Shown here piece by piece: positions 1 to 64,000 of a stretch of 64,000 bases of DNA; the stretch's first letter is position 1, and each line of letters begins with the position of its first letter. Where the stretch lies: positions 4,880 through 68,879 of the forward strand of contig JALVSY010000007.1 of assembly GCA_027036135.1 (NCBI GenBank), in the 5' to 3' direction. The position numbers and the translations under genes are program-made. A model generated the notes under the pieces. It was not told the DNA's origin. It saw only the letters and a list, made by a program, of their open reading frames with translations, and did no database searches. The stretch is from Pyrodictiaceae archaeon. Its GTDB lineage: Archaea; Thermoproteota; Thermoprotei_A; Sulfolobales; Pyrodictiaceae.

Positions 1-38
1 GTTCTATGCTGTGCCAACGACCGTGGCCGAGCCGGTTC

Positions 39-267
39 CCTTAACTCAAAAGAGAAATGCAAGTCGCTTAACTCCTTGATTATTCTTTGCTCCCTTAGCA
101 AACCTTAACTCAAAAGAGAAATGCAAGCTTGGGTATAGTCGTGCGAGGAGCTCTGCGCGCGCCAGTATCCTTAACTCAAAAGAGAAATGCAAGATGTAAT
201 CGTATGGATATGCTATACTTCCCTCTTCAATATCTACGCTAACCTTAACTCAAAAGAGAAATGCAAG
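39..267 (+). CRISPR. CRISPR array 1 (leader-distal end)
   Basis: Four identical 25-nt repeats start at 39, 103, 169 and 243. Each is a 5-nt head CCTTA followed by the 20-nt core ACTCAAAAGAGAAATGCAAG. Spacers are 39, 41 and 49 nt. The array runs off the left edge. The core is the same as in array 2, and repeats ending CAAG read in the usual crenarchaeal direction, so the leader should lie to the left and this is the old end of the array. Confidence 0.97.
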
Positions 268-385
268 GTGAGGCAGACGGGGTATACTTAGGTTTGATCT
301 GAGAAATAAGTGCGAAAAGAAGGCATAGATGCAGGATCAGTGCATTTTGCCTTGAGTATTGGCTTTATGTTTTTGTGCTCGCTAG

Positions 386-396
386 ACATATATAGG
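386..396 (+). promoter_or_regulatory. TATA box of the CARF-wHTH gene
   Basis: CATATATAGG lies about 40 nt upstream of the ATG at 432. With archaeal spacing, transcription would start near 415-420, which excludes the GTG at 408 as the start and supports the ATG at 432. Confidence 0.5.
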
Positions 397-431
397 CTTA
401 CTGAGCCGTGATATATTTTGGTGCTATCTGT

Positions 432-1313
432 ATGGCTGAGACTCATCTCGTCATAGTCGGTACTAGTGTTCTTCGCAATGGTCTCAAGGAGTTGGGCTCG
501 CCGGAGGCTGCTAGTTGTCCTGGCGGTGGGAGCGCGGCTCGTTGCTCTGACCTAGTGGCTGCTTGTGCTGATCCTCAGAGGCTTGACCGTGAGCGCTGTA
601 AGGCCCTCCAGGGCGATGAGGAGTGTCTTGGGCTTCTCACGTGCCTTGCCTCAAAGAGCCCGTTCCGGATGAGTGCGGAGCTTAACGCGATGGACTGGGT
701 TGTGAAGGATAAGTGTGGTGATGTGAGGAGGATAGTCCTCTTTGCAAGCGATACGCCGGAGGGCAGGGCGGCTGCAGATGTGCTTAGCCGCTTCCTTGGC
801 GCTGAGTGCCCCGGGGTAGAGGTTGTCGCTGAGATCGTTACTGGTCTCGGTGGGGAGTTCTGGCCAGGGCTCCTTAACCTGACCCGGAGCCTGGCGCGGT
901 GGGCTCGCCGCGCTTTCTACCGGGATAATGACATTGTTTACTTGAATGCTACAGGCGGGTTTAAGCCGGAGGCTGGCATGGCTATACTTGCTGCGATGCT
1001 TGCTGCGCCCGTGGTTCCCTACTATAAGCACGAGGCTATGAAGGAGACCGTTATACTGCCACAGATACCGCTAAGGGTTGATGAGGGGAGGCTCCGCGTG
1101 CTGATAGGCCAGCTCCTAAACATAGCTAAGAAGAACGCAAAGATACGCTTAAGCGACCCTAACCTCTCCGAGGTAAGATGGGTGCTCATATACCTGGCTA
1201 AGATGGGTGTATTGAGGAGGCTCGGCGGGGAAACCTACGAGGTAACTGAGCGAGCCGAGGAGATACTAAATCTCCTAGCCCAGATATACGAGGAGTTAGT
1301 AGTAAAGCCCTAG
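432..1313 (+). CDS. CARF-wHTH CRISPR-associated protein, APE2256-like
   Basis: A 293-aa protein with an N-terminal CARF (Rossmann-like) domain: strand and loop IVGTSVLRN at residues 8-16 and the ligand-pocket motif NATGGFKP at about 172-179, followed by the YYKHEA and LPQIPL segments typical of the APE2256 family. Residues from about 215 to the end look like a winged helix (VRWVLIYLAKMGVLRR). Family members bind cyclic tetra-adenylate, and the Sulfolobus relative Sso1393 is a ring nuclease, so this could sense or degrade the messenger or act as a cOA-responsive regulator. The first part (residues 20-75) is unusually Cys-rich. It converges on csx1 with 45 nt between stop codons. Start ATG 432 chosen from the TATA position. 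Confidence 0.85.
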   Translation: MAETHLVIVGTSVLRNGLKELGSPEAASCPGGGSAARCSDLVAACADPQRLDRERCKALQGDEECLGLLTCLASKSPFRMSAELNAMDWVVKDKCGDVRRIVLFASDTPEGRAAADVLSRFLGAECPGVEVVAEIVTGLGGEFWPGLLNLTRSLARWARRAFYRDNDIVYLNATGGFKPEAGMAILAAMLAAPVVPYYKHEAMKETVILPQIPLRVDEGRLRVLIGQLLNIAKKNAKIRLSDPNLSEVRWVLIYLAKMGVLRRLGGETYEVTERAEEILNLLAQIYEELVVKP

Positions 1314-1358
1314 GAGGAATCGTTGCCTCGCCGCCTATCTATAATCGCTCTTTCTCTT

Positions 1359-2840
1359 CTATCTCGTTACCAGCGCCGCGATTTCCTTGTACAGGTTATT
1401 GAGGAGCTTCCCCAGCTTTCTAGCGCTCTCGGGGCTATACCTTAACTGGAGCTCGTTATCCTTTACCCGGTACTGTATATGTCCTTTCTCCAACCCGGCA
1501 TGGGCAACCATTATCCTGGTATCGAACTCCGCTCTACCAGGGGTCTCTGGGGCCCAGTTAGCTGTTATCTCGGTTATCCTCTCGTTCTTCGCCCCACGTC
1601 CCTCCATGAGGTCTTTTAGCTCTTTATTGAAGAGGCTAAGCTCTCTATTAACGAGTATTCTCTGGGGAGGAGCCAGGTACTTATCAGCGACTAGGCGTAG
1701 CTGCTCAATACTGGCAAAGGCTAGTGGTGTCCCCTTAGTCTCCTCTAGGCTTGCTCCAGCTTCCTCGAAGGCGTTTAGAGCGTAGCCGAGTAGCGCTATG
1801 CGTGCATAGAGGAACTTTAGTGCATCATATAATGGTGCTACTCTATGCCTAACGACTAGGTACTTCTTCTCCTTGTCAGTGTCTATCTCTACGTTGCGGA
1901 GAACCTTGTTAATTATGGACTCGCCAGTCTCCCTTGCTTTCCCTGTGAGTTCTTCCTTATCTATCCCGGTGTCGAGAGCTTCTCCTGCCACTTGGAGAAG
2001 CGCTAGGGGTAGGCCATAGTATAGCGAGACAGCAGCCCTCTTACCAAGCAATGATGCCTTTCTAAGAACGTCATCCATCCTGGCGAGTTCTCCGTAGCTC
2101 CTCGTCTTCTTGTATTCGGTGTCTGCCGTGACTAGGGAGGGGGTATCGCTGTGCATGAGCGAGGCTGTGTACACGAGCCTTGAGGCAGCCTTGAGCGGCG
2201 AAACATATTCCTCGTCAACCACCAGTATTGGTGATTCTTGGCCCTCTTCTGCTACTGGCAACGCGTTATAGACCTTGACGCTAACGTTCCTCATTCTCGC
2301 TGCAGAGTACATCCTTGCAGCCGCTAGCACTGCTCTACGCGTAGCAGAGACCATGTAGTTAATACCATGGGTTACATCCACGAGTATCTCTACATCCTCC
2401 TCTAAATCGAGAAGATGGCCTAGTACCTTTGATAATACGCATGCCGCGAAAGCTGTCTCGGCGCTAGCGCTGCCTGGGAGAACCCACTCAGCGGTAATAC
2501 CCATAGGCCTTATAGCGAACCTGCCTGCCCCTGGGCATACCTGGGGCTCTATCCCAGCCTCCTTAACGAAGTCCAGCTCCATTACCTTCTCCTTGGCTTC
2601 ATCTAAGACACTAGTATAATCCTTGATTGCCTTATCCATTAGCTCCGGGCTGATGACATCCTTGGTGCCTATAATGGTCTCCGAGATAAATACTAGTACG
2701 TTCTCGCTCCCAACGTTCATTGCCTGCTTTAACGCGACCGTGCTACTACGTTGCTCGTATCTCTCCCTCTCTATCCGATAGACTGCCTTCTTCCACGTGA
2801 AGGGGTTACCCCAGGAAGCAACTAGAACCCTACGTGCCAA
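1359..2840 (-). CDS. csx1: Csx1 family CARF-HEPN ribonuclease
   Basis: 493 aa. The N-terminal CARF domain carries DVTHGINYM at residues 155-163, the hallmark of the Csx1/MJ1666 family. The C-terminal HEPN domain has the catalytic RxxxxH as RIMVAH at 442-447, followed by AGLE, matching the RN-FxAHxGLE pattern of active Csx1. Family role: a homo-oligomeric RNase switched on by cyclic oligoadenylate made by the type III Cas10 complex, causing non-specific RNA cleavage. Last gene of a minus-strand run after nurA-like and herA-like genes, 30 nt behind the latter, so probably co-transcribed. No cas10 or csm/cmr gene is in the window, so the messenger must come from elsewhere in the genome. Confidence 0.92.
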   Translation of the reverse strand: MARRVLVASWGNPFTWKKAVYRIERERYEQRSSTVALKQAMNVGSENVLVFISETIIGTKDVISPELMDKAIKDYTSVLDEAKEKVMELDFVKEAGIEPQVCPGAGRFAIRPMGITAEWVLPGSASAETAFAACVLSKVLGHLLDLEEDVEILVDVTHGINYMVSATRRAVLAAARMYSAARMRNVSVKVYNALPVAEEGQESPILVVDEEYVSPLKAASRLVYTASLMHSDTPSLVTADTEYKKTRSYGELARMDDVLRKASLLGKRAAVSLYYGLPLALLQVAGEALDTGIDKEELTGKARETGESIINKVLRNVEIDTDKEKKYLVVRHRVAPLYDALKFLYARIALLGYALNAFEEAGASLEETKGTPLAFASIEQLRLVADKYLAPPQRILVNRELSLFNKELKDLMEGRGAKNERITEITANWAPETPGRAEFDTRIMVAHAGLEKGHIQYRVKDNELQLRYSPESARKLGKLLNNLYKEIAALVTR

Positions 2841-2870
2841 GACCCAAGTACCTCCTTAGTGTTCACGTGG

Positions 2871-5129
2871 TTAGGGTTGTTTCGGCCATAGCTTCTCCAC
2901 TTTCACGAGTAGTGGTATTCGCCTCTCGGGCACCGCCATACCCGCTACTATTGCCTGGCCCTGCTCCAGATCTGGGAGCCTCTCTACGAGTTCTTGGCTA
3001 GTTGACTCTGAGCCCCTTCTTAGACCCGCTATGTCATCGGGATTTGTTATTCTTAGAGCTATTAGTGTCGCTGCCTGGCTTAGCACCCCGGGGTCTATGA
3101 AGCCTGGTCTCTGCGTCACGAGCACTAGGCTTAGTCCCCACTTCCTGCCCTCGCGGGCTACTCGGAGAAGCATGTGCTTAGAGGCCTTCTCCGCGCCTGC
3201 TGGAGCCAGGTTATGCGCCTCCTCAACTACTATTAGCGTTCTCCTCCCCGGCTCGTACCTAGCGAGGGAGGCACTGAAAGCCTCGGCTATGAGCCTGGCC
3301 ACGGCGTGATCAGTGTCTCCGCGGCTGGGAGGCGCTAGATGGACTATGCTGAACCCATCTATAAGCCTCTCGGCCAATAACCGGTAATGACTAGCGTCTA
3401 GGAAGGGGGAGACATGGCGCGCTACCCGGCTAAGCCCCCGGGCTAAGCTGCTGCGTGTCTGCCACTGCTGCTCCTTCATGATTGTCGCTGCTCGCTCGAA
3501 GCCCTCTCTCACGACGTTTGTCAGTCTGCGCCTAGTATGTTTCTCTACCTCCTGGTCGACGCTAGTCGCTAAGCCGAGTACCTCCCAGGGACTAATTCCT
3601 GGCTCGTTCACAGTATTTGATGGAGCTGGGTGATAAGAGGCTATTCTCTCGAGTCGCCTCCTGGTCTCCTCATCGATGCCGCTAAGCGAGGAGAGGAGTT
3701 CATCCGCCTCGCCAGCCACCATGTAGGCTGCGAGGCTAGCCCAGGCCCAGCAATCAACGAACCTCGCATACTCCCTAAGGGATGCACGTAGCTCGCGGCA
3801 CGCATTGCCCTCGGCTTGCTCGGGGCTAGTACCGCTCTCGACTAGGGACTCATACTTCCTAGCAGCGCTTATCAGTGAGGTAGCGAGCTTCGTAGCATCT
3901 ACCTGGCTTCTTCTCAGGAGCGAGACTAGGTCAGCAAGCCCCTTAACCTCGTTAATCACCGCTACCTCTAGCACACCAAGGACATCGGCAACCGACTCGG
4001 CTAGGTCACGGAACGCTACCGAGGTACTGCGGCTAAGCTCTTCTACCTCCTCCACGCCTAGGCTCGAGGGGAGAGGAGCAGCTACTATGAGGAAGTCCTC
4101 GTTAGCTATAATATTGGCTGCCTGACTCCTCGTAACTTGCTGGACATGACCACCTGGGTCAACTAGGTATATGCTATGCCTGCCATAGGCTAGTGCCTTA
4201 GCACCAACTAGCCCGTACCTCTTCGTAAGTCTTGATAATAGGTCTCCGAGCTCGGAGAAGTAAGTCTTTTCGGCGACTGCGCGGAAACCTATGCTCGCCA
4301 AATCGTATGGTACTAGGATGGTCTTACGCGCCTTCCTCTTTATCCATGACAATGAATCAGTATTCGCGCCAAGCGCTTCGGGGGCAAAAACGGCGTCTAG
4401 GAGAGGGGCTGTTGTAGGGCCTGTGTAGGGGTATCCTGTATACTCTCCAGCTATGTCGAAGACTATTACGCCTCCACTTGTCGAGAAGAGAGGTTTTCGC
4501 CACATGTACTCGGCGACGAGCCTTTTAACAGTTTCAGTTTTCCCGCTCCCTGTCTGCCCTACTATTGCTAGGTGCATTGTCAGCTTCTCCGGGTCTAGGA
4601 GAACGCTGATCCCGGGGTTGTAGGCTAGCTGGCCGAGGTAGAGCCCCTGGGCTCCGAGCCCCCCTGAGACGATGCCTTGTAGTAGCCCTGGCTCTGGCTC
4701 AAGCACTAGCGCTGATGGCCTAGGCGGGCGGGCTGGTAGTACCAGCTTGTTGCCCTCTATTTCGCCGAGTATCCTTAGCTGTAGCTCCCTTACACCGTGC
4801 CACCTTATGAGGCTCTGGCTCGGCGAGAAGAGTAGCTCTAGCACCTTTCTCGCGTCCTGGAACGTGCTGCTCGTGACTATTCTTGTTACCTCCCTTAAGC
4901 GCTCCTGGTCAATGCTGGGCATCATGCTGCGCTCCGAGACATCCCTCACCAGGGCAAGGTACTTGCGTCCACCAGGCTCCTCTACTAGAGCGAGAGCACC
5001 GTAGCGTAGTAGCGTGGACTCAGTCGTATAGACTACTGCTCTTGCCTCCGTATAGGACTCGGCCTCGACAAGGAAGCCCGCGAAGCTTGGCTCAGCGCTA
5101 CCCTGCTGGGGGGAAGCTTCCTGGCTCAA
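2871..5129 (-). CDS. HerA-like hexameric DNA translocase
   Basis: 752 aa, longer than the roughly 500 aa of housekeeping HerA. Residues 15-65 resemble the HAS-barrel that docks NurA. Walker A is GQTGSGKT at 191-198, followed by the HerA-type VIVFDIAGEY at 221-230. Walker B is VVEEAHN at about 634-640 and the arginine-finger segment TQRPG lies near 672. The extra length is a helical insert at about 370-560 between the two ATPase halves. HerA pumps DNA into NurA for end resection, and HerA relatives also serve in prokaryotic defence. Here it sits 68 nt behind the NurA-like gene and 30 nt before csx1 on the same strand. Whether this is the only HerA of the genome cannot be seen here; the length and context suggest an accessory paralogue. 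Confidence 0.88.
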   Translation of the reverse strand: MSQEASPQQGSAEPSFAGFLVEAESYTEARAVVYTTESTLLRYGALALVEEPGGRKYLALVRDVSERSMMPSIDQERLREVTRIVTSSTFQDARKVLELLFSPSQSLIRWHGVRELQLRILGEIEGNKLVLPARPPRPSALVLEPEPGLLQGIVSGGLGAQGLYLGQLAYNPGISVLLDPEKLTMHLAIVGQTGSGKTETVKRLVAEYMWRKPLFSTSGGVIVFDIAGEYTGYPYTGPTTAPLLDAVFAPEALGANTDSLSWIKRKARKTILVPYDLASIGFRAVAEKTYFSELGDLLSRLTKRYGLVGAKALAYGRHSIYLVDPGGHVQQVTRSQAANIIANEDFLIVAAPLPSSLGVEEVEELSRSTSVAFRDLAESVADVLGVLEVAVINEVKGLADLVSLLRRSQVDATKLATSLISAARKYESLVESGTSPEQAEGNACRELRASLREYARFVDCWAWASLAAYMVAGEADELLSSLSGIDEETRRRLERIASYHPAPSNTVNEPGISPWEVLGLATSVDQEVEKHTRRRLTNVVREGFERAATIMKEQQWQTRSSLARGLSRVARHVSPFLDASHYRLLAERLIDGFSIVHLAPPSRGDTDHAVARLIAEAFSASLARYEPGRRTLIVVEEAHNLAPAGAEKASKHMLLRVAREGRKWGLSLVLVTQRPGFIDPGVLSQAATLIALRITNPDDIAGLRRGSESTSQELVERLPDLEQGQAIVAGMAVPERRIPLLVKVEKLWPKQP

Positions 5130-5197
5130 GACGGGGAACCCTTTGATTAGTATAGTATTTTCTGGATATACATGTATCGCTTATTAACCCGTTACAG

Positions 5198-6766
5198 CTA
5201 TACCGTAGCAGCTATTCTCGACTCCCATCTCCTTATGAACCCCGTGTAGGGCTGAAGCCTCTCCACAAGAGCCTCCGCTAATTGGTGGAAAGCCAGCGCC
5301 TCCTCCAGCGAGACTCTGCTATACTGGTCGACGACTAGGAGCTGCGGCGGGTAGCCATAGAGCACTATCCGCGCAGGGTAGACCGTGAGGGCTCTAGCGT
5401 GCTCGACTAGCGGCATCCCGTCCACGTACTCCAGCCTAATAGCCGGGGGGACAGCATAGAGGGATGCTAGCTCGCATGGGCGTAGACCCAGGCCCTTAGA
5501 GGCTACAGCACTTCCTAAATCCTCGCAGCTAGGCGGCTTGACTGGTGAGAAGTACTGGTAGCGGAGAGGGCTTAGCTTCTTGAGGAGCCCCTCTATCTCG
5601 CTCGCCATGCACTTTACTAGCGGGTTGCTAGAGGCATAGTACTCTATGATCCTTAGGCGCGGCGAGTGGCTAAACGGCTTGGTAGCGGGGTAGTCCGTTG
5701 CACCCATGTAGTAGAGCGTGTAGAGTAGCTCGGAATCCGTTATCTCTGGTAATGCGCCGGACCACAGAATAGCCGCCTCCAAGTAGTCTCGGGGAGCATT
5801 ACCAAGGCTGTAGCTAAACCTCTCCTGTAGCACACGATTAGTACCGGCTAGCAGCTCCTCCCACTCAGTCCTCGAGTCAAGCAACTGGTCAACAGCGAGG
5901 CTTGGGCATAGGCAGCTCTCTATGCGCTGGGCGTTTGCCTCGTAGTAGTCCATGCACTTGTCTCTCAGCTTCCTCGCAGGCTTGCTGAGAGTAGTGATGC
6001 CGCTATCCGTGGAAACACTACCCAGAAGCTCAGCTATGGAGGCCGCGACGAGGCTACGGCTACGTGACACGTCCTCAACCATCCCGGCTACTCCGCGCCT
6101 TCCTCGTCGCGTCTCCTCCACGAGCTGTGCTAGTACGCGGAGAGCGAGTAGCCCGAGGACGACGTGGCCGTTATCAAACCCGTCTGGCCTGCATGGATGG
6201 GAGCCATCTATTAGCTCGTATGCCTCGCTTCTCTCCAGCCCTGCGTAGTAGAGGAGCTTCCTAGCCTCCTCTACCTCTACCACATAGGGGCGGGAGAGGT
6301 ACTGGCTAATCATCTGCAACAAGGGGCCGTGGCGTATAAGGAGGAGACGAGGAGGCTCCTCCTCGCCGAAGACAAGGCCGGGTCTACGATTAATAGCTAG
6401 TAGCGAGGCAAGCTCGACAACATAGACGGCTGCTTGTCGCACTCTCTCAGAGCCACGGCCTAGCAGGATAGGCGGCAACGCGCCCTCCTTGGTCTTCATC
6501 ACTGGGTGGAGGACGCGCTCCGAGACACCGCTACCACTATGGCGGCGAGCCAGTACAGCGAGCTTTACGAGATACGCATCAAGCCCAGAAGGCTCGCTAC
6601 GGGAACCAGCATCAACATACACAGCGCCAAGCTCCTCGAACAACACGCTTGGCGACGGAATAGCGCTGCTCCCCGCGAGAAGGCTCCCAGCTCTATGCCC
6701 GAGGAGACCAGCTACGAGCTGCAAGCCATGAAGAGTCACACCCAGCTCCCGATCCAAGTAATACAA
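5198..6766 (-). CDS. NurA-domain nuclease-like protein, partner of HerA
   Basis: 522 aa. NurA motif I is visible as VYVDAGSR (Asp52), and the second block as LLIRHGPLL at about 142-150. At the position where NurA normally has a second acidic residue (DG) this protein has His146-Gly, so metal binding may be altered. The C-terminal block YGYPPQLLVVDQYSRVS supplies another Asp. It is longer than typical NurA (330-450 aa) and carries a Cys-rich middle (about 275-290). First gene of the nurA-herA-csx1 run, with its start facing the small CARF gene at 6822 across a 55-nt divergent promoter region. NurA identity rests on motifs plus HerA adjacency, so it is a moderate call. Confidence 0.68.
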   Translation of the reverse strand: MYYLDRELGVTLHGLQLVAGLLGHRAGSLLAGSSAIPSPSVLFEELGAVYVDAGSRSEPSGLDAYLVKLAVLARRHSGSGVSERVLHPVMKTKEGALPPILLGRGSERVRQAAVYVVELASLLAINRRPGLVFGEEEPPRLLLIRHGPLLQMISQYLSRPYVVEVEEARKLLYYAGLERSEAYELIDGSHPCRPDGFDNGHVVLGLLALRVLAQLVEETRRGRRGVAGMVEDVSRSRSLVAASIAELLGSVSTDSGITTLSKPARKLRDKCMDYYEANAQRIESCLCPSLAVDQLLDSRTEWEELLAGTNRVLQERFSYSLGNAPRDYLEAAILWSGALPEITDSELLYTLYYMGATDYPATKPFSHSPRLRIIEYYASSNPLVKCMASEIEGLLKKLSPLRYQYFSPVKPPSCEDLGSAVASKGLGLRPCELASLYAVPPAIRLEYVDGMPLVEHARALTVYPARIVLYGYPPQLLVVDQYSRVSLEEALAFHQLAEALVERLQPYTGFIRRWESRIAATV

Positions 6767-6821
6767 TGAGCCAGCTATATAAGAGCAATCCAGCGACTAG
6801 ATCCATATAGAGGGAGTAGCG

Positions 6822-7295
6822 ATGAAGCTGGTCTCCCTCCTAGGAACAAGCCCAGGCACACCCCACACAACAATCTGCATACTAAAACAACTAGGACACA
6901 GCGTAAGAAAACACATCATAGTAGCCACGAAGGGAGCAGCACTAAACGAGGCAATAGCAATACTCACTAAATGCCCCTGCCCAGCAACCGGGAAACCACC
7001 AGCCAGCACCACAGCCATAGAGACAATAACGCTACCATACAACGACATAGAGAGCCAAGAACACCTCCAGCAACTAAGACAAACACTAGCCAAGATACTA
7101 GACACAGACACAATATTAGATATAACAGGTGGGAGAAAAATCATGGCAGTAGCCGCGAGCCTCGAAGCACTAAACCACGGAGCAACAATAATAACAACAA
7201 CAATACCGGACCAACTCTACCAAGAAATAAAACAAGCAAAACAACTATGCAACAAAACAGCACCAGAAAAGGCAAAACTACTAAAACTAGCATAA
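6822..7295 (+). CDS. Stand-alone CARF protein, possible Crn1-type ring nuclease
   Basis: 157 aa, a single CARF domain with no effector. N-terminal loop SLLGTSPG (residues 5-12) and the pocket motif DITGGRK (100-106) are clear. This layout, a lone CARF with a Ser in the first loop and a basic residue after TGG, resembles Sulfolobus ring nucleases (Crn1) that linearise cyclic tetra-adenylate and switch off Csx1. Good GGGAG-type ribosome site just before ATG. Base composition is more AT-rich and ACA/AAC-codon-rich than the flanking genes, hinting at separate origin. Divergent from the nurA-herA-csx1 operon, so it is well placed to limit that pathway. The exact subfamily is not certain. Confidence 0.72.
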   Translation: MKLVSLLGTSPGTPHTTICILKQLGHSVRKHIIVATKGAALNEAIAILTKCPCPATGKPPASTTAIETITLPYNDIESQEHLQQLRQTLAKILDTDTILDITGGRKIMAVAASLEALNHGATIITTTIPDQLYQEIKQAKQLCNKTAPEKAKLLKLA

Positions 7296-7312
7296 GCCTA
7301 TCCACAATATCC

Positions 7313-7491
7313 ATCATTTCTCTTAAAAGACATAGCTGAGATTTCTACAAGCATCTTAAGCACTACCTCATATCCTGTTCTGCCATCTTATATTTCTCTA
7401 TTCTATTGAGTATTTTGAGCATTGCGTAATACCCCGAGGATGACGTCTATGCCCCGTGGAGAAGCGCTTGCAGTTCTCTTTTTGAGTTCCG
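7313..7491 (-). repeat. Degenerate CRISPR-repeat copies in the gap after the RelE gene
   Basis: The gap 7296-7637 has no gene but holds two, perhaps three, decayed repeats on the minus strand. 7467-7491 reads GAACTCAAAAAGAGAACTGC in reverse complement, one inserted A and one substitution from the array 2 repeat. 7387-7411 reads as an ACTCAATAGA...AGAGAAATATAAG version with a short internal insertion. A third fragment, CATTTCTCTT, is near 7315. The first two are separated by 55 nt. They may be the relic of an older array or a small guide-like unit. Confidence 0.55.
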
Positions 7492-7637
7492 CTTCTCAAG
7501 AGAGTAGAAAGTAGAATAAAACAGATAAAAGGAATAAAGACAAACAACCCATCGGAGAGAGTAACAATCTTACCCAGTTCTTTAGAGTGATGGGGCCCTA
7601 TGACCCCTGGAATAAGAGAGGTTGTGTAAGGACTTTG

Positions 7638-7916
7638 TTATTGTTTATATGCTTGTTTCCTTGTGCCAATGAAGTGCACTATTATGGTTCTTGAGCCCCA
7701 GTCCACCGTGTACACTACACGTATGTCTCCTATGCGGACACGAAAAGTATCTTCGAATCCTCTCAGCTTCTTTAGGTCATAGTCCCTAAAGGGCACCGGG
7801 TCCCTTGATAAGTACTCCAGTAGCTCTAGAATCCTATGCCTATAATGTGCTGGGAGACGCTCTAGGGCTTTAAGGGCTCGGCGCTTAACCTTCACACTGA
7901 AAACACTAGCGCTCAA
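7638..7916 (-). CDS. relE: RelE/ParE-superfamily toxin
   Basis: 92 aa, normal length for the family. It shows the RelE pattern: basic N-terminal strand (VFSVKVKRRA), two helices, DYDLKKLRG at about 45-53, then the beta core FRVRIGDIRVVYTVD and the C-terminal HFIGTRKQAYK. Archaeal RelE toxins cut mRNA on the ribosome. It lies 7 nt behind its antitoxin gene on the same strand and next to CRISPR array 2, which is read in the same direction. A decayed copy of the pair exists at 10176-10670. Confidence 0.88.
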   Translation of the reverse strand: MSASVFSVKVKRRALKALERLPAHYRHRILELLEYLSRDPVPFRDYDLKKLRGFEDTFRVRIGDIRVVYTVDWGSRTIIVHFIGTRKQAYKQ

Positions 7917-7923
7917 GCCCTAC

Positions 7924-8139
7924 TCATCCCTTGCTCTTCTCTAGTAGCCTCTTCTTAACCTCGTTCAGGTCCACTAGCTCATCCCTCATCCTTATAGCCT
8001 CGGCTTCGTCGGGAAGAGGCTCATCCTCCTCAACATGTCTCTCAATAATGAAGCGTAGCATCGACTCTAGCTTCTCAAGCCTCTCCTTAATCTCCCTAAT
8101 CTCTACTAGGATCTCAGAGCTGGACAAGAACGCAGCCAC
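7924..8139 (-). CDS. RelB-like antitoxin
   Basis: 71 aa. N-terminal helix with a heptad pattern (EIREIKERLEKLESMLRFI, residues 12-30) and an acidic C-terminal half ending in VKKRLLEKSKG that would wrap the toxin. Start is GTG at 8139: the decayed paralogue has GTG at the equivalent site and the two upstream regions are also similar (both contain TGAGACCGGG). Function is inferred from the toxin next to it. The 60 nt between its start and the last repeat of array 2 must hold its promoter. Confidence 0.8.
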   Translation of the reverse strand: MAAFLSSSEILVEIREIKERLEKLESMLRFIIERHVEEDEPLPDEAEAIRMRDELVDLNEVKKRLLEKSKG

Positions 8140-8199
8140 CTATTCCCAGGATCTCCCGGTCTCACCATATTGCCTAGCAATCTCCTAAAAAGAATGCCT

Positions 8200-8909
8200 C
8201 TTGTATTTCTCTTTTGAGTTCTAGAGAAAAACTTATTCCATCACAGGTACCATTGCAGAGCGTTATTAACTTGCATTTCTCTTTTGAGTTCTAGAGCTGG
8301 ACTCCCGGAGAGCAAGAAGAGTTGCTAAAACTCATCTTGCATTTCTCTTTTGAGTTCTAGTTACGGCCTACTGGATGCTGTCCGGCCCCAGTACGAGCGA
8401 TGGCTTGCATTTCTCTTTTGAGTTCTAGAACATGTTATCAAAGGAGCAGCTTATCCGAGACCTATTAGCATTTACCTTGCATTTCTCTTTTGAGTTCTAG
8501 TATGTTCTTTATTCTTGCCTTGTATCGTTTTCCTTCTCTAGGTCTTGCATTTCTCTTTTGAGTTCTAGCTAAAAAAGCTGGAAGAATACGCAAAGAAGCA
8601 CGGAATGTCTACTTGCATTTCTCTTTTGAGTTCTAGATTCTTCCATCGGGCATCCTTACTAGTTGTCTCTCCTCGTCTTGCATTTCTCTTTTGAGTTCTA
8701 GGCTGGTGTTCTAAGGTTTGCCTTGAGAATGAGAGGAGAACACGTAGCTTGCATTTCTCTTTTGAGTTCTAGTGGCTTATGACTAGGGCTCCATCATCCC
8801 TAATGTATACCCTGTCTTGCATTTCTCTTTTGAGTTCTAGCGTTGAACCAGGCCGGGTGCCGTGCCAACACCTCTGCTATGTCGCTTGCATTTCTCTTTT
8901 GAGTTCTAG
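8200..8909 (-). CRISPR. CRISPR array 2
   Basis: Eleven 25-nt repeats (plus-strand starts 8200, 8270, 8336, 8404, 8476, 8544, 8612, 8677, 8748, 8816, 8885) enclose ten spacers of 40-47 nt. In the transcribed direction the repeat is head CTAGA plus the core ACTCAAAAGAGAAATGCAAG. The copy at 8200-8224 has one substitution, as expected for the leader-distal repeat, so the array is read on the minus strand from a leader at its right side. Confidence 0.98.
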
Positions 8910-9125
8910 GGGTATGTTCCCTGTTGGGCCCGATGTAGAGAAACTCATGAATTCCTTATTTATCCTTTTCTCCCTACATGAGAACGCTCAGATTTTAGCC
9001 TAGTCACCCATGTTCTCCAAATAGACCGTGCTCCCATGGATTCGCATGGATTAGAAACAATGTTCCCAAGAAAAGATTCAACTCCGTCCACGAAATGTTC
9101 CCAAGAGAAAAGAAAATTCAAGAAC
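8910..9125 (-). promoter_or_regulatory. Leader of CRISPR array 2
   Basis: AT-rich, gene-free stretch next to the perfect first repeat. Read on the minus strand it holds TCTTGGGAACA twice (plus-strand 9061-9071 and 9096-9106) and a variant CATGGGAGCA (9030-9039), separated by segments that match the leader of array 3 almost base for base (AGTTGAAT, TTTC-AATCCAT). A TATA-like GATAAATAAGG lies nearer the first repeat, about 40 nt away. Confidence 0.8.
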
Positions 9126-9322
9126 AAGGGACTAGGATGAATAAGTCATTAGATGGGGGAATAGTAGAGAAGATCAAGGTGTTATTACTTGCTTCTACCG
9201 CTAGGCCATAAGCGTCTACAGAGGTGTGAATTCTCTCCTTGCATTATAGTATTTGTTTTTACGAGTATTTTTGCTTAATAATATCGGGGATTTTTCCCCG
9301 AGTAGGGTTCTCGGTGACAACT

Positions 9323-9463
9323 ATGTCTGTTTCTCTGAGGGATCTACTTGCTAGGCTTAGGACGGCTGCTAGGCTAGCTGAGAAGGTGAGTAAGGATAAT
9401 CTCGAGCTCTTCGCGGAGGAGGCGCTCCGCCTAGTCTCGAGAGGATATATGGGATGCTGCTGA
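9323..9463 (+). pseudogene. PaREP1-like gene, N-terminal fragment
   Basis: Open frame of 46 codons from ATG 9323 (LRDLLARLRTAARLAEK, then EEALRLVSRGY) that stops in TGA. Reading on in the next frame gives WDAAEKAWVAL, the typical continuation of PaREP1-like helical proteins, and after a second shift the chain goes on as KALLGLILATRG in the frame of 9454-9840. Two one-base indels, near 9450 and near 9483, therefore split one original gene of roughly 170 codons. Confidence 0.55.
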
Positions 9464-9840
9464 GAAGGCTTGGGTTGCCCTACAAGGCCCTATTGGGCCT
9501 AATACTGGCTACCCGCGGGATCCTGCTCATAGAGGAGAGGATAAGGAGGACATGGGAGCAGAGGGGCCCGGAGAAGGCGGAAAAGGAGCTAGAGTGGTGG
9601 ATCCAGACAGGCTTCCTAGCGCCCTCGGCTAGGCAAAAGCTAGAGGAGGTAGCGCGCCTCGCCGCGGAGGCGGTGAACGATAAGGAGATTTACCAGGGAC
9701 TGGCCGAGGCAATACTGCTCCACCTATGGTTCTACCACGGCCCCGACACTGTCCCCTTGACCGAGGAAGGCGCGAAAGAGAGGGTACTGGAGCTAATAGA
9801 CTGGATAAGGAAGAAAGCCAGGCAACACCAGCTACCCTAA
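9454..9840 (+). CDS. PaREP1-like helical protein, main part of a frameshifted gene
   Basis: 128 codons, all-helical and rich in Glu/Arg/Trp, with the PaREP1-like stretch YKALLGLILATRGILLIEER and the later AEAILLHLWFYHGPDTVPL. It overlaps the previous fragment by 10 nt. If translated alone from ATG 9454, residues 1-9 would be out of family register. Role unknown: PaREP1 proteins are widespread in Crenarchaea, and their helical core has been compared with HEPN folds. It is the only coding region between the leaders of arrays 2 and 3. Confidence 0.55.
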   Translation: MLLRRLGLPYKALLGLILATRGILLIEERIRRTWEQRGPEKAEKELEWWIQTGFLAPSARQKLEEVARLAAEAVNDKEIYQGLAEAILLHLWFYHGPDTVPLTEEGAKERVLELIDWIRKKARQHQLP

Positions 9841-10175
9841 TCCCAGGGGCCTAGGTATTCAACTAGTTATCTCAAAGGCCCTAGGCACGTTATACGTGAG
9901 ATGAAAGGGGAGACCGGAGGAGGAAATAACCAAAGCAGAGAGGAAGAATAGCCCTCCGTATCCCTCCCTTATCCGATAATAACCAAATTAATGATAGCGC
10001 TAGCAAGCACGAATAGAGAGACAAAATCGCGTTCATTCCCTAAGCTCTGGCCTATCCGGCACATACAAGGCCTAGTACGCTTACACCACCACTACAAAGA
10101 GACCGGGGAGCACTTGGTTCTCTTTAGGGAATATTCGAGATAATATAGATGAGACCGGGGGATCCAGAGGGAAGG
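9841..10175. other. Gene-free spacer before the decayed TA pair
   Basis: No convincing reading frame. The last 40 nt (TGAGACCGGG and surroundings) are similar to the region just upstream of the intact antitoxin at 8139, so the duplication that produced the second TA copy includes part of the promoter. Confidence 0.5.
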
Positions 10176-10382
10176 GTGACTGCTTTCTTGTCTAGCTCCG
10201 AGACCCGGGCAGAGACGGAGATTAAGAAGGGACCTAAGAAGCTGGAGACCATGCTGCGCCTCATTATTGAGAGACACGTTGGGGGAGATAGGCCCCTCCC
10301 CGACGAGGCCGAGGCCATAAGGACGAGCGACGAGATAGTGGACTTGGACGAGGTTAAGAAGAGCCTGCTAGAGAGAAGCTAG
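10176..10382 (+). CDS. RelB-like antitoxin, paralogue of 7924-8139
   Basis: 68 codons from GTG 10176 (VTAFLSSSETRAETEIKK), closely similar to the intact antitoxin along its whole length, including IIERHV, PLPDEAEAIR and DEVKKSLLE. Small in-frame changes shorten the first helix. The frame is still open although the toxin behind it is destroyed. Orientation is opposite to the first copy. Confidence 0.6.
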   Translation: MTAFLSSSETRAETEIKKGPKKLETMLRLIIERHVGGDRPLPDEAEAIRTSDEIVDLDEVKKSLLERS

Positions 10383-10398
10383 GGATGAGAAGGGCTCA

Positions 10399-10670
10399 AG
10401 ACCCCTAGCGTTTTCAGCGTAAAGATTAGGCGACGAGCCCCTAGAGCACCTCCTAGCACATTATAGGCTCCGGGTCCTAGAGCTACTAGAGCACTTATCA
10501 ACGGATCCAGCGCCTCTCAGAGACTACGACACAAATGGAGCCAAGAGGATTCGAAGACACCTTCGACATCCACGTAGGAGACATATATGTAAGATACATG
10601 GTAGACTAGGGCTCTAGACCAATAACAATATGCCTCACAAAATACAAGGGGTACACATATAACCCATAAT
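10399..10670 (+). pseudogene. RelE toxin pseudogene
   Basis: Clear DNA-level similarity to the intact toxin at 7638-7916: VFSVKIRRRAP at the start, then deletions that shift the frame, ESKTPS/FEDTF-like remains and a TAG replacing the Trp codon of YTVDWGS (near 10606-10612). No toxin can be made. Confidence 0.85.
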
Positions 10671-10782
10671 GCAGCCCATATACCGCCCTTCCTGCTTTAG
10701 CCGCGACGTCCCTCATTGCTCTAATCACTATTCTCTCTGATTACTTGTTTGCCTTGTTTGTCTTAACCTTTAAACTCCTCTT

Positions 10783-10976
10783 TCTTTTCCCTTGGGAACA
10801 CTTCGTGAGCGGAGTTGAATGCTTCCTTGGGAACAACGTTTCGAATCCATTCAAACCCATGGGAACACCTTGGATGGTCTCGGAGCACCAGATGCACGGG
10901 AATTAGACCCGTTCCGACAAACATAAATAATAGGGTCATACCAGTTATTATTCGGATCCAAAAGGAAACCATACCA
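10783..10976 (+). promoter_or_regulatory. Leader of CRISPR array 3
   Basis: Holds CTTGGGAACA at 10791-10800 and 10826-10835 and CATGGGAACA near 10858, with the same spacing and interposed sequence as the leader of array 2 read on the minus strand. The homologous block covers about 10783-10870. A TATA-like ATAAATAATA lies at about 10923-10932, some 50 nt before the first repeat. Repeated motifs of this kind in archaeal leaders are candidate sites for adaptation proteins or a Csa3-type regulator. Confidence 0.8.
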
Positions 10977-11618
10977 GCTTAACTCAATAGAGAATTGTAA
11001 GTGTGCCTCCCTGTTACTGATGCCCAGCTCCCTCGCGGCCTCGTGCTTAACTCAATAGAGAATTGTAAGCTAGTCTCTTAGCGAGCCACTCGGGCAGATT
11101 CTCTAGCCTTGCTTAACTCAATAGAGAATTGTAAGTCTTTATTAGTCCCATCATTGCGAGCTCAAACGTCTTCTGAACCACGCTTAACTCAATAGAGAAT
11201 TGTAAGAGTGAAGACTGGCAGGTGGCCATCTGATTACGAGAAACTGGCTTAACTCAATAGAGAATTGTAAGCTGGGAGGAGCTGGCGTGTAATACTCTGG
11301 GTTGCCTGGGTACTTAGCTTAACTCAATAGAGAATTGTAAGTTCCTCGCTAACTATCTCTCCAAGCTCCGTCACAACATAGTGACACAATACTCAAAAGA
11401 GAATTGTAAGTTCCAGCTCAGCCATTGCTAGCTTCATTTCTAGTCTCGCGTCTTACAATACTCAAAAGAGAATTGTAAGACATATAACTAGTGGTACCCT
11501 ATTAGCCGCACCACCACTAGTGAGCACAATACTCAAAAGAGAATTGTAAGATGGAACCAATAGGGCCGACCTCTTTGACAATGTGCAGATACAACAATAC
11601 TCAAAAGAGAATTGTAAG
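10977..11618 (+). CRISPR. CRISPR array 3, two repeat types in tandem
   Basis: Ten 25-nt repeats and nine spacers of 40-46 nt. The six leader-proximal repeats (10977, 11045, 11111, 11182, 11247, 11317) are head GCTTA plus core ACTCAATAGAGAATTGTAAG. The four distal repeats (11386, 11455, 11526, 11594) are head ACAAT plus ACTCAAAAGAGAATTGTAAG. The change is abrupt: there is no intermediate. In the distal type ACAAT can pair with ATTGT and CTC with GAG, giving a longer stem than in the proximal type. Confidence 0.98.
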
Positions 11619-12154
11619 AGAGGTGAAATGTGACTGGGTGTGTAATTGCTTTATTGCTCTTAGGCGTAAGGAAAAGAGTGTTGTGATGGGTCTGGGTATG
11701 GTTGCTGTTTTGTAATAGTAGTGTTAGTGTCGTTAAGGGCGCGTTCTCGTTGCGCCAAATGTGTGTGCCCGTAACTGGGTTGATGAGTTTTGGGCCGAGC
11801 TAGCTCTGATGGGGTTTCTTTTGAGTGCTAGGTTTCTGGCTCATTGTATTGTTACATGTATGGTTTACGCTATATTGTGTGGCGTATAGGAGTCTTGCTG
11901 CTATAGGCTAGAAATAGCTCTGCTAATGGTGTAGGGGCGTTATAGTTCTTTTGTCTGCGAGGAGTAGTGGAGAGCGCATAGCCCGTGTAAAATGGGGGGG
12001 CGCCGGGACTCTCCGGGGCAGGCGATACAGGGCATGTTGCATTGAAGTGGATCTGCCCGAGCGTGTTGCGGGGTGTGCCAAGGCCTGCAGAGTGGTCGTT
12101 AACAAGGGAGCACGGGGGAATAATCCCTTGAGCTGGTCTAGGGGCAGAGAGGGA
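11619..12154. other. Gene-free region after array 3
   Basis: No reading frame with plausible composition was accepted. The first half is GT-rich. At 11815-11831 TTTCTTTTGAGTGCTAG resembles the minus-strand form of the array 2 repeat with a 2-nt deletion and one change, possibly a solitary relic. The GC-rich second half (11980-12140) is not recognised. Confidence 0.4.
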
Positions 12155-12361
12155 CTAAGCCCTTGCAGCTGCTTTGGCCTCTACTAGTAGTTTTTCGAGC
12201 CGTTTCTTGGCCTCCTCGAAGCCTAGTTTACCTGTTCTCCATTCCTCGTAGACCCGCCAAGCCTCTTTCCCGTGGCCAGTGTCCTCGGCTTCCCCGACAA
12301 GGTATAGTAGCTCTCCGGCCTGGTTTCGTAACCTTCTCCACTCCTTGTAGAGCTTACCCAT
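12155..12361 (-). CDS. Small helical protein behind the PIN gene
   Basis: 68 codons from ATG 12361, chosen because it overlaps the stop of the PIN gene in ATGGGTAA, a normal translational coupling. The product is highly charged and helical (KLYKEWRRLRNQAGELLYLV at the start, FEEAKKRLEKLLVEAKAAARA at the end). No family recognised. Its position, coupled to a PIN protein, would fit a binding partner or antitoxin, which is inference from context only. Confidence 0.6.
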   Translation of the reverse strand: MGKLYKEWRRLRNQAGELLYLVGEAEDTGHGKEAWRVYEEWRTGKLGFEEAKKRLEKLLVEAKAAARA

Positions 12362-12800
12362 TCTCGGGGCACCCCGTATACTGGTTGACGTAGAGTAGGC
12401 CATATTCCTTCGCTCTCCTAGCAATAAACCTATCAACGGCGATTATTCCATCACAGTCCAGTCGTAACGCGGCGAGAACATGCATGAGGTCAAGGGTTCT
12501 TCGGGGACTCCAGCCATGGTTCCTTATAAGTAGTCTTGCGCGGCGATTAATCCTCGAGACCACGTGATTGAAGAACTCAGCTACATCCACGCCTAGTTCC
12601 TCCAATAGCCTAGTTACTGCTTCCCTGGTCTCCCTTCTCCAGTTCTCGAGCCAGTGAATACCGCTAATAATACACCAATGTCTAGAACAGCACTCCCTGA
12701 GCAATTCCCCAGCCTCAGCATCCTCCAAGGCACGTATCAGTATACTTGTATTGAGGTAGAAGCATAGTGCTCTCTGCTGTGTTGGCACCGTAGCGCCCAC
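12354..12800 (-). CDS. PIN-domain protein with altered first acidic residue
   Basis: 148 aa. The C-terminal half has PIN features (TLDLMHVLAALRL, then GIIAVDRFIARRAKEYGL with Asp in VDRF). The N-terminal strand reads FYLNTSILI, with Asn where VapC proteins have the first metal-binding Asp. The activity may be lost, or the protein may bind RNA without cutting. Coupled by 8-nt overlap to the small gene downstream. Starts at ATG 12800 or a few codons later. Confidence 0.65.
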   Translation of the reverse strand: MGATVPTQQRALCFYLNTSILIRALEDAEAGELLRECCSRHWCIISGIHWLENWRRETREAVTRLLEELGVDVAEFFNHVVSRINRRARLLIRNHGWSPRRTLDLMHVLAALRLDCDGIIAVDRFIARRAKEYGLLYVNQYTGCPENG

Positions 12801-12930
12801 TTGGCAGCTTATGCTACATACCTATTTAAATCAAGTACATAATTACTATAACTATATGATATAGGTAAGAGAAAAAGGAGCCTAAAGGAAAAAGGATGTA
12901 TTCAAGAGATGATTATAAGGTTTATGGATC

Positions 12931-13083
12931 GTGCTTGGCGGCTATGCTAGTTTCTACGATAGGCCCTGTAAAGAACTGCTAAGCGGTGAACTGCCCCTCT
13001 TCTGCCTAGGGTTTTTGCTCTTCCTGCTCCATGGGCTGGTAGTGTTTACTGTATACTACGTGGCTCCCTCGGGTGGTTTGTGA
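12931..13083 (+). CDS. Small membrane protein (50 aa)
   Basis: Frame from GTG 12931, with one hydrophobic segment in the second half (LFCLGFLLFLLHGLVVFTVYY) followed by a TGA placed directly before the ATG of the next gene. A stop lies upstream in frame at 12916, so no longer form is possible. Supported only by hydrophobic pattern and tight spacing. Confidence 0.4.
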   Translation: MLGGYASFYDRPCKELLSGELPLFCLGFLLFLLHGLVVFTVYYVAPSGGL

Positions 13084-13455
13084 ATGAGGGTTTGTAGGCT
13101 TACTGTTGGGATTAATGCTGCTGTAACACTATTTATTGGGCTAGGGTTGCTCGGGTACTATGGCTTGGCTAGTGCTCTTAAGGTTCTCTTTGTCTCTTTG
13201 TTCCCTTTCTCGCTTGTTTTTGGCTCTTTTACGCTCCTCAAGCTGGTCTGTGTCCCGGCTCTCTCTGCCACCTGTCTTCTCTCTGAGCGCTGGTGTAGGG
13301 GGCTGCGCCTAGTGCTCCTATTGTATATTATTGGTCTCCTAGGGTGGCTCCCTGGCGCCTTCTCTAGCGGAGTAGCGGGTGCCTTGGTACTAGGCCTCAT
13401 TGTCACGGGCTTGGCTGCTGCGAGTGCTTGGTGCCTACGCGGCACCAGGAGGTGA
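13084..13455 (+). CDS. Polytopic membrane protein
   Basis: 123 aa with about four hydrophobic helices (residues 8-28, 30-58, 75-92, 96-117), a short Arg-rich tail (CLRGTRR) and several Cys. No family recognised. Starts at ATG directly behind the 50-aa membrane ORF, so the two are probably one unit. Confidence 0.55.
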   Translation: MRVCRLTVGINAAVTLFIGLGLLGYYGLASALKVLFVSLFPFSLVFGSFTLLKLVCVPALSATCLLSERWCRGLRLVLLLYIIGLLGWLPGAFSSGVAGALVLGLIVTGLAAASAWCLRGTRR

Positions 13456-13485
13456 GGAGATAGCATTGTTAGGGCTCTCCCTTGG

Positions 13486-13782
13486 CTATAGTTCTAGCGG
13501 GTTTAGTGACGTTATGATTATGCATACTTGTCTCGGGTTCGTCGTGCACTGCTCCGCCTTGGCTAGTAGTTCCTCGGGTAGCCCCGGTATCGTTGCCCCA
13601 GCCATGGTTGGTGCTCGTGGACTACTGTAGCGTATCTCTCGCCGCGTCCCGGGCCGTAGGTGCACAGTGTGGGGTCTTAGCACTAGCTTCCTCTTGGCCG
13701 AGTAATGCTTCGCGCCGAGGACCTCTAGTAGTGTTCCAAGCACCTCTAGGCCTACCCCTGTCGGCTCGCCCTTCTCGAGCAA
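13486..13782 (-). pseudogene. Downstream part of a gene split by two in-frame stops
   Basis: From TTG 13782 this frame codes for 98 residues, but it is open upstream to 13926 with no start codon, and it is the same frame as the 207-aa gene at 13933-14556. The two are separated only by TAG GAG TAG. The continuous reading contains FLFPIPLGALRKALKGEPDE and, later, GLPEELLAKAEQ. Either one ancestral protein of about 355 residues has been cut by nonsense mutations, or a second protein begins at a non-standard codon behind the GGAGGT at about 13912-13917. No family recognised. Confidence 0.5.
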
Positions 13783-13932
13783 TATGTCGTAGGCAGTGGG
13801 GCTTGCTAGCCATCGCTGGCCTAGGAGAAGCCTCTGCCTCTCATCCGGCTCGCCTTTGAGTGCCTTCCTTAGCGCGCCCAGGGGTATGGGGAATAGGAAG
13901 GGCGTGGCTCCCCTACCTCCTCTCGGCTACTC

Positions 13933-14556
13933 CTACTCGGGTTGCGCGATGCATGGCCCCGTCTCGGATAGGTACACTAATACGTCGTCAACGTTGATCA
14001 TGCCGGGGTGCTCCAGGTACTCGTCGAATACCCGGAGCCCCTCCTCGGGCCCATACGCCTCCACTAGCAGGTCTAGTACCTCGCTCATGCCCTCCCCGGG
14101 GTCTAGGCACTTCTCTTCTCCGCGTGTCTTCTCCTCGAGGCTCTTGCCGCTGAGCAGCAGCGAGGCAGCGTCGAGGCCAGCTACTATGGCCTCCCTTATC
14201 CTGCTCGCCGCCTGGGTCACACCTACCTGGTCACGGAGGAGCCCAGGCTCTACACAAGTCTCTACAAGTACTCTGGCCTTCTCTCCACCGCTCACCATCT
14301 CCCCGGCTACCCTAGCCCCGGGTCTCTCGGCGCGGATGAGCAGCCTAGCCGCCTCGGCGCCGCCTATGACTGCCTCGATCTCCGCGCAGGCAAGGGGCCC
14401 CTGTGTCTTAGTGCTTCTGAGGACTAGTTTCTCGAGCACTAGTGGCCGTGGGAGCCTCTTCTCCCTAGCCACCGAGGCTATTGCGAGCAGGGTTGCCTCC
14501 AAGAGCTCTCCGCTACGGGTCTTCTCCAAGACTGGCACCGCCTCCACTGTTATCAA
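13933..14556 (-). CDS. Hypothetical protein, possibly truncated by TAG codons
   Basis: 207 aa, mixed alpha/beta, no transmembrane segment. Beta-rich first half (MITVEAVPVLEKT, LEKLVLRSTKTQGPLACAEIEAVIGG) and helical second half ending VFDEYLEHPGMINVDDVLVYLSE. Not recognised. The reading frame continues past the stop through TAG GAG TAG into another 145 codons. TATA-like AATATATAAG sequence lies just upstream (about 14565-14575 on the minus strand). Confidence 0.6.
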   Translation of the reverse strand: MITVEAVPVLEKTRSGELLEATLLAIASVAREKRLPRPLVLEKLVLRSTKTQGPLACAEIEAVIGGAEAARLLIRAERPGARVAGEMVSGGEKARVLVETCVEPGLLRDQVGVTQAASRIREAIVAGLDAASLLLSGKSLEEKTRGEEKCLDPGEGMSEVLDLLVEAYGPEEGLRVFDEYLEHPGMINVDDVLVYLSETGPCIAQPE

Positions 14557-14980
14557 CTAATAAGGGAAATATATAAGATTTATTGAAACCATATATCGAG
14601 CTAGACTAGGCGAGCCGAGCTAGGCGGCCCGGCCAAAACAAGAAACAAGGAAACAAAACACAAATAACACAATAAATAAGAAAATAGGCCGAGCATAAGA
14701 AGCAGATGAAAAAGAAGGCATAAAACATAGCATAGGTTCAAGAAACACTCCACTTAGCAAAACTAATCCCTAAGACATCCTAGGCAACCCCCGGGGCCAG
14801 AGAATTAGGAACTCCATTGCTGCCTCCTTACACGAACTAGTAGCTATGCCTAAGAAGATACATGGCTCGGCGACATAGCGGCTACCTAGCACCTATCATT
14901 GCAATGCTCGACACGGGCTCGAGATAACAAAATGGCCCCAAGGTGCAAGCCCCCTTTACACCAAGCCTCGTGAACCCGTT
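14557..14980. other. A-rich gene-free region
   Basis: 14580-14750 is markedly A-rich on the plus strand, with AAACAAGGAAACAAAACAC-like tracts and no gene. Read on the minus strand these are long T/C tracts of the kind that end archaeal transcripts. Nothing else recognised. Confidence 0.45.
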
Positions 14981-15405
14981 CTAGGGCCTCACGGGTACGC
15001 CCAGCTGCTTGGCTTTACGCCTTAGTCTCTGATCGAAGGTTGCGAGTACTGCATTGTGCTGAATAGCTGTCGCGAGTATGATAGCGTCGTTAAGCTCTCT
15101 GGGCTGCATGTACCCTTTCTCCAATAGGCCCGGCGCCTTATTAATAACACCTAGTGGCTCCGCAACGTATCTTGTGCGTGAATCCTCTAGGTACTCATTT
15201 ATCTTGGCTGCAACGAAGCTGGCCGGAACCCGTAGCTTGCGTACCATTACCCACATGTACTCGTGCAGCACTATTGGTATAATCAATACATCTCTAGCAG
15301 AGTCTATGAGGTCAGCGGGTTCCACAGTGAGGACCAGTCCTCAACAGTCTCGTAGACAAGTATATTCGCGTCAGGGAGCAGTGGCCTCTTCGAGAAACTC
15401 TTCAA
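14981..15405 (-). pseudogene. VapC (PIN) toxin broken by a frameshift
   Basis: The N-terminal part reads KSFSKRPLLPDANILVYETV from TTG 15405, including the catalytic Asp, and then runs into a stop. The remaining 114 codons are in another frame from about 15325: EPADLIDSARDVLIIPIVLHEYMW, then LNDAIILATAIQHNAVLATFD and the C-terminal RRKAKQLGV. Joined, they form a VapC of normal length (about 140 aa). One indel near 15325-15335 breaks it. The TTG start overlaps the antitoxin gene. Confidence 0.8.
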
Positions 15406-15520
15406 CTGCATCCTCTATTTCCTCGACCGATATGCTCCTGCCGAGCCTTATAGTTAGCCTCCTACAATGCCTAGGGGTGATCTTAATAGCGCTCTCACAA
15501 TAATCTGGTGTATCAGTCAT
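15371..15520 (-). CDS. VapB-like antitoxin
   Basis: 49 codons from ATG 15520 to TGA 15371: a basic beta-like segment ITPRHCRRLTIRLGRSI followed by an acidic helix VEEIEDAVEEFLEEATAP. The end overlaps the start of the broken VapC gene, the usual VapBC arrangement. The frame is intact although the toxin is not. Confidence 0.7.
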   Translation of the reverse strand: MTDTPDYCESAIKITPRHCRRLTIRLGRSISVEEIEDAVEEFLEEATAP

Positions 15521-15814
15521 GTTTTTCCCTCTGATCTGGTTCCTGTTTTCGCGGAGGCGAAGCCGTTATTGATAATTATTTATCTAGAGATATCTCTCAG
15601 CTTGATAATAGTGCTGTTGTTCTTACCGCGTATCGGTTTCTTCTCCCAGCCTATTTACTTGCTTAACTATTTGTTATTTAAAGCTGAAAGACCCGACATT
15701 AGTAACGCTAGAGCCCCGTCTATGTCGTAGCTCGTATAGTTAATGCGAATGGCTAGGGTTTGTTGAAGCCTCGGGCCCTCAACATATTATCGTAAATGTT
15801 CTTGCTAAGGTACT

Positions 15815-16366
15815 TTGGGGTACCGGGCTGTGCCTGGCCACGGCTTCGTATTCGTTAGTAGCGGCCTTGACTCCGTTGTGCTGGTTTTGGCTGGCATAGT
15901 GCTAGTGTTTGCCGGGATTGACGCTGCCAGGATTGTTGCGGGCTTTATGCTCGGGGTAGTGCTGGCGATCATGTTCTACGTGGCTGGGTCGGGCTTTGGC
16001 GTTGTTGCGGCACTGTTGCTTGGGTTCATGGGCTTCATTATCGGCCTTGCTATGGGGTTCATGGTGCTCCGGGTAGCGGTATCACTTGTGGGCGGGTTCC
16101 TCCTAGCAGACATCCTTGTAAACCTGCTCCCTGCTAGGCATCTCGGTGGCTTAGCAGTCCTCGTCCTAGGCGTTGTTCTCGCAGCTGTGCTATACGTTGT
16201 AGCTGAGTACGTGATAGCGGCCGCCGTCGTGGCCACCGGCTCGGTAATAACCTATGCTGGGCTCACTTACTGGTTCCCTATAAGCATTGCCGCTCTAGCA
16301 GCCCTAGCTCTCTTCGTTGCTGGCCTGGTTCATAACTGGTCGAGGATCAGGGCTGGAAAGGACTAG
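15815..16366 (+). CDS. Polytopic membrane protein
   Basis: 183 aa, nearly all hydrophobic, with about seven helices rich in Gly/Ala/Val and a final HNWSRIRAGKD tail. The Gly-rich helices (FGVVAALLLGFMGFIIGLAMG) recall small archaeal membrane proteins of the DUF4203-like type, but this is only a resemblance. Start either TTG 15815 or GTG 15830. Stands alone. Confidence 0.6.
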   Translation: MGYRAVPGHGFVFVSSGLDSVVLVLAGIVLVFAGIDAARIVAGFMLGVVLAIMFYVAGSGFGVVAALLLGFMGFIIGLAMGFMVLRVAVSLVGGFLLADILVNLLPARHLGGLAVLVLGVVLAAVLYVVAEYVIAAAVVATGSVITYAGLTYWFPISIAALAALALFVAGLVHNWSRIRAGKD

Positions 16367-16476
16367 AGAGTAGTAAGGGGGTCACTTGTTTCGAGAACTA
16401 GGCGTATTTGCGGAAAATGCTATACTGTATGGAGGCCGAGGTATTAATCGTAGTTATCGCTATTGCCTAGTGTGGC

Positions 16477-16887
16477 TTATCGCTTATCACTCTTATGCCT
16501 ATCCTCGCTACTAGGTCCTTCTTGTTTATTATTGTCTTTGTCAAATGTAGCGAAGTACTTTGCTCCTAGTAGCTTGCTTGCCGTTATGTGTAGTAGGTCT
16601 AGTGTTCGGAGCCTTAGCTCGGCTGAGAGCCGGAAGGCAAGTGACAACGCGTCGTTGAAGTCCACCTCGGCTAGTTCTACCCCTGCTTCCTCGATAGAGT
16701 AGAGTGCGAGGGCTAGGGGATTCTCTAGCCCTGCTCTCGAGTACACTGATGCTAGCTCAACTAGCGCCAGTCTTGATGTTACTAGTTTTTCTCCCCGGAG
16801 GCTTTGGATTAGCTTAACTGCTCTACTATGATTAGCGTCAGCCTCGTCCATGTAGGATACCACGATGTTCGTATCTATGTAGATCAA
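16477..16887 (-). CDS. vapC: VapC toxin (PIN ribonuclease)
   Basis: 136 aa with the PIN acidic residues in place: IYIDTNIVV (Asp5), the central ALVELASV (Glu near 43), TLDLLHITAS (Asp near 96) and YFATFDKD (Asp near 115). The last 20 residues are a charged tail. Overlaps the antitoxin gene by 4 nt (ATGA-type coupling). Predicted Mg-dependent endoribonuclease. Appears intact. Confidence 0.9.
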   Translation of the reverse strand: MIYIDTNIVVSYMDEADANHSRAVKLIQSLRGEKLVTSRLALVELASVYSRAGLENPLALALYSIEEAGVELAEVDFNDALSLAFRLSAELRLRTLDLLHITASKLLGAKYFATFDKDNNKQEGPSSEDRHKSDKR

Positions 16888-17135
16888 CGCGACCGCTCCT
16901 CCTCAAGGAGCTTGGTGAGTCCACCGTGCCTTATCCGGTACCCCTTCTTCTTGTACTCCTCTGTTTTCCGGTACACCTCTTCCCAGAACATTACCTCTCT
17001 CCGCACACTCTCTAGCCCCTTCTCGATCATTATGTTGAATGCGTGCGACCTACTCCTAGCTATGCCGTACCTAACCATCTTGTCCGCTAGCTCCACTAGC
17101 TCTCTCCTAACCTTGATAGACACAGTAACCGACAA
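16884..17135 (-). CDS. vapB: VapB antitoxin, ribbon-helix-helix
   Basis: 83 aa. Residues 1-40 form a CopG/Arc-type ribbon-helix-helix (VTVSIKVRRELVELADKMV, then SRSHAFNIMIEKGL), and the rest is a charged toxin-binding tail. Start TTG at 17135, the first start available just downstream of the promoter region. Expected to bind VapC and repress its own promoter. Confidence 0.87.
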   Translation of the reverse strand: MSVTVSIKVRRELVELADKMVRYGIARSRSHAFNIMIEKGLESVRREVMFWEEVYRKTEEYKKKGYRIRHGGLTKLLEEERSR

Positions 17136-17291
17136 TCCTAGATACCCTGGTAGATCTGGGTATACCTAGGTACACTATATGGTTCATCTAAACGGAGGTC
17201 TTGTACCTTGGAGTTCACAGGAGTAAATGAGTGAGCAGAAGCGGGACCTTAGGGGCTCCTTGCAAATGTACAAGGGTGGGTTCTTGTTGTG

Positions 17292-17597
17292 CTATATTGT
17301 TTCTAGGCCGAAGTCTCTTAGCACCTTGCTTAGTCTCCTAAGCTCTCTTAGCAGGGTTTGTCCCTTCTCTGTCAGCCTGTAGCCCCTCTGTTCATCGTTT
17401 GCCTGCTCTATTATTCCTCTTTGCTCTAGCTTTGCTAGTATTGGTGCTAGGCGGTTGTAGGCCATGTTGGTGTAGAGTGCTATGCGTGTGGGTGGCTGGC
17501 CTGGGTGCTTGTTTATCGCCTCTAGTATGTCTATGAGTATCTCTATCCTTGTTCTCCGGGGCAACCTGGGGCTATCCTCGCCTAGTTGTCGCTGCAT
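17292..17597 (-). CDS. Winged-helix transcription regulator
   Basis: 101 aa, a single winged helix of the archaeal HTH_45 kind: ILEAINKHPGQPPTRIALYT, recognition helix NRLAPILAKLEQRGII, wing YRLTEKGQTLL. Last gene of a run with three membrane or exported proteins, overlapping the membrane gene upstream by 26 nt, so it may control that unit. Confidence 0.78.
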   Translation of the reverse strand: MQRQLGEDSPRLPRRTRIEILIDILEAINKHPGQPPTRIALYTNMAYNRLAPILAKLEQRGIIEQANDEQRGYRLTEKGQTLLRELRRLSKVLRDFGLETI

Positions 17598-18120
17598 AAT
17601 GAGCTGCGAGGAGTGAGGCCGTGGTTGCTCTCAGTAGCTCCGCTACGAGTAGGAGTGTTGCACCCACGGGCTTGGTTGTTGTGAGGACCCCTACCGCTCT
17701 CAGAGCGAAGGCCGCGCCTATGATGCCTACGAGCCACCTAGCGGGTCCCTGGAACTCCTTGGAGGCGTAAGCAGCAGTTGCAGCCGCCGCTAAGTCGAAG
17801 CCAGCTGGTATGGCCACCAGGGTTACCGTGTAGAGCCCGTGTCTCTTGCCTGGGAGGGCTAGTAGCAGGAAGCCTGCTGCCGCGAAGCTAGCTGTCGCTG
17901 TGTAGGCCGTGTAGGCTAGCCTCGGGTCGCTGAGCAGCATTAGTGGCGTCCAGGCATGGCTCATGGCTAGTAGTAGGAACCCTGCCACGTACTCCGGCCT
18001 AGTCGCGCCCAGCCTCGCCAGCTTCGCGAGCAACACGGCTATATAGGCGAAGGCGGCTAGGCCCACAACGCTCGTGGCCAGTAATACTGCCTGGTAGGCT
18101 AGTGCCAGCTCCCCGGCCAA
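17572..18120 (-). CDS. Polytopic membrane protein, about seven helices
   Basis: About 182 aa from TTG 18120. A longer frame reaches ATG 18186, but it would overlap the preceding gene by 49 nt, so the later start is preferred. Seven Ala/Leu-rich helices, with a conserved-looking HAWTPLMLLSDPRLAY loop after helix 3. No family assigned. Grouped with two exported proteins upstream and a winged-helix regulator downstream. Confidence 0.6.
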   Translation of the reverse strand: MAGELALAYQAVLLATSVVGLAAFAYIAVLLAKLARLGATRPEYVAGFLLLAMSHAWTPLMLLSDPRLAYTAYTATASFAAAGFLLLALPGKRHGLYTVTLVAIPAGFDLAAAATAAYASKEFQGPARWLVGIIGAAFALRAVGVLTTTKPVGATLLLVAELLRATTASLLAAHYAATTRRG

Positions 18121-18137
18121 GACCCCTGGTCCCCTGC

Positions 18138-18635
18138 TTAGCGATGAGGCGGCCAATGGCGAGGGGACAAGACATGATGATGACAAGGCCTGATTACTAC
18201 GAGCCTCTCATCCACCCGGATAACACGCGGCTTAACAACCAGGCCATGCGGTGTCCAGAAGACATGCCCGATGACCACAACGTGTTTTCCGAGTAGCTTC
18301 TCCGCGACGAGCCATAGGGGGAGAGGCTTACCGCCTACAAGCACGCAGCGGGGGAGAACAACGATTACTCTCTCCCCGTGAGCCCCCTTCATTATTACCC
18401 CGTGGGGGAAGGCGGCAACAACTACTCCGCTAACGCCGCGGAAGCCCCGGTAATAATGGCTATGACGAAGCGCCTCAACGAAGAGCGGAGCACCCTGGGG
18501 CTTCTCCCCGGCAACATTGTTGCCCGTTAGCACTCCTCTCGGTATTCCTCTAGGGTACATCGAGTAAGCTAGTAATGGTCCAGCAACAGCGACTAATAGC
18601 ACAGCGACTAGTAGTGCTAGCCTAGTAGGGCCCAT
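18138..18635 (-). CDS. Exported hypothetical protein with His-rich tail
   Basis: 165 aa. Residues 1-23 are a signal peptide or membrane anchor (RLALLVAVLLVAVAGPLLAY). The rest has a small beta-barrel look: repeated strands GVVVAAFPHGVIMKGAHGERVIVVLP and HVVVIGHVFWTPHGLVV. The end PCHHHVLSPRHWPPHR is rich in His and could bind metal. Not recognised. Neighbour at 18735 is also exported and His-rich. Confidence 0.6.
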   Translation of the reverse strand: MGPTRLALLVAVLLVAVAGPLLAYSMYPRGIPRGVLTGNNVAGEKPQGAPLFVEALRHSHYYRGFRGVSGVVVAAFPHGVIMKGAHGERVIVVLPRCVLVGGKPLPLWLVAEKLLGKHVVVIGHVFWTPHGLVVKPRVIRVDERLVVIRPCHHHVLSPRHWPPHR

Positions 18636-18734
18636 ACTTAATCCCGGTCTATTCTACAGGATGGAGGTAGGCGCGTAATCCTAGGAGTAAAAACATGGTT
18701 AGGGCTGGGTATCTGGCTCTTGGTGTGCCCGGGC

Positions 18735-19238
18735 TTAGCCTTGGCTCCAGACCGTGGTCTCGTGCTCAACTATCTTCACTACCTTGTTGTTGACTAGGTC
18801 CACCACTACCAGTGCTGCTCCGTGTGTGTCCCCGCTCTTCTCCCTCAGCACAACTATCGCCTTGACGGCGTGGAGCGTCACTGTACCGTCGCCCTCAACA
18901 ACGCCCTGTATCACCGGCTTTATCAAGGTAACGTTGTAGCCCTCTTTGAGCAGCGCGGCGGTACGGTTATCGCTCATAAGTATCTCTAGCACGTGGTGTC
19001 TAAACTCGTCGCTCAGCACTAGGCGTGGAGCATGATGCTTTACCCAGGGCCCGTGCCTCGGTGGATGAGCTATAGGGCAGTGGTGCCAAGGCCCGGGGCG
19101 GTGATGCATGGGGGCCATTGGCGCCCAGTTATCTGCTGCTCTTCCCTGGTGCATCGTCGTTGTGTACGCGTATGCTGCTACCCCGAGAGCAACTAGCGCG
19201 GCCACAGCTATTGCTACGAGGAGTACGTGCCTCTCCAT
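18735..19238 (-). CDS. Exported His/Pro-rich protein
   Basis: 167 aa. Membrane anchor at residues 5-27, then a His/Pro/Met-rich linker (PMHHRPGPWHHC, HPPRHGPWVKHH) that looks suited to copper or nickel binding, then a C-terminal domain with strands VTLHAVKAIVVLREK and AALVVVDLVNNKVVKIVEHE. That strand pattern is like a PepSY fold, but this is not firm. Same orientation as 18138-18635, probably the start of the same operon. Confidence 0.6.
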   Translation of the reverse strand: MERHVLLVAIAVAALVALGVAAYAYTTTMHQGRAADNWAPMAPMHHRPGPWHHCPIAHPPRHGPWVKHHAPRLVLSDEFRHHVLEILMSDNRTAALLKEGYNVTLIKPVIQGVVEGDGTVTLHAVKAIVVLREKSGDTHGAALVVVDLVNNKVVKIVEHETTVWSQG

Positions 19239-19340
19239 GTGTGCTCACCTTTCTGCCTTGGGTCGTGTGTACTATGTGTTAGCGCGGCTATAAGCCGGGG
19301 ACTCACTAGTGGTGCGCAAAGAATAAAACCGGGCCTCTTA

Positions 19341-20012
19341 CTACTCCTCCTTACTTGCTTCGTTCTTCCTAATCCTTATCCCGTCGCCCAGGACCCAGTA
19401 GGCTCCATCGCTTCTCTCCTCCAGCTTATAGATCGGGGCCCTGTGCTTAACCTCCTCGAGGACGAGAGCAGCTGTATGGAAGGCCTCGTGCCTCGTCCTC
19501 GAAGAAACGAGTACGTGCACGGTGAAGTCTCCTGGCCCTAGCTCGCCGACGCGGTGAAGAATAGCGATATCGATTACGCCTGGTACCCTTGAGTACCTCT
19601 CAGCTATCTCATAGAGCTTCTTATCCGCGAGCTCCCGGTAAGCCTCGTAGACCAGCTTATCAACCCGGCTCCCAGCGACATAGCCCTTAACAAAACCCGT
19701 GAAAGAAACCAAGGCGCCCCCGCCGAGAGGAGCAGCGCGGAGAGCCATTGCGCGGTAAAGAGTCTCGATGCCAGGGTTCTCCCCGGGGCCTATTACCCGG
19801 GCAACGAGCACACCAACCCGCGGAGACAGGACAAAGTACTCCTTGTTCTCCTCTAGCTCCTCGTCCCCCGCTAGTACACGGGAGCAACAAACAACACTAT
19901 AGTCACGGAGACCAAGCAACCCCCCTAGCTCCTTAACCCTCGTGACCGGAACGTTCTTCTCCTCTACAACGAGCCCGGGGAAATCATAGCGGATGACTCT
20001 GAGCCTGGGCAT
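19341..20012 (-). CDS. moaE: Molybdopterin synthase large subunit with N-terminal MoaD-like domain
   Basis: 223 aa. Residues about 75-215 are MoaE: GALVSFTGFVKGYV, VYEAYRELADKKLYEI, IAILHRVGELGPGDF, VSSRTRHEAFHTAALVLEEVK and APIYKLEE with the catalytic-site Lys. Residues 1-70 form a beta-grasp domain like MoaD, but there is no Gly-Gly end before the MoaE part, so this domain cannot supply the thiocarboxylate in the normal way. A separate MoaD would be needed. Function: makes molybdopterin for tungsten or molybdenum enzymes. Confidence 0.85.
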   Translation of the reverse strand: MPRLRVIRYDFPGLVVEEKNVPVTRVKELGGLLGLRDYSVVCCSRVLAGDEELEENKEYFVLSPRVGVLVARVIGPGENPGIETLYRAMALRAAPLGGGALVSFTGFVKGYVAGSRVDKLVYEAYRELADKKLYEIAERYSRVPGVIDIAILHRVGELGPGDFTVHVLVSSRTRHEAFHTAALVLEEVKHRAPIYKLEERSDGAYWVLGDGIRIRKNEASKEE

Positions 20013-20105
20013 AGCCTTCTCGCCTACCCTGTGGATAAAGCGTCCTAGGGGAGACAGAGCCTCGTGCTAGTCAATATCGGTACCGGAGCCCAGGGTACAG
20101 GGCTC

Positions 20106-21392
20106 TTACTTGGTGGATTCCCTGGGAGTGCTTAGTGTGTCCTGGTTGTCTTCTTTGCTTAGTTTTTCCCTGGCCCGGGCTACTAGGTCGCTTATGTCCC
20201 ATACTTGTAGCCATGTCTCTGGCACAATGGTTTTATCCGGTACTATGAGGATTTTCTCCGCCTCTGGGAACCTCGCTAGCTTAGCCTCTATCCTCTTCAC
20301 ATCGCTCGTGCTTAGCCTGTTTACCCACTTGACCTCGGCGACTACCCGGAGGGACCGGTACTCGACAAGCGCTACGTCTATCTCAGGGCTCTCTATCCTT
20401 ACTGGCCTGAGCCCATAGTACTCTGAGAGGAAGCGCTCAACGAATCTCTCAACGAGCCTCGGTATCAGCGTCTGTAATGCTTTCTCGATGTAGCCCCATG
20501 GTAGCGGTGCCTCGCCGAACCCGTAGCGGGCCTCCAGGTAGTATATTGTCTCCGTGAGCGGCGAGACGTGGCGGTATATGCTCCTGCGCTTCTTCCCAAG
20601 GGTCTCTATGCGCTCCAGGAGCCCGGTCTCAACCATGGCCTTGACGTACTTTGTTATGAGGGACGTGGCTGGCTTCTCGAGCAAGCCCCGGGAGTACAGG
20701 TAGCTGGCTATCTCTGTGAGCTTCGTCTTCCCAGCCGCTATAGCCTCGAGTACTGCGTCGAAGCGCCTCGTATAGGTATAGTCCTCCTCGTCCAATACCT
20801 CGCCGACCAGGGTGTGTGCAAGCTCCCTGCCATATAGTACTATGTCGCGTATACCTCTCCCTATTAGGACGGGCTCCTGGTAATAGACGAGGTGCTCTAC
20901 TAGCTCCCTGCCCTCCAGTCCCCAGCCCCGGGTCGCTAACAGCTCCAAGGGGGAGAGGAGCCCAACTCTCTCGCTGAGGAAGAGCCCGGTGAGAGGAGCC
21001 TCTGGGCCCTCCACGAAGACGCGGTAATAATGGAGAGTAGAGGTTATGAAGACAAGGTTCTCGCCACAAACGCCTGCCTGGACCGCGTCGAAGAGACGGG
21101 GATTAGCCCGGTGAAACTCGTCAAGGATAACCCTATCAGTGTGCCTACATACGCGGATAAAGGCACTAGTGTCAAGCTCTTCGTCGTTTACCGGGTCATA
21201 TATTGTTCCGCCCTTGCGCACAATGAAGTACTCGTAGTTCCCCAATACGTGCCTAGCATAGAATGTCTTCCCAGTCTTCCTCCGGCCATAGAGGAGGCGC
21301 CGACCACTAGTTAGGAGGAAGCGTCGGAGACTAGGCCTCTCAACAATGATACTCACAGTATCATACCCAGAGTATGATTCTGTAAAACTCAT
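20106..21392 (-). CDS. Archaeal P-loop ATPase with PD-(D/E)xK-like C-terminus
   Basis: 428 aa of the AAA_14/DUF234 archaeal ATPase type. Walker A GRRKTGKT at about 36-43, Walker B RVILDEFHR near 87-95. Middle winged-helix region (ITKYVKAMVETGLLERIE), then a C-terminal domain with EIDVALVEYRSLRVVAEVKW, the ID...(E)xK layout of a restriction-endonuclease fold. These ATPases are common mobile or accessory genes in archaea, with unproven roles. Followed upstream by the ArsR-type gene at 21440 on the same strand. Confidence 0.82.
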   Translation of the reverse strand: MSFTESYSGYDTVSIIVERPSLRRFLLTSGRRLLYGRRKTGKTFYARHVLGNYEYFIVRKGGTIYDPVNDEELDTSAFIRVCRHTDRVILDEFHRANPRLFDAVQAGVCGENLVFITSTLHYYRVFVEGPEAPLTGLFLSERVGLLSPLELLATRGWGLEGRELVEHLVYYQEPVLIGRGIRDIVLYGRELAHTLVGEVLDEEDYTYTRRFDAVLEAIAAGKTKLTEIASYLYSRGLLEKPATSLITKYVKAMVETGLLERIETLGKKRRSIYRHVSPLTETIYYLEARYGFGEAPLPWGYIEKALQTLIPRLVERFVERFLSEYYGLRPVRIESPEIDVALVEYRSLRVVAEVKWVNRLSTSDVKRIEAKLARFPEAEKILIVPDKTIVPETWLQVWDISDLVARAREKLSKEDNQDTLSTPRESTK

Positions 21393-21439
21393 CCTCTTTT
21401 AGTCCTTATCGCCTAAGACGAGCTAAGAACGACTCAAGA

Positions 21440-21766
21440 CTAGTCAAGGGCACCTAGACGCTCATCGCTACTCTCTAGTAGTTTTTTGAAGAATTCTGGG
21501 CTGAGGCATATCCTGAACTCTCTGGTACGGCATAGCCTTTTGACTATGAAACGCTCCTCGTCGATAACAGCCCTATCCTCTATTAGGCCAACGTTCCGGA
21601 GTATCTTTAGGTGAGCTAGTAGCAGGGGCTTCGAGATCCCCAGGGCCTCTCTGAGTTCTCGCCTAGTCATCTCCTTCTCTGCACAAAGGGCTAGTATCTT
21701 TAGCCTTGTTGGATGAGCCATGGCGCTAAGTATTTTAGAGAGCCGCGTCCATACATCGTCGCCCAA
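21440..21766 (-). CDS. ArsR-type winged-helix regulator
   Basis: 108 aa: SKILSAMAHPTRLKILALCA, recognition helix ALGISKPLLLAHLKILRNVGL, wing VIDEERFIVKRL. This is the standard ArsR/HTH_20 fold. No Cys pair of metal-sensing ArsR is seen. Target unknown. 50 nt behind the small membrane protein gene. Confidence 0.83.
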   Translation of the reverse strand: MGDDVWTRLSKILSAMAHPTRLKILALCAEKEMTRRELREALGISKPLLLAHLKILRNVGLIEDRAVIDEERFIVKRLCRTREFRICLSPEFFKKLLESSDERLGALD

Positions 21767-21816
21767 GGGCTATGCACCACGCTGGCGCGGCAAGCTCATG
21801 TAGCTAGTAGAGCTGG

Positions 21817-22062
21817 TTACTCGTGAAGCTCTTTGCGAAGATTCTCTATCTCTTTGCGTAGCAGCCTTATCTCGTCAAGAAGCTCCCTCATAGTGGCCTC
21901 AAGCTTCTCGTCCCGTGGTGCAGTTGTATAGCTGCTCCCCGTACCTATGTCTCTCATAATGTACCTGGCCACAACTATTATGCTGGCCACGACGAGCCCG
22001 ACGAGAATCAGCCAGAATATCCAGCCAAGTATATCGATCGCACCTGGTGGGGGCGGAGGCAC
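21817..22062 (-). CDS. Membrane-anchored coiled-coil protein
   Basis: 81 aa: Pro-rich start, one membrane helix (residues 11-36), then a coiled coil (EATMRELLDEIRLLRKEIENLRKEL). Probably cotranscribed with the ArsR-type regulator behind it. No family assigned. Confidence 0.65.
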   Translation of the reverse strand: MPPPPPGAIDILGWIFWLILVGLVVASIIVVARYIMRDIGTGSSYTTAPRDEKLEATMRELLDEIRLLRKEIENLRKELHE

Positions 22063-22527
22063 CTAGGCGTCACCTCGCAGAAATACACATAGACTAGGCT
22101 GGGTCAACTCCTGCTACACCAGGTAAAAAAATTGCTTACCCCACCTTAATACACCTTATGCATAACTATCTGGGAGCACAGCTCAATTAGGCTAATAGGG
22201 CCTTCTCGCATCAACACAATGCAGTCCTACAAGATTACTTAGGTCGCTGAAAGCATGTCGTATGTAGGTGAACCAGTCTCGGTTAAGCCATCAAGAGGCA
22301 AGTATAACTAGCCATGCCGCCAAGGCCACCAAGGGGCCAAGGAGCAAAAGGGTCTTAGTAAGCCTATGAAAAGGGAAGCCATATCGTTCTCCGTGTCCCA
22401 GTAGCGCTAGCAAAGGAGCTATTAGGGTAGCGACGAGCCAAAGAACCGAGGCATCGCTAGCGTTCTCTAGTAGTTAGGATATACTACTTAGCTAGGAAGC
22501 CCGAGAAATACCTAGAGGTGCTTACGT
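22063..22527. other. Gene-free region
   Basis: No frame accepted. T-poor, with no obvious RNA fold. The stretch 22110-22200 before the minus-strand genes should hold their promoter. A purine-rich patch GCCACCAAGGGGCCAAGG lies at 22326-22345. Confidence 0.35.
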
Positions 22528-22872
22528 GTGGCCCAGGGTTCTTATGTAGAGGTGTTGCCGGGAGTTGGTTCCCGGCTAGTCCATTGCGACGAGCACATCG
22601 TTGTCATAGAGACGAGGCTAGAGCCAGGAGCACGGGTGCCCAGGCATAGCCACGAGGGTTTGCAGATTAGCTTCTGTGTAAGGGGGAGAATGGAGCTAGT
22701 AATCGGTGACGAGAAGGTAGTGATGACTCCCGGGAGCTACCGAGTCATACCACCCAGGATAGAGCATGAGGCCAGAGCATTAGAGGAAACAGTTGTCGTT
22801 GATATCAACTCTCCTCTCACCGAGGATAGGAAGGAGCTCGTAGAGAGGCTCGGAGGGTATAGAACCCGGTAA
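22528..22872 (+). CDS. Cupin-domain protein
   Basis: 114 aa, a single cupin_2 barrel. Motif 1 is GARVPRHSHEGLQISFCVRGRMEL (His residues about 39-41, Glu43) and motif 2 is PGSYRVIPPRIEHEA (His near 89). Metal-binding residues are present. Small stand-alone cupins have many roles, so no substrate is proposed. Start GTG 22528. Confidence 0.82.
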   Translation: MAQGSYVEVLPGVGSRLVHCDEHIVVIETRLEPGARVPRHSHEGLQISFCVRGRMELVIGDEKVVMTPGSYRVIPPRIEHEARALEETVVVDINSPLTEDRKELVERLGGYRTR

Positions 22873-22876
22873 AGCA

Positions 22877-23264
22877 TTGTCCTCAGTGCTTACTGGCCTA
22901 GCCCGGGGTGTAGCGGGCATAGTGAGCTGGTTTGGCGAGGATGCTTGGACGAGGCTCTGTCGGCGCTATGGGCTAAAATACCTGGTTCTATTCGGTAGCC
23001 GTGCTAGTGGTAAGACTGATAGGCTAAGTGACTGGGACTTTGCTGCCCGCTTCGGGAGGAGACCCGGTATTAAGAGAGATTATTGACCTATTAGCGGATA
23101 TCATGGATCTCGTCGGGGATGACCGAGTAGACCTCGTTGTCCTAGACCGCCCCGGGCTGCCACCAGCTTTGCTCCATGAGGTGCTGTGGCGAGGCAAGCC
23201 TCTCTGCATACTTGATAGAGATGCTTATCTCTGGGACAAGGTAAGAGCCCTAGCCCTTTACTAA
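22877..23264 (+). pseudogene. MntA-type nucleotidyltransferase, frameshifted
   Basis: The first part holds the nucleotidyltransferase signature YLVLFGSRASGKTDRLSDWDF and then stops. After a shift near 23055 (in TTCGGGAGGAGACCC) the chain continues as PVLREIIDLLADIMDLV, then DRVDLVVLDRPGLPPALLHEVLWRG to TAA 23264. Together this is an MntA antitoxin of about 125 residues. The toxin behind it is broken too. Confidence 0.78.
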
Positions 23265-23270
23265 GAGTAC

Positions 23271-23562
23271 TTGGTGGTTTTCCGTCCAGGGCTCGAGGCA
23301 ATGTTCATAATAGTTAGCCAGGGCTGGGAGGAACCAAGCAGCTACAAGGAGATTGCACGCATACTAGAAGCGCACGACGTCTTAGCACCGGGATGAGGCG
23401 AGGCTTCTAAGCGGGCTCGCTGGGCTAAGGAGCATTATTGTATATATGTATGCTGAGATAGACTATGAGGAGTTGGCTAGTATCCTTGGCTTATTGGATA
23501 GTGTTGAGGCTCTTATGTCACGGCTACCGGGCTTTATAGAGGAGAGGGGATTAGATCCCTAG
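23271..23562 (+). pseudogene. HepT (DUF86, HEPN) toxin remnant
   Basis: From TTG 23271 the frame gives EAMFIIVSQGWEEPSSYKEI, then IARILEAHDVLAPG and a TGA. One base shift restores DEARLLSGLAGLRSIIVYMYAEIDYEEL and the C-terminal helix to TAG 23562. The HepT active-site motif RxxxxHxY appears as RSIIVYMY, with Tyr in place of His, and the N-terminal 30-40 residues are missing. The stop overlaps the end of the convergent ccdA gene. Confidence 0.78.
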
Positions 23563-24260
23563 ATGATTCCGGCCTCGTGTAGCACGTAGACGCCTATCGC
23601 GATGAGCAGTAGCCCCGCTATGAGGCTTAGCTCCGGAGCATACCTCGCTACGAGCTCCTGTACCCTCCTCGCCCGGTACGCGGCTGCTATTGAGAGCCCT
23701 ATCGCTAGCAGTGGCGAGACGAAGACAACGTTGTAGACAAGTAGATACGGCAGGATCGCTGCAAGGGAGGCTACGCCGCTTGCCCTGGCTGCAACGATGA
23801 ATGCTAAGAGGGGCCCACTACTACAGGGTAGCAACGTGAACGATGCAAGCAACCCGAGGAGCGCTGCAGCCACTATGCTACCAGCTGCCCGGGTTGCGGG
23901 GCTTGCTAGCCTCCCACCCGGCCTCGCGAGTGGTAGCCTCTTGCCCCTCTTCTCGGCCACGGCCTCGGCCACGTTGTAGGCACCGAACACTATTGCTACC
24001 AGGCCTAAGAGCCAGAGGGGCAACACGAGCGCTGAGAACGCGATCCCAAGCCCTATCACTAGGTAGCCAAAATAGACGGCCAGGGTGAAGGAGAGAGCAG
24101 TAGCCATTATCTTCCTCGGGCTCTTGTAGCGAATAGACGTGGCGAGCAATAACACGGCATAGACGTAGAAGGTGCAGGGATTAATGCTGTCCAGGGCAGC
24201 GTAGCCGACGAGCTGGCCAAGGAGACCAGTACCGACCACTGCACCGCCCTCGTAAACCAC
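23559..24260 (-). CDS. ccdA: CcdA/DsbD-type thiol-disulfide transporter
   Basis: 233 aa, six to seven membrane helices. The paired Cys motifs of the family are clear: ALDSINPCTFYV (Cys28) in the first helix and TLLPCSSGPLLAF (Cys near 145) in the fourth. CcdA passes electrons from cytoplasmic thioredoxin to extracytoplasmic thiol proteins. It is preceded by a membrane-anchored thioredoxin-fold protein (24277-24873) that is the likely partner. Confidence 0.9.
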   Translation of the reverse strand: MVYEGGAVVGTGLLGQLVGYAALDSINPCTFYVYAVLLLATSIRYKSPRKIMATALSFTLAVYFGYLVIGLGIAFSALVLPLWLLGLVAIVFGAYNVAEAVAEKRGKRLPLARPGGRLASPATRAAGSIVAAALLGLLASFTLLPCSSGPLLAFIVAARASGVASLAAILPYLLVYNVVFVSPLLAIGLSIAAAYRARRVQELVARYAPELSLIAGLLLIAIGVYVLHEAGII

Positions 24261-24276
24261 TTAATACACTATAGGC

Positions 24277-24873
24277 CTAGCCTATGGGCTTGGAGTACGC
24301 CAGGGTGGTATTGCATAGTTCCGTGGCCAGGGCCCTGTCTATCCCTATCTCTTTGTAAAGACTTCCCGCGATATACACGGGTACCTTGCCAGCCGCGACC
24401 GGCCTCATACTCGCTAGCTTGGTGCTCCACCACTCGCTCTTCTCCAGCTCACCTACCTCGATGAAGCCTACCCTGTTGCCCCGGCAAGCAACTATTGTAG
24501 GCACGCCCTCGGTAGCTCCAAGTCTATACAGCTCCTGGAATGTTTCTAGGCAGACTTTGTCCAGTACCGAGCAGAAGAACGTCTTCACGCCAGTCTCGGC
24601 GCTATACCTCTTGAAGAACCTCTCCATGGCTCTGCAATGCGGGCAACGGGGATCACCAAGCATCACTATATATGTGCCCGGCGGTATGCTTGCTTTACTA
24701 GCAACACTAGTAGTACTGGTTACGGTGGATGCTCCCAGCTCATTACCTGATGCGCTAGATCCTGTGCTGCTCCCGGCAATGTGGTGGCGAGCCTGTAGAG
24801 CAATAGCAACAAGTACTGCAGCGATAACTACTAATACAATAATCAGTATACTGGGCAGAGCCCTCAACGACAC
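24277..24873 (-). CDS. Membrane-anchored thioredoxin-fold protein (CPHC)
   Basis: 198 aa. N-terminal anchor helix (residues 8-27), Ser/Thr-rich linker to about 62, then a thioredoxin fold with CPHC at 77-80 (DPRCPHCRAME) and the cis-Pro loop EGVPTIVACRG. CPHC is the DsbA-type active site, suggesting an extracytoplasmic oxidant or isomerase. Sixteen nt before ccdA and overlapping the TusA-like gene by 10 nt: one operon. Confidence 0.87.
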   Translation of the reverse strand: MSLRALPSILIIVLVVIAAVLVAIALQARHHIAGSSTGSSASGNELGASTVTSTTSVASKASIPPGTYIVMLGDPRCPHCRAMERFFKRYSAETGVKTFFCSVLDKVCLETFQELYRLGATEGVPTIVACRGNRVGFIEVGELEKSEWWSTKLASMRPVAAGKVPVYIAGSLYKEIGIDRALATELCNTTLAYSKPIG

Positions 24874-25097
24874 TCCACCACAATATAGTAGGTATCCTCC
24901 TCGTATCCTCGCTCGACTACGCGGACAGGAGCGGTCTTCTCAAGAGTCTCGGCAACCTCGTCAAGAACACTACTAGCGTTCTTCGCAGCCACTATTTTGA
25001 GTCTCCCTCCTGGCTTGAGCTTATCTATCTCGGCTAGCACGTAGAGAGTATAATCGCCGCAAGCAGACGCTATCTTTCGGAGATCGTACACCTTCAT
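24864..25097 (-). CDS. TusA/SirA-like small sulfur-carrier protein
   Basis: 77 aa with the TusA outline: first strand MKVYDLRKI, helix start with Cys in SACGDYTLYVLAEIDKLKPGG, then LKIVAAKNASSVLDEVAE and a last strand TYYIVVECR. The conserved Cys-Pro of TusA is Cys-Gly here. Likely carries persulfide or takes part in thiol redox with the two genes that follow. First gene of the operon. Confidence 0.6.
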   Translation of the reverse strand: MKVYDLRKIASACGDYTLYVLAEIDKLKPGGRLKIVAAKNASSVLDEVAETLEKTAPVRVVERGYEEDTYYIVVECR

Positions 25098-25205
25098 ACC
25101 GTGAGCACCTCCTTTCCTAGAGAGCCCAGTTATGTTCCCTCTAGCCAGTGTGGTATAATATTTTGCCCAATAAGCAATAGATACGCAGAAAAATAACCCA
25201 TAGGG

Positions 25206-25856
25206 CTACTCCGTCCACGCCCGCAGAGCCTCATCAACACTATTAGGGGCATAGAGCTTCACACGGCCACTCGGAGCCATGAATGCGGGCACACGGTCAC
25301 TCGGAATACCGTACCCCTGCCCGATAGCCTCCTCGGCATCAACAACCCATAGCTCTGCTTCCTCGCAGTGAAGGACTATCGGCAAGGAGTAATATAGAGC
25401 CTTTGTACAGGGAAGCCCCGGGACAACATAGAGGACGACCCTGCCCCGTGGACACCTAGCCGGGGCGCTTGGGCTCCAGGCGTCACTGGCAGCGGCTAGG
25501 GAGAGATAGAACGGCGACAACAAGATATCGGAGGGCACAGCGTAGAACACGAGCCTGCCACCAAGCCTACCCAGAACCTCTACCCGTGGCTCCGGGAGCT
25601 TCCACGCCCACTCCTCGACAACCCTCTTCTCCAGCTCAACTGGGTACCCCTTGACCAGTCTCTCTAAGCGCCTTAGCCCCTCCTCGGAGAAAACAGAGTC
25701 CCGTAACACTGTAGCGACTAGGCAAATCCGCTCCCTTGCCCGTGATAAGAGGCCACGGGCCTCGCGTATAGTCGGTAACCCACTAGCTTCTAGGACCGAG
25801 TCCAGGAGCGCTTCTCTCAAAAATCTCGAATCAAACACTATTATCCCTAGTATCAC
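25206..25856 (-). CDS. Thioredoxin-fold-like protein, unassigned
   Basis: 216 aa. The C-terminal half looks like a thioredoxin or glutaredoxin fold: VVLYVVPGLPCTKALYYSLPIV with one active-site Cys, ELWVVDAEEA, and DRVPAFMAPSGRVKLY with the cis-Pro. The N-terminal half is helical and unrecognised. Not part of a tight operon, but neighbours the redox cluster on the same strand. Confidence 0.55.
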   Translation of the reverse strand: MILGIIVFDSRFLREALLDSVLEASGLPTIREARGLLSRARERICLVATVLRDSVFSEEGLRRLERLVKGYPVELEKRVVEEWAWKLPEPRVEVLGRLGGRLVFYAVPSDILLSPFYLSLAAASDAWSPSAPARCPRGRVVLYVVPGLPCTKALYYSLPIVLHCEEAELWVVDAEEAIGQGYGIPSDRVPAFMAPSGRVKLYAPNSVDEALRAWTE

Positions 25857-26106
25857 GAGTAAAGAGAGGCCTCCTCTTAAGCACTAATCCATACAGGGAC
25901 GAGACTCTCCGAGCACGCCTAGGGCGAAGAACTAGCTGAAAGGAAGAGGCCAGCATGAAGAACTGTACGGGCACCCAAAGGAGAGAGGGACCGCGGCTCA
26001 TCCAAGCCCGCCTATACGCGGCGGAGCCCCGCGGCACCCCGTGTTATCCAGAGAGTTCTCCGAGAGGCTTTGCATAAGCCCTTGCCGTCATCGCGTAGCG
26101 TTGTAC

Positions 26107-27069
26107 CTAGGTTGTTTGCATTCTTCCCCGCTGGTAGAGCTCTACAAGCTTCCCAACATCCTCTTTGCTGAGTAGCGGCTTCTCGGCGGCCTCTACTAGC
26201 TCGCGTAGCTTACTAGGGCTACGAGCAGCTATCTCGACGCTGTCAACGGGTATACTCGAGTATATGAAGCGCAGGGCTAGCTGCGCCAATGTGTTCTCCT
26301 CGAGGAGGTGGGATAGCTCCTCCCGGAGCATCGGCTCCATGAACTTGTATAGTGCCAGCGCGCTGCGATACCAGCCCCTCATCCTCTTACCACCAGCATA
26401 GTATGGCTCCATCTCCTCCCAGCTACTAGGCGTCTCACCCAACAACAAGCCCCCGGCATGCGGGAGAGCCACTACTATGCCGCGGCCACGCTCCCTAGCC
26501 TCACGAGCAATAGTCGCGCCCGGTTCTTGCTCCAACACGTTATAGACAAAGCGGAGCACAGCCACCTCCTCGTGCCTCATAGCGGTCCTAGCAGCCTGGA
26601 GCGCGTCAAGGTCCTGGCTAATAGCGACACCGATGTAGCTCGCCAACTCGTCCTCTACCAGGCTCCTAGCAGCCTCGTATAACGCGGGGCTCCTCAGAGT
26701 CTCGAGGCCCGGGTCATGGAGAAACACTATATCGACTGGACACTTGCCGAGAACACTGCAAGCCTCCTCAACGCTCTCCGCGAGGAACTCCGGCGAGAAG
26801 CTCTGGCCACCGCCACGCCTATACCCGACAAGCACACCTATAACGGCGTCCTCTATACTCTTCCCAAGCCCCTCGCGGAGAGCCTCCAGGGCCTCCCTCC
26901 CATAAATAGGCGCTGTTATGAAGAAGTTTATGCCAGCGCTCCACGCCTCCCCAACAAGCTTGGCTAGGTCGCGCTTAGAGAGACCCTCATAGGGGCCATG
27001 GAGCCCATAAACACTATAAGCTACCACTGATACCTTTAGCTCTGTACCGCCAAGCCTAGTATACTTCAC
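26107..27069 (-). CDS. Aldo/keto reductase-family protein
   Basis: 320 aa (beta/alpha)8 barrel starting MKYTRLGGTELKVSVVAY. The catalytic Tyr is kept (APIYGREALEALREGL), but the usual Asp of FxDTAxxYG is Ile (NFFITAPIYG) and the Lys at the end of strand 3 is missing (GVLVGYRRGG). The strand-4 residue is HDPG. The active site is therefore atypical and the protein may not be a standard NADPH reductase. Alone on its strand. Confidence 0.8.
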   Translation of the reverse strand: MKYTRLGGTELKVSVVAYSVYGLHGPYEGLSKRDLAKLVGEAWSAGINFFITAPIYGREALEALREGLGKSIEDAVIGVLVGYRRGGGQSFSPEFLAESVEEACSVLGKCPVDIVFLHDPGLETLRSPALYEAARSLVEDELASYIGVAISQDLDALQAARTAMRHEEVAVLRFVYNVLEQEPGATIAREARERGRGIVVALPHAGGLLLGETPSSWEEMEPYYAGGKRMRGWYRSALALYKFMEPMLREELSHLLEENTLAQLALRFIYSSIPVDSVEIAARSPSKLRELVEAAEKPLLSKEDVGKLVELYQRGRMQTT

Positions 27070-27318
27070 GATAGCTCCCTAGTGCTAGTCATTGCTCTGG
27101 TAAGTATTAAACATATTCTTCTTATACTATATTCTTCAAATTAGAGACTTACATAACAAGTAGTGGAAACAAAACTCCACGAAGAGGCAAGTAATTAATC
27201 AGATCCACGACGCAATTCACCGGGTATAGCTTCTATAACCTCTCTAGAAATAAGAAATATACCAGAGATACAGCGGTACATCTTTAGACCACTCGTCCAG
27301 TGGAGGTTAGGGAGCGTC

Positions 27319-27807
27319 ATGCATCCCTTATTTGCAGAAATCATACTACTTGGTGTAGCAATAGCAATCGCGATAGCGGTAGCGGGGTACGTTATAACAG
27401 CAACACACAGTATTATGGAGACTAATCCGGTGCGAATGCTAAGCATAGGAGAGGACAGTAACCTAGTAATATGCAATAATAGTACTAATTGGAGCGCAGT
27501 ACTATACTTCCCGTTCATAGAGAAGGGCACAGCCTCAATAAAGCTCTATAAGGTCGAGTTCGAGAACCTAGGCTCCTTTAGCATAAAGTACTATAATGTA
27601 ACTAGTATATCGCCTGATCCCTCCAGGGTATGCAGTATGAGGCCAAGAACAGGAGACGGAGTATTATTAAAGCCGGGAGACCGGGGCTACCTCCTTATAT
27701 ATGTGCCCAAGACCATCCAGATACCGAGCGGGATCCCGTTCTACATGAACGTCATACTATACAGTGATAGCGGTGAGCTATACCTCACAACACCCGTTAT
27801 CCGATAA
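27319..27807 (+). CDS. Type IV pilin-like or archaellin-like secreted protein
   Basis: 162 aa. Short N-terminus, then a long hydrophobic H-domain (FAEIILLGVAIAIAIAVAGYV) followed by a beta-rich exterior with several N-glycosylation-type NxS/T sites and only three Cys. This matches archaeal pilins, although a clear prepilin peptidase site is not obvious. Stands alone with a TATA region upstream. Confidence 0.65.
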   Translation: MHPLFAEIILLGVAIAIAIAVAGYVITATHSIMETNPVRMLSIGEDSNLVICNNSTNWSAVLYFPFIEKGTASIKLYKVEFENLGSFSIKYYNVTSISPDPSRVCSMRPRTGDGVLLKPGDRGYLLIYVPKTIQIPSGIPFYMNVILYSDSGELYLTTPVIR

Positions 27808-28069
27808 GGTGTGCAGGGGAGGCATTCAGCGGGTTTATAGCCGCGTTAAGAGAGGGTTAAGTGTACCGGGGTCTGGATAAGCCCTAACTACTTATATAGA
27901 GGACTCCTGGCGGTACTTTTAGCAGTGAGTAAGTCCCTGACTCAGTAGCGTTGCCCTATTTGGGGACCTCGGTGTATTTTTATAAGCCTTTTAGTCTCTC
28001 TTCCAAGCTATGGACTAGGAACTGAGTGGCTACATGAGCTAAGTACTCTAGTGGATGAGGGGCTACCGC

Positions 28070-28496
28070 GTGAAAAAGGCCGCTCGGTAATGAGAGGCTC
28101 GAGAACATAGCTAGTATGGTTTGCAAGGAGTTTGGCTACCTCTGCTTCAGCGAGGAAAAGATGGGAGACGCGTTGCCCCTCGTAGCCTCGGAGCTCGCTA
28201 TACTCGAGACCTATGACTTCCTAAGCAGAGCCCAGGGTGATAGAAAGGACAAGGGTTATGAGCTTGTCCTCGCCTGCCTCGAGGACGATAAATGCCTAGA
28301 GACTCTCCTCGACACAGTGAATAGCGCTGTAGATATATACCTAAACGGTGAGGACTACTTCTTTAGCCTCGATAAAGAAGAATTAGAGAGGGCAATAAGG
28401 GTAGCTGAGACCGTGGCCTCTATAATAGAGAAGGAGACCAGTCAAGCAAGGAGGGACAAGGAGAGCCACAGTGCTAGCAAGGAGACCCCCAGCTAG
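28070..28496 (+). CDS. Hypothetical protein, paralogue of 45507-45896, start region frameshifted
   Basis: From ATG 28116 the frame codes for 126 residues, but similarity to the paralogue at 45507-45896 begins earlier (RPLGNERLENIASMVCKEFGYLC against EPLGRYSPRLVASLVCREAGDLC). In-frame codons upstream run only to a TGA. Removing one A from the A5 run at 28073-28077 would give GTG 28070-AAA-AGG-CCG-CTC, a full-length match. Acidic, helical, with two Cys pairs (VCKEFGYLC and CLEDDKCLETLL). Function unknown. Confidence 0.6.
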
Positions 28497-28599
28497 TTCT
28501 CCCGGGGGCTCGAAGAATACTGGGATAAAAGTGTAGAACCCTCGGCTAAACAACCAGGTATTCTCCGTGGCTCGGTAGTGGGGGGTGCTGGTTGTCTCC

Positions 28600-29118
28600 A
28601 TGGGTTTTGAGCGGTATGCTTGGCTAGTGGTGCTAGTTTCCCTCGCTGTAGCGGTTGCCTCCTTTAGTATCTACTTCTACTTGGAGAAGCACAGTGGCGA
28701 CATAGGCTATCCCTCTCAGCTACCTGGTGGCTATAAGCCCGTTAGCGTTATTCGGGGAGAAGAGGCTGTCGCTGCTACGCGTGGGCTTCACTGGAACCCC
28801 TCTGATATACCGGTTATACGGGCAGTCATAGTAACCTATGCTGATGGTACTCGGCTCTGGGCTAGCCGTGTAAGCGGTGACGCGTGCAGCGTCTTGGCTA
28901 GGATGGTTAGTGCTATGAGGATGCATGAGGCCGAGCTGCCCTACACAGCCCCCATAGAACACAGCGTTGATGGAGTAACTGTTTACTTCTCGATGGATAA
29001 GCGCACCGGAGGCCTCCACGCCCTGTGGTGCAGCCATGGCCTAGTCATATGGGTTCAGCTAGGAGCCTCGGGTCTACGCGGCTTAGAGACGATAATAGAG
29101 TACTATAAGAGCAGGTAA
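28600..29118 (+). CDS. Membrane-anchored hypothetical protein
   Basis: 172 aa from ATG 28600, one N-terminal membrane helix (AWLVVLVSLAVAVASFSIYF) and an exported beta-rich domain with two Cys (DACSVLARM, ALWCSHGLV) that may form a disulfide. No family recognised. Followed after 38 nt by the broken transglutaminase-like gene in the same direction. Confidence 0.6.
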   Translation: MGFERYAWLVVLVSLAVAVASFSIYFYLEKHSGDIGYPSQLPGGYKPVSVIRGEEAVAATRGLHWNPSDIPVIRAVIVTYADGTRLWASRVSGDACSVLARMVSAMRMHEAELPYTAPIEHSVDGVTVYFSMDKRTGGLHALWCSHGLVIWVQLGASGLRGLETIIEYYKSR

Positions 29119-29156
29119 CGCTCTCTATGTTTCTCTAGAGACTTTTGTGAGGCACC

Positions 29157-30131
29157 TTGGCCGTGCCTAGTAGAGATGCAGCACTACTAGTACTAGGCAT
29201 TGTTATCGGGTTCTTCCTGGGCTTCTTAGCTGCAAGGCTCAGTGCCCATAACGGCTCAGCGGCTTCAGGTAATCATAGTGTAGAGAACTCGATTGTTTCG
29301 CGTATCCAGGGCCTCATAGAGGTAACGCCGATTGTGCGCGACAAAGCGCTCAGTATTCTCCGTGAAATGTCTACTAGGCACAGCGTAGTAGCCAACGTCT
29401 CCGATACAGCTAGCCTGGGCGAGCCCTACTGTGTACCCGTCAGCCTGTACCGGGGTTAACCAGTACCGCCTCCTCGTTAGCTCTAATGCCTCGCTAGATC
29501 TCTACCTCCGCGGCAAGGGGGCTGAGAGGCTCCTAGCCACGCTCACCAAGAGCTACGAGAAACGGCTCAGTGTGCCCCGTAGCGGCGCTTACGAGGTCTG
29601 CGCAGAGCCCCAGACCCCAGCGCGTATCAGAATATTGGTGGAGGCTTGGCCGCCCCGCAACATAACCAATGACCCCGTGTTCAAGGCCTTGGCACTAGCT
29701 CTGTGGAGCGCCGAGAACCTCCACTACGTGAGCGACCCATGGGCCTAGACTATGTCGCGCCGCCCGAGGAGACCCTTAGGACTCTCAGCGGGGACTGTGA
29801 CGACTTCGCAGTACTGCTCACAAGCATGTATATCAGCGTAGGGCTCAGGGCAGCAGTAGCGCTAATAGATACTAATAACGACGGGGTAGCGGATCACGCA
29901 GCAACACTCGTCGAGGTGCCCCTTGGCAAGAGGGAGCTAGGAGAAAGGATACCAGCAGTACTACAATTCCTAGGCGCGAGCTACGACGGATACACCTCAG
30001 CAACAATGGCAACACCACCTGGCTATAATAGACCCAGCAATGGCCTGCAAGGCAAAGAACCATGGCTAGTAACGAAACCCAGCTACAAAATAGTGTATAT
30101 AGTAGAGCCGCGAGCCGCTTTACGTAGCTAG
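29157..30131 (+). pseudogene. Exported transglutaminase-like gene with two frameshifts
   Basis: Three frames join into one protein of about 320 residues. Part 1: signal anchor LLVLGIVIGFFLGFLAARL up to PYCVPVSLYRG and stop at 29459. Part 2: VNQYRLLVSSNASLDLY to NLHYVSDPW and stop at 29748. Part 3: GLDYVAPPEETLRTLSGDCDDFAVLL with the catalytic Cys-containing GDCDDF motif, DTNNDGVADHAATLVEV with the His, to 30131. Shifts fall at CCGGGGTT (about 29455) and CGACCCATGGG (about 29738). The transglutaminase core itself is uninterrupted. Confidence 0.78.
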
Positions 30132-30987
30132 TACTCCCCTCTAACGATACATCTTTGAAATCCCTATTCCATAGTTGAAAGTGACTTGAGCGGGAAAATC
30201 AGGTTATCGGTTTGGACACATTGGTCCCCAGTTACTATGTATATTCATCCTACGTGTGCAACGAGCCATCATGTCGTGAAGCACTTAGCCTCCAAGAGCT
30301 ACTAGATAGAGTAGAGATAGTATCAACGCATAGCCTAATGGGTTCTAGTATGCTAGATAGGCGTATCTTGAGCGTCCCATAAACTAAGTACTGGGAAAAC
30401 TCTGAGAAGCCTTAGGCATAGAATAACCCGGAGACTCATTCGCCGAGGCATAGGCGATGCATCAAGGTGATGTACTAGACGGGGGCTAAGCCCCCCGTTG
30501 CACGGAGCAAGGTGATGAAAACCCTGGATACTGACTAGGCTATTTGCTGTTTTGACCGTTCGTGGCTCATTCGTGCCTAGGATTTCCCCGAGCTTCTCAC
30601 GCCGTATCTGCTACGCGTTCACTGTCCTGGGTATATATGTGGATCTCGTCTTCTTCCTAGTCCTTGGTTTTTATGTGGCTCCCATCGCGGAATGGATGCT
30701 TCTTGCTTAGGCCGCGGGTGCATATCGTTGCAACTGTTATGCCTCTTCGGTTCTTTTCCTCGGTGTACTATTATTATCCGAGCTAAGGCTATTTAACACC
30801 AGTTAAACAATGTGACTAGTTTCCTAGGGACTTATTTCCTTAGCGCTCATTCATCCCTCATAGATGGCATGTTTGTGATAAATTTGTTTCACTAAGAATA
30901 ATGCGTTTAAAACATCACATGTTGCGAGACCCGCTCTGCTTAAATCAAGGCAACTTAAACAAGCGTTAAATCTAGGGGGATGGATCC
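30132..30987. other. Gene-free region with a GC hairpin and a repeated CAAGGTGATG
   Basis: No gene accepted in 850 nt. At 30479-30500 ACGGGGGCTAAGCCCCCCGT can fold into a strong hairpin. It is flanked by two copies of CAAGGTGATG (about 30464 and 30509), the second continuing as GTGATGA and 12 nt later CTGA, like box C and box D of an archaeal sRNA, but the second box pair is missing. A short frame of about 55 codons lies at 30200-30381, without support. Confidence 0.4.
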
Positions 30988-31389
30988 TTGGCAGAGACAT
31001 ACGAGGACATGATAAGAGAGTATCTAGGCGAGCTAGGGATAACCGAGATACCAGTAGAGATAATCGGTAGCGACGAGGAGCTAGACAAAGCAGTATGCCG
31101 CCACAAGGTAGCAGCAATACTCTTCAGTAGCCCCACTTGCCCCGCATGCGCGGCCTATCGGCCGATATTCTACCAGTACGCGGCCGAGGCCAAGAAGAAA
31201 CACGGGGAGGAAAAAGCGGGTTTCTATGAGGCCAACGTCTACGATGTATTGGAGAAGGCGTGGGAGCTAGGGATAACGGCTACGCCGACAACAATAATCT
31301 TCAAGAACTGCAAGCCCGTGGACGCTATAGTAGGGCTTGTTGACGAGGGCTCGCTAGCCTACATTGTTGAGCAATATATAGAGGAGTAA
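30988..31389 (+). CDS. Thioredoxin-like protein (CPAC)
   Basis: 133 aa. Helical N-terminal extension of about 35 residues, then a thioredoxin fold with CPAC at 51-54 (FSSPTCPACAAYRPI), and ATPTTIIFKNCKPV with the cis-Pro. Cytoplasmic (no signal). Start TTG 30988, 7 nt behind GGGGG. Likely disulfide reductase; it could feed the CcdA system. Confidence 0.88.
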   Translation: MAETYEDMIREYLGELGITEIPVEIIGSDEELDKAVCRHKVAAILFSSPTCPACAAYRPIFYQYAAEAKKKHGEEKAGFYEANVYDVLEKAWELGITATPTTIIFKNCKPVDAIVGLVDEGSLAYIVEQYIEE

Positions 31390-31444
31390 TGAGTGCACTG
31401 CCTCATAGAGGTTATGGAACTCCTTCTATATGGGATGATTTTCG

Positions 31445-32716
31445 TTATTTTTGTTGCCTTGTTCTTAGCTTCTTGGTTGTAGTTGACCAGGCCAGTACTA
31501 TGCTTGCCGAGAGCACCTCCATGATCATCATTGCTGTATAGCTAGCTGAGTACCCGTGGCCGCTGGCTAGTGCGCCGAGAAGCGTCGAGCCTATGAAGCC
31601 CCCGGCGTCGAACCCGAGCGTATATATTGATAGCACCGTGTTCCTCACGGCCCGCGGCGTATTGGTTACTATGAGTAGTTGCTCGCTGGGAGCCACTAGG
31701 CCGAACCCAGCGCCGTAGAGAGCGCCAACAAGGTATATCGCTGGAGGAGCAACGCTTATGCGGAGAACACCTAGCCCCGTAACTATCGAGGCGTACCCGG
31801 CGAGCATGAGCATGGGGCAGCCATAGCGGGACGCGAGCCTAGAGACAGAGAGCCTCGAGGGAAACCCGGCTAGGCCGTTGAGAGCCAAGGCTAGCCCGAA
31901 GACAGCCGCCGGGTAGCCGAGGTCGCGTAACTCTGCCTGGGGCAGGGACTGGAAGCCCATGAATACAGCCCCGTCTATAATAGGTGCAACAGGGACAATA
32001 GCCCATAGGCTCCTTGCGCTGCTCAAAGCTTCTCGAAGCAACGTGGAGCGCCGGGTCTTCTCCACAGGCTTCTCTAGGAAGAGGAGAGCTGAGAGAAGCG
32101 CTGCCAAGCCGCCATTAGCAGAGCCGTAGAGAAACCCTGCTGCATAGCCATAGTGATCGACCAGCACCCCTGATATGAAGGGGGAAATGCTCGAAGCAAG
32201 CGCTATCGCGGCGCTCCTTGCGGAGATAGCGCGGCTAGCAGAGACCCCAGGGATCACGCTTGCAGCAAAGATGCTCGGGGCCACAAAGAACGCTAGCCCC
32301 AGGCCCTGCAACGCCCTAGCCAGCGCAACACCTAGGATACTGTGGCTCGCGGCAGCAACGAGCCCGGATACGAGTATCCATACACTACCCAGCACCATGA
32401 AGGGGCGTGCACCGACGCGGTCAGCTCCAACACCCACAGGGATGCGCGAAACAGCCGAAGCCAGTGGCGCTAACGAGAAGACAAGCCCAACACTAGCGAC
32501 GCTAAGCCCGAGGAACCGCGCATAACGAGCAATAATAGACGTAATAGCAATTAACCCCGAGAAGAACAAGTAGGAGGACCCAACAAGTAACCAGAGACCA
32601 CGACTACCACGCACCCCCTCATGCCCAGGGAAGCAGGCCCGCGGAGAAGGGGATAGAAAAACATAGAGCAAGGCAGAACACGCAAGAGTCGTCACGGCTC
32701 TGGGTAGTATGGGCAT
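31445..32716 (-). CDS. MFS transporter
   Basis: 423 aa, 12 predicted helices with the MFS signature between helices 2 and 3 (IPVGVGADRVGARPF) and its half-copy in the second domain (PSRLSVSRLASRYG). Substrate unknown. The first about 35 residues may not belong; an internal start is possible. Confidence 0.87.
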   Translation of the reverse strand: MPILPRAVTTLACSALLYVFLSPSPRACFPGHEGVRGSRGLWLLVGSSYLFFSGLIAITSIIARYARFLGLSVASVGLVFSLAPLASAVSRIPVGVGADRVGARPFMVLGSVWILVSGLVAAASHSILGVALARALQGLGLAFFVAPSIFAASVIPGVSASRAISARSAAIALASSISPFISGVLVDHYGYAAGFLYGSANGGLAALLSALLFLEKPVEKTRRSTLLREALSSARSLWAIVPVAPIIDGAVFMGFQSLPQAELRDLGYPAAVFGLALALNGLAGFPSRLSVSRLASRYGCPMLMLAGYASIVTGLGVLRISVAPPAIYLVGALYGAGFGLVAPSEQLLIVTNTPRAVRNTVLSIYTLGFDAGGFIGSTLLGALASGHGYSASYTAMMIMEVLSASIVLAWSTTTKKLRTRQQK

Positions 32717-32807
32717 TTTTAGCGATGATTCATTGGAGCCCTATGGTGCTATGATGCTTTTACAGTATAAAGCATCCCTTATGGATTTGGTAGCAAAGTA
32801 GGGGTTT

Positions 32808-33119
32808 ATGAGAAGGTGTTGTAAGAGTAGGAAAGAGGGCAAGATCGTCTTGCAAAAACAGTCGCTTGGAGACATAATCAAGGATATTAAGAGAGAATTA
32901 GCAGCTATGACGCCGCTTATGGAGACACTAATAGACTTGATGATGATCTCTGAGGTCTGGGAGGAAAACGGTTACATTCATGTTATTGCGTGGGTACCGG
33001 ACCTAGTAGAGGGCAAGCCAAGGTATCGTAGAAAGCACATAGTCTATGATGTTGCTGGCAAGCGTATAGTAAGGGTGATAGAGGCTGAAAAGGAGGAAAC
33101 AGTACAAAAGGCGGTTTAG
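32808..33119 (+). CDS. Small hypothetical protein
   Basis: 103 codons, with basic N-terminus of doubtful reality (MRRCCKSRKEGK) and a compact domain after MTPLMETLIDLMMISEVWEE with strands YIHVIAWVPD and KHIVYDVAGKRIVRVIEAE. Not recognised. Its stop is adjacent to the broken PIN gene, so it may have been its antitoxin, which is inference from position only. Confidence 0.5.
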   Translation: MRRCCKSRKEGKIVLQKQSLGDIIKDIKRELAAMTPLMETLIDLMMISEVWEENGYIHVIAWVPDLVEGKPRYRRKHIVYDVAGKRIVRVIEAEKEETVQKAV

Positions 33120-33575
33120 GGGAGCACTAGTTCTCGATACTGGTCCATTACTAGGCCTTTTATCCCTACATACAGCCCTTAGGCTGTGCTCTTGACGAGC
33201 TAGGTGCCTTAGTAGAGAAACTATATGACAAACTGCTCGGCTTTAGCCTTGTCTCCTCATGGCCTGTATTTACAGAGGCTCTCCACATTCTCGAGAATAG
33301 GTGCCGTCTCGAAGCGAAGAGACTACGTGGAGAAGCTTAGCGCGATAAAAGCTCTCCTAGCAATGGTAAAGGAGGAGACCATAGATCTTCACGAGGCACT
33401 ACGGAGACTAGCGCCAGGCGTTGATTTAGCCGATGCAGCACTCATCGGTTTACTAGAAAGGAGCCAAGGGCTATACACGCTACTAACCCACGACTATTCC
33501 CTAGCTAGGCTTGCTCGTCACCAAGGCCTACAAGCATTAACTACTTGGGAGCTACTAAGCCTCCTAGGCGGCTAA
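33120..33575 (+). pseudogene. PIN-domain toxin broken by two frameshifts
   Basis: Segment 1 (from about 33126) reads LVLDTGPLLGLLSLHTAL with the catalytic Asp, then stops. Segment 2 (about 33189-33315) reads LDELGALVEKLYDKLLGFSL, then SSWPVFTEALHILENRCRLEA with the PIN Glu. Segment 3 is the 3' frame: KLSAIKALLAMVKEET, DLADAALIGLLERS, YTLLTHDYSLARLA. Together they give one PIN protein of about 145 residues. Indels lie near 33185 and 33315. Confidence 0.78.
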
Positions 33576-33595
33576 GAACTACATGCACTAGTGCC

Positions 33596-34174
33596 TTATT
33601 CTCCCAGCTTCTCCTCCAATCTCTGTAGCGCGTCCTCGTGGCTCCGGGTCCATTTGCCCCGCTTCTCTAGTTGGGGTTTCAGGTACTGCTTCGTTGTCCT
33701 TAGTAACTCTCTTAGAAGTGCCTCGATGTCATATACTGCTTCCAGCCTATCCCGGTACTTGCTTAGCTCTAGGTCCGGGTCCGGGCCGTGGTGTTGGTAG
33801 TCGTGTAGATCAAGGGCTATAGCTGTGTAGGCAACTAGGCCACGGCGCCTGGTAGCTTTCTCGAGTAGTTGTGCTAGTTGTCTTAGCCTAGTAGTGGGTA
33901 TTCTCGGTATTGCTCTCTCGCTTAGCCATCTCTTCTCCTTCTCACCTAGTCCCTGTGCTATCTTTTCCCTCTCTAGCATAACTAGAGCCCCTATTAGTGC
34001 TCGCCAGGCCTGGAATGCCTTCCCGGCAGCATTCCTTGTGTAGCCTTGCTCTAGGAACCCGAGCGCTATGAGGGCCTCCAGTAGAGCTTCGAGGGAGCGG
34101 GCAGAGGCGTAGCCAGTAGGGTCTCCCCGGGGCTTCGGTAGCGGCTTCTCTAGCTGCTCAGCGCTTAGATCCAA
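33596..34174 (-). CDS. PaREP1-family protein
   Basis: 192 aa, all helical. It contains the family core EALLEALIALGFLEQGYTRN and AAGKAFQAWRALIGALVML, then KEKRWLSERAIPRIPTTRLR and VAYTAIALDLHDYQHHGPDPD. Function unknown; these proteins are frequent in hyperthermophilic Crenarchaea. Compare the broken relative at 9323-9840. Confidence 0.75.
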   Translation of the reverse strand: MDLSAEQLEKPLPKPRGDPTGYASARSLEALLEALIALGFLEQGYTRNAAGKAFQAWRALIGALVMLEREKIAQGLGEKEKRWLSERAIPRIPTTRLRQLAQLLEKATRRRGLVAYTAIALDLHDYQHHGPDPDLELSKYRDRLEAVYDIEALLRELLRTTKQYLKPQLEKRGKWTRSHEDALQRLEEKLGE

Positions 34175-34404
34175 TGACTATCCTACCTCCCGTATCCACT
34201 ACTGCTGTATCACTTAATGAATACTATTCTTGCACCTTGTTTCTAATCATGTTGCTTGCTGAGACCTTTATCGTCCATGTGTTGTTCGTGTAGTAATGTA
34301 TTTGTGAAAAAGAGCGTGTTTCTCGCAGCCTTGGTGATTCGTGGGAAAAACTTGGTGTATAGCGCGGGGGTAAACTTGGGGGGCTTGCTACTCTTCTCTC
34401 CGTA

Positions 34405-35352
34405 TTACTGGCTTGTTCCTAGTACGCGTTTTGCTAGCGAGACTAGTATCTGGCTCTTACTGTTACCGTGTTGTCGGGGATGATGGGTCGGCGATGGTAG
34501 TGGCTGGGGTATGTACTCTACTCCTGGCCTATTGTGCGGCGCCTGTGGGTAAAGCTCCATTAGCTCGTAGACCTCTGGCGGCACATCGGTGTTCACAGGT
34601 AGTCCTAGCTCCTTGGCCTTCTCAAGAGTTATTGGGTAGTCGTGGGTCCACCTACCCTCAGTGAGTATCCTTGCTAGCTCCTTGGCTTTCTCCTCGCCCA
34701 TCCTATCCTTTAGTAGCTCTACTATGGTTTCCTGCATCTCCTTGATGGCTTTCTCCGCTACATCCGCCACTATCAACGTGGTGTCTGCTGCCTTGTCCTT
34801 TTTCATCTGGGCTACCTTGACTATGCTCGGTGCTGGCATCACGGGTCCCTGGGGCCCCAGGGCTAGCTGTGGGTCAAGTGGGCCAAGCACGGCGTTCGGA
34901 TCCATGCGTATCTCGTCGGCGGCCAGTGCTATCAGGGTGCCGCCACTCATCGCGTAGTGCGGGACAATTACTATCTTCTTGCCAGGGTGCCTCTTGAGAG
35001 CCATTGCTATCTGGCTAGCAGCGAGCACTAAGCCACCCGGCGTATGCAGTATGAGCGCTATCGGCTTATCCGGTGGCGTCGTCCTTATCGCGCGGAGCAC
35101 CGCCTCCGAGTCATCAATGTCTATGAACCGTTGTATCGGTATACCGAAGAACGATATCCTCTCCTCCCTATGGATCATCGTTATTACTCGCCAGCCATAC
35201 TTCCGCTCCATCTCCCTTATCACGGCGAGCCTAGCAGCCTTTAGGCGGCGCAGACTCATAATGGGCTCCAGCATCGCTATTAGGAATATCAGCCAGAACA
35301 GCCACCAGATAACATCTCCAAAGCCGTAACCCGGAGCAGCGGTTCCCGCCAA
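34405..35352 (-). CDS. SDH-family Clp-fold serine protease, membrane bound
   Basis: 315 aa. Membrane helix at residues 12-30, then a Clp/crotonase-type fold: RFIDIDDSEAVLRAIR, LILHTPGGLVLAASQIA, nucleophile in HYAMSGGTLIALAADEI (Ser136), and VLGPLDPQL with the acidic residue. This is the archaeal SDH (DUF114) protease family, thought to process membrane proteins. The last 40 residues, rich in Pro/His, are probably disordered. Confidence 0.9.
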   Translation of the reverse strand: MAGTAAPGYGFGDVIWWLFWLIFLIAMLEPIMSLRRLKAARLAVIREMERKYGWRVITMIHREERISFFGIPIQRFIDIDDSEAVLRAIRTTPPDKPIALILHTPGGLVLAASQIAMALKRHPGKKIVIVPHYAMSGGTLIALAADEIRMDPNAVLGPLDPQLALGPQGPVMPAPSIVKVAQMKKDKAADTTLIVADVAEKAIKEMQETIVELLKDRMGEEKAKELARILTEGRWTHDYPITLEKAKELGLPVNTDVPPEVYELMELYPQAPHNRPGVEYIPQPLPSPTHHPRQHGNSKSQILVSLAKRVLGTSQ

Positions 35353-35516
35353 GACAACCAGCCTCTAACTATATAGCCTACTTGTTGGAGATATAAGCAA
35401 ATTACTCTGGAATCAAAAGAACTAGTTATACACACCCCTATCACGCGGAGCGAGAACACGATACAATCATAGACCCCGGGGAAAGATAGCTAGGGTTCCG
35501 GAGGCACTAAGCAGGT

Positions 35517-35976
35517 ATGCCGAGGATAGCGGTCCTTGAGGACGCTAAGCGAAGAAGCACTGGGCTATCGAGGGAGCAAAGAGAGAAAGCAATACAAATA
35601 ATAACAAATGCTCTCTGTAGACGGGAGGGAATAATCCTAGCAATCGTCTTCGGCGGGGTGCTCGTGGAGGAGAAACCTATCCGTGACATAGACGTCGCTA
35701 TCTACACGGGCTACAGGGTGAAGCCAAGCGAGTGGCCCAGCTACGTTGACGAGCTGCGCACTGTGCTTGAGAAAGAGCTGCACCAGGGCCTGGGGCTGCG
35801 AAAAAGCTGTGGACGTGGCTCTCCTGGAGTATGCGCCGCCTAGGCTACGGGCAACAATACTCAAAGAGGGACGAGTAATAATCGATCGCTCCCCGGGGCT
35901 CCGGGCCCTATTGCTCCTACGCTCACTAGACGATGCCAAGGCCATGGAAAGGGTTCGCAAAAGGCTAAAGCGATAA
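35517..35976 (+). pseudogene. Minimal nucleotidyltransferase, frameshifted at an A5 run
   Basis: First frame from ATG 35517 (GGAGG 17 nt upstream) contains AIVFGGVLVEEKPIRDIDVAIY, an MNT core whose GS motif is degenerate (FGG). It loses register at AAAAA 35801-35805. With one A fewer, the chain goes on as AVDVALLEYAPPRLRATILK to RKRLKR at 35976, giving about 150 residues. No HEPN partner lies next to it. Confidence 0.72.
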
Positions 35977-36170
35977 GAGCAGAGCGAAGACGCTATTACT
36001 TAGTAAATAATACGGCCTAAGGGAAGAAGATTCCATAAAACAAGGGGTGTTGCCTAGGCTGGTGGGTGTGATTATACGTTGTTTTGGAGAGTAGCAAGGG
36101 AATACATTATTGTCTTGTATCTCTGGCCTTATTAGTCCGCGGTAATATAGTATTGAAGGGATGTATTGTC

Positions 36171-36539
36171 TTGAGTGCTCGGTTGTACCGGGAGCTTGTT
36201 GCACGTGCTAAGCACTTCTACAAGATTAGTGGGTACGATGTACGCGAGGGCCGTTACGATATCGCCTTGTTTCATCTCGAGCAGGCTGCTCAGCTAGCCC
36301 TCAAGGCTTATCTCCTCCGAGAGGTCGGGGATTTCCCTCGCGTTCATAGCCTCTACGACCTAGTAGAGGTTAGCGGTAATGATTGTTTGAGGAGGCTTGC
36401 CGAGAAGTACTGGTACGTAATAGATATACTCGACGACGCCTATACCGGTTCCAGGTACTTTGTGCGCCGCTACGGAGAGAAGGAGTACACGGCGGCGAAG
36501 AGGTTTGTAGAGGAGGTGTTTAGATGCACGGGTATCTAG
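36171..36539 (+). CDS. HEPN-domain toxin of an HEPN-MNT pair
   Basis: About 122 aa from TTG 36171 (SARLYRELVARAKHFYKISG); the frame is open to 36084 but the extension is not family-like. HEPN core: DIALFHLEQAAQLALKAYLL, HSLYDLVEVSG, DDAYTGSRYFVRRYGEKEY. The RxxxxH motif is not evident, which is typical of this subgroup that pairs with MNT proteins. Overlaps the MNT gene by 16 nt. Appears intact. Confidence 0.82.
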   Translation: MSARLYRELVARAKHFYKISGYDVREGRYDIALFHLEQAAQLALKAYLLREVGDFPRVHSLYDLVEVSGNDCLRRLAEKYWYVIDILDDAYTGSRYFVRRYGEKEYTAAKRFVEEVFRCTGI

Positions 36540-36841
36540 AGTTTCTGCGAAAGAGGCGACGCGACCTAGAGGAGAACCTCGACAAGTACCTTTTGGCTCT
36601 GAAGAGGCTTGCTGAGCGCTATGGCGGCAGAGCCTATCTCTTTGGCTCGGTGCTCAGCGGCGAGGCGATAGCAGCGAGCGATGTTGATGTGTTGATAGAG
36701 GTTCCCGATAATGTTGATAGGCTAGGAGTTCTCCACGAGGCCCGCAGACTTGTACCTAACACACTCGTGGAAATACACGTGCTCAACGCCTCCGACGCTG
36801 AGGTGTTCAAGAGGCTCGTTAAGAGGATAAAACCACTCTAA
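36524..36841 (+). CDS. MNT nucleotidyltransferase antitoxin
   Basis: 105 aa with the active-site pattern RAYLFGSVLSGEAIAASDVDVLIEV (GS...DVD) and the later EIHVLNASD carrying the third acidic strand. In characterised HEPN-MNT pairs the nucleotidyltransferase modifies and silences the HEPN RNase. Start ATG 36524 inside the HEPN gene. Confidence 0.87.
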   Translation: MHGYLEFLRKRRRDLEENLDKYLLALKRLAERYGGRAYLFGSVLSGEAIAASDVDVLIEVPDNVDRLGVLHEARRLVPNTLVEIHVLNASDAEVFKRLVKRIKPL

Positions 36842-36926
36842 GCCTTTTACGAGGCATAGTGTCTCTAATAGAGTACCTTCTGTTTCCAAGGCTCTCCGGG
36901 TCAACCTAGTTACCGGGGATACGGCC

Positions 36927-37369
36927 ATGGTCTCGTCTGTTGAGGAGTATAGGTTGCTCCTAGCGAGGAGCAAGATGATGCTGGAAGAGGCCCGGGATGC
37001 TCTGAGGAAGAAGAGATACGACGTAGCAGTATTCCTGGCTGAGCAAGGCCTCTAACTCTACCTAAAGGCCCAGCTCTATCGCCTACTAGGCGAGTATCCC
37101 GGAACCCATGGTATTAGGCGCCTACTTGCTCTTCTCGCGGAGAGCCTTGGGGCAGGGCCGAGGAGGAGATAGCCAGGTTTTCTAGGGAGAAGAGACCCTT
37201 CCTCTCAGAGCTTGAAGACGTCTATATCGTTGCTCGCTACACGCCTAGGACATATACAGAGGAGGATGCGCGAGACATACTCGGGCTCGTAGAGGAGGTA
37301 ATAGGGCTTGTCGAGAAACTTCTACGAGCTAGTACTAGAGGTGGCGAAGGAGAACGGGAAGCTGCTTAG
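36927..37369 (+). pseudogene. HEPN toxin with stop codon and frameshift
   Basis: From ATG 36927: EEYRLLLARSKMMLEEARDA, AVFLAEQGL then TAA at 37053-37055 in place of a Gln or Glu codon, then LYLKAQLYRLLGEYPGTHGIR. A shift near 37152 restores AEEEIARFSREKRPFLSELE and DVYIVARYTPRTYTEEDA to TAG 37369. Two independent lesions in the toxin; the MNT gene that overlaps its end is intact. Confidence 0.85.
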
Positions 37370-37652
37370 GAACTGGAGAAACCTAGCCAAGCAAGTAGCA
37401 AGAGCGGTGAAGGAGATATACCCGGGGGCCAGGGTCTTTGTTACTGGTAGCGTTGTACGCGGAGAAGCAATAATGGGTAGTGACATAGACATAGTGGTTG
37501 CACTACCCCATGAACCAGGGCCAAGGGAGGCAGCAAGAATAATAGCCCATATATGGGAGCGCCTAAGCCTACCAGACACTCATCCCATTGAGATACACGT
37601 AGTCTCCGAGAAACAACTAAACAAGTACAAAGAACTCATAGAGATAGAATAA
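37308..37652 (+). CDS. MNT nucleotidyltransferase, partner of a broken HEPN
   Basis: 114 aa from TTG 37308. Active-site pattern RVFVTGSVVRGEAIMGSDIDIVVAL and the third acidic strand HPIEIHVVS. It keeps all nucleotidyltransferase residues although its toxin is dead. Confidence 0.87.
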   Translation: MSRNFYELVLEVAKENGKLLRNWRNLAKQVARAVKEIYPGARVFVTGSVVRGEAIMGSDIDIVVALPHEPGPREAARIIAHIWERLSLPDTHPIEIHVVSEKQLNKYKELIEIE

Positions 37653-37887
37653 CATTTAGTGGGGACGGACAAAGGTAATTGTCTAAGGAAACTGTTTTAC
37701 CCGTTTAGGTAATCTGTTTTCGAGCCCATCGACTAGTTAATGTACTATAGTATATATCGAGGTGTTAGATACTGAGAAGATTTTGTACCAAGAGATTACT
37801 GATAGTACTCCTAACTATTATTTAGATATTAGACAAGATACTTAGAGGCAGTATTCGGTTCTAATTGTAGTTTGGGGGTGCTAAGGC

Positions 37888-38085
37888 TTGTCTAAGGCGA
37901 TTAGGGCTAGGTATGAGAATGGCGTCCTGAAGCCGCTTGAGCCCTTAGAGCTTAGAGAAGGCGAGGAGGTAACAATAAGAATAGAGAGAAGTCTACGTGA
38001 GAAATTAAAAGACCTCATTGGAGCGCTAGGCAGGTCTAGTGACGAGGAGCTTGAAAGATACCTAGATACTTTATATAAGCACTAA
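37888..38085 (+). CDS. DUF104/AF2212-type antitoxin, orphan
   Basis: 65 aa: AIRARYENGVLKPLEPLELREGE, the standard start of DUF104 VapB proteins, then a helical tail ELERYLDTLYKH. No PIN gene follows; the next gene (38118) is unrelated. Preceded by a TATA-like region. A lone antitoxin could counter a toxin encoded elsewhere. Confidence 0.85.
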   Translation: MSKAIRARYENGVLKPLEPLELREGEEVTIRIERSLREKLKDLIGALGRSSDEELERYLDTLYKH

Positions 38086-38117
38086 TGCGGTTATCCCTGG
38101 GAATGGCTTGATAATCC

Positions 38118-38486
38118 TTGGCTGGGTGTGCTTGGTCTGGTAGGATAAAGGCATTGTTAGCTAGGCTTGGTGCCTCGTCCCAGGGTGGTCTCGCTGAGCT
38201 TGTGTGCGGCCTTGACGACTCTGTAGCGTTTAGTATTGTCGAGTTACTGGATCTTGTTGCGAGGTATAGGGCGGCTCCGAGCGGGGCTCGTGGAGAGATA
38301 GGCTCTAGTATACTGAGCTCCTTGATGGAGCTTTACTGGGTTACTCGTGGCGTCTATGGAGCCGGGCTCCCGGCTGAGCTTCACCGCGCGGTGAACAAGC
38401 TACTCCGGGGCGACGAGGAGGCAGTAGGGGGGATAGTAGCGGCTGTAGGGGAGCTAGTGAAAAACCTTGCTGGGAGGGGAGGCTAG
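38118..38486 (+). CDS. Hypothetical helical protein
   Basis: 122 aa from TTG 38118, helical, Ala/Gly/Leu-rich (IKALLARLGASSQGGLAELV, AFSIVELLDLVARYRAAPSG). No transmembrane segment. Not recognised. Its stop overlaps that of the convergent binding-protein gene by 4 nt. Confidence 0.5.
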   Translation: MAGCAWSGRIKALLARLGASSQGGLAELVCGLDDSVAFSIVELLDLVARYRAAPSGARGEIGSSILSSLMELYWVTRGVYGAGLPAELHRAVNKLLRGDEEAVGGIVAAVGELVKNLAGRGG

Positions 38487-39913
38487 CCTCCGAGGGTTAT
38501 TATTTTCTCGTAGAACCAGTTCATGGTATTGCAGCTCTTTGGCTCCTTCTCGGTGAAGCACTTGCCCCAGCATTTTGTGCTACATCCCCATAGCTCGTTT
38601 CTGCCCCAGCGTACTCCTGGTGGTACCTTGGTCTCTACGGGCCCTATCTTCTTGCCGCTTGCCGGGTCTATGGTGTAGCCTCTTATGGGTCCCGTGAAGG
38701 GCTCGAAGAGTAGCTCCTTCATGTCCTCGTATAGCCTCTTTATCTCATCCACTGCCTTCGCTGGTATAACCTTGGTGTTTATCGGGGCTAGGTAGACCGC
38801 TCCCTCGTGCTTGCCAGCAGTGGAGTACTGTATGGGTCTCCTCCACCTTATTGGGACGAAGTCGCCTATCCTTGCCCATACATCCTCCTTCTCAGCAACA
38901 CCGGTTATCTTCTTAGCGAGCAAATAGATATAGATGGGGCCCCAGTCCGCGACCTGGCCTGTCAAGTGGTGCTCCACGACCTTCTTAGCTATAGGCGAGG
39001 AGGCTCCCTTGCCCTTGGTGAAGTACTCGAGCATGTTGCTGTAGTGGCTGAAGCTATAGGCGCCGTATTCCGCCGCTGTCTCGAGCACTGCGGTTGAGTC
39101 CTCAGTATAGGCCAGGACATCAACATTGTATTGGTTAATAAGCATGGCGGCGTACTCGTGTGCCTTGCTTGGGTTAAACCAGGCACGGAGTGGTGCAGTG
39201 ACGTAGATCTCCAGCTTCTCACCATTACCGCACTTGCCCATGAGCTTGGCGCCATGTACAGCGCCCATAGCGAAAGCGTTTATATCCCTAACAACCTCAG
39301 GCGTCAAGAACGCTGGTACATAGCCTACTTTGCAAGTCTTAGTGACAGCGCCGGCGGCTATGCCATTGAGGTAGTAGAGCTGATAGAACTCAGCAAAATA
39401 CGTCGCGACGTTCGGCAAGTCCTTAAACATCTCCCAGGGCCCGCTACAGTGATAGAACATGATGTTGGGGAACTCGGGAGCAAGCCTCCGAACAGCATCT
39501 ATGAAGTCAAAGCTGGTCGCGAAGACAGCGTCTATCTTCTTCTCCTCCAGTATCGGCTTAACCCTGTCATACGCCTCCGAGCCAGGCACGTTCTCGATAT
39601 AATACGTCTCTATGAACCTGCCTAGTGCTTTTTGAGCCTCTCTACGCCCCACATCATGTGCATGCGTCCAACCATAATCCCCAATAGGCCCGACGTAGAT
39701 CCAGAGGGCCTTGAGCTTCCTACCAGTACTGCTTACCACCGTCTTTGTAACGGTTTTCGTAGTAGCTGCACCGCTTACAGTCTTGGTCACAGTACGAACC
39801 GAGGAACTTTTTACAGCATATCCTGCTCCAGCACCAACGGCTAGCCCAATAATACCGGCGCCGAGGAGCTTAAGGAACTCTCTCCTAGAGGACAAGGCCC
39901 CAACTACACCCAT
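38483..39913 (-). CDS. BMP-family solute-binding protein, Tat-exported
   Basis: 476 aa. Twin-arginine signal SSRREFLKLLGAGIIGLAVG (residues 8-27), Thr/Val-rich linker, then a BMP/PnrA-type periplasmic-binding fold: WIYVGPIGDYGWTHAHDVGR, ATSFDFIDAVRRLAPEFPNI, NGIAAGAVTKTCKVGYVPAF. BMP proteins bind purine nucleosides for ABC import. No permease or ATPase gene is adjacent. The Cys-rich end (GCSTKCWGKCFTEKEPKSC) is unusual for the family. Confidence 0.87.
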   Translation of the reverse strand: MGVVGALSSRREFLKLLGAGIIGLAVGAGAGYAVKSSSVRTVTKTVSGAATTKTVTKTVVSSTGRKLKALWIYVGPIGDYGWTHAHDVGRREAQKALGRFIETYYIENVPGSEAYDRVKPILEEKKIDAVFATSFDFIDAVRRLAPEFPNIMFYHCSGPWEMFKDLPNVATYFAEFYQLYYLNGIAAGAVTKTCKVGYVPAFLTPEVVRDINAFAMGAVHGAKLMGKCGNGEKLEIYVTAPLRAWFNPSKAHEYAAMLINQYNVDVLAYTEDSTAVLETAAEYGAYSFSHYSNMLEYFTKGKGASSPIAKKVVEHHLTGQVADWGPIYIYLLAKKITGVAEKEDVWARIGDFVPIRWRRPIQYSTAGKHEGAVYLAPINTKVIPAKAVDEIKRLYEDMKELLFEPFTGPIRGYTIDPASGKKIGPVETKVPPGVRWGRNELWGCSTKCWGKCFTEKEPKSCNTMNWFYEKIITLGG

Positions 39914-40520
39914 GAAGACCCCGAGGCCCCGGTGCGACTAATAAGCCGGTTCTCAAACAATTGAATACAAGCATTTTACGACAATAATAATAAAAACAAC
40001 GAAGCCCAGCACCATAAAAGCCGATTACTATGCATTATGCATTTGCTTTAGTCACCGATAGCGAGAAGAAAGGCCTAGTTATAGACAAGTATGGGGCTCA
40101 GAGATTGTTAAAAGATGCTACCTCGTGGTTTCTTGCTCTTGCCTTAGCTCTAGAAGATAGTCAATGCCTATGAGGATGTATATTATTCCCCATAGGGGGT
40201 CTAGGCTTAGCTCGCTTAGCGCCTTGTATGCGAAGAGTGCTGCGAGGAGTATGTAGAGGGTTCTCCGGAGCCCTATACATCCCAGCCCCTAGCCATGACT
40301 AGTGCTCACCTCTCCATCTCGGCCTATGCTATAGGTGTAACTTAGTTGTATGTTGTGTAGTTTTTCTTAACCTGACCTAGTTCTCTGATATGGCGAGTCT
40401 CCCCTTATTCTATTAGCGGGTATTACTTGGAACTGTATCTATACATTGGCTCTGCTCCCTCGTATACCTATATATAGTGGCTCCTTTGCTCCACTCTAGC
40501 CCAGGAGGCTGGTTCACGAG
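39914..40520. other. Region without a supported gene, possible small-protein remnant
   Basis: Minus strand about 40290-40124 reads LYILLAALFAYKALSELSLD and PLWGIIYILIGIDYLLELRQ, a good membrane peptide, but it lacks a start codon in frame; ATG 40282-40280 would fit after one indel. On the plus strand, 40030-40173 is open from ATG for 47 codons without other support. The rest is AT-rich with no recognised element. Confidence 0.35.
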
Positions 40521-41039
40521 ATGGAGTTCTCGACCGCGAAGATACTCGCCATAATAGGTCTCATACTCGGGCTCGTCGGGAGCGGGCACGCAGCACTAGC
40601 AACCATAGGCCTAGTAATATACCTCATAGGCATGTACGGGTTAGCGGAGCACTATGGTAGAAACGAGCTCTTCCAATACGCGCTCTACGCCACGATAGGA
40701 ATGATAATAGCGATAATAGCAGCGGCAGCGATAATAGGAGTAGGGGTATTAACGGGCACGTTCACGCATGGCTTTAGCATAAGTGCTAGCATGGTCATCG
40801 GCTTCATAATACTATACATAGGTGTCCTCATAGCCGGCAAGTATAACCGAGACCTAATGCAAGCCCTAAGCGACTACGGCGACAAAGGCCTAGCAAACCT
40901 ATCGGCGAAGCTATACTGGTACGGCGCCATACTAACCATAATACTAGTAGGCGCATTCCTAGTATTCATCGCCGAGATACTAGAGGTAATAGTGCTAGCA
41001 ACACTGCGCGAACAAGCACCAGCAACCTACCAGCCCTAA
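40521..41039 (+). CDS. DUF996-type membrane protein
   Basis: 172 aa with five or six helices: KILAIIGLILGLVGSG, LATIGLVIYLIGMYGLAEHYG, MIIAIIAAAAIIGVGVL, GAILTIILVGAFLVFIAEIL. The helix-plus-YGRNELFQYALYA loop is characteristic of archaeal DUF996. Role unknown. Good TATA (CTATATATAG) about 45 nt upstream. Confidence 0.78.
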   Translation: MEFSTAKILAIIGLILGLVGSGHAALATIGLVIYLIGMYGLAEHYGRNELFQYALYATIGMIIAIIAAAAIIGVGVLTGTFTHGFSISASMVIGFIILYIGVLIAGKYNRDLMQALSDYGDKGLANLSAKLYWYGAILTIILVGAFLVFIAEILEVIVLATLREQAPATYQP

Positions 41040-41225
41040 GAAAAGAGAACCCATGGGCCGCTCCTAGAACGGGATTCTCCTAGAAGTTATCCGGGATAGA
41101 GCCCTTAGGGTCTCACTGGCTGTTTTTACTGTGCATAGGAGCGACCGATAGGCCCATGTATATACTCGGTCTTCTCTCGGCCTGAGCAAAGTATGGAGAT
41201 GGGGAGGAGGGAGGAACGGCTAGGG

Positions 41226-41495
41226 TTAGAGCTTCTCCCACATCTCTGGGCATCTCTCTCTTGCCCCCCTCAGTAGTTCTCTTGAAGGATAGCAGCTCGT
41301 CCGCCCCTTACCATGACTCTTGCATATAATGAGCCCCTTCTTCTCGAGCCACCGTATGGTCTTCGAGAACCTATTCCCTGGTAGGCGGGCAAGCCGCCGA
41401 ATAGCCTCCAAAGGGGCATGGCAGCTCGGGGTCGCGCAAAGCTCGTAGAGAGCACACATCACGGCCATTACCTCATCGCGTGAAGGCTTACCCAC
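41226..41495 (-). CDS. Winged-helix regulator of duplicated unit 1
   Basis: 89 aa: VMAVMCALYELCATPSCHAP, then EAIRRLARLPGNRFSKTIRWLE and KKGLIICKSHGKGRTSCY, a winged helix with six Cys. Paralogue of 42154-42462 (shared CHxPLEA and SHGxGR motifs). Start GTG 41495 with GGAGGATG just upstream. Divergent from 41689; its promoter carries a perfect palindrome, suggesting autoregulation. Confidence 0.75.
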   Translation of the reverse strand: MGKPSRDEVMAVMCALYELCATPSCHAPLEAIRRLARLPGNRFSKTIRWLEKKGLIICKSHGKGRTSCYPSRELLRGARERCPEMWEKL

Positions 41496-41525
41496 GTCGC
41501 ATCCTCCTTCTTACTAAGGCCATGA

Positions 41526-41569
41526 GGATAAATATTCCGGCCGGAAAACCTTATTTCCGGCCACTCCGG
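41526..41569. promoter_or_regulatory. Operator/promoter of unit 1
   Basis: TTCCGGCCGGAA (41535-41546) is a perfect 12-nt palindrome and TTTCCGGCCACTCCGG (41554-41569) a second, imperfect copy. On the minus strand the first palindrome abuts ATATTTAT (about 41528-41536), a TATA box correctly placed for the regulator gene at 41495. Binding there would block TBP/TFB. Confidence 0.7.
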
Positions 41570-41688
41570 TGCATACTTAGCCTGGAACCGCCCCAGGGGG
41601 AGAGGACACAGGCTATTCGCGGATCCTTAGAACTACATACTCTCGTTGCCCCTGGGGGCTCCACGATACTGAGAGGCAATGGTGGTCC

Positions 41689-42183
41689 GTGTTGGAGGTT
41701 GCAGCCGAGAGAGTGGCTGAGAAGAGCGAGCTAGAGGAGGTACTTGGCCCGGTAGAGCCTCCGAAGCCCCTGGAATGGGTCCCTGTAATAGCTAGCCTGG
41801 GTATTGAGAGGAAGCGTGTCAGGCTACGTAGTGGCGAGACCCGGGTCTATGAGAGCTACCGGGTGAGGCTACCCAAGGAGGTTGTTGAGAAGCTAGGTCT
41901 CCGAGGAGAATCAACAGTGCTCCTTCAAGTAGCCCGGCCCCGCTGGTACCACCTCCTAGACTACAGGGAAGAGCCCCTCCGCACCAGGTTCAAGCAAATA
42001 AAGAAGCCATGGATAAAGGCAGAGATATGCCTCCTAGGCCTCGCCCCCCAGGATCTATGCAATGACTATAAGACAATCACAGTCATAGCCTCCGAGCAGG
42101 AGCTACGGGAACTAGGACTGGAGCCAGGCAAGCCAATAACGCTCAGAGAACTACTAGAGAGGGCTAGAAGCATGAGAGGCTGA
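41689..42183 (+). CDS. AbrB-like protein of duplicated unit 1
   Basis: 164 aa. Central part SGETRVYESYRVRLPKEVVEKLGL resembles a swapped-hairpin AbrB strand-helix; C-terminal part has conserved PRWYH, KAEICLLGLAPQDLCNDY and ELGLEPGKPITLRELLERA. Paralogue of 42551-43042. Function unknown; Cys in ICLLGLAPQDLC may bind metal. Start GTG 41689. Its end overlaps the end of the second regulator gene by 30 nt on the other strand. Confidence 0.7.
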   Translation: MLEVAAERVAEKSELEEVLGPVEPPKPLEWVPVIASLGIERKRVRLRSGETRVYESYRVRLPKEVVEKLGLRGESTVLLQVARPRWYHLLDYREEPLRTRFKQIKKPWIKAEICLLGLAPQDLCNDYKTITVIASEQELRELGLEPGKPITLRELLERARSMRG

Positions 42184-42462
42184 CCCCGAGTAGTCTTCTT
42201 CCCCGCCGCATAGTTGCTTTGCTAGCCCTGCTCCCTCCCTGGTGAGCCCGTAGCTCCTCCTCCCAGGGCCATGGCTCTTTTCCCAGGCAAGGCCCATCGC
42301 TACTAGTCTTCTCAGCGCCTTTGGGGCTAGGTCTCTCTTTTCTCTCGGAAGCTTATGTGCTACTGCCTCTAGGGGGACGTGGCAGCTGGTTGAGGAGCCG
42401 CAGTATGATTGGAGTATGCACAGTATTCGTAGGAGCTGCCTCCATGTGGGCTTTGGCACCAC
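42154..42462 (-). CDS. Winged-helix regulator of duplicated unit 2
   Basis: 102 aa, paralogue of 41226-41495: LLRILCILQSYCGSSTSCHVPLEAV, then APKALRRLVAMGLAWEKSHGPGRRSYGLT. It has fewer Cys and an extra C-terminal tail. Divergent from 42551 with two identical operator copies between. Confidence 0.75.
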   Translation of the reverse strand: MVPKPTWRQLLRILCILQSYCGSSTSCHVPLEAVAHKLPREKRDLAPKALRRLVAMGLAWEKSHGPGRRSYGLTREGAGLAKQLCGGEEDYSGSASHASSPL

Positions 42463-42475
42463 CTCCTTCTCCCTG

Positions 42476-42530
42476 ATTCAGACTGAACCACAATGACATT
42501 TTAAACGTTCAGACTGAACATTTATATACC
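42476..42530. promoter_or_regulatory. Operator/promoter of unit 2
   Basis: TTCAGACTGAAC occurs at 42477-42488 and again at 42508-42519 (GTTCAGACTGAAC, palindromic about the central A). The right copy abuts TTTATATA (about 42521-42528), the TATA box of the gene at 42551, which would be leaderless. Between the copies, TTTAAAATG on the minus strand can serve the regulator gene. Unlike in unit 1, the motif is AT-balanced. Confidence 0.75.
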
Positions 42531-42550
42531 TGTGGTCACCCAAATAATCA

Positions 42551-43042
42551 TTGGTGACAATTGTGGAGACGCTGAGCGTTGAGGAGAGGGAGAGGCTCAT
42601 AGAGGAGCTACGCCGAGAGGCCAGGCCGGAGCCACTGAGGTGGAGGCTCTTCCTAGCGGAGGCTATGAGGACCCGTATGAGGAAGAGGCTGAAGAGCGGC
42701 GAGACCCGGGTCTACGAGGGCTACCGAGTAACCATACCCCTGGAGCTCGCCAAGGAGCTAGGCCTAGACCAGGACCCCGAGCTAGTAGTAGCAATAGCTA
42801 AGCCCAGATGGTACCACGGCATAATCTACGAGGATGCTACCCTCAAGCTCTTCCACAAACTCCCCCCATACGCTAAGGCGGAGATATGCCAACTGGGCCT
42901 CGCTCCCCAAGACATGTGCAGAGAATACAGAACCATAACCGTGGTAGCTAGTGAGGAAGAGCTAAGGAGGCTAGGACTGGAGCCAGGCAAGCCCGTGACA
43001 CTCAGGGAGCTCCTCGAGAAAGCCAAGAACCTCGCAACCTGA
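42551..43042 (+). CDS. AbrB-like protein of duplicated unit 2
   Basis: 163 aa, clear paralogue of 41689-42183 with the same three blocks: SGETRVYEGYRVTIPLELAK, PRWYHGIIY, KAEICQLGLAPQDMCREY, RLGLEPGKPVTLRELLEKA. Start TTG 42551 (or GTG 42554), 25 nt from the TATA box. The N-terminal 50 residues differ from the first copy. Confidence 0.72.
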   Translation: MVTIVETLSVEERERLIEELRREARPEPLRWRLFLAEAMRTRMRKRLKSGETRVYEGYRVTIPLELAKELGLDQDPELVVAIAKPRWYHGIIYEDATLKLFHKLPPYAKAEICQLGLAPQDMCREYRTITVVASEEELRRLGLEPGKPVTLRELLEKAKNLAT

Positions 43043-43391
43043 TCCCTCTCCGCAGCAAAGATATGCATTAGCCGAAGTAGTCGAGGAAGCTGCAACGCCT
43101 ACCCATGGCCCCTAGCCAGAGCCTCCGAAGAGCCCATAGCCCTTGGGCGCGTATTTCTCCATGTACCCTACATACCAGCTTATCCGGTTACCGCTGTTCC
43201 CGATACCACCCTTAGTGGCTAGGAGCATGCATGTAGAGCATACCCTCATTGAATCTCCACTGGTATAGAGGTGGGCCTCTTGTATCCCAGGGGTACACAA
43301 GGTAACACTTTCTCCTAGAAACAATGGATGCGATAACACCTAGGCACAGATAACGAGGTACCCTAGAGCCCCATGAATACAAAGAAATGCG
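43043..43391. other. Region without recognised gene
   Basis: Two minus-strand frames (43339-43112 and an overlapping one) are open but have unusual composition. One contains WYVGYMEKYAPKGYGLFGGSG-like sequence that may be the relic of a protein gene; not recognised. Confidence 0.3.
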
Positions 43392-43395
43392 GGAG

Positions 43396-44257
43396 GAGCC
43401 CACCCCTAACCACACAGAGAGACCCAAATCAAGCCCTGGAAGCCCCTCCCCAGGGAACCCCTTCTCTCGGGGAAGGCGGCCGGCCAACCCCGAGGGGCGG
43501 GCCCCCCGGGCCCGGAAAGAGAGCCACGCATCTGGGAACCCTTGTTCTCCCCCAAGCACCCAGAGAGACACGCCCCGGGAAACCAGGCGGCCACAGAGCC
43601 CCCGCCAGGCCAAGGAGCCCGGTTCCCAGCGCCGAAGAAGACACCAGGAGAGCCCCGAGCCCAGGGACACTGCCCAGGCCCCACGGGAAGAGACCCCTAA
43701 AGTAGGAGCCCGCCACAGCGGAGGCCAATGCCAGTCCCTAAGGCCCACCCTCTCCCACGGCACGGAGGGGCAGGCCCAGCAAGCCCTAGGAATCCCCGAG
43801 TCCCCCGGAGCACCCCAAGGAACCAGGGGCTACGGCGAACCAGCGGCCCCTGGGCCTCCCCGCGGCTAGAGCCCCAAGGCACCCTAGAAGGCACCAGGGA
43901 AGCGATGACCATCCCCAGCCGCCTCAGGGATGCGTGCCAACACCACCTCGGGCCCTGGGACATCTAGGCCAGCTGGCACAGCCCCAGCCCACGGGGTGGT
44001 AGCGGAGCAACCTCTCGTCGAAGATGCGCGTCCCATGGCCCCGGCCAAGGACCTCTACCCCAAGGCTTTCGCGGAGCCCTGGCAGCCTCCGCGATACGGC
44101 CTGGGCAGAGCCCCGTAGAGTCTCTCGGTGCCGCCAGAGACCCCCAGGGCCGAGACCTAGCGGCCCTGGAAACCTTGCTCCGTCGAGGAGAACCCCTCCC
44201 AAGCACTGCTGCCAAGAGGCGAACAGCTGTTATAAGCCCCTCATGCGGTTGCCGAAA
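43396..44257 (+). ncRNA. Candidate structured RNA, left arm of the inverted repeat
   Basis: GC-rich with strong local hairpins: CGCGGAG/CTCCGCG at 44070-44093 around a GGCAGCC loop, and CCAGGGCC/GGCCCTGG at 44144-44169. In the right arm the second hairpin position keeps pairing (GGCA/TGCC) although the bases differ, which is what conservation of an RNA fold would give. Strand is not known; plus is given only because it reads inward from the outer boundary. Confidence 0.35.
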
Positions 44258-44431
44258 AAGTCCCCGGCCCGAAGCGGCGCTCCCAAGGACCCGGCCCAGG
44301 AGGTGAATCCTCCCCGGGCACCCTCTAGGGATCCAAGGGGCTCTCCTATACACCGAGGCTCATGCGGCCTCGGCGGAGGCCCTCCGGGGTCCCTAGAGGG
44401 CTTGGTCCCTGAGGCGCCTTGGGCCAGGGGC

Positions 44432-45291
44432 TTTCGGCAACCGCGTACTAGTGGATTAGCTTCGGGGCCTAGCGCGGGAGGGTTCTCCTCAACGGAGCCG
44501 TGGCACATTGCTATCATATTATTGCCGGGAATCCCTGGTAGCACCGAGAGACTCCACAAGGCCCATGCCCAGGCCTCTAAGGCAGCGGGGGCTGCCGGGC
44601 CCTACTCGCCTTGGGGCAAGAGCCCTTGATCGGAGCCAGGGGCGCTTGTTCCTCGGCGAAGAGGTTGCTCCTCCCCCGGAGCCGGGGCTATGTCAGCCAG
44701 CCTGGTCTCGGGGCTTCGAGGGTGAGCTGACACGCGCCCCCTGAGACGGCGGGGATGGTCCCTGGGTGCCTCCTTGGGGTGCCCTGGAGCACCTAGCCGC
44801 AGAGGGAGACATAGAGGGCCTAGCTAGCCCGCCGTTAAGCCCCTGGTCCCTGGGGTGCTTTCCCGGGGGTCCTCGGAGGAATCCCTGGCTCGCTGGGCCC
44901 CCTTGGTTCCTCCGCGCCGTGGGATGCTGATTGGTGGGCTTGGGCCCGGCTTGGTCTCCATGCCGTGGCGGGTCCCGGTGCCCTCCCCGCGGAGGCCTCT
45001 CTTGGTTCCTGGGTCTCGGGGCTCTCCTGGTGCTCTCGGCGCTGGCTAGGCACTGTGCTCCCTGGCCTAGCAAGGGCCTGTAACCAACCTGGTTTTCCTC
45101 GGAGCGCGTCTCTCTGGGTGCATCACCCCCGTGCGTGGCTCTCTTTGAGGATCCTCAGGGCCCACCCTCCCCGCGGGACTCTTCCTTCCCCGAGAGGGGG
45201 TCCCGGGGCGGGCGGGGTCCAGGGCTCCCTGCTCCCAGGAGGCAGGCTGGCTCCTCCTGGGAGAGGGGCTGTGTGGCTAGGGGTGGGCTCC
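44432..45291 (-). ncRNA. Candidate structured RNA, right arm of the inverted repeat
   Basis: Inverted second copy. Hairpins include GGCAGC/GCTGCC at 44581-44596 and GGCA/TGCC at 44502-44526. Read inward on the minus strand, the outer flank has CTCTTAAAGC about 40 nt before the conserved block, a possible TATA box (near 45330). The left arm lacks an equally good one. Confidence 0.33.
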
Positions 45292-45506
45292 CCTTTAGGC
45301 CTCCTTTCTACTGTTTTGATAGTGCTTTAAGAGTTAGGGGGTATGAGGAGTGCTGGGTTCTCTCGCGGTTTCTTGGTGCGCGACGTGCCCGGTGGTGTAG
45401 GGGTGGTGCGGGGAGAAGGAGTGCTATGTACGGAGGGGCTTCGGGGCGCGGTGTTGCTTCCTGGTTCGAGGGGAGCATTGTTTCCCTGTCTTGGCTCCCC
45501 GTGGGG

Positions 45507-45896
45507 CTAGGTGAGGGCTTTTCCTGTCTCCTGCCTCATGTGCGGGGGTGCTCCGTCGTGGCCGTCTAGGTGTCTGCGTAGATAATCTGCTACCTCTTTT
45601 ACCTCGTCTAGGCTCACTGTGAAGAAGTACTTGTTCTCGATGTAGAGCGTGGCGGCCTCGCGAGTAGTGTCTACTAGTTGGTCTAGGCACTCGTCGCTCT
45701 CTAGGCACTCCTTTATAGCTTCCAGGCCTAGCTCGGAGGCCACGAAGCTATAGGTCTCCATCACTGCTAGCTCCATGCCCACGAGTGCTAGGAGTTCCTC
45801 CCCCAGCTCCTCTTCCTCGACGCAGAGGTCCCCAGCCTCCCTGCACACTAGGCTCGCTACTAGCCTCGGCGAGTACCTACCCAGTGGCTCCACCAT
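45507..45896 (-). CDS. Hypothetical protein, paralogue of 28070-28496
   Basis: 129 aa: EPLGRYSPRLVASLVCREAG, LVGMELAVMETYSFVASELG, AIKECLESDECLDQLVDTTR, YIENKYFFTVSLDEVKEVAD. Same layout and paired Cys as the gene at 28 kb (there LASELAILETYDFLS-like, CLEDDKCLETLLDT, YFFSLDKEELER). Acidic and helical; function unknown. Intact start ATG or GTG at 45896. Confidence 0.65.
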   Translation of the reverse strand: MVEPLGRYSPRLVASLVCREAGDLCVEEEELGEELLALVGMELAVMETYSFVASELGLEAIKECLESDECLDQLVDTTREAATLYIENKYFFTVSLDEVKEVADYLRRHLDGHDGAPPHMRQETGKALT

Positions 45897-46220
45897 ACCC
45901 GGTTACACCCTCTGGAGTAGCCGCTCCCCAGGTAATACTTCTCGTAGTGCTATGTGATACGGTTTCTGGTTCGCTTCCCTATACACTACTCTACTTTATT
46001 GTTTGCCACGCCCCTACCAAGGACATCACCCAGAAGCACTCATCAACCCGAATCCAGGCACTATGCCCGGGTTTACGCCATGCAGAGATACTTCCTAACC
46101 ACGTATTTACTCCATGCACAGAGCCGTAGATGTCTCAGCGTCTCTGAAGACGTCGTCTCCTAGGACGAAAACCATTCATAAATGTGCTTGTTGGGTTCTC
46201 TAAGGGCTGGTTTTTCTCTC
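45897..46220. other. Gene-free region
   Basis: No frame accepted. It separates the start of the minus-strand gene at 45896 from the end of the VapC gene at 46221. Nothing recognised beyond ordinary AT-rich stretches. Confidence 0.35.
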
Positions 46221-46664
46221 CTAGCGTATGAGTAGGTTGCTTGTGTCTAGGCCCTTTGTCTCTAGGAACTCTACTAGTTTCCTATCGCGTGTGACTAGGA
46301 TCGCGTCTTCGTGGAGGGCTGTAGCGTAGAGTATACAGTCAAAGATATCGGGGTGCCCAAGTGCCTTCAGCTTAATCGCGGTCTTGATGTGCTCTATACG
46401 GGGCTGTATAAGCCCCACATCAACTTCTAGGAGTAATGCGATCAAGGCCTCGGACGCGGGCTCGGGTACCTCGCGGAGCCCTTGCTTCATCATCTCCTTT
46501 GCTATCTTTGCTGCGAGTTCGGGTAGGAGCAGGATAGGGTAATAGATATCTGCGCCTAGCTCTTCTCTTAGCCTGGCTACGTCCCTGGCTTCTAGTCCTT
46601 GTACCTTTATACCGAAGAATGGTAAAAGATAAGTGGTATCGATAACGGCCTTTCTTCTCTGCAA
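46221..46664 (-). CDS. vapC: VapC toxin (PIN ribonuclease)
   Basis: 147 aa with AVIDTTYLLPFFGI (Asp9), LLLPELAAKIAKEM (Glu near 50), GHPDIFDCILYATAL (Asp near 109) and AILVTRDRKLVEFL (Asp near 127). Complete PIN active site. Three nt behind its AbrB-type antitoxin. Start ATG 46664. Confidence 0.88.
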   Translation of the reverse strand: MQRRKAVIDTTYLLPFFGIKVQGLEARDVARLREELGADIYYPILLLPELAAKIAKEMMKQGLREVPEPASEALIALLLEVDVGLIQPRIEHIKTAIKLKALGHPDIFDCILYATALHEDAILVTRDRKLVEFLETKGLDTSNLLIR

Positions 46665-46667
46665 GGC

Positions 46668-46904
46668 CTACTGGTCCTCCTCGCTTATCCTGGTAAGTTC
46701 CTCGCTCTCCTCCTCGAACTCCTCCACGGTTGTCTCAGCCCAGTAGCTCCTCTCCTTGAATAGGCGGGGGAGGGGGCGAAGCACTAGCTCGTTTCCACGG
46801 ATGCTAAGTAATAGTCTGTCGCCTTCGCGTAGCCCTAATTTCTCAACAATCTCCTTTGGGAGATAAAGCGCATATTTCCGGCCAACCCGGATAACCAGGC
46901 TCAA
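46668..46904 (-). CDS. vapB: AbrB/MazE-type antitoxin
   Basis: 78 aa: swapped-hairpin domain VIRVGRKYALYLPKEIVEKLGLREGD (residues 4-29), then GNELVLRPLP and an acidic tail FEEESEELTRISEEDQ that would bind VapC. Confidence 0.87.
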   Translation of the reverse strand: MSLVIRVGRKYALYLPKEIVEKLGLREGDRLLLSIRGNELVLRPLPRLFKERSYWAETTVEEFEEESEELTRISEEDQ

Positions 46905-47117
46905 CCCGGCAGCCCAACTAGTTACCTAGTAGACAAGGATACAGATATACTATGTTGCGCACTCGGAAACTAGTACGCGAAATGCACGAATAAGTCACGA
47001 GCAATTAACTAGAGGTAAGGAATAGAGACGCCTCAAGCCAATACAGCTTGCAGCCCAGGAGGCCTTGTAATTAACCGTGGTTTATATTGTATAGATTACC
47101 GGGGTGCTGGGTTCTCC

Positions 47118-48149
47118 TTGACTAAGCCTAGGCCCGGTGTCCTCGAGTCCCTGTTCACCCTGCTCAGTTCGCGGGACCCGAGCGTGGTTGTTGGCCCGGG
47201 TATCGGGGAGGATGCCGCGGTCATAGAGCTTGACGAGGCCCGTGTCCTTGTTACCCACGTTGACCCGGTTACCGGGGCCTCCAGGCTCCTCGGATGGCTG
47301 GGAGTCCATGTAGCCGCTAACGATGTCGCTGCTACTGGTGCTCGTCCCCGCTGGCTCCTCGTAACCCTGCTGGTGCCTAGCGGCTCGGGCCCCGAGGCAA
47401 TAGAGGCTGTTATGCGTGACGCGGCCCGCGCAGCCAGGGAGCTCGGGGCAAGCATTGTCGGTGGCCACACGGAGTACGCTCCTGGGGTGGAGAAGCCAGT
47501 GATAGTCGTGACAGCCATTGGTGTAGCGGGGAGGGACTCCTTTGTAGCGACGCGTGGCGCGAGGCCCGGTGACGCAGTGGTACTGACCAAGTACGCAGCG
47601 ATGGAGGCAGCCGCTGTGCTCGCGACTGATTACGCAGAGGAGCTCCGGAGAAGGGGAGTCGGCGAGGAGGTGCTACGGGAAGCTGCTAGGCTACAGGAGA
47701 TGGTGAGCGTGGTGCCGGAGGCACTACTACTCTCTGAGAGCAAGCTAGCAAGCTCTATGCATGACCCGACCGAGGGAGGAGTACTCGGGGGCGCAGCAGA
47801 GATAGCCTATGCCTCGGGGACCACGATAAGGCTCTATGAGGAAAAGATACCCCTGCACCCAGCCGCCAAGGAAGTCCTAGAGGCGATGAGTCTGGACCCG
47901 CTGCGCTCCCTTAGCTCCGGGGCACTCCTAGCAACAATTCCGCGGGCAAAGCTAGGAGAAGCCCTCATGAGGCTAGAGGATATCGGGGTAAGAGCCACAG
48001 TCATAGGCGAGGTGATAGAGTACAACGGTTACCTAGTAGAGCTGCACCGTGTCAACGGCGTAGTTGAGACCCTGGAGGAGCCCTATGTAGAGGACGAGGT
48101 CATGAAGCTCTGGGAGAAGAGAGGTGGGCAAGAAGATAAGGCTAAGTAG
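47118..48149 (+). CDS. AIR synthase/HypE-related protein
   Basis: 343 aa of the PurM/HypE/SelD superfamily: IGEDAAVIELDEARVLVTHVDPVTG (nucleotide and metal loop), AANDVAATGARPRWLLVTLL, GHTEYAPGV and SMHDPTEGGVLGGAAEIA. These motifs bind ATP and substrate. It lacks the C-terminal Cys of HypE, so hydrogenase maturation is not implied. Close relatives in Crenarchaea are annotated only as AIR synthase-related. Start TTG 47118 (TTG ACT AAG CCT). Confidence 0.85.
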   Translation: MTKPRPGVLESLFTLLSSRDPSVVVGPGIGEDAAVIELDEARVLVTHVDPVTGASRLLGWLGVHVAANDVAATGARPRWLLVTLLVPSGSGPEAIEAVMRDAARAARELGASIVGGHTEYAPGVEKPVIVVTAIGVAGRDSFVATRGARPGDAVVLTKYAAMEAAAVLATDYAEELRRRGVGEEVLREAARLQEMVSVVPEALLLSESKLASSMHDPTEGGVLGGAAEIAYASGTTIRLYEEKIPLHPAAKEVLEAMSLDPLRSLSSGALLATIPRAKLGEALMRLEDIGVRATVIGEVIEYNGYLVELHRVNGVVETLEEPYVEDEVMKLWEKRGGQEDKAK

Positions 48150-48384
48150 CCCGATAAACACGATATATCAATCGAGCAGGGGCAGCGACTAGTAGGGATC
48201 ACGGTGCTAGGGATTGTAAGCGATTACTGAAGCCCCCTAGGCTAAAGTAACTCTATTCGAATCTCAGCGTTAATTTCTCGGACAAGCCTCTTAATTAACA
48301 TGAGACTAGGATAGCTTTGCCTACACCTCTCTTAACCAGGTACTCGGAGAAGCGGATTCTTACCAGGAAGAGAACTATGGGGAT

Positions 48385-49050
48385 CTAGGTGCTTAGCTTC
48401 TCTACTAGTTCTTGTAGTTTTTTCTTCGCGTTTCCTAGTACTGGGTCTCCGTGGCTTGGTAGGAGGTGCTTGAAGCTGTAGCCTAGTAGGCTTCTTATCG
48501 ACTCCCTGTTCCTATCGGGGTCCATGGAGTAGTGCCTGGGGATTTCGTGGAGTTCTCCGTTCTTCTCGTATACGAGGTCTCCGGTGAACAATGCCTCTCT
48601 CCCGGGGTCTAGTAGCGCTATGTGGCCGGGTGTGTGCCCCGGGGTGTGTATCACTAGTAGACCCTTGACCGTGGAGTTGTGCTCGAGGAGGATATCTGGC
48701 CTGATACCCGTTGCTCTCTCGATGAGCGGTGCCTCGTCGCGATGAGCTGCTACTCGTGCCCCAGTGGCTTCTCTTATCCTCTGGAGCCCGTCTACGTGGT
48801 CGTAGTGGTGATGAGTAATGATTACCAGCTCTACGCTGCTCGGGCTAATCCCTGTTCTCTCGAGGTATCTTAGCACGGGGTCACCGTTGATACCGGCATC
48901 TATTAGTACGAGGGAGCCCTGTGTCTCCACGAGATAGGTGTTCACGAACTCGTCTCTAACAAGGTGGACTCCGGGAAGGACTTGCACACCAAGACCCCCG
49001 GCAAGGAATAAAGATGAGTAGTCCCTTGTCTCTTCTTCGCCGCTTCTCAT
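48385..49050 (-). CDS. Metallo-beta-lactamase-fold hydrolase at the end of the his operon
   Basis: 221 aa. Metal ligands are all present: THHHYDHVDG (HxHxDH), PGHTPGHIALL, FTGDLV and LLPSHGDP. The fold is of the glyoxalase-II-like group; substrate not known. Start overlaps the hisI stop by 4 nt, so it is translationally coupled to histidine biosynthesis. No histidinol-phosphate phosphatase (HAD, PHP or IMPase type) is seen in the window. Confidence 0.88.
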   Translation of the reverse strand: MRSGEEETRDYSSLFLAGGLGVQVLPGVHLVRDEFVNTYLVETQGSLVLIDAGINGDPVLRYLERTGISPSSVELVIITHHHYDHVDGLQRIREATGARVAAHRDEAPLIERATGIRPDILLEHNSTVKGLLVIHTPGHTPGHIALLDPGREALFTGDLVYEKNGELHEIPRHYSMDPDRNRESIRSLLGYSFKHLLPSHGDPVLGNAKKKLQELVEKLST

Positions 49051-50054
49051 TGCCCCGGGTTTTGTATCATTGTCTCTATTGTTGCTTTTCTTCCCTCTAG
49101 CTTGCCTCTTCCCTCTAGGCGGAGCACTGCTCTGTCTCCCTGCCTCTCTACGTAGAGGTCTACTACGCGTATTGGCTCGTGGCCTAGTTCTCGTAGCCTC
49201 TCTACGCCGCGGTACTGTGGCTTGGCGAGCGCCGCTGCCACTGCTACTACTTCGTAGCCGTTCTCCTCGAGTAGCTTTGTTAGTGCTATAGCGGTGCCCC
49301 CGGTCGAGACAGTGTCGTCAACTATCGCTATCCTCTTATATTTCTCTGTGAGCCCGTATACATGGTATTCTCCCTCCTCGTAGCCCGAGGCATAGCTAGC
49401 TACTAGTCCCGGGGCCTCGTATCTCCTCTTGCGCACAATTATCATTGGTGCTACTAGTTGCTGTGCTACCAGGGTTCCTAGGGGTAGGCCTAGGGCCTCG
49501 GGTACTAGTACTGCGTCTGGCTCTAGGGGCTCTAGCTCCTCTGCCAAGTAGTCTGCAAGGAGTTGTAGGAGGAGGGGCTCTATTACCGGTATGTCATCGG
49601 TTACTGGGTTAATTACGTAGAGGTACTCGCTTAGCCCAGCATACCCCTTCCTCGGCACCACGACGGCTTCCTGGAACGCCTTGACTAGGAGGCGCCATAG
49701 CTCCTCGTCTCGTGCATCGGCCACGGGGTTGTGGAAGCACCTCTTAGCACCGGTGTGGCAGACGGGGCCGCTGGGCAATCCCTCGTAGATCAGGGCGTCT
49801 AGGTCGCAGTCAGCTATGACGCGTAGCACCCGTATCTTGTTCCCGCTCGTCTCCCCCTTCATCCATAGCCTTTTCCTGCTCCGTGAATAGAACCATGCAT
49901 AGCCGGTCTCTAGGGTTTTCTTCACGGCTTCGCGGTTAGCGTAGGCCTGCATGAGGGGCTTCTTGGAGACAGCGTCCACGACTACTACGGGTACTAGGCC
50001 CCCCATCTTCCCATAGTCTATCTCGTCGGGGCTCCTTATCTCCCTCAGGGCCAT
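49047..50054 (-). CDS. hisI: HisI phosphoribosyl-AMP cyclohydrolase fused to a phosphoribosyltransferase domain
   Basis: 335 aa. Residues 1-115 are HisI: MQAYANREAVKKTLETGYAW, WMKGETSGN, and the zinc Cys residues 83, 99 and 106 in DCDLDA, GPVCHTG and KRCF. Residues about 130-320 form a type I phosphoribosyltransferase domain with the PRPP loop IVDDTVSTGGTA at 244-255 and the flexible hood VPEALGLPLG near 184-193. This domain is close in pattern to the GfcR-like protein at 60805. HisI opens the ring of PR-AMP (third step); the added domain could bind PRPP or a nucleotide as regulator, or make PRPP-linked products. HisE is separate. Confidence 0.9.
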   Translation of the reverse strand: MALREIRSPDEIDYGKMGGLVPVVVVDAVSKKPLMQAYANREAVKKTLETGYAWFYSRSRKRLWMKGETSGNKIRVLRVIADCDLDALIYEGLPSGPVCHTGAKRCFHNPVADARDEELWRLLVKAFQEAVVVPRKGYAGLSEYLYVINPVTDDIPVIEPLLLQLLADYLAEELEPLEPDAVLVPEALGLPLGTLVAQQLVAPMIIVRKRRYEAPGLVASYASGYEEGEYHVYGLTEKYKRIAIVDDTVSTGGTAIALTKLLEENGYEVVAVAAALAKPQYRGVERLRELGHEPIRVVDLYVERQGDRAVLRLEGRGKLEGRKATIETMIQNPGQ

Positions 50055-50064
50055 GACGCCTGGT

Positions 50065-50670
50065 TCACCTCTTTACGAGCCTAACGAAGTTGCCTAGGAC
50101 GCGGGAGCCGTGCCTACCGCTCCTCTCGGGGTGAAACTGTGTACCATAGAGGGGTGGCTCCTCGACCACGGCTGCGAAGTCCTCGCCATAACTAGCTATG
50201 GCGCGGACCCATGGTGCCTCGGTGTTCTTGTAGGCGTAGCTGTGCACGAAGTACATATAGGTGTTATCAGGTACTCCTTCCAGTAGCTCGCTCTCCCCGG
50301 TTATCCTTATCCGTGTCCAGCCTATATGGGGCAGCTTGGGCGCCTCGAGTCTCTCTACTCTGCCCCTTAGTAGTCCTAGGCCTTTGCCGCCTTCCTCGCT
50401 CTCCTCGAAGAAGAGCTGCATCCCGAGACAAATCCCGAGGACGGGCACCCCGTTCTCGAGCAACTTGGCTAGCTCTTCTCGCTCCCCGAGTATTCTCCGC
50501 GAGGCGGCGGGGTAGGCGCCCACGCCGGGGAAGACGAGTGCATCGATATTACTCCTCGCCGCCTCTCCTAGGCTGCTAACCACTACTGGGCTAGCTCCCT
50601 GCCTCTCCAGCCCTGCTCTCACACTATAGATGTTGCCGACACCATACTTGACAATAGCTATCCTCGTCAC
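50065..50670 (-). CDS. hisH: HisH, glutamine amidotransferase subunit of IGP synthase
   Basis: 201 aa: IAIVKYGVGNIYSVRAGLER, catalytic Cys in VLGICLGMQLFFEES, and His/Glu in GTQFHPERSG. Supplies ammonia to HisF. Overlaps hisE by 4 nt. Confidence 0.95.
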   Translation of the reverse strand: MTRIAIVKYGVGNIYSVRAGLERQGASPVVVSSLGEAARSNIDALVFPGVGAYPAASRRILGEREELAKLLENGVPVLGICLGMQLFFEESEEGGKGLGLLRGRVERLEAPKLPHIGWTRIRITGESELLEGVPDNTYMYFVHSYAYKNTEAPWVRAIASYGEDFAAVVEEPPLYGTQFHPERSGRHGSRVLGNFVRLVKR

Positions 50671-50963
50671 TTCCTCCCCCTCCTACGCCTCTCCAGCTCC
50701 TCTGCCACGTCGCGAGTACTAACACCGCTCATTGCTAGGAGAACTACGAGGTGATAGAGAAGGTCAGCGGCCTCCCTTACAACGCCCTCCCTATTACCCT
50801 GGAGAGCCTCGACCATTGTCTCCACGGCTTCCTCGCCTAGCTTGCGCGCAGCATAGCCTATGCCTCGCCTCGCTATCTCAGCGGTGTAGCTCTTCTCGGG
50901 CATCTCCCTGAGCCTCTCCAAGACCAGCTCGTATAGCTCGTCTAGGAACCCGAGACCCGTCAA
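50667..50963 (-). CDS. hisE: HisE, phosphoribosyl-ATP pyrophosphatase
   Basis: 98 aa: KSYTAEIARRGIGYAARKLGEEAVE (ExxE with KLGEEAVE) and EAADLLYHLVVLLA with the metal Glu/Asp. MazG-like fold; second step of histidine synthesis. Confidence 0.94.
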   Translation of the reverse strand: MTGLGFLDELYELVLERLREMPEKSYTAEIARRGIGYAARKLGEEAVETMVEALQGNREGVVREAADLLYHLVVLLAMSGVSTRDVAEELERRRRGRK

Positions 50964-50975
50964 GCCCCTCTCCCC

Positions 50976-52211
50976 CTAGCTCTTCCTAGCCTCTAGGCTC
51001 ATAGCGTGGTACCGGAAGCCCTCTAGCCTAGCAAGAACGATTGCCGCCTCCAACGCCTCGGGGTCCGTGTCGCTGACCACTGGTACTGGTTTGAGGAAGT
51101 CGTAGACGCTTAGCCCTCCACGCCACCTAGCCGCCCTGCCTGTCGGCAGTACGTGGCTTGGGCCAGCACTATAGTCCATATAGGCCACGGGCTCTCCGAG
51201 GGACACTGCGCCAGCATTAACTATCCTCCCTAGTATCTCGCGGGGCTCATCAGCGACTATCTCTAGGTGCTCGGGCGCGTACTCGTTAACAATAGCTATC
51301 GCTTGCTCCATGTTCTCCGCCACCACTATGGCCACGACGCCCATGTTCTCGTCGCGTACGGGCTCGGAGACGAGGCCCCTGACCTGGGACGCTAGCCTCG
51401 TTGAATCGGTAACGAGGAGAGCGGTCGAGAACGCGCCGTGCTCGGCCTGGGCTAGGAGGTCCAGGGCAACCAGCCTCGGGTCGGCGGAGTCATCGGCTAG
51501 TACTGCTATCTCGCTAGGCCCAGCAACCATGTCTATGCCGGTGTCCCTCGCTACTAGGAGCTTAGCAGCCTCCACGTAGGGGCTCCCTGGGCCAACTATC
51601 TTGTCTACGCGGGGCACGGGGGTAGCGCCATAAGCCATTGCCGCGACTGCCTGCGCGCCACCAATAGCTACTAGTGTATCGATGCCCGCGACGGCGGCAG
51701 CTGCCTCGATTAATGGGTGAGCCATGAAGCCTTCTCCCCGATACGGTGGAGAAGCAGCAACGATTAGCTCGGAGCCAACTACGCGCGCAGGGATAGCGGT
51801 CATGAGCAGCGTCGAGGGATAAGGCTTGGCACCCGCCGGGACATAGACGCCTACACGCCTCACCGGTCTCCACACAACACCTAGGCCATTGACCCATGTA
51901 TTGCGGGGCATTATCGCTTCGTGGAACCTCCTTATCCTCTCAGCGCTCGTCTCGAGAGCCCACCTAGCCTCGTCCCCTACCTCGCGGAGGGCCTCCTCGA
52001 GCTCTTCTCGTGGAACCCTTGGGTCGTCGAAGCCCTTGCCATCGAAGCGCTCAGAGAACCTCTTAGCAGCGGGGTAGCCCTCCTCACGTATACTCTTGAC
52101 AACGGGCTCAACGCGCTTAATGAACTCCTCTATGTCGTAGGGCCTCTTAAGCCCCTCCACTACCTCCTCGACACCGCGTCCACGGGCATCAATCTCCACG
52201 AGCTTACCCAT
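50976..52211 (-). CDS. hisD: HisD, histidinol dehydrogenase
   Basis: 411 aa with [73 protein letters not shown] and the zinc residues of the final part ([13 protein letters not shown]). Last two steps of the pathway. A few nt from hisE; overlaps hisF by 8 nt. Confidence 0.95.
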
Positions 52212-52971
52212 CGGGTGGCCTCACCTCTACCCCGTGGCTTAGGAGGAAGCGCTTAAGCTCCGGGATCGGGATCAATGCCTCGTGGAAAACACCTGCTGCG
52301 AGGGCAGCGTCGGCGCCAGCGTCTCGCAGCACCTCTAGGAAGTGCCTCATCTCCCCCGCGCCGCCACTCGCTATGACGGGGACGCGGACAGCCTCAACCA
52401 CGGCCCTGGTCAGCTCTAGGTCGTAGCCGCTCCTTGTCCCGTCGCGGTCGATGCTAGTCAAGAGTATCTCGCCGGCACCGAGCCCTGCTACTCTCCTGGC
52501 CCACTCTACGGCGTCTAGCCCGGTTGGTATCCTCCCGCCAGCGACGTAGACCTCCCACCCACCGCTAGCGCGCCGCGCAGCATCAATAGCCACTACTACT
52601 GCCTGGGAGCCGTACTCCTGGGCAGCGAGCCTCACCAGCTCCGGGTTCCTCACCGCGCCAGTGTTTATCGAGACTTTGTCAGCCCCGCTGTCGAGCAACC
52701 TACCGAACTCCCTTAGGGTCTTGACCCCGCCGCCAACGGTGAAGGGCACGGTAATAGTGCTCGCCACGTCCCTTACTAGGCGGTAGAGGGGCTCACGGTT
52801 CTCAACAGTAGCGGTTATGTCGAGGAACACTAGCTCGTCCACACCCCACTCCTCGTATCGCGCCGCGAGCTCAACAGGGTCGCCCTGGTCCCTGAGGTCC
52901 CGGAACCTGGTACCCTTGACAACCCTTCCACCCGCGACGTCTAGGCAGGCAATTATCCTCTTAGCTGGCAT
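52204..52971 (-). CDS. hisF: HisF, cyclase subunit of IGP synthase
   Basis: 255 aa (beta/alpha)8 barrel: [19 protein letters not shown] with the catalytic Asp, [35 protein letters not shown] with the second Asp, and VIASGGAG. Overlaps hisB by 11 nt. Confidence 0.96.
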
Positions 52972-53545
52972 CGAGCCTCACCTCGCCCTTAGTACTAATC
53001 GTCTCCCCCGCCTCGGCTAGGGCTTCTCGTAGAGCAAAGCCGAGGGCCTTGAACGCGGCCTCTGCTAAGTGGTGATTATTCCCGCCCACCAGTTCCCTCA
53101 CGTGTATGGTTGCCCGGAGCGAGGAGGCAAGCGAGGCCACGAAGTGCGCAACGTTCTCGAGGGCTAGCCCGCCTATCTCCTCGCGGGTAAACCCTAGCTC
53201 CACGTAGCCGCCGGGGCGCCCAGAGACATCGACGGCTGCGAGCACGAGAACCTCGTCCATAGGCACAATGGCGTACCCAAACCTCTTGATCGCTCCACCG
53301 CTTATTGCTCTCCTAAGCGCCTCGCCAAGAGCAAGCGCAGTGTCCTCGACCACGTGGTGGTCGTCAAAGCCCCGCTTATCCACCGACTCGACGACGCCGC
53401 GGGCACCCATGTAGCGCAGCAGGGTCTCGACTAGGTGGTCGAAGAACCCTATACCCGTGGATACCCTGGCCTCGCCCGGCTCAAGCACTATATCGACAAG
53501 TACCCGTGTCTCCCGGGTTTCTCTCAGGACGCGCGCGCTACGCAT
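52961..53545 (-). CDS. hisB: HisB, imidazoleglycerol-phosphate dehydratase
   Basis: 194 aa, the single-function archaeal form: [40 protein letters not shown], the second Mn-binding set [14 protein letters not shown]. No phosphatase domain is fused. Overlaps hisA by 8 nt. Confidence 0.96.
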
Positions 53546-54251
53546 ACCTAGCAGCCTCCTCCCACCTAATCCTACCAGTATAGAGAGCCATGCCGACCAC
53601 TACCGCGTCGAACCCAAGCGAGGCAAGAGCCTCGACATCCCTTAGCGAGGAGACGCCGCCGGAGAACACGATGAAGCCCGGGTAGATCTCGCGGAGCCTC
53701 CTAGCCCGGCCCAGGTCTGGGCCCCTGAGGCTCCCCTCAACCCATACCTGGGTATAGAATAGCCCAGTAGCGCCGCTAGCCGCCACGGTCTTGACGGCCT
53801 CCTCTAGGCTGAGTGAGGTCTTCTCCCTCCAGCCACGGGTAACTAGGAAGCCGTCCCGATCCTCCTCGACAGCCGCTAACACCTCGCAGCCTGTCCGCTT
53901 CCTCGCCTCGCCCAGTATCCCGGGGTCGCGGAGCCAAGCAGAGCCAATAACTAGTCTCGAGGCCCCAGCGCTGCAAAGAGCCTCGGCTACCTCGAGGGAG
54001 CGAACACCGCCCCCATACTCTACCCTGAGGCCGAGACCAGCAATCCCCCGGAGTATCCCCAGCGTCTCCTTGCCCAGCTTCCCTTTCTCGGCAGCGTCCA
54101 GGTCGACTACGTGGACCCACGTGAACCCGTAGCTTGCTATTCTCCTAGCTAGCTCCACTGGGTCTCCTAGGCGTAGCCCCGTGCCACGCCGACCAGCGAC
54201 GCGCTTAACAGCCACGCCGTCCTCGATGTCTATAGATGGTATGAGCTTCAC
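53538..54251 (-). CDS. hisA: HisA, ProFAR isomerase
   Basis: 237 aa: PSIDIEDGVAVKRVAGRRGT with the catalytic Asp8, VHVVDLDAAEKGK, VEYGGGVRSLEVAE, VFSGGVSSLRDVEAL. Fourth step. In the mid region FYTQVWVEGSLRG replaces the usual (T)(D)-x-x-DGT, so the second catalytic Asp is not at its normal place. Overlaps hisG by 4 nt. Confidence 0.9.
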   Translation of the reverse strand: MKLIPSIDIEDGVAVKRVAGRRGTGLRLGDPVELARRIASYGFTWVHVVDLDAAEKGKLGKETLGILRGIAGLGLRVEYGGGVRSLEVAEALCSAGASRLVIGSAWLRDPGILGEARKRTGCEVLAAVEEDRDGFLVTRGWREKTSLSLEEAVKTVAASGATGLFYTQVWVEGSLRGPDLGRARRLREIYPGFIVFSGGVSSLRDVEALASLGFDAVVVGMALYTGRIRWEEAARYA

Positions 54252-55114
54252 GGTATCACCCTCTCAACGCTGAGCACGAGGATGTCCCTAGCCCCGCGCC
54301 GCTTAGCCTCAACAACTACACGGGACAGCTTATCGACCGGGACAACAGTCATTACCTCCCACATGGGCTCCGGGGCCTCTATACGTGCAATCGTCGGGCC
54401 ACTCATAGAGGGCAACACCTTGACAACGTCTTGGAGATACTTATCGGGCACGTTCATTAGGATTAGTTTTAGCTTACGTGCGCGCACAACGCCCTTAATG
54501 GCCTCAACTATCTCCTCCACCGCACCGGTATCATCCCTTAGCAGCGGTGTCTTGATGAGCCTCGCACTGGTCTCGAGAACGGTCTCGATCGGTACTAGGC
54601 CGTGAAGCCTCATAGTAGTACCAGTAGACACTATATCAACAACGGCGTCGCAAGCCCCTAGGCTAGGCATGACCTCGGACGCGCCACTAATCCTCAGAAT
54701 CCTCGCCCTTATCCCCCTCTCCTCGAAGAACCTCCTAGCAATATTGACGTACTTGGTCGCTACCCGTACACCATCCGGCAGTTCATCAACGCTCCTAATC
54801 CCGCTGCTACGCGGCACAGCCACCACTAGCCGGGCCCTACCAAACCCCAGGTCAGCAACCTCGGTGACCTCCGCACCGGACTCGACAACGTAGTCGAGGC
54901 CAGTTATGCCGAGCTCAGCAGCACCCGAGGCAACAATGCCGGGGATATCCTCGGCGCGGACAAACACTATCTTAACATCATCGCGCGTCGTCGGGACAAC
55001 AAGAGCCCTATCAGAGTCGCCGTATAGGGGCTCAATACCAGCAGCCTCCAAGAGCCTCAGCGCGGGGCCGCGTAGCCTACCCTTACTAGGAACAGCTATA
55101 CGTAGCTGAGCCAA
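54248..55114 (-). CDS. hisG: HisG, ATP phosphoribosyltransferase (long form)
   Basis: 288 aa: RIAVPSKGRLRGPALRLLEA, VDIVSTGTTMRLHGL (PRPP site), and a C-terminal regulatory ACT-like domain (LKLILMNVPDKYLQDVVKVL, WEVMTVVPVDKLSRVV). The long form does not need HisZ and is inhibited by histidine. First gene of the his operon; start TTG 55114. Confidence 0.95.
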   Translation of the reverse strand: MAQLRIAVPSKGRLRGPALRLLEAAGIEPLYGDSDRALVVPTTRDDVKIVFVRAEDIPGIVASGAAELGITGLDYVVESGAEVTEVADLGFGRARLVVAVPRSSGIRSVDELPDGVRVATKYVNIARRFFEERGIRARILRISGASEVMPSLGACDAVVDIVSTGTTMRLHGLVPIETVLETSARLIKTPLLRDDTGAVEEIVEAIKGVVRARKLKLILMNVPDKYLQDVVKVLPSMSGPTIARIEAPEPMWEVMTVVPVDKLSRVVVEAKRRGARDILVLSVERVIP

Positions 55115-55490
55115 TGAGAACTAGCACCCCTGCTGCAATGATACCAGGGCTTCCCCATACCCAGTAGAACCCGTGACAACTAGCAACGGGTACGGGCTAG
55201 GAGCTAGGAGGAGAAAGAGACTCCTCTTACCGCTACTAGGCCTTATGAACACACATCGCCACTACACCCACACCACGAGACGCTAGGCAACTCAAAAGCC
55301 CTGGGCAGGGGTTAAAACAACTAAGCACATAACAAGTACGCTTACAGTCAAGAACCGTGTGCTATAGCTATTTGAAATAATAGGAGATATAGGTATCGCC
55401 GGGGAGTCTTAGGGTATATAGGAGCATATTTTTCACAAGTATACGATACCGTATGTTAGCGATGAGAGTAATGTTTATTAGAACTAACTA
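55115..55490. other. Spacer between his operon and AT-rich cassette
   Basis: GC drops from about 55300 on. Near 55440-55455 ATACGATACCGTAT is an imperfect palindrome, possibly an operator. No gene recognised here. Confidence 0.4.
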
Positions 55491-55543
55491 TAATATATAT
55501 ATATATATTAATGAAGAAGAAGCTATTAGGGTGAGAAGTGCAC

Positions 55544-55594
55544 ATGATAATAATAATTGATTGCAGAGTAATAATTTGTCCAGAGCCACTGTAA
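55544..55594 (+). CDS. Possible 16-residue Cys-containing peptide
   Basis: ATG 55544 is preceded by GGTGAG at 8 nt, a good archaeal ribosome site, and by an (AT)n TATA region at about 55492-55510. The frame gives MIIIIDCRVIICPEPL and TAA. A T-run follows, so this is a compact transcription unit in front of an ABC-transporter cassette. The peptide may be real (two Cys, hydrophobic) or the transcript may be untranslated. Confidence 0.25.
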   Translation: MIIIIDCRVIICPEPL

Positions 55595-55605
55595 CCAACC
55601 TAAAC

Positions 55606-55621
55606 TATTTTTTTCTCTTTT
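55606..55621 (+). terminator. T-rich terminator
   Basis: TTTTTTTCTCTTTT after the short peptide frame, the form of archaeal intrinsic terminators. It is followed within 10 nt by the AT-rich promoter of 55664. Confidence 0.6.
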
Positions 55622-55663
55622 AGATAATTATTAAATAATTATAGTAAATCAAGGCGATTAAAG

Positions 55664-56422
55664 TTGATAGGTCAAGGTAATACTAGTAATAAAAAAATTA
55701 GCGTTGATAAAATTGACGTTTACTGTGCTATAGGCGATGTTAACGAGTGTGCACAATGGGGAAGAACTTTATCTAGCGCCGTTCACGTCTTAAGTGACAT
55801 GATTAATAAGGATTTAAAGATCTTAGTTGTCGTTACGAGTGGAATGCAAGTTTTAATGCTTAGTGCGTTTGAGGTGTTGAGGAAGTATGATGGTATAGCT
55901 GCTATAGATGTTACGCAGCCACTATCTAGAAACCTATATAACGCGCTCCATAGTGTCGCTGAGCTAGCCATACGCAAGGACTTAGGAAACACGGTTAGCA
56001 GGTGGGCCCTTGAGGGCATGGCTAGTGCGCTAGCATTAGAAGCTCTCAGGGCTTCGGATGAGAACGTGTTTAGAGAAGTTCTTGGCAAGATCACATCCGA
56101 GAACTGCATCGACTTGGACAAGTTATTCTCGTGGAAGTTCCCCGTTGAAGTTGGGGAAGGCTTTACAATAATTGGCGGTGCCGGCGAGAACGCCACAAAT
56201 GTTGTAAAACAACTAGTTTCGACCCTGGCCAGGAGCCTAGAAGGCGACCTAATAGGCCATATTAGTGGTAGCGATAAAGCGCTTTACTCAACCGCGGCCC
56301 GTATATTCTATAAACTCATCGAGAAATATGGTATTAGTGAGATTTACAAGCTCTTGATCGATGAAAGTACTCTTAGAAAGAGGATCGAAGATGTCTACAA
56401 AGAAGCCTGTGGTACAGATTAG
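55664..56422 (+). CDS. Unknown protein of the AT-rich ABC cassette
   Basis: 252 aa, soluble, alpha/beta: KISVDKIDVYCAIGDVNECA, LKILVVVTSGMQVLMLSAFE, GFTIIGGAGENATNVVKQLV, helical end. Four Cys, three of them in the first 160 residues. Not recognised. Its end overlaps the ABC ATPase gene by 32 nt, so it is coexpressed with the transporter. Lower GC than the his genes on either side suggests transfer. Confidence 0.6.
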   Translation: MIGQGNTSNKKISVDKIDVYCAIGDVNECAQWGRTLSSAVHVLSDMINKDLKILVVVTSGMQVLMLSAFEVLRKYDGIAAIDVTQPLSRNLYNALHSVAELAIRKDLGNTVSRWALEGMASALALEALRASDENVFREVLGKITSENCIDLDKLFSWKFPVEVGEGFTIIGGAGENATNVVKQLVSTLARSLEGDLIGHISGSDKALYSTAARIFYKLIEKYGISEIYKLLIDESTLRKRIEDVYKEACGTD

Positions 56423-57410
56423 GGGGGTCTATTACCGAGTTCTAAGGAACATTACTGTTGATTTTCCGAGCGGCCTCACTATTGTATCAGGTGCTAATGG
56501 TAGTGGCAAGACTAGCTTAATGAGGCTTGTAGCGGGGCTAGATACACCTGAAAGGGGTATTGTTAAAGTTTTTTCTCTTGAGCCCAGGAGGGCTCTCCAC
56601 ACCGGACTTATCGCGGTCTCGCTCCACCCACCATACTTTGACCCGACTCTGACAGTACGGGAGTTCCTACAGCTTCATGGTAGCCTATGTAAGGGTATAC
56701 CTCTTAAAGATGTAACTCGCAGGCTCAACTTATACAGCTTCTTTGATAAGAGGATTTACGAGCTATCCAGTGGGCAAAGAAAACGAGCTGATTTGGCCCG
56801 TGTGTTTAACTGCTTGCCGAAGAACGGGGTTCTCTTACTTGACGAGCCCAGCGAGTCCCTTGATACCGCGTCTCGAAGCACCCTCATAGACCTAATATCT
56901 GAGTCCCTGGATATAGTGGATGCCGTTATTGTTTCGACCCACGATGAGCTCTTTGCTAGGGATCTGGGAAAGCTGGGTATCAGTAGCTATATTATGCTCG
57001 ATAAAGGAAAAGCTCATAATGTCTCACTGAGCGCTGCGAATCCCCCCGCACCCACAGAGTCTAGAGCGGGTAGTCGCGGTATTGCCTTTGCTGTTAAAGC
57101 CGTAGTTCGCGGCAATATCCCTATCACGGAGTTGAGATCCATACCCGGTGTTCTTAGCGTTGATTTCCAGCCAGATATCGACTGGGTGCTGCAACGTCTA
57201 GGACTTGATAGATCCTCCTTGGGTAATGTAATAATGGCCTCTACTGGCAGACTTGAGAAAAGTGCTAGCGGGTACTCCACTATAAGGCTTGATAGCATTA
57301 TGGTCAAGTTTGACATAGTTGTAGAAGATTATAATGCTCTTGCCCGGGCTCTTAGTAAGTTACTTGAATATGGAAGTATTGAGTATCTCGGTATGGGTGG
57401 TCATAGGTGA
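56391..57410 (+). CDS. ABC transporter ATPase with extra C-terminal domain
   Basis: 339 aa from ATG 56391. Walker A SGANGSGKTSLMRL, Q-loop region ISLHPPYFDPTL with no Gln at the usual place, signature LSSGQRKRADLARV, Walker B VLLLDEPSESLDT, H-loop VSTHDE. Residues about 235-339 are a C-terminal domain (ELRSIPGVLSVDFQPDIDWV) of ferredoxin-like pattern seen in some export ATPases. Overlaps the permease gene by 4 nt. Confidence 0.9.
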   Translation: MSTKKPVVQIRGVYYRVLRNITVDFPSGLTIVSGANGSGKTSLMRLVAGLDTPERGIVKVFSLEPRRALHTGLIAVSLHPPYFDPTLTVREFLQLHGSLCKGIPLKDVTRRLNLYSFFDKRIYELSSGQRKRADLARVFNCLPKNGVLLLDEPSESLDTASRSTLIDLISESLDIVDAVIVSTHDELFARDLGKLGISSYIMLDKGKAHNVSLSAANPPAPTESRAGSRGIAFAVKAVVRGNIPITELRSIPGVLSVDFQPDIDWVLQRLGLDRSSLGNVIMASTGRLEKSASGYSTIRLDSIMVKFDIVVEDYNALARALSKLLEYGSIEYLGMGGHR

Positions 57411-58144
57411 ATGCATTCAATACCCTTAAGGTGCTTATTTCATTCCAGCTGAGTAAGTCGAGGCATAGTGCACCCACAGTCATAGTGTCTCCCTTAGCCA
57501 TTGCCTTCACAGCGATAGCGATACTCCCATACGCTTTATCTAAAAGTTATGGAGCCAGCGTAGCAAAGTCCATTCTTGCAGGCTATATACCCTTGCTTGC
57601 TATACTTGCTGCTCTTCCAGCAGCTATAATAGCGGTTATTGAAGTTTCAGCGGGGCGCTATAATCACTTATTATTATCCGGGGTATCGCCTCACCTTATC
57701 TCGGTATCAATATTCCTTATAAACGCCGCTTTATCCCTTATAATAGTTGTACTAGGCTTAGTAATTTCTAAGGTTTTATATAACTTCCCTTCGCATGAAA
57801 ATATAAGCCTAGTTATATTCCTAGCCTTCCTCGGCACCATAGGAATATCGGGACTTGCAGTTGCCGTGTCTTATCCGTTCCGTAACCCGCAAATCTCGGG
57901 GCTAATTGTTTCCCTACTTGTCATACTTTTTGAGTATTTATCGCCAGTATATTATCCTATCACGGCGCTTCCCCGGATTTGGGCCGAAGTAGTACTGGCC
58001 ATTAATCCCTTGGCGTCTGTTATGGGGTTTCTTCGTGGAACCTTCTCACTGAAATTTACCATGCTAGTTACAATACCATCTTCTATCTTATGGACTGTTA
58101 TTGGAATTATACTCTTATCGAGGAAGATAATGAAAACAATATAA
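57407..58144 (+). CDS. ABC-2-type permease
   Basis: 245 aa, six helices, with the pattern of small ABC-2 exporters: SPLAIAFTAIAILPYALSK, LAGYIPLLAILAALPAAIIAV, NPQISGLIVSLLVILFEYLS, NPLASVMGFLRGTF. Single-permease exporters of this type carry drugs, lipids or peptides; substrate not known. Confidence 0.85.
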   Translation: MNAFNTLKVLISFQLSKSRHSAPTVIVSPLAIAFTAIAILPYALSKSYGASVAKSILAGYIPLLAILAALPAAIIAVIEVSAGRYNHLLLSGVSPHLISVSIFLINAALSLIIVVLGLVISKVLYNFPSHENISLVIFLAFLGTIGISGLAVAVSYPFRNPQISGLIVSLLVILFEYLSPVYYPITALPRIWAEVVLAINPLASVMGFLRGTFSLKFTMLVTIPSSILWTVIGIILLSRKIMKTI

Positions 58145-58262
58145 CGTTTCAAAGTAAAGATTTACTGCTTAATCAAGTGATTATTTTAATTATGTATCAT
58201 ATTTTTTAATTAATTTTTACAACTATGTATCCCATGACTAGGCTGGTATTGGAGGCTGGTCC

Positions 58263-58496
58263 TTACCTAGGCATTATTTTCGTGTACCTCTTCTCAAGCT
58301 CGTACTCCTCTCGGAGGATTTTCTCAACAAGCTTCGGATCAACATCAACTACCTCGGGTTTTAAAGCCCTCATAATAAGCTCTCCATCATTAACCTCAAC
58401 TATTACCTCGTCCCCTTCGTCAATGCCTAGGGCTTCGCGAATACGCTTAGGCAATATTATGATGCCCTTCTTATGAACCCGGAGAACAGCTTTCAT
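58263..58496 (-). CDS. AbrB-type protein without toxin partner
   Basis: 77 aa: KAVLRVHKKGIIILPKRIREAL and EGDEVIVEVNDGELIMRAL, then a helical tail EKILREEYELEKRYTKIMPR. An antitoxin-like swapped hairpin, but no PIN gene is adjacent. It could also regulate the ABC cassette, whose end is 118 nt away. Confidence 0.82.
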   Translation of the reverse strand: MKAVLRVHKKGIIILPKRIREALGIDEGDEVIVEVNDGELIMRALKPEVVDVDPKLVEKILREEYELEKRYTKIMPR

Positions 58497-58577
58497 AAAG
58501 GTCTCCCAGAATATATTGGGTTAAACCTGCTTAATAAGGGTTTGACCAGCCAAATGGTGTTAAGTAAAATACCCACT

Positions 58578-59699
58578 TTACGGTTTATGAGTATTTTCGT
58601 CTCGATGACGAGAAAAACATTTGTTTTTCGCAACTACTTGCTCCTTCGCTTGTCTTAGCGACTTTAGTAGTGCTTCTAACTCCTTTCGTGTGCCTATTGT
58701 TATTCTCATCCATGTGTCTCCCATGGGTACTCTCCTCACCATTACTCCTTTCTCGGCTAGCTTGTTGACTACCCCTGGTATGCCAGTGTCTGCTAGGAGG
58801 AAGTTTGTCCAGCTCTTGTAGGCCTGGATCCCCATGCCTAGTAGTTCTCCGCGGAGCCAGTCCCTGTTCCCCTTTATCTCCCTGACCTGTTTCTCGACGA
58901 GGTCACGGTGCTTTAGCGCTGCGATGGCTGCTGCGAGGCTTGTGCGTGGCACGGGGAATGGTGCTAGTAGTTTCCACACGGCTTCCCGGAGCTCCCTTGG
59001 AGCGGCTATGTAGCCTATTCTTAGCCCTGCTAGGCCGAATGCCTTGCTAAAGGTGCGCGCCACGACTAGGCGCCCAGTTTCCTCTACTAGGTCTATCACG
59101 GTCTCGCCGCTGAACTCGTAGTAGGCCTCATCGATAACGATGACTGCCTCGGTCTCCTCCACCAAGTCCACTACGTCGCGTCTGCCTAGGAGCAGGGCCC
59201 CGGTCGGGTTATTCGGGTTATCAATGACTACTAGCCGGGCGCCCCGAGCTCGGTCAATAAGCTCTGCCAGGTCTAGGCACCACTTGTCGCCACAGGGGCT
59301 GAGCTCAACGGTCTCGGCCCTAGCTCCGCTGAGCGCGGCGTAGACGCTGTACATCGCGAACCCCGGCGAGGGGTGGACAACGCGGTCACCAGGCTCCACG
59401 ACAGCATCGAACACCGCTCTCAGCAACGAGTCGCTACCAGGCCCGAAGACGAGGAAACCCCTACCGACGCCAGTATAGTCCTCTAGTAGCTCGTAGAGGG
59501 TGTCGTAGAGCCTCTTCTCGGGGTAGCGATTAGCCCTCCTAGCCTCCTCGGCGACGGCCTCAACGATGAAACCGGGGACGGGGCCAGGGTTCTCGTTCAG
59601 GTCGAGGCGCGCGACAAGCCCCTCAGGGTAGTCACGGGGCTCGTAGAGCGGAGCACTCCTTATCCTATCCTTGACCAATCCCAAGGAGGTAGCCCCCAC
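58578..59699 (-). CDS. hisC: HisC, histidinol-phosphate aminotransferase
   Basis: About 373 aa from GTG 59699 (GATSLGLVKDRIRSAPLYEP); the frame is open to 59780 but the extra 27 residues are not family-like. ARLDLNENPGPVP, GPGSDSLLRAVFDAV, VIDNPNNPTGALL, EAYYEFSG, PLP Lys in ARTFSKAFGLAGLRIGY, MRITIGTRKELE. It is separated from the his operon by the AT-rich cassette. Class I/II PLP fold. Confidence 0.93.
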   Translation of the reverse strand: MGATSLGLVKDRIRSAPLYEPRDYPEGLVARLDLNENPGPVPGFIVEAVAEEARRANRYPEKRLYDTLYELLEDYTGVGRGFLVFGPGSDSLLRAVFDAVVEPGDRVVHPSPGFAMYSVYAALSGARAETVELSPCGDKWCLDLAELIDRARGARLVVIDNPNNPTGALLLGRRDVVDLVEETEAVIVIDEAYYEFSGETVIDLVEETGRLVVARTFSKAFGLAGLRIGYIAAPRELREAVWKLLAPFPVPRTSLAAAIAALKHRDLVEKQVREIKGNRDWLRGELLGMGIQAYKSWTNFLLADTGIPGVVNKLAEKGVMVRRVPMGDTWMRITIGTRKELEALLKSLRQAKEQVVAKNKCFSRHRDENTHKP

Positions 59700-59815
59700 A
59701 CAGCGGGTATAGGCACGCTCACTAGCTAATTGGGCCACACAAAAAGAGACTATCGGAATAGACCGTGGAGGAAACAGCACCTCGTAACAAGAGCCTCGAA
59801 TAAGGAGTTGCTTCT

Positions 59816-60151
59816 TTACTGGGGCTCGAGGGGTACTAGCTTACCCATGCGCCTATATCTCTCGAGCTCCTCCTCGCCGACTATGTGTAGCTCAACCGGG
59901 GCATAGAGGGGTAGGCCCAGCTTCTCCGCTTCCTCTAGTATCCTTGCCCTGAGCCCCACTGCTTCCCTGAACCCGGGCCTATGGGGCAGCACGACGAGGA
60001 TATCTATGTCGCTTAGGACGGTGAGCCTATCCTCAGCGGCTCCTCCCACTAGGTAGACCTTAGCCTCCGGGACTACTTGCCTAGCAGCCCTCGCGGCTAT
60101 GTGGGCGTATCTCCTCCACTCACTGATTATCCTTAGCCTCGTGGCCGCCAA
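59816..60151 (-). CDS. MNT nucleotidyltransferase, partner of a broken HEPN
   Basis: 111 aa: VYLVGGAAEDRLTVLSDIDILVVLP has the acidic pair DID, but the GS is GG; third strand PVELHIVGEEE. Overlaps the HEPN pseudogene by 32 nt. Same family as 37308-37652. Confidence 0.85.
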   Translation of the reverse strand: MAATRLRIISEWRRYAHIAARAARQVVPEAKVYLVGGAAEDRLTVLSDIDILVVLPHRPGFREAVGLRARILEEAEKLGLPLYAPVELHIVGEEELERYRRMGKLVPLEPQ

Positions 60152-60600
60152 GCACCCTCTCCTCTACACGTGACACTAGCCTAATAACGTCCTCCGCGAC
60201 GCGGAGAATAATCTCTGCCTGCTCCCTCGTGTACTCTAGGACTGAGTAAACGGCACGTGTATGAGCCTCCTCTAGCTCTGCTAGGAGCCTCCTATTAGCC
60301 CGGACATAGTCCTCGATAATCTCTGCTTCTTCTCTGAAGCCCTCGTTGCGCAGACTAAGTGCCAAAGCACCCAACAAGCTGCGGGTACCGGGGCCTCTCC
60401 ACTCCTCTCCCGTGACGCGGTAGAAGGCTCTTAATCCTCAGCTGGGCAGCGTACTCAGCCAGTAACGCGGCCACGTCGTAGACTCCCTTATCTAGGAGCT
60501 CGGCGGCAAGCCCTAGCATTAGCTCAGAGCGCTTCTTCAGGAGCGCCAGTATACATCGCTCAATAACCAGAGCCCCCGAGTCACTCTTGTAAGGAGGCAC
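60120..60600 (-). pseudogene. HEPN toxin split by a frameshift
   Basis: 5' part (60600-60355 frame): LALLKKRSELMLGLAAELLD, YDVAALLAEYAAQLRIKSLL, then out of register. 3' part: RAFYRVTGEEWRGPGTRSLL, GALALSLRNEGFREEAEIIE, HTRAVYSVLEYTREQAEIIL. Joined near 60425-60432 they make one HEPN protein of about 155 residues. The RxxxxH motif is not evident, as in the copy at 36171. Confidence 0.8.
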
Positions 60601-60804
60601 CGGGGCCTAGTAGGTTGCTGCCCGGGGAAGAGCATTCCTCCCGGGGCTATTTCTTGAGCGATATGTGGTGGGAGCGCATGATTGGGTAGAGGGATAGGTG
60701 TTAAAACACCCACATACCTCTATACCTAGGTGGTGTCATCTCCTCGGGTGCTTCCTCGGGAAGGACTCCCCTTGTTTACGCGTTGAGCGGGGCGATTCGG
60801 AGAG

Positions 60805-61521
60805 GTGCCTAGCAGACGGTTCGAGGAGGCACGCTTCGTGCTCGTGGTGGTGGAGGCTCTCCGCCTAGCTAAGCAGCGGTATAGTTACCGGGAGCTCTCG
60901 CTTGCCACGGGTGTTCCTGCGCCCCACTTGTCCCGCTACGTTACTGGCAGGGGGCTCCCATCGCCCGAGAAGGCCCGCGAGATACTCGAGGGTCTCTGGC
61001 GCCTAGCCAACCCGAGGAAGGCGTTGGCGGAGCGCCTTGCCGAGACCGGGGGCGTGCTCGACACCAGCATAGTGCTCACCGACCCGCTTCATCTCTTGCT
61101 CGCATCTCTCTACTTCATGGAGCGCATAGACTCCGGCAAGGTGACCCGTATACTCGTGCCAGAGGCCTCCGGGATACCCTTCGCCACTACGCTGAGTCTC
61201 TCCCTGGAGAAACCCTTCATCGTGGCCCGGAGGGGCCCAGTGCTAGGCGACGAGGTGTGCAGCGACACGGTTCCAAGCTTCTGCATACCTCGGGGCACAC
61301 TGACAAGGGCTGACACAGTCCTAATAGTGGATGACATAGTGGAGACGGGGAGAACGCTGCAAGCGATGAGGAACCTAGCAGAGAAAACAGGGGCCAAGAT
61401 ACACAGCGTGGCAGCACTAGTAGTCATCGGGGAGGAGTGGCGCGAGACAAGCGGCCTCCACGAAATAGAGGCGCTTGTGGCGCTAACCAAGCCAGGGACA
61501 AAGAGAATACCAAGCCTATGA
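60805..61521 (+). CDS. GfcR-like HTH-phosphoribosyltransferase regulator
   Basis: 238 aa. N-terminal helix-turn-helix (YRELSLATGVPAPHLSRYVT, residues 28-47), then a phosphoribosyltransferase domain with hood VPEASGIPFATT (118-129) and PRPP loop LIVDDIVETGRT (173-184). Archaeal GfcR/PurR-type proteins sense nucleotides or sugar phosphates and control carbon or purine genes. Start GTG/ATG at 60805. Targets unknown; shares the PRT type of HisI here. Confidence 0.85.
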   Translation: MPSRRFEEARFVLVVVEALRLAKQRYSYRELSLATGVPAPHLSRYVTGRGLPSPEKAREILEGLWRLANPRKALAERLAETGGVLDTSIVLTDPLHLLLASLYFMERIDSGKVTRILVPEASGIPFATTLSLSLEKPFIVARRGPVLGDEVCSDTVPSFCIPRGTLTRADTVLIVDDIVETGRTLQAMRNLAEKTGAKIHSVAALVVIGEEWRETSGLHEIEALVALTKPGTKRIPSL

Positions 61522-61545
61522 CTCTAGGGCCTCACTGCCTAATGG

Positions 61546-61974
61546 CTACTCCTCTTGCTCCCCGCGCGGCGACTCTTTACCCTTGCCTCTCTCCCTTCCC
61601 TTTCTCCCCTCCTTGCCTCCCTCCTGCTCGCAGCCCTCCTCTTCTTCCTCCTCTTCCCTCTCCCCGCTTATCTCCTCGAGCCTCTTATCAATACTCTTAA
61701 TGTACTCGTCTATGAGCTTCTTCATTGCCTCGAGCCACTTTTTCTGAGCCTCTAGTATCTCCTGCTCAACCTCAGGCGGTATCTCTGCCAGGTAGCCCGG
61801 ATAGGGGAGACTCGCCGGGGCTAGAGGTGTAACGGGGAAGAGTTGTTGGAGGTTATATGGGTATTGGTAGGAGGCTTGCCCTCTCATGGATCTATGGTGC
61901 TTGTGGCTTGGTTTGCAGGGCATGTGTTCTACACCACGTATACTAGCTGACCGGACAGTTAATATCTTTTCCAT
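61546..61974 (-). CDS. Coiled-coil protein with acidic low-complexity tail
   Basis: Up to 142 aa; start at 61974 or at ATG 61923. Pro/Tyr-rich middle (YQYPYNLQQLFPVTPLAPA), then EVEQEILEAQKKWLEAMKKL and a coiled coil, then an EEEEEE and KEGRKGRERGKGKE tail. Shares the AQKxWLEAMxKxIDExIK block with 63531-63869. Function unknown; resembles DUF5320-like proteins in layout. Confidence 0.6.
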   Translation of the reverse strand: MEKILTVRSASIRGVEHMPCKPSHKHHRSMRGQASYQYPYNLQQLFPVTPLAPASLPYPGYLAEIPPEVEQEILEAQKKWLEAMKKLIDEYIKSIDKRLEEISGEREEEEEEEGCEQEGGKEGRKGRERGKGKESPRGEQEE

Positions 61975-62152
61975 AACTCCAGGGCGCCAGGCCCCATAAC
62001 CTAGTCAACAAAGAAGACCACTGAGCCGAGAACTCAACCATCCTTCCTCCCAAGCATCTATAGCGTATCAGTACTACTGAGCGACTCTGTGTTTATGGCA
62101 TAAACTTATAGCTAGGCGGGTTAGCCCCTACAGTACATGGAGGTAGCACTCC

Positions 62153-62374
62153 GTGGCACGCACCATAACGGTATCCGAGGAGGCATACGAGGCCTTGAAA
62201 CGCTACAAGAGGAGCGGGGAGAGTTTTTCTCAAGTAATACTCCGGCTTGTAGAGGAGGCTAGCAGAAAGGAGAGCCTACTAAGCCTGGCCGGGGCCTGGA
62301 GCGATATGAGTGACTCCGAGGAAGAGGAGCTAGTAAAGGAGATTCGCCGAGCGTGGCGCGAGTGGCGTGCATAG
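62153..62374 (+). CDS. vapB: VapB antitoxin
   Basis: 73 aa, DUF217/VapB pattern: TITVSEEAYEALKRYKRSGESFSQV then a helical acidic tail SEEEELVKEIRRAW. Overlaps VapC by 22 nt. Start GTG 62153. Confidence 0.88.
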   Translation: MARTITVSEEAYEALKRYKRSGESFSQVILRLVEEASRKESLLSLAGAWSDMSDSEEEELVKEIRRAWREWRA

Positions 62375-62763
62375 TCCTCGATACTGATCTACTCATAGCC
62401 CTTCTCCGCGGCAAAGAGAGAGCAATGAAGTACATTGCTAGGCTGGAGCATGAGAACCAGGAGCTAGCCACAACAGCGATTAACCTTTTCGAGCTATACT
62501 ATGGAGCCTACAAGAGCGGTAGCACGAGGAGAATAGAGGCGGTACGCAGCCTCCAGAGAATGCTCCGCAGCATAGACATCGACGAGAAGATTGCCGAGGC
62601 AGCTGGGCGCGAAGCAGCCCGCCTGGCCTCAAGAGGCATGCCCCTAGACTTCCGCGACGTACTCATAGGCGTCACGGCGAGGGAGAAGGGCTGCAAACTA
62701 GCAACATGCAACGTGAGGCATCTAGGCAGGATAGAGGCACTGACTATAGAGAAATGGTGCTAA
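62353..62763 (+). CDS. vapC: VapC toxin (PIN ribonuclease)
   Basis: 136 aa: ACIVLDTDLLIALLRG (Asp10), TAINLFELYYGAYKSG (Glu near 45), LDFRDVLIGVTAREKG (Asp near 100), LATCNVRHLGRIEAL. The position of the fourth acidic residue reads CNVRH, as is common in this subgroup. Appears intact. Confidence 0.88.
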   Translation: MARVACIVLDTDLLIALLRGKERAMKYIARLEHENQELATTAINLFELYYGAYKSGSTRRIEAVRSLQRMLRSIDIDEKIAEAAGREAARLASRGMPLDFRDVLIGVTAREKGCKLATCNVRHLGRIEALTIEKWC

Positions 62764-62774
62764 CCAATACAGCA

Positions 62775-63178
62775 TCAGTGAGGGGGCTCCTGATTAGTGA
62801 TCCTAGCTTCCTTTTCGGATCCTTTTCGGGACCTTTTCAACCACGGTGCACGTTCGAAGTCCTCATCAAGAGTAGCTATAGTGTCTACTCCATGCTCTTT
62901 ACAGGTTAGGGCTATTACTGCATCGTTTGAGGAGAGGTTATAGGCTTCCACGGTTTCTACAACTTTGGTTGCATAGGCTCTATCGGTAGAATAGTTATCT
63001 CTTCGAGAAAATCGAGTAAAGGCTGATAATTAGGTTTACGACGTAAACGGAGATGAACTCTTCTCACAACATGGAGCGCCTCTAGCACTACAATACTTGG
63101 AGCATAGAACTCCGGTGTAGAATCAATTATCTTAGCAACTACGCGGTCTCCTTGAAGATAGTAAATTATAGCGCTTAT
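62775..63178 (-). pseudogene. VapC toxin pseudogene behind an AbrB antitoxin
   Basis: In the frame of the antitoxin, beyond its TGA, the sequence reads ISAIIYYLQGDRVVAKIIDS, STPEFYAPSIVVLEALHVVR and stops at PKL; a one-base shift near 62970 restores AYATKVVETVEAYNLSSNDA, VIALTCKEHGVDTIATLDED. The expected LDTS at the N-terminus is LH-stop-IS, so the first catalytic Asp and the start codon are lost as well. Confidence 0.82.
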
Positions 63179-63400
63179 TCAATGCAGATACCCACCCTCT
63201 TTTACCTCCCGCAGAGCTTCCTCTAGGAGTTCTCTAGGCAGATAGGAGTAGCTCCCTGCCTTGCTCTTGGTAAGTATCACTGCTCCTTCTTTTATCCTCA
63301 CTACGAGTCTTTCGCCAGGTCTCAACCGTAGCTTCTCGGCTACCTCGTCACTAAATCCCGCAGTATTCTCATCAATAACGACCGCCACGCTGAATCCCAC
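63179..63400 (-). CDS. AbrB-type antitoxin
   Basis: 73 aa: VAVVIDENTAGFSDEVAEKLRLRPGE and LVVRIKEGAVILTKSKAG, then [18 protein letters not shown]. Swapped-hairpin fold with short toxin-binding tail. The VapC behind it is destroyed, the antitoxin is intact. Confidence 0.8.
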   Translation of the reverse strand: MGFSVAVVIDENTAGFSDEVAEKLRLRPGERLVVRIKEGAVILTKSKAGSYSYLPRELLEEALREVKEGGYLH

Positions 63401-63530
63401 TAGCCTAATTAGGCTGTTGAGAGCATAATTATAGTGTTCTACCTCGTCCTCACCGTGCCAATGCCCTACCGGCTCCGAGGAGTTCTTGAAAAGAAGATAG
63501 AAGGCCCGGTGAGGAGGCCGGGGTGTGCGG

Positions 63531-63869
63531 CTACTTTTCTTCTAGCTCTTTTTCTAGCTCTTTGATTCTCTTCTCGATTGCCTTGATTTGCTCGTCTATC
63601 ATTTTCCGCATTGCTTCTAGCCATTGTTTCTGGGCCTTCAGCATCTCTAGCTCGACTTCGGAGCTCACGGGGCCCGGGAACACTGCCTGGGGTGGCGGGT
63701 AGCTCCACGCTGGCATGGGTGGAGGCGCGTACTCCGGGGTGGGCGGGGCCTGCTCAAACCCCGGGTACGGTGGCTGGTAGGGTGGCTGATCCTCTTCCTC
63801 CTCGCTCCACCTCCTTCCCCGGCGCTTGCGCCCGTAGCCGTATCCGTAGCCAGGAGACCACCAAGACAC
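63531..63869 (-). CDS. Pro/Tyr-rich coiled-coil protein
   Basis: 112 aa. N-terminal low complexity (WWSPGYGYGYGRKRRGRRW), Pro-rich linker PPYQPPYPGF and PEYAPPPMPAWSYPPP, then a coiled coil with the AQKQWLEAMRKMIDEQIKAI block shared with 61546-61974. Function unknown. Start ATG 63869 near the right end of the window. Confidence 0.65.
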   Translation of the reverse strand: MSWWSPGYGYGYGRKRRGRRWSEEEEDQPPYQPPYPGFEQAPPTPEYAPPPMPAWSYPPPQAVFPGPVSSEVELEMLKAQKQWLEAMRKMIDEQIKAIEKRIKELEKELEEK

Positions 63870-64000
63870 GGATACTCACCACTTGGCTAAGGGTTCTCCT
63901 CTTCGGCCCTAATACGTTCTCCCCAAGCCTAGGCCAACGCTGGGCAATAGTAGTGCTGTTTTTGCTGGGTTCGCCTATTGCCCGCTAAGTGCTTATATAT

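What the first reader, a model, noticed from the sequence alone, without database searches (positions are those of the whole stretch)
10977..11618. CRISPR array 3 switches repeat type part-way
Six leader-proximal repeats (GCTTA head, ACTCAATAG core) are followed without transition by four distal ones (ACAAT head, ACTCAAAAG core). The distal type can form an ACAAT/ATTGT stem that the proximal type cannot. This points to fusion of two arrays, or to a replaced leader-proximal repeat that was then copied with each new spacer.
Basis: seen in the sequence. Interest (0 to 1): 0.72.

Follow-up and report, generated by a model that had tools for sequence, protein, structure and literature searches.

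The report
CRISPR array with swapped repeat type
A CRISPR array in a heat-loving archaeon changes repeat sequence part-way, most likely because DNA exchange with another CRISPR array replaced the repeat next to its leader and every later spacer copied the new version; sister arrays and related species show the same kind of switch, so it is a real but largely explained feature.

Summary
Six GCTTAACTCAATAGAGAATTGTAAG repeats (10977-11341) are followed abruptly by four ACAATACTCAAAAGAGAATTGTAAG repeats (11386-11618). They differ at positions 1, 3, 4, 5 and 12 of 25. Spacer lengths are normal throughout.

It is not unique. In this Pyrodictiaceae genome and its relatives, repeats have a near-constant core and 3' handle but a hypervariable 5-nt head: mean entropy 1.23 bits at positions 1-5 against 0.15 at 6-25. 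Many arrays switch head part-way, including four in a single-contig relative. Older blocks often carry a head found elsewhere in the same genome.

A related genome holds a syntenic locus. Window 9307-10785 matches it at 96% but inverted; identity then drops to 84% at 10786, inside the leader. In that relative, the leaders of two head-to-head arrays are 98% alike over the last 200 nt, and one has switched from GACATA/CAAATA to the other's GCTTAA type.

Best reading: recombination or gene conversion at the leader end replaced the first repeat, and later acquisitions copied it. Fusion inside the array is the main rival. Assembly error is unlikely. The principle is known; frequent switching of a hypervariable head is a new variant of it. 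Interest is moderate.

The parts
10977..11341 (+). Six leader-proximal repeats GCTTAACTCAATAGAGAATTGTAAG with five spacers
11342..11385 (+). Spacer at the junction of the two repeat types, 44 nt, normal length
11386..11618 (+). Four leader-distal repeats ACAATACTCAAAAGAGAATTGTAAG with three spacers
10786..10976 (+). Leader segment next to the first repeat; 84% identical to the relative's leader A whereas everything up to 10785 is 96%; L010-like in its middle part, i.e. a mosaic
9307..10785 (.). Cassette between the two head-to-head arrays plus upstream part of the leader; 96% identical to, but inverted in, the relative's contig (G058:C237); includes a PaREP1-like ORF 9454-9840
8200..8909 (-). 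Array 1, head-to-head with array 3; 11 repeats of the second family (CTAGAACTCAAAAGAGAAATGCAAG on the minus strand), leader to its right
12821..19328 (.). Right flank, shared in the same orientation with relatives G058 (88%, from 12968) and G002, in both of which it begins right behind an array
11619..12820 (.). 1.2 kb between the end of array 3 and the conserved flank, with no counterpart at that site in the relatives; holds a weak PIN-domain ORF (12354-12800, minus)

Best explanation
Array 3 records a replacement of its first repeat. An older array with ACAAT-type repeats had its leader end recombined (gene conversion or crossover over the roughly 200-nt leader and the start of the first repeat) with another CRISPR array of the same leader family, which brought in a GCTTA-type first repeat with T at position 12. 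Because Cas1-Cas2 duplicates the leader-proximal repeat at each spacer insertion (established knowledge), the next five acquisitions all copied the new type, giving six proximal repeats of one kind over four old ones. The head (positions 1-5) tolerates such swaps because the shared core and 3' handle carry the conserved part of the repeat. Shown: the switch, the leader mosaicism, the identity break at 10785, and the same switching in sister arrays and relatives. Inferred: gene conversion as the event, its donor, and neutrality of the head.
For: Head positions 1-5 vary far more than positions 6-25 across 24 blocks (1.23 vs 0.15 bits). Other arrays switch blocks the same way: G000 L009 GCAATAx2 > GCTTAAx2 > CAAATA > GCTTAA; G004 (one contig) L047 CTCTAAx19 > GATAAAx3 > CTCTAA, L048 CCATAAx8 > GCTAAAx2, L052 GATAAAx14 > GTCTAA, L053 CTCTAAx10 > CTAGAA. 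In G004, three of four older heads are the main head of another array in that genome. Most switches change 2-5 head bases at once with no intermediate. Relative G058: array B at the syntenic site reads GCTTAAx4 > CAAATA > GACATAx2 > GCTTAA (degenerate); its leader is 98% identical over 200 nt to that of neighbour array A, which is GCTTAA throughout apart from its degenerate last repeat and also holds array 3's exact proximal repeat. Relative G002 keeps GACATA x11 at that site. Identity between window and G058 breaks at 10785 (54 mismatches of 1486 columns before, 31 of 192 after; Fisher p 4e-10; 0 of 500 permutations). Core base T12 is shared by array 3's proximal block and own array L010, whose leader is among the two most similar to array 3's in this genome.
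Against: No donor with the same leader tract and the same 25-nt repeat was found in the fetched parts of this genome; L010 has the leader similarity and T12 but a GACATA head. In G004, L047 and L050 have 98% identical leaders but different tips and heads, so leader body and head do not always move together. A permutation test for heads being shared within rather than between genomes was not significant (7 of 12 against 4.1 expected, p 0.14). No spacers are shared between genomes, so the order of events cannot be read from spacers.
Confidence: 0.57

Rival explanations
1. Fusion of two arrays: a crossover inside repeats, for instance an inversion between the two head-to-head arrays, joined the leader and up to six units of one array to the distal units of another.
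For: Window 9307-10785 lies inverted in G058 relative to the shared right flank. The G058 array attached to that cassette (A) holds array 3's exact proximal repeat, while the right flank sits behind a different array (B) in G058 and G002. Repeats 6 and 7 share their last 13 nt, so a crossover there would leave no scar.
Against: G058 array B and others show switching over single units, which a block fusion does not predict. The G058 leaders are near-identical inverted repeats, so its cassette orientation could be an assembly choice. The left side of the window is a different array and 1.2 kb of unrelated DNA separates array 3 from the flank, so no simple reciprocal product is seen.
Confidence: 0.28
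2. Ordinary mutation of the leader-proximal repeat in steps, with the intermediate units lost by deletion.
For: Repeat variants copied as stretches are known (PMC2886076). Heads in the family form a network of single steps (e.g. GCTTA/GATTA, GCAAT/ACAAT), and G058 array A shows one- and two-base steps.
Against: Most switches change 2-5 head bases at once (five repeat positions here) with no intermediates in the arrays, and heads recur in several arrays of one genome.
Confidence: 0.09
3. Assembly join of two separate arrays in a 40-contig draft genome.
For: Several contigs of this assembly start or end in CRISPR arrays and one array holds a gap of Ns.
Against: The longest exact match between the two halves is 17 nt, too short for usual assembly k-mers; the junction spacer and spacing are normal; the same switching occurs in the single-contig genome G004.
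Confidence: 0.04

Closest known systems
Stretches of repeat variants in CRISPR arrays (Touchon and Rocha 2010, PMC2886076; CRISPRDetect, PMC4869251)
   Same: Consecutive repeats share a variant because each new repeat is copied from the one next to it at the leader end
   Different: Here several bases of a 5-nt head change together, and recurrently, in many arrays of one family
Recombination between CRISPR loci in Sulfolobus (review PMC4390879)
   Same: Repeat-spacer regions are reported to recombine between loci of one cell in a crenarchaeon
   Different: That review calls the repeat generally invariant within a locus; here it often is not, and the exchange seems to centre on the leader end
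Degenerate terminal repeats (PMC4466440, PMC2886076)
   Same: Deviating repeats at the leader-distal end
   Different: The four distal repeats here are identical to each other and intact, not decayed

Membership tests
CRISPR array (25-nt crenarchaeal repeats) | Regular near-identical repeats with unique spacers of similar length | tested here: met
   ten repeats, spacing 65-71; no whole spacer shared between arrays
CRISPR array (25-nt crenarchaeal repeats) | Conserved leader on one side | tested here: met
   leader family of 14 arrays ending ACCA/ACCT before the first repeat
CRISPR array (25-nt crenarchaeal repeats) | cas genes in the genome | tested here: met
   Csx1 and APE2256-type genes in the window; one Cas1, Csa1, Cas4 and Cmr genes on contig C40
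Copied repeat variant (leader-proximal duplication) | Variant forms an unbroken run from the leader | tested here: met
Fusion of two arrays | The two halves occur as separate arrays in relatives | tested here: inconclusive
   leader-side cassette and right flank go with different arrays in G058, but spacers are not shared and orientation there may be an assembly choice
Both halves processed by one Cas6 | Cleavage and handle of both repeat types by one enzyme | not testable with these tools
   The last 13 nt are identical; the cas6 model TIGR01877 finds nothing in G000, G004 or G058, so the processing enzyme was not identified

The most novel reading that the evidence does not exclude
In Pyrodictiaceae the first five bases of the CRISPR repeat act as an exchangeable, rapidly diversifying tag of each array, moved between arrays together with the leader tip, so that arrays keep distinct leader-repeat junctions under a single adaptation module.
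Probability: 0.12. Interest if true: 0.65.

Novelty: new variant of a known kind. Interest (0 to 1): 0.4.

Why it matters
Repeats are usually treated as fixed for a locus and are used to assign arrays to Cas systems and orientation. Here the repeat's 5' part is a fast-moving marker that orders events within an array and traces exchange between arrays. It also makes a testable point: which bases of the first repeat Cas1-Cas2 and the processing nuclease ignore.

Tried and rejected
Hairpin as the meaning of the switch: hairpin heads are not confined to old blocks, and block size does not differ. Head-sharing within genomes as statistical proof of exchange: permutation p 0.14, so used only as support. 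Head derived from leader bases by shifted integration: considered, but leader tips (ACCA) do not match heads and repeat 3' ends stay intact. GACATA to ACAATA by a one-base insertion: preceding bases of the four distal repeats are not constantly G. Spacer sharing between genomes to order events: none found, only 17-18 nt partial matches. Array 3 against the phage collection: no match. The large repeat-mutation survey (Mitrofanov et al., microLife uqaf050) is not held.

Full report
What is there. Array 3 holds ten 25-nt repeats at 10977-11618. The first six are GCTTAACTCAATAGAGAATTGTAAG and the last four ACAATACTCAAAAGAGAATTGTAAG, without intermediates and with even spacing. The two types differ at positions 1, 3, 4, 5 and 12. 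The leader lies on the left and ends ACCATACCA, as in other arrays of the same leader family.

Setting in the genome. The window lies on a 1.24-Mb contig of a 40-contig, 99.6% complete genome. A relative placed in the same genus is titled Pyrodictiaceae archaeon in its public record. The genome has at least ten further arrays or array remnants of two repeat families, one ending GAATTGTAAG and the other GAAATGCAAG. Within each family the heads differ between arrays while the rest is nearly constant: GCTTAA, ACAATA, GCAATA, CAAATA and GACATA in the first; CTAGAA, CCTTAA, CCATAA and GATTAA in the second. Over 24 repeat blocks from four genomes the mean entropy is 1.23 bits at positions 1-5 and 0.15 at positions 6-25. 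Only one Cas1 gene was found, on contig C40 with Csa1, Cas4 and a type III-B Cmr set. The window carries two CARF-type genes beside the arrays.

Switching is common. Besides array 3, own array L009 reads GCAATAx2, GCTTAAx2, CAAATA, GCTTAA from the leader. In G004, a single-contig genome of the same genus, four of seven arrays switch: CTCTAAx19 to GATAAAx3 to CTCTAA; CCATAAx8 to GCTAAAx2; GATAAAx14 to GTCTAA; CTCTAAx10 to CTAGAA. In three of these four the older head is the main head of another G004 array. A label-shuffling test over all genomes was not significant (p 0.14), so this is supporting evidence only.

The syntenic locus in relatives. In G058 (contig JALVYZ010000237) the right flank of array 3 is found in the same orientation (88%), while the cassette between the two head-to-head arrays, window 9307-10785, is found inverted at 96%. 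The cassette is thus more alike than the flank and may be mobile. G058 has array A on one side (GCTTAA heads; its tenth repeat is identical to array 3's proximal type) and array B on the other (GCTTAAx4, CAAATA, GACATAx2, GCTTAA-like). In G002 the array next to the same flank is GACATA throughout. So at this site an older GACATA array was overlaid in G058 by the head of its neighbour, and the leaders of A and B are 98% identical over the last 200 nt but unrelated upstream. This is a worked example, in a sister lineage, of a leader end with its first repeat being replaced and the new repeat then copied.

The leader of array 3 itself. Alignment of the window to G058 leader A shows 54 mismatches in 1486 columns up to 10785 and 31 in 192 beyond it (Fisher p 4e-10; no permutation of 500 as strong). 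The break lies inside the leader, 191 nt before the first repeat, so leader ends have been exchanged since the two lineages parted. In its middle part array 3's leader resembles that of own array L010, which also shares the rarer T at repeat position 12, but L010 has a GACATA head. No perfect donor was found. In G004, L047 and L050 have 98% identical leaders but different tips and heads (CAAACCA|CTCTAA against CATACCT|GCTAAA, the latter as in L051), so exchange tracts can be short.

Interpretation. The best-supported account is recombination or gene conversion at the leader end, followed by copying of the new first repeat into five further acquisitions. A crossover inside the array (fusion), possibly by inversion between the head-to-head arrays, is the main rival; the inverted cassette speaks for it, but the near-identical inverted leaders in G058 make its orientation there less certain, and 1.2 kb of unrelated DNA separates array 3 from the flank. 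Stepwise mutation is less likely, as most switches change two to five head bases at once. A mis-join is unlikely: the halves share at most 17 identical bases, and the same pattern occurs in a single-contig genome.

What is known. Copying of repeat variants during acquisition is established (PMC2886076; also stated in PMC4869251), and recombination between CRISPR loci is reported for Sulfolobus (PMC4390879). The same review describes repeats as generally invariant within a locus. The hypervariable head with frequent block switching is therefore an unusual variant of a known process; I found no paper describing it in this family, though one relevant survey was not held.

Noticed in passing
window 9307-10785: Cassette between head-to-head arrays is 96-97% identical to a relative while the flanking region is 88%, and inverted; it may be a mobile unit (PaREP1-like ORF, toxin-antitoxin-like pieces).
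   Followed up: partly
window 7682-8194 and 10118-10625: Inverted 76% duplicate on the outer side of array 1 and upstream of array 3's leader.
   Followed up: no
L078+L079 (G058:C237) 20895-21578 and 7549-8064: Two arrays of the relative carry a changed 5' handle (ACTGAAAG instead of ATTGTAAG) in their newer repeats; positions 19 and 22 of the repeat change together across the family.
   Followed up: partly
window 11002-11044; L012 about 1015-1053: The newest spacer of array 3 and the second spacer of another array share 17 identical bases on opposite strands, as if both targeted the same gene.
   Followed up: no
G000, G004, G058 genomes: The cas6 model TIGR01877 finds nothing although arrays look active; the processing nuclease may be divergent.
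   Followed up: no
L013 about 785-960, L015 about 15600-15796: Decayed array ends hold mixed remnants of several repeat types, including a repeat with one extra base.
   Followed up: no

Follow-up and report, generated by a model that had tools for sequence, protein, structure and literature searches.

A 1.9-kb inverted repeat with a conserved foot in Pyrodictiaceae as a probable gene of a giant hairpin RNA

The hairpin RNA (hpRNA) genes of animals produce long transcripts of inverted repeats, which fold in a strand-specific way and feed RNA interference. In archaea, we are not aware of any kilobase-long, near-complete RNA hairpin that exists as a stand-alone gene, and an RNA interference pathway that could explain one is not known in them. 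Among the large RNAs of bacteria, OLE, GOLLD and ROOL are ornate molecules, mostly of obscure role, which form homo-oligomers; some of the contacts are self-complementary loops (PMC12286853). L9.3 of OLE switches between the palindromes GGCC and GAUC (PMC12286853). Here we analyse a stretch of 64,000 nucleotides from a Pyrodictiaceae archaeon (assembly GCA_027036135.1, contig JALVSY010000007.1), called the window below, which contains a long inverted repeat with relatives in other members of the family.

The inverted repeat and its relatives

An initial annotation of the window had described a collinear inverted repeat of 1.9 kb at 43392-45296. It was found at exactly these coordinates, with far more matching blocks than the five that had been listed; the inner ends of the two arms, 44337 and 44340, are approximate (Table 1). 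Aligned with the reverse-complemented left arm, the right arm is 83-87% identical over 772-815 columns, depending on the gap costs, and about 290 bases remain unpaired in indels. The local score of this alignment was 319; the maximum in 200 shuffles was 40. Since the arms differ by 13-17% and by many indels, and this in three assemblies, a chimeric assembly palindrome is excluded. The hairpin CCAGGGCC...GGCCCTGG of the initial annotation was also present exactly where it had been placed. By BLAST, the repeat is a single copy in its own genome. Its longer ORFs belong to no Pfam family (a single chance match had E=0.06), Rfam 15 gave no gathering-level match for the window, and with the Rfam covariance models the hairpin regions of the window and of the two relatives described below came nowhere near any family cut-off. 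There is no tRNA near the repeat.

Table 1. Positions in the window of the proposed gene and of its parts
Feature	Position	Strand	Remarks
Proposed giant hairpin RNA gene	43392..45296	-	Arm alignment, sense versus antisense fold, homologues in G007 and G015
RNA 5' arm (right arm on + strand)	44340..45296	-	
RNA 3' arm (left arm on + strand)	43392..44337	-	
TATA-like CTTAAA	45326..45331	-	38 nt ahead of first predicted pair
Promoter-plus-foot block common to window and G010	45275..45358	-	Unalignable beyond block
Palindrome A5, GAGGATCCTC	45147..45156	-	RNA 5' arm; identical in three genomes
Palindrome A3, CCGGGCCCGG	43506..43515	-	RNA 3' arm; opposite A5; identical in three genomes
Palindrome B5, CCCGCGGG	45170..45177	-	RNA 5' arm; CCGCGCGG in G007 and, in the form CCCGCGCGGG, in G015
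Palindrome B3, GGCCGGCC	43478..43485	-	RNA 3' arm; opposite B5; identical in three genomes
Side hairpin CCAGGGCC/GGCCCTGG	44144..44169	-	Confined to one arm; untraced in relatives

With the repeat as BLAST query, short matches were obtained in only three of 20 genomes of the family (G010, G007 and G015). The match in G007 falls in an inverted repeat of its own, about 1.0 kb long (L007:6066-7084), and that in G015 (Pyrodictium sp. DIMAG01, contig JABXKE010000002.1) in one of 0.67 kb (L008:6058-6728). Inverted repeats with the same foot are present in three genomes from two genera. Beyond the foot the three hairpins cannot be aligned with each other by BLAST, and within each of them the arms are about 83-85% identical in a strictly defined core. 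The contig of G010 ends inside an arm, its last bases matching the right foot of the window; short-read assemblies would break at such a hairpin arm.

No further copies were detected in 214 genomes of the order, searched with the G015 hairpin, the G007 hairpin and a sequence model of the 3' foot, or in 229 genomes of the class, searched with the foot model. The other complete genomes of the family contained no homologue by sequence, and there was no match in the viral contigs, phages and plasmids that were scanned. A scan for long, nearly loop-less inverted repeats in G007 (400 kb), G015 (394 kb), G000 (249 kb) and G011 (1.2 Mb, about two thirds of it) yielded only the hairpins of the window, G007 and G015, the scanned part of G011 being without anything comparable. 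Several candidate matches were rejected: those in G155 and G043 arose by chance and the hairpin is absent there, those near the rRNA in G004 and G011 are 16S rRNA ends, and the occurrences of GAGGATCCTCA elsewhere in the family have no inverted repeat nearby.

Two of the otherwise GC-rich rods bear A/T-rich tips, at L008:6328-6440 in G015, where the tip contains a separate hairpin GGAGCCAGCCTCTC...GAGAGGTTGGCTCC, and at L007:6575-6606 in G007. The rod of the window is without such a tip.

The flanking gene order at the hairpin differs between genomes in all three cases. The window and G007 have their right-hand neighbours in common, relative to which the two hairpins point in opposite directions, and differ in their left-hand neighbours. 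In G015 the hairpin lies between a TrpB-like gene and a gene for a metallo-beta-lactamase-fold protein, which are not adjacent in the other genomes examined. A gene neighbour common to all three hairpins was not found. As no gene travels with the hairpin, a role in trans is likelier than the regulation of a neighbour. Coupling to the neighbouring 129-aa protein was considered and dropped: its homologue in G007 flanks the hairpin there in the opposite relative orientation, paralogues of it occur where there is no hairpin, and it is missing from G015. At 45507-45896 (minus strand) and about 28080-28403 (plus strand) the window encodes paralogous proteins, about 130 aa long, that share a CREAGDLC-like motif. 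The former has no Pfam match, and such paralogues occur in three copies in G007 and in few copies elsewhere in the order. A PIN-domain toxin and a MazE/AbrB antitoxin form a pair at 46221-46904. On the other side, 41689-42183 and 42551-43042 encode proteins of about 163 aa that are related to each other; one of them has an AbrB-like stretch, and both are accompanied by a small ORF on the opposite strand.

Fold, strand and foot

In the predicted sense fold of the window, 710 of the 782 pairs span the centre. The initial annotation had offered either one giant hairpin transcript or two inverted copies of a 0.9-kb RNA; the fold supports the former and not the latter. That this would be one polarised transcript of the minus strand is backed by an excess of G.U pairs, a promoter-like block on one side and foot motifs that are specific for each arm.

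The fold energies of the sense and antisense strands were -1441 and -1297 kcal/mol for the window, -794 and -662 kcal/mol for G007, and -527 and -487 kcal/mol for G015. The advantage of the sense strand (144, 132 and 40 kcal/mol, respectively) nearly vanishes when G.U pairs are forbidden. For a repeat that works as RNA, one would expect G.U-forming mismatches to be favoured only on the strand that is transcribed. The transition mismatches between the core arms were of the G.U type in 110 cases and of the A.C type in 32 (window 58:25, G007 36:3, G015 16:4), and the three hairpins shared one polarity with respect to the foot; the arm with GAGGATCCTC was always the 5' arm. Initially this bias seemed decisive in all three, but controls left it strong in G007 only. 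Among 48 inverted pairs from 2.2 Mb, the hairpin of G007 (35:5) had the strongest bias. In the window, an unrelated inverted pair (53:27) was as biased as the hairpin (57:28 with blastn), and the value for G015 varies with the alignment. As evidence for the strand, the G.U bias is strong for G007, supportive for the window and supportive to weak for G015. In G007 and G015 the unpaired bases do not have the keto excess of the paired bases, which speaks against a general mutational strand bias; in the window the unpaired bases share it. Taken with the fold model, these data suggest that the transcript runs on the minus strand of the window.

The most awkward of the control pairs, that with the ratio of 53:27, consists of inverted copies of a short cassette (7682-8194 and 10118-10625) that are 76% identical. 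The cassette has no ORFs of at least 100 aa and, by eye, is possibly toxin-antitoxin-like.

A candidate promoter element, CTTAAA, precedes the first predicted pair by 35 nt in G007 and G015, close to the spacing in the window, and is absent from the 60 nt on the opposite side in all three genomes. The hexamer and its spacing were picked out post hoc, and its background is one occurrence per 5087 strand-bases. A promoter matrix learned from genes by expectation maximisation was poorly defined and was set aside; its scores were not significant in two of the three cases. From about 30 nt ahead of CTTAAA through the foot, G010 and the window hardly differ, but farther upstream they cannot be aligned. 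This conservation of block and foot lends independent support to the candidate promoter. For Pyrodictium, we found no RNA-seq in the literature.

Only the foot is recognisable between the species of the window, G007 and G015. It contains four palindromes in a fixed order in all three genomes: CCCGCGGG or CCGCGCGG followed by GAGGATCCTC in the 5' arm, and CCGGGCCCGG followed by GGCCGGCC in the 3' arm. They oppose each other in the rod, yet are not fully complementary across the arms. For the foot 10-mers, self-duplexes are predicted at -17.4 and -23.9 kcal/mol, pairing across the arms at -5.6 to about -7 kcal/mol. In B5 two positions vary between species with self-complementarity retained. Palindromes of eight bases are not in themselves enriched over shuffles of this GC-rich sequence. 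Since they are common by chance, what counts is that three genomes agree in the sequences of the palindromes, in their order and in their positions opposite each other. The palindromes are specific for each arm; thus the arms are not interchangeable.

The helices beside the foot motifs are canonical in every scored cell of every species. Both sides have changed in 19 of their 32 pairs, including three in helix III, the homology of which is clear; for helices II and IV the alignment relies on an anchor and not on sequence. Homologues, which the initial annotation had proposed to look for in Pyrodictiaceae, were found; with that of the window there are three complete copies, and pairing is kept in them while the sequence changes.

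A probable hairpin RNA gene and its alternatives

The data support an inverted repeat with relatives, a conserved foot and pairing that is kept amid sequence change, and we consider it probable that the locus is a functional hairpin RNA gene. It would encode one stand-alone noncoding RNA, about 1.9 kb long. Transcription from the TATA-like box would follow the minus strand, starting near 45300, shortly ahead of the foot of the repeat, and ending near 43390, shortly past the other foot. Over its whole length this RNA is predicted to form a rod in which about 82% of the bases are paired. At two sites near the foot, where both arms bear palindromes unable to pair fully with each other, two RNA molecules may join, each arm with the same arm of the partner. 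The dimerising RNA could then be a structural scaffold, although any cellular role is a guess. The dimer is suggested by the self-duplex energies of the palindromes and by analogy with the symmetric contacts of OLE (PMC12286853). Dimer and scaffold are tentative proposals, much less certain than the RNA gene.

The locus could instead be a DNA palindrome, the arms of which are kept alike by gene conversion or palindrome-based repair and which acts as DNA, in a cruciform, in replication or in chromosome architecture, with no functional RNA. Conversion would leave the arms far more alike within species than between species, as they are, and all three elements sit where the flanking gene order differs. 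The keto composition flips at all three centres: over about 1 kb on either side it changes at the centre from A/C-rich to G/T-rich, slightly past the arms and, in G015, into gene ends. The flip makes a chromosomal replication origin tempting as well, but there is no genome-scale skew flip and no orc1/cdc6 nearby, so that this candidate was rejected. Against conversion, the runs of matches are geometric in length, as for independently placed changes, with no conversion tracts, and the arm-specific palindromes remain different between the arms. Moreover, the G.U excess is polarised and agrees with the one-sided promoter block. On balance we regard a pure DNA palindrome as unlikely.

The remaining explanations are far less probable. 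A viroid-like RNA replicon with a rod shape, either copied into the chromosome or related to the hairpin, would account for a highly paired rod fold of about 1 kb, and Obelisk-like replicons have been reported in hot springs (PMC13096302). Such replicons are circular RNAs without a DNA copy, however, and the hairpins are single-copy DNA in assembled chromosomes. The apparent promoter has a conserved position in G000 and G010, Rfam yielded neither a self-cleaving ribozyme nor any other match, and the ORFs contain no Pfam family, which makes this origin very improbable. Hardly more credible are a MITE-like, non-autonomous mobile element and decayed genes in inverted duplication. Terminal inverted repeats and the different flanking genes in G015 would fit the former, but MITEs and insertion sequences are expected in several copies and there is one per genome, the arms pair along their whole length and not at the ends alone, and a target-site duplication was not seen on reading the flanks. 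For decayed genes, protein homology is missing in either arm.

Comparison with known systems

Three species, in which nearly all of the sequence is different and fold and foot are the same, point to an unknown kind of RNA. Its novelty follows from the architecture and from the lack of any family match, and depends on the existence of the transcript. Possibly, though this is doubtful, the hairpins represent a new class of giant archaeal RNAs of 0.7-1.9 kb, each a single hairpin rod that would dimerise by strand exchange at the foot palindromes, with length and sequence of the rod free and shape, strand polarity and foot kept. Near-complete turnover of the sequence with a lasting rod shape and foot would make these RNAs a test of whether RNA shape alone can be selected. 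The host cells grow near or above 100 C; if the hairpin RNA reading is true, cells at such temperatures would contain very stable long double-stranded RNA.

Animal hpRNAs resemble the proposed RNA in their length, inverted-repeat origin and strand-specific fold; an RNA interference pathway, such as they feed, is not known to us in these archaea. Viroid-like rods and Obelisks share with the proposed RNA a length of about 1 kb and the rod-like fold, whereas here the proposed gene is chromosomal, in a single copy and with a putative promoter, and neither a ribozyme nor a protein family was found. OLE, GOLLD and ROOL are branched and ornate, bacterial or phage-borne, and more deeply conserved in sequence. 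In contrast, the hairpin RNA is archaeal, a nearly unbranched rod conserved in the foot alone, and matches no Rfam family. A likeness to OLE is that GGCC and GAUC, between which L9.3 switches, also form the centres of A3 and A5. Perhaps, by this analogy, the hairpin RNA acts as do RNAs whose assembly relies on symmetric palindromic loops. If so, it could add an archaeal example to the small number of natural RNAs that are assembled through symmetric contacts between palindromes.
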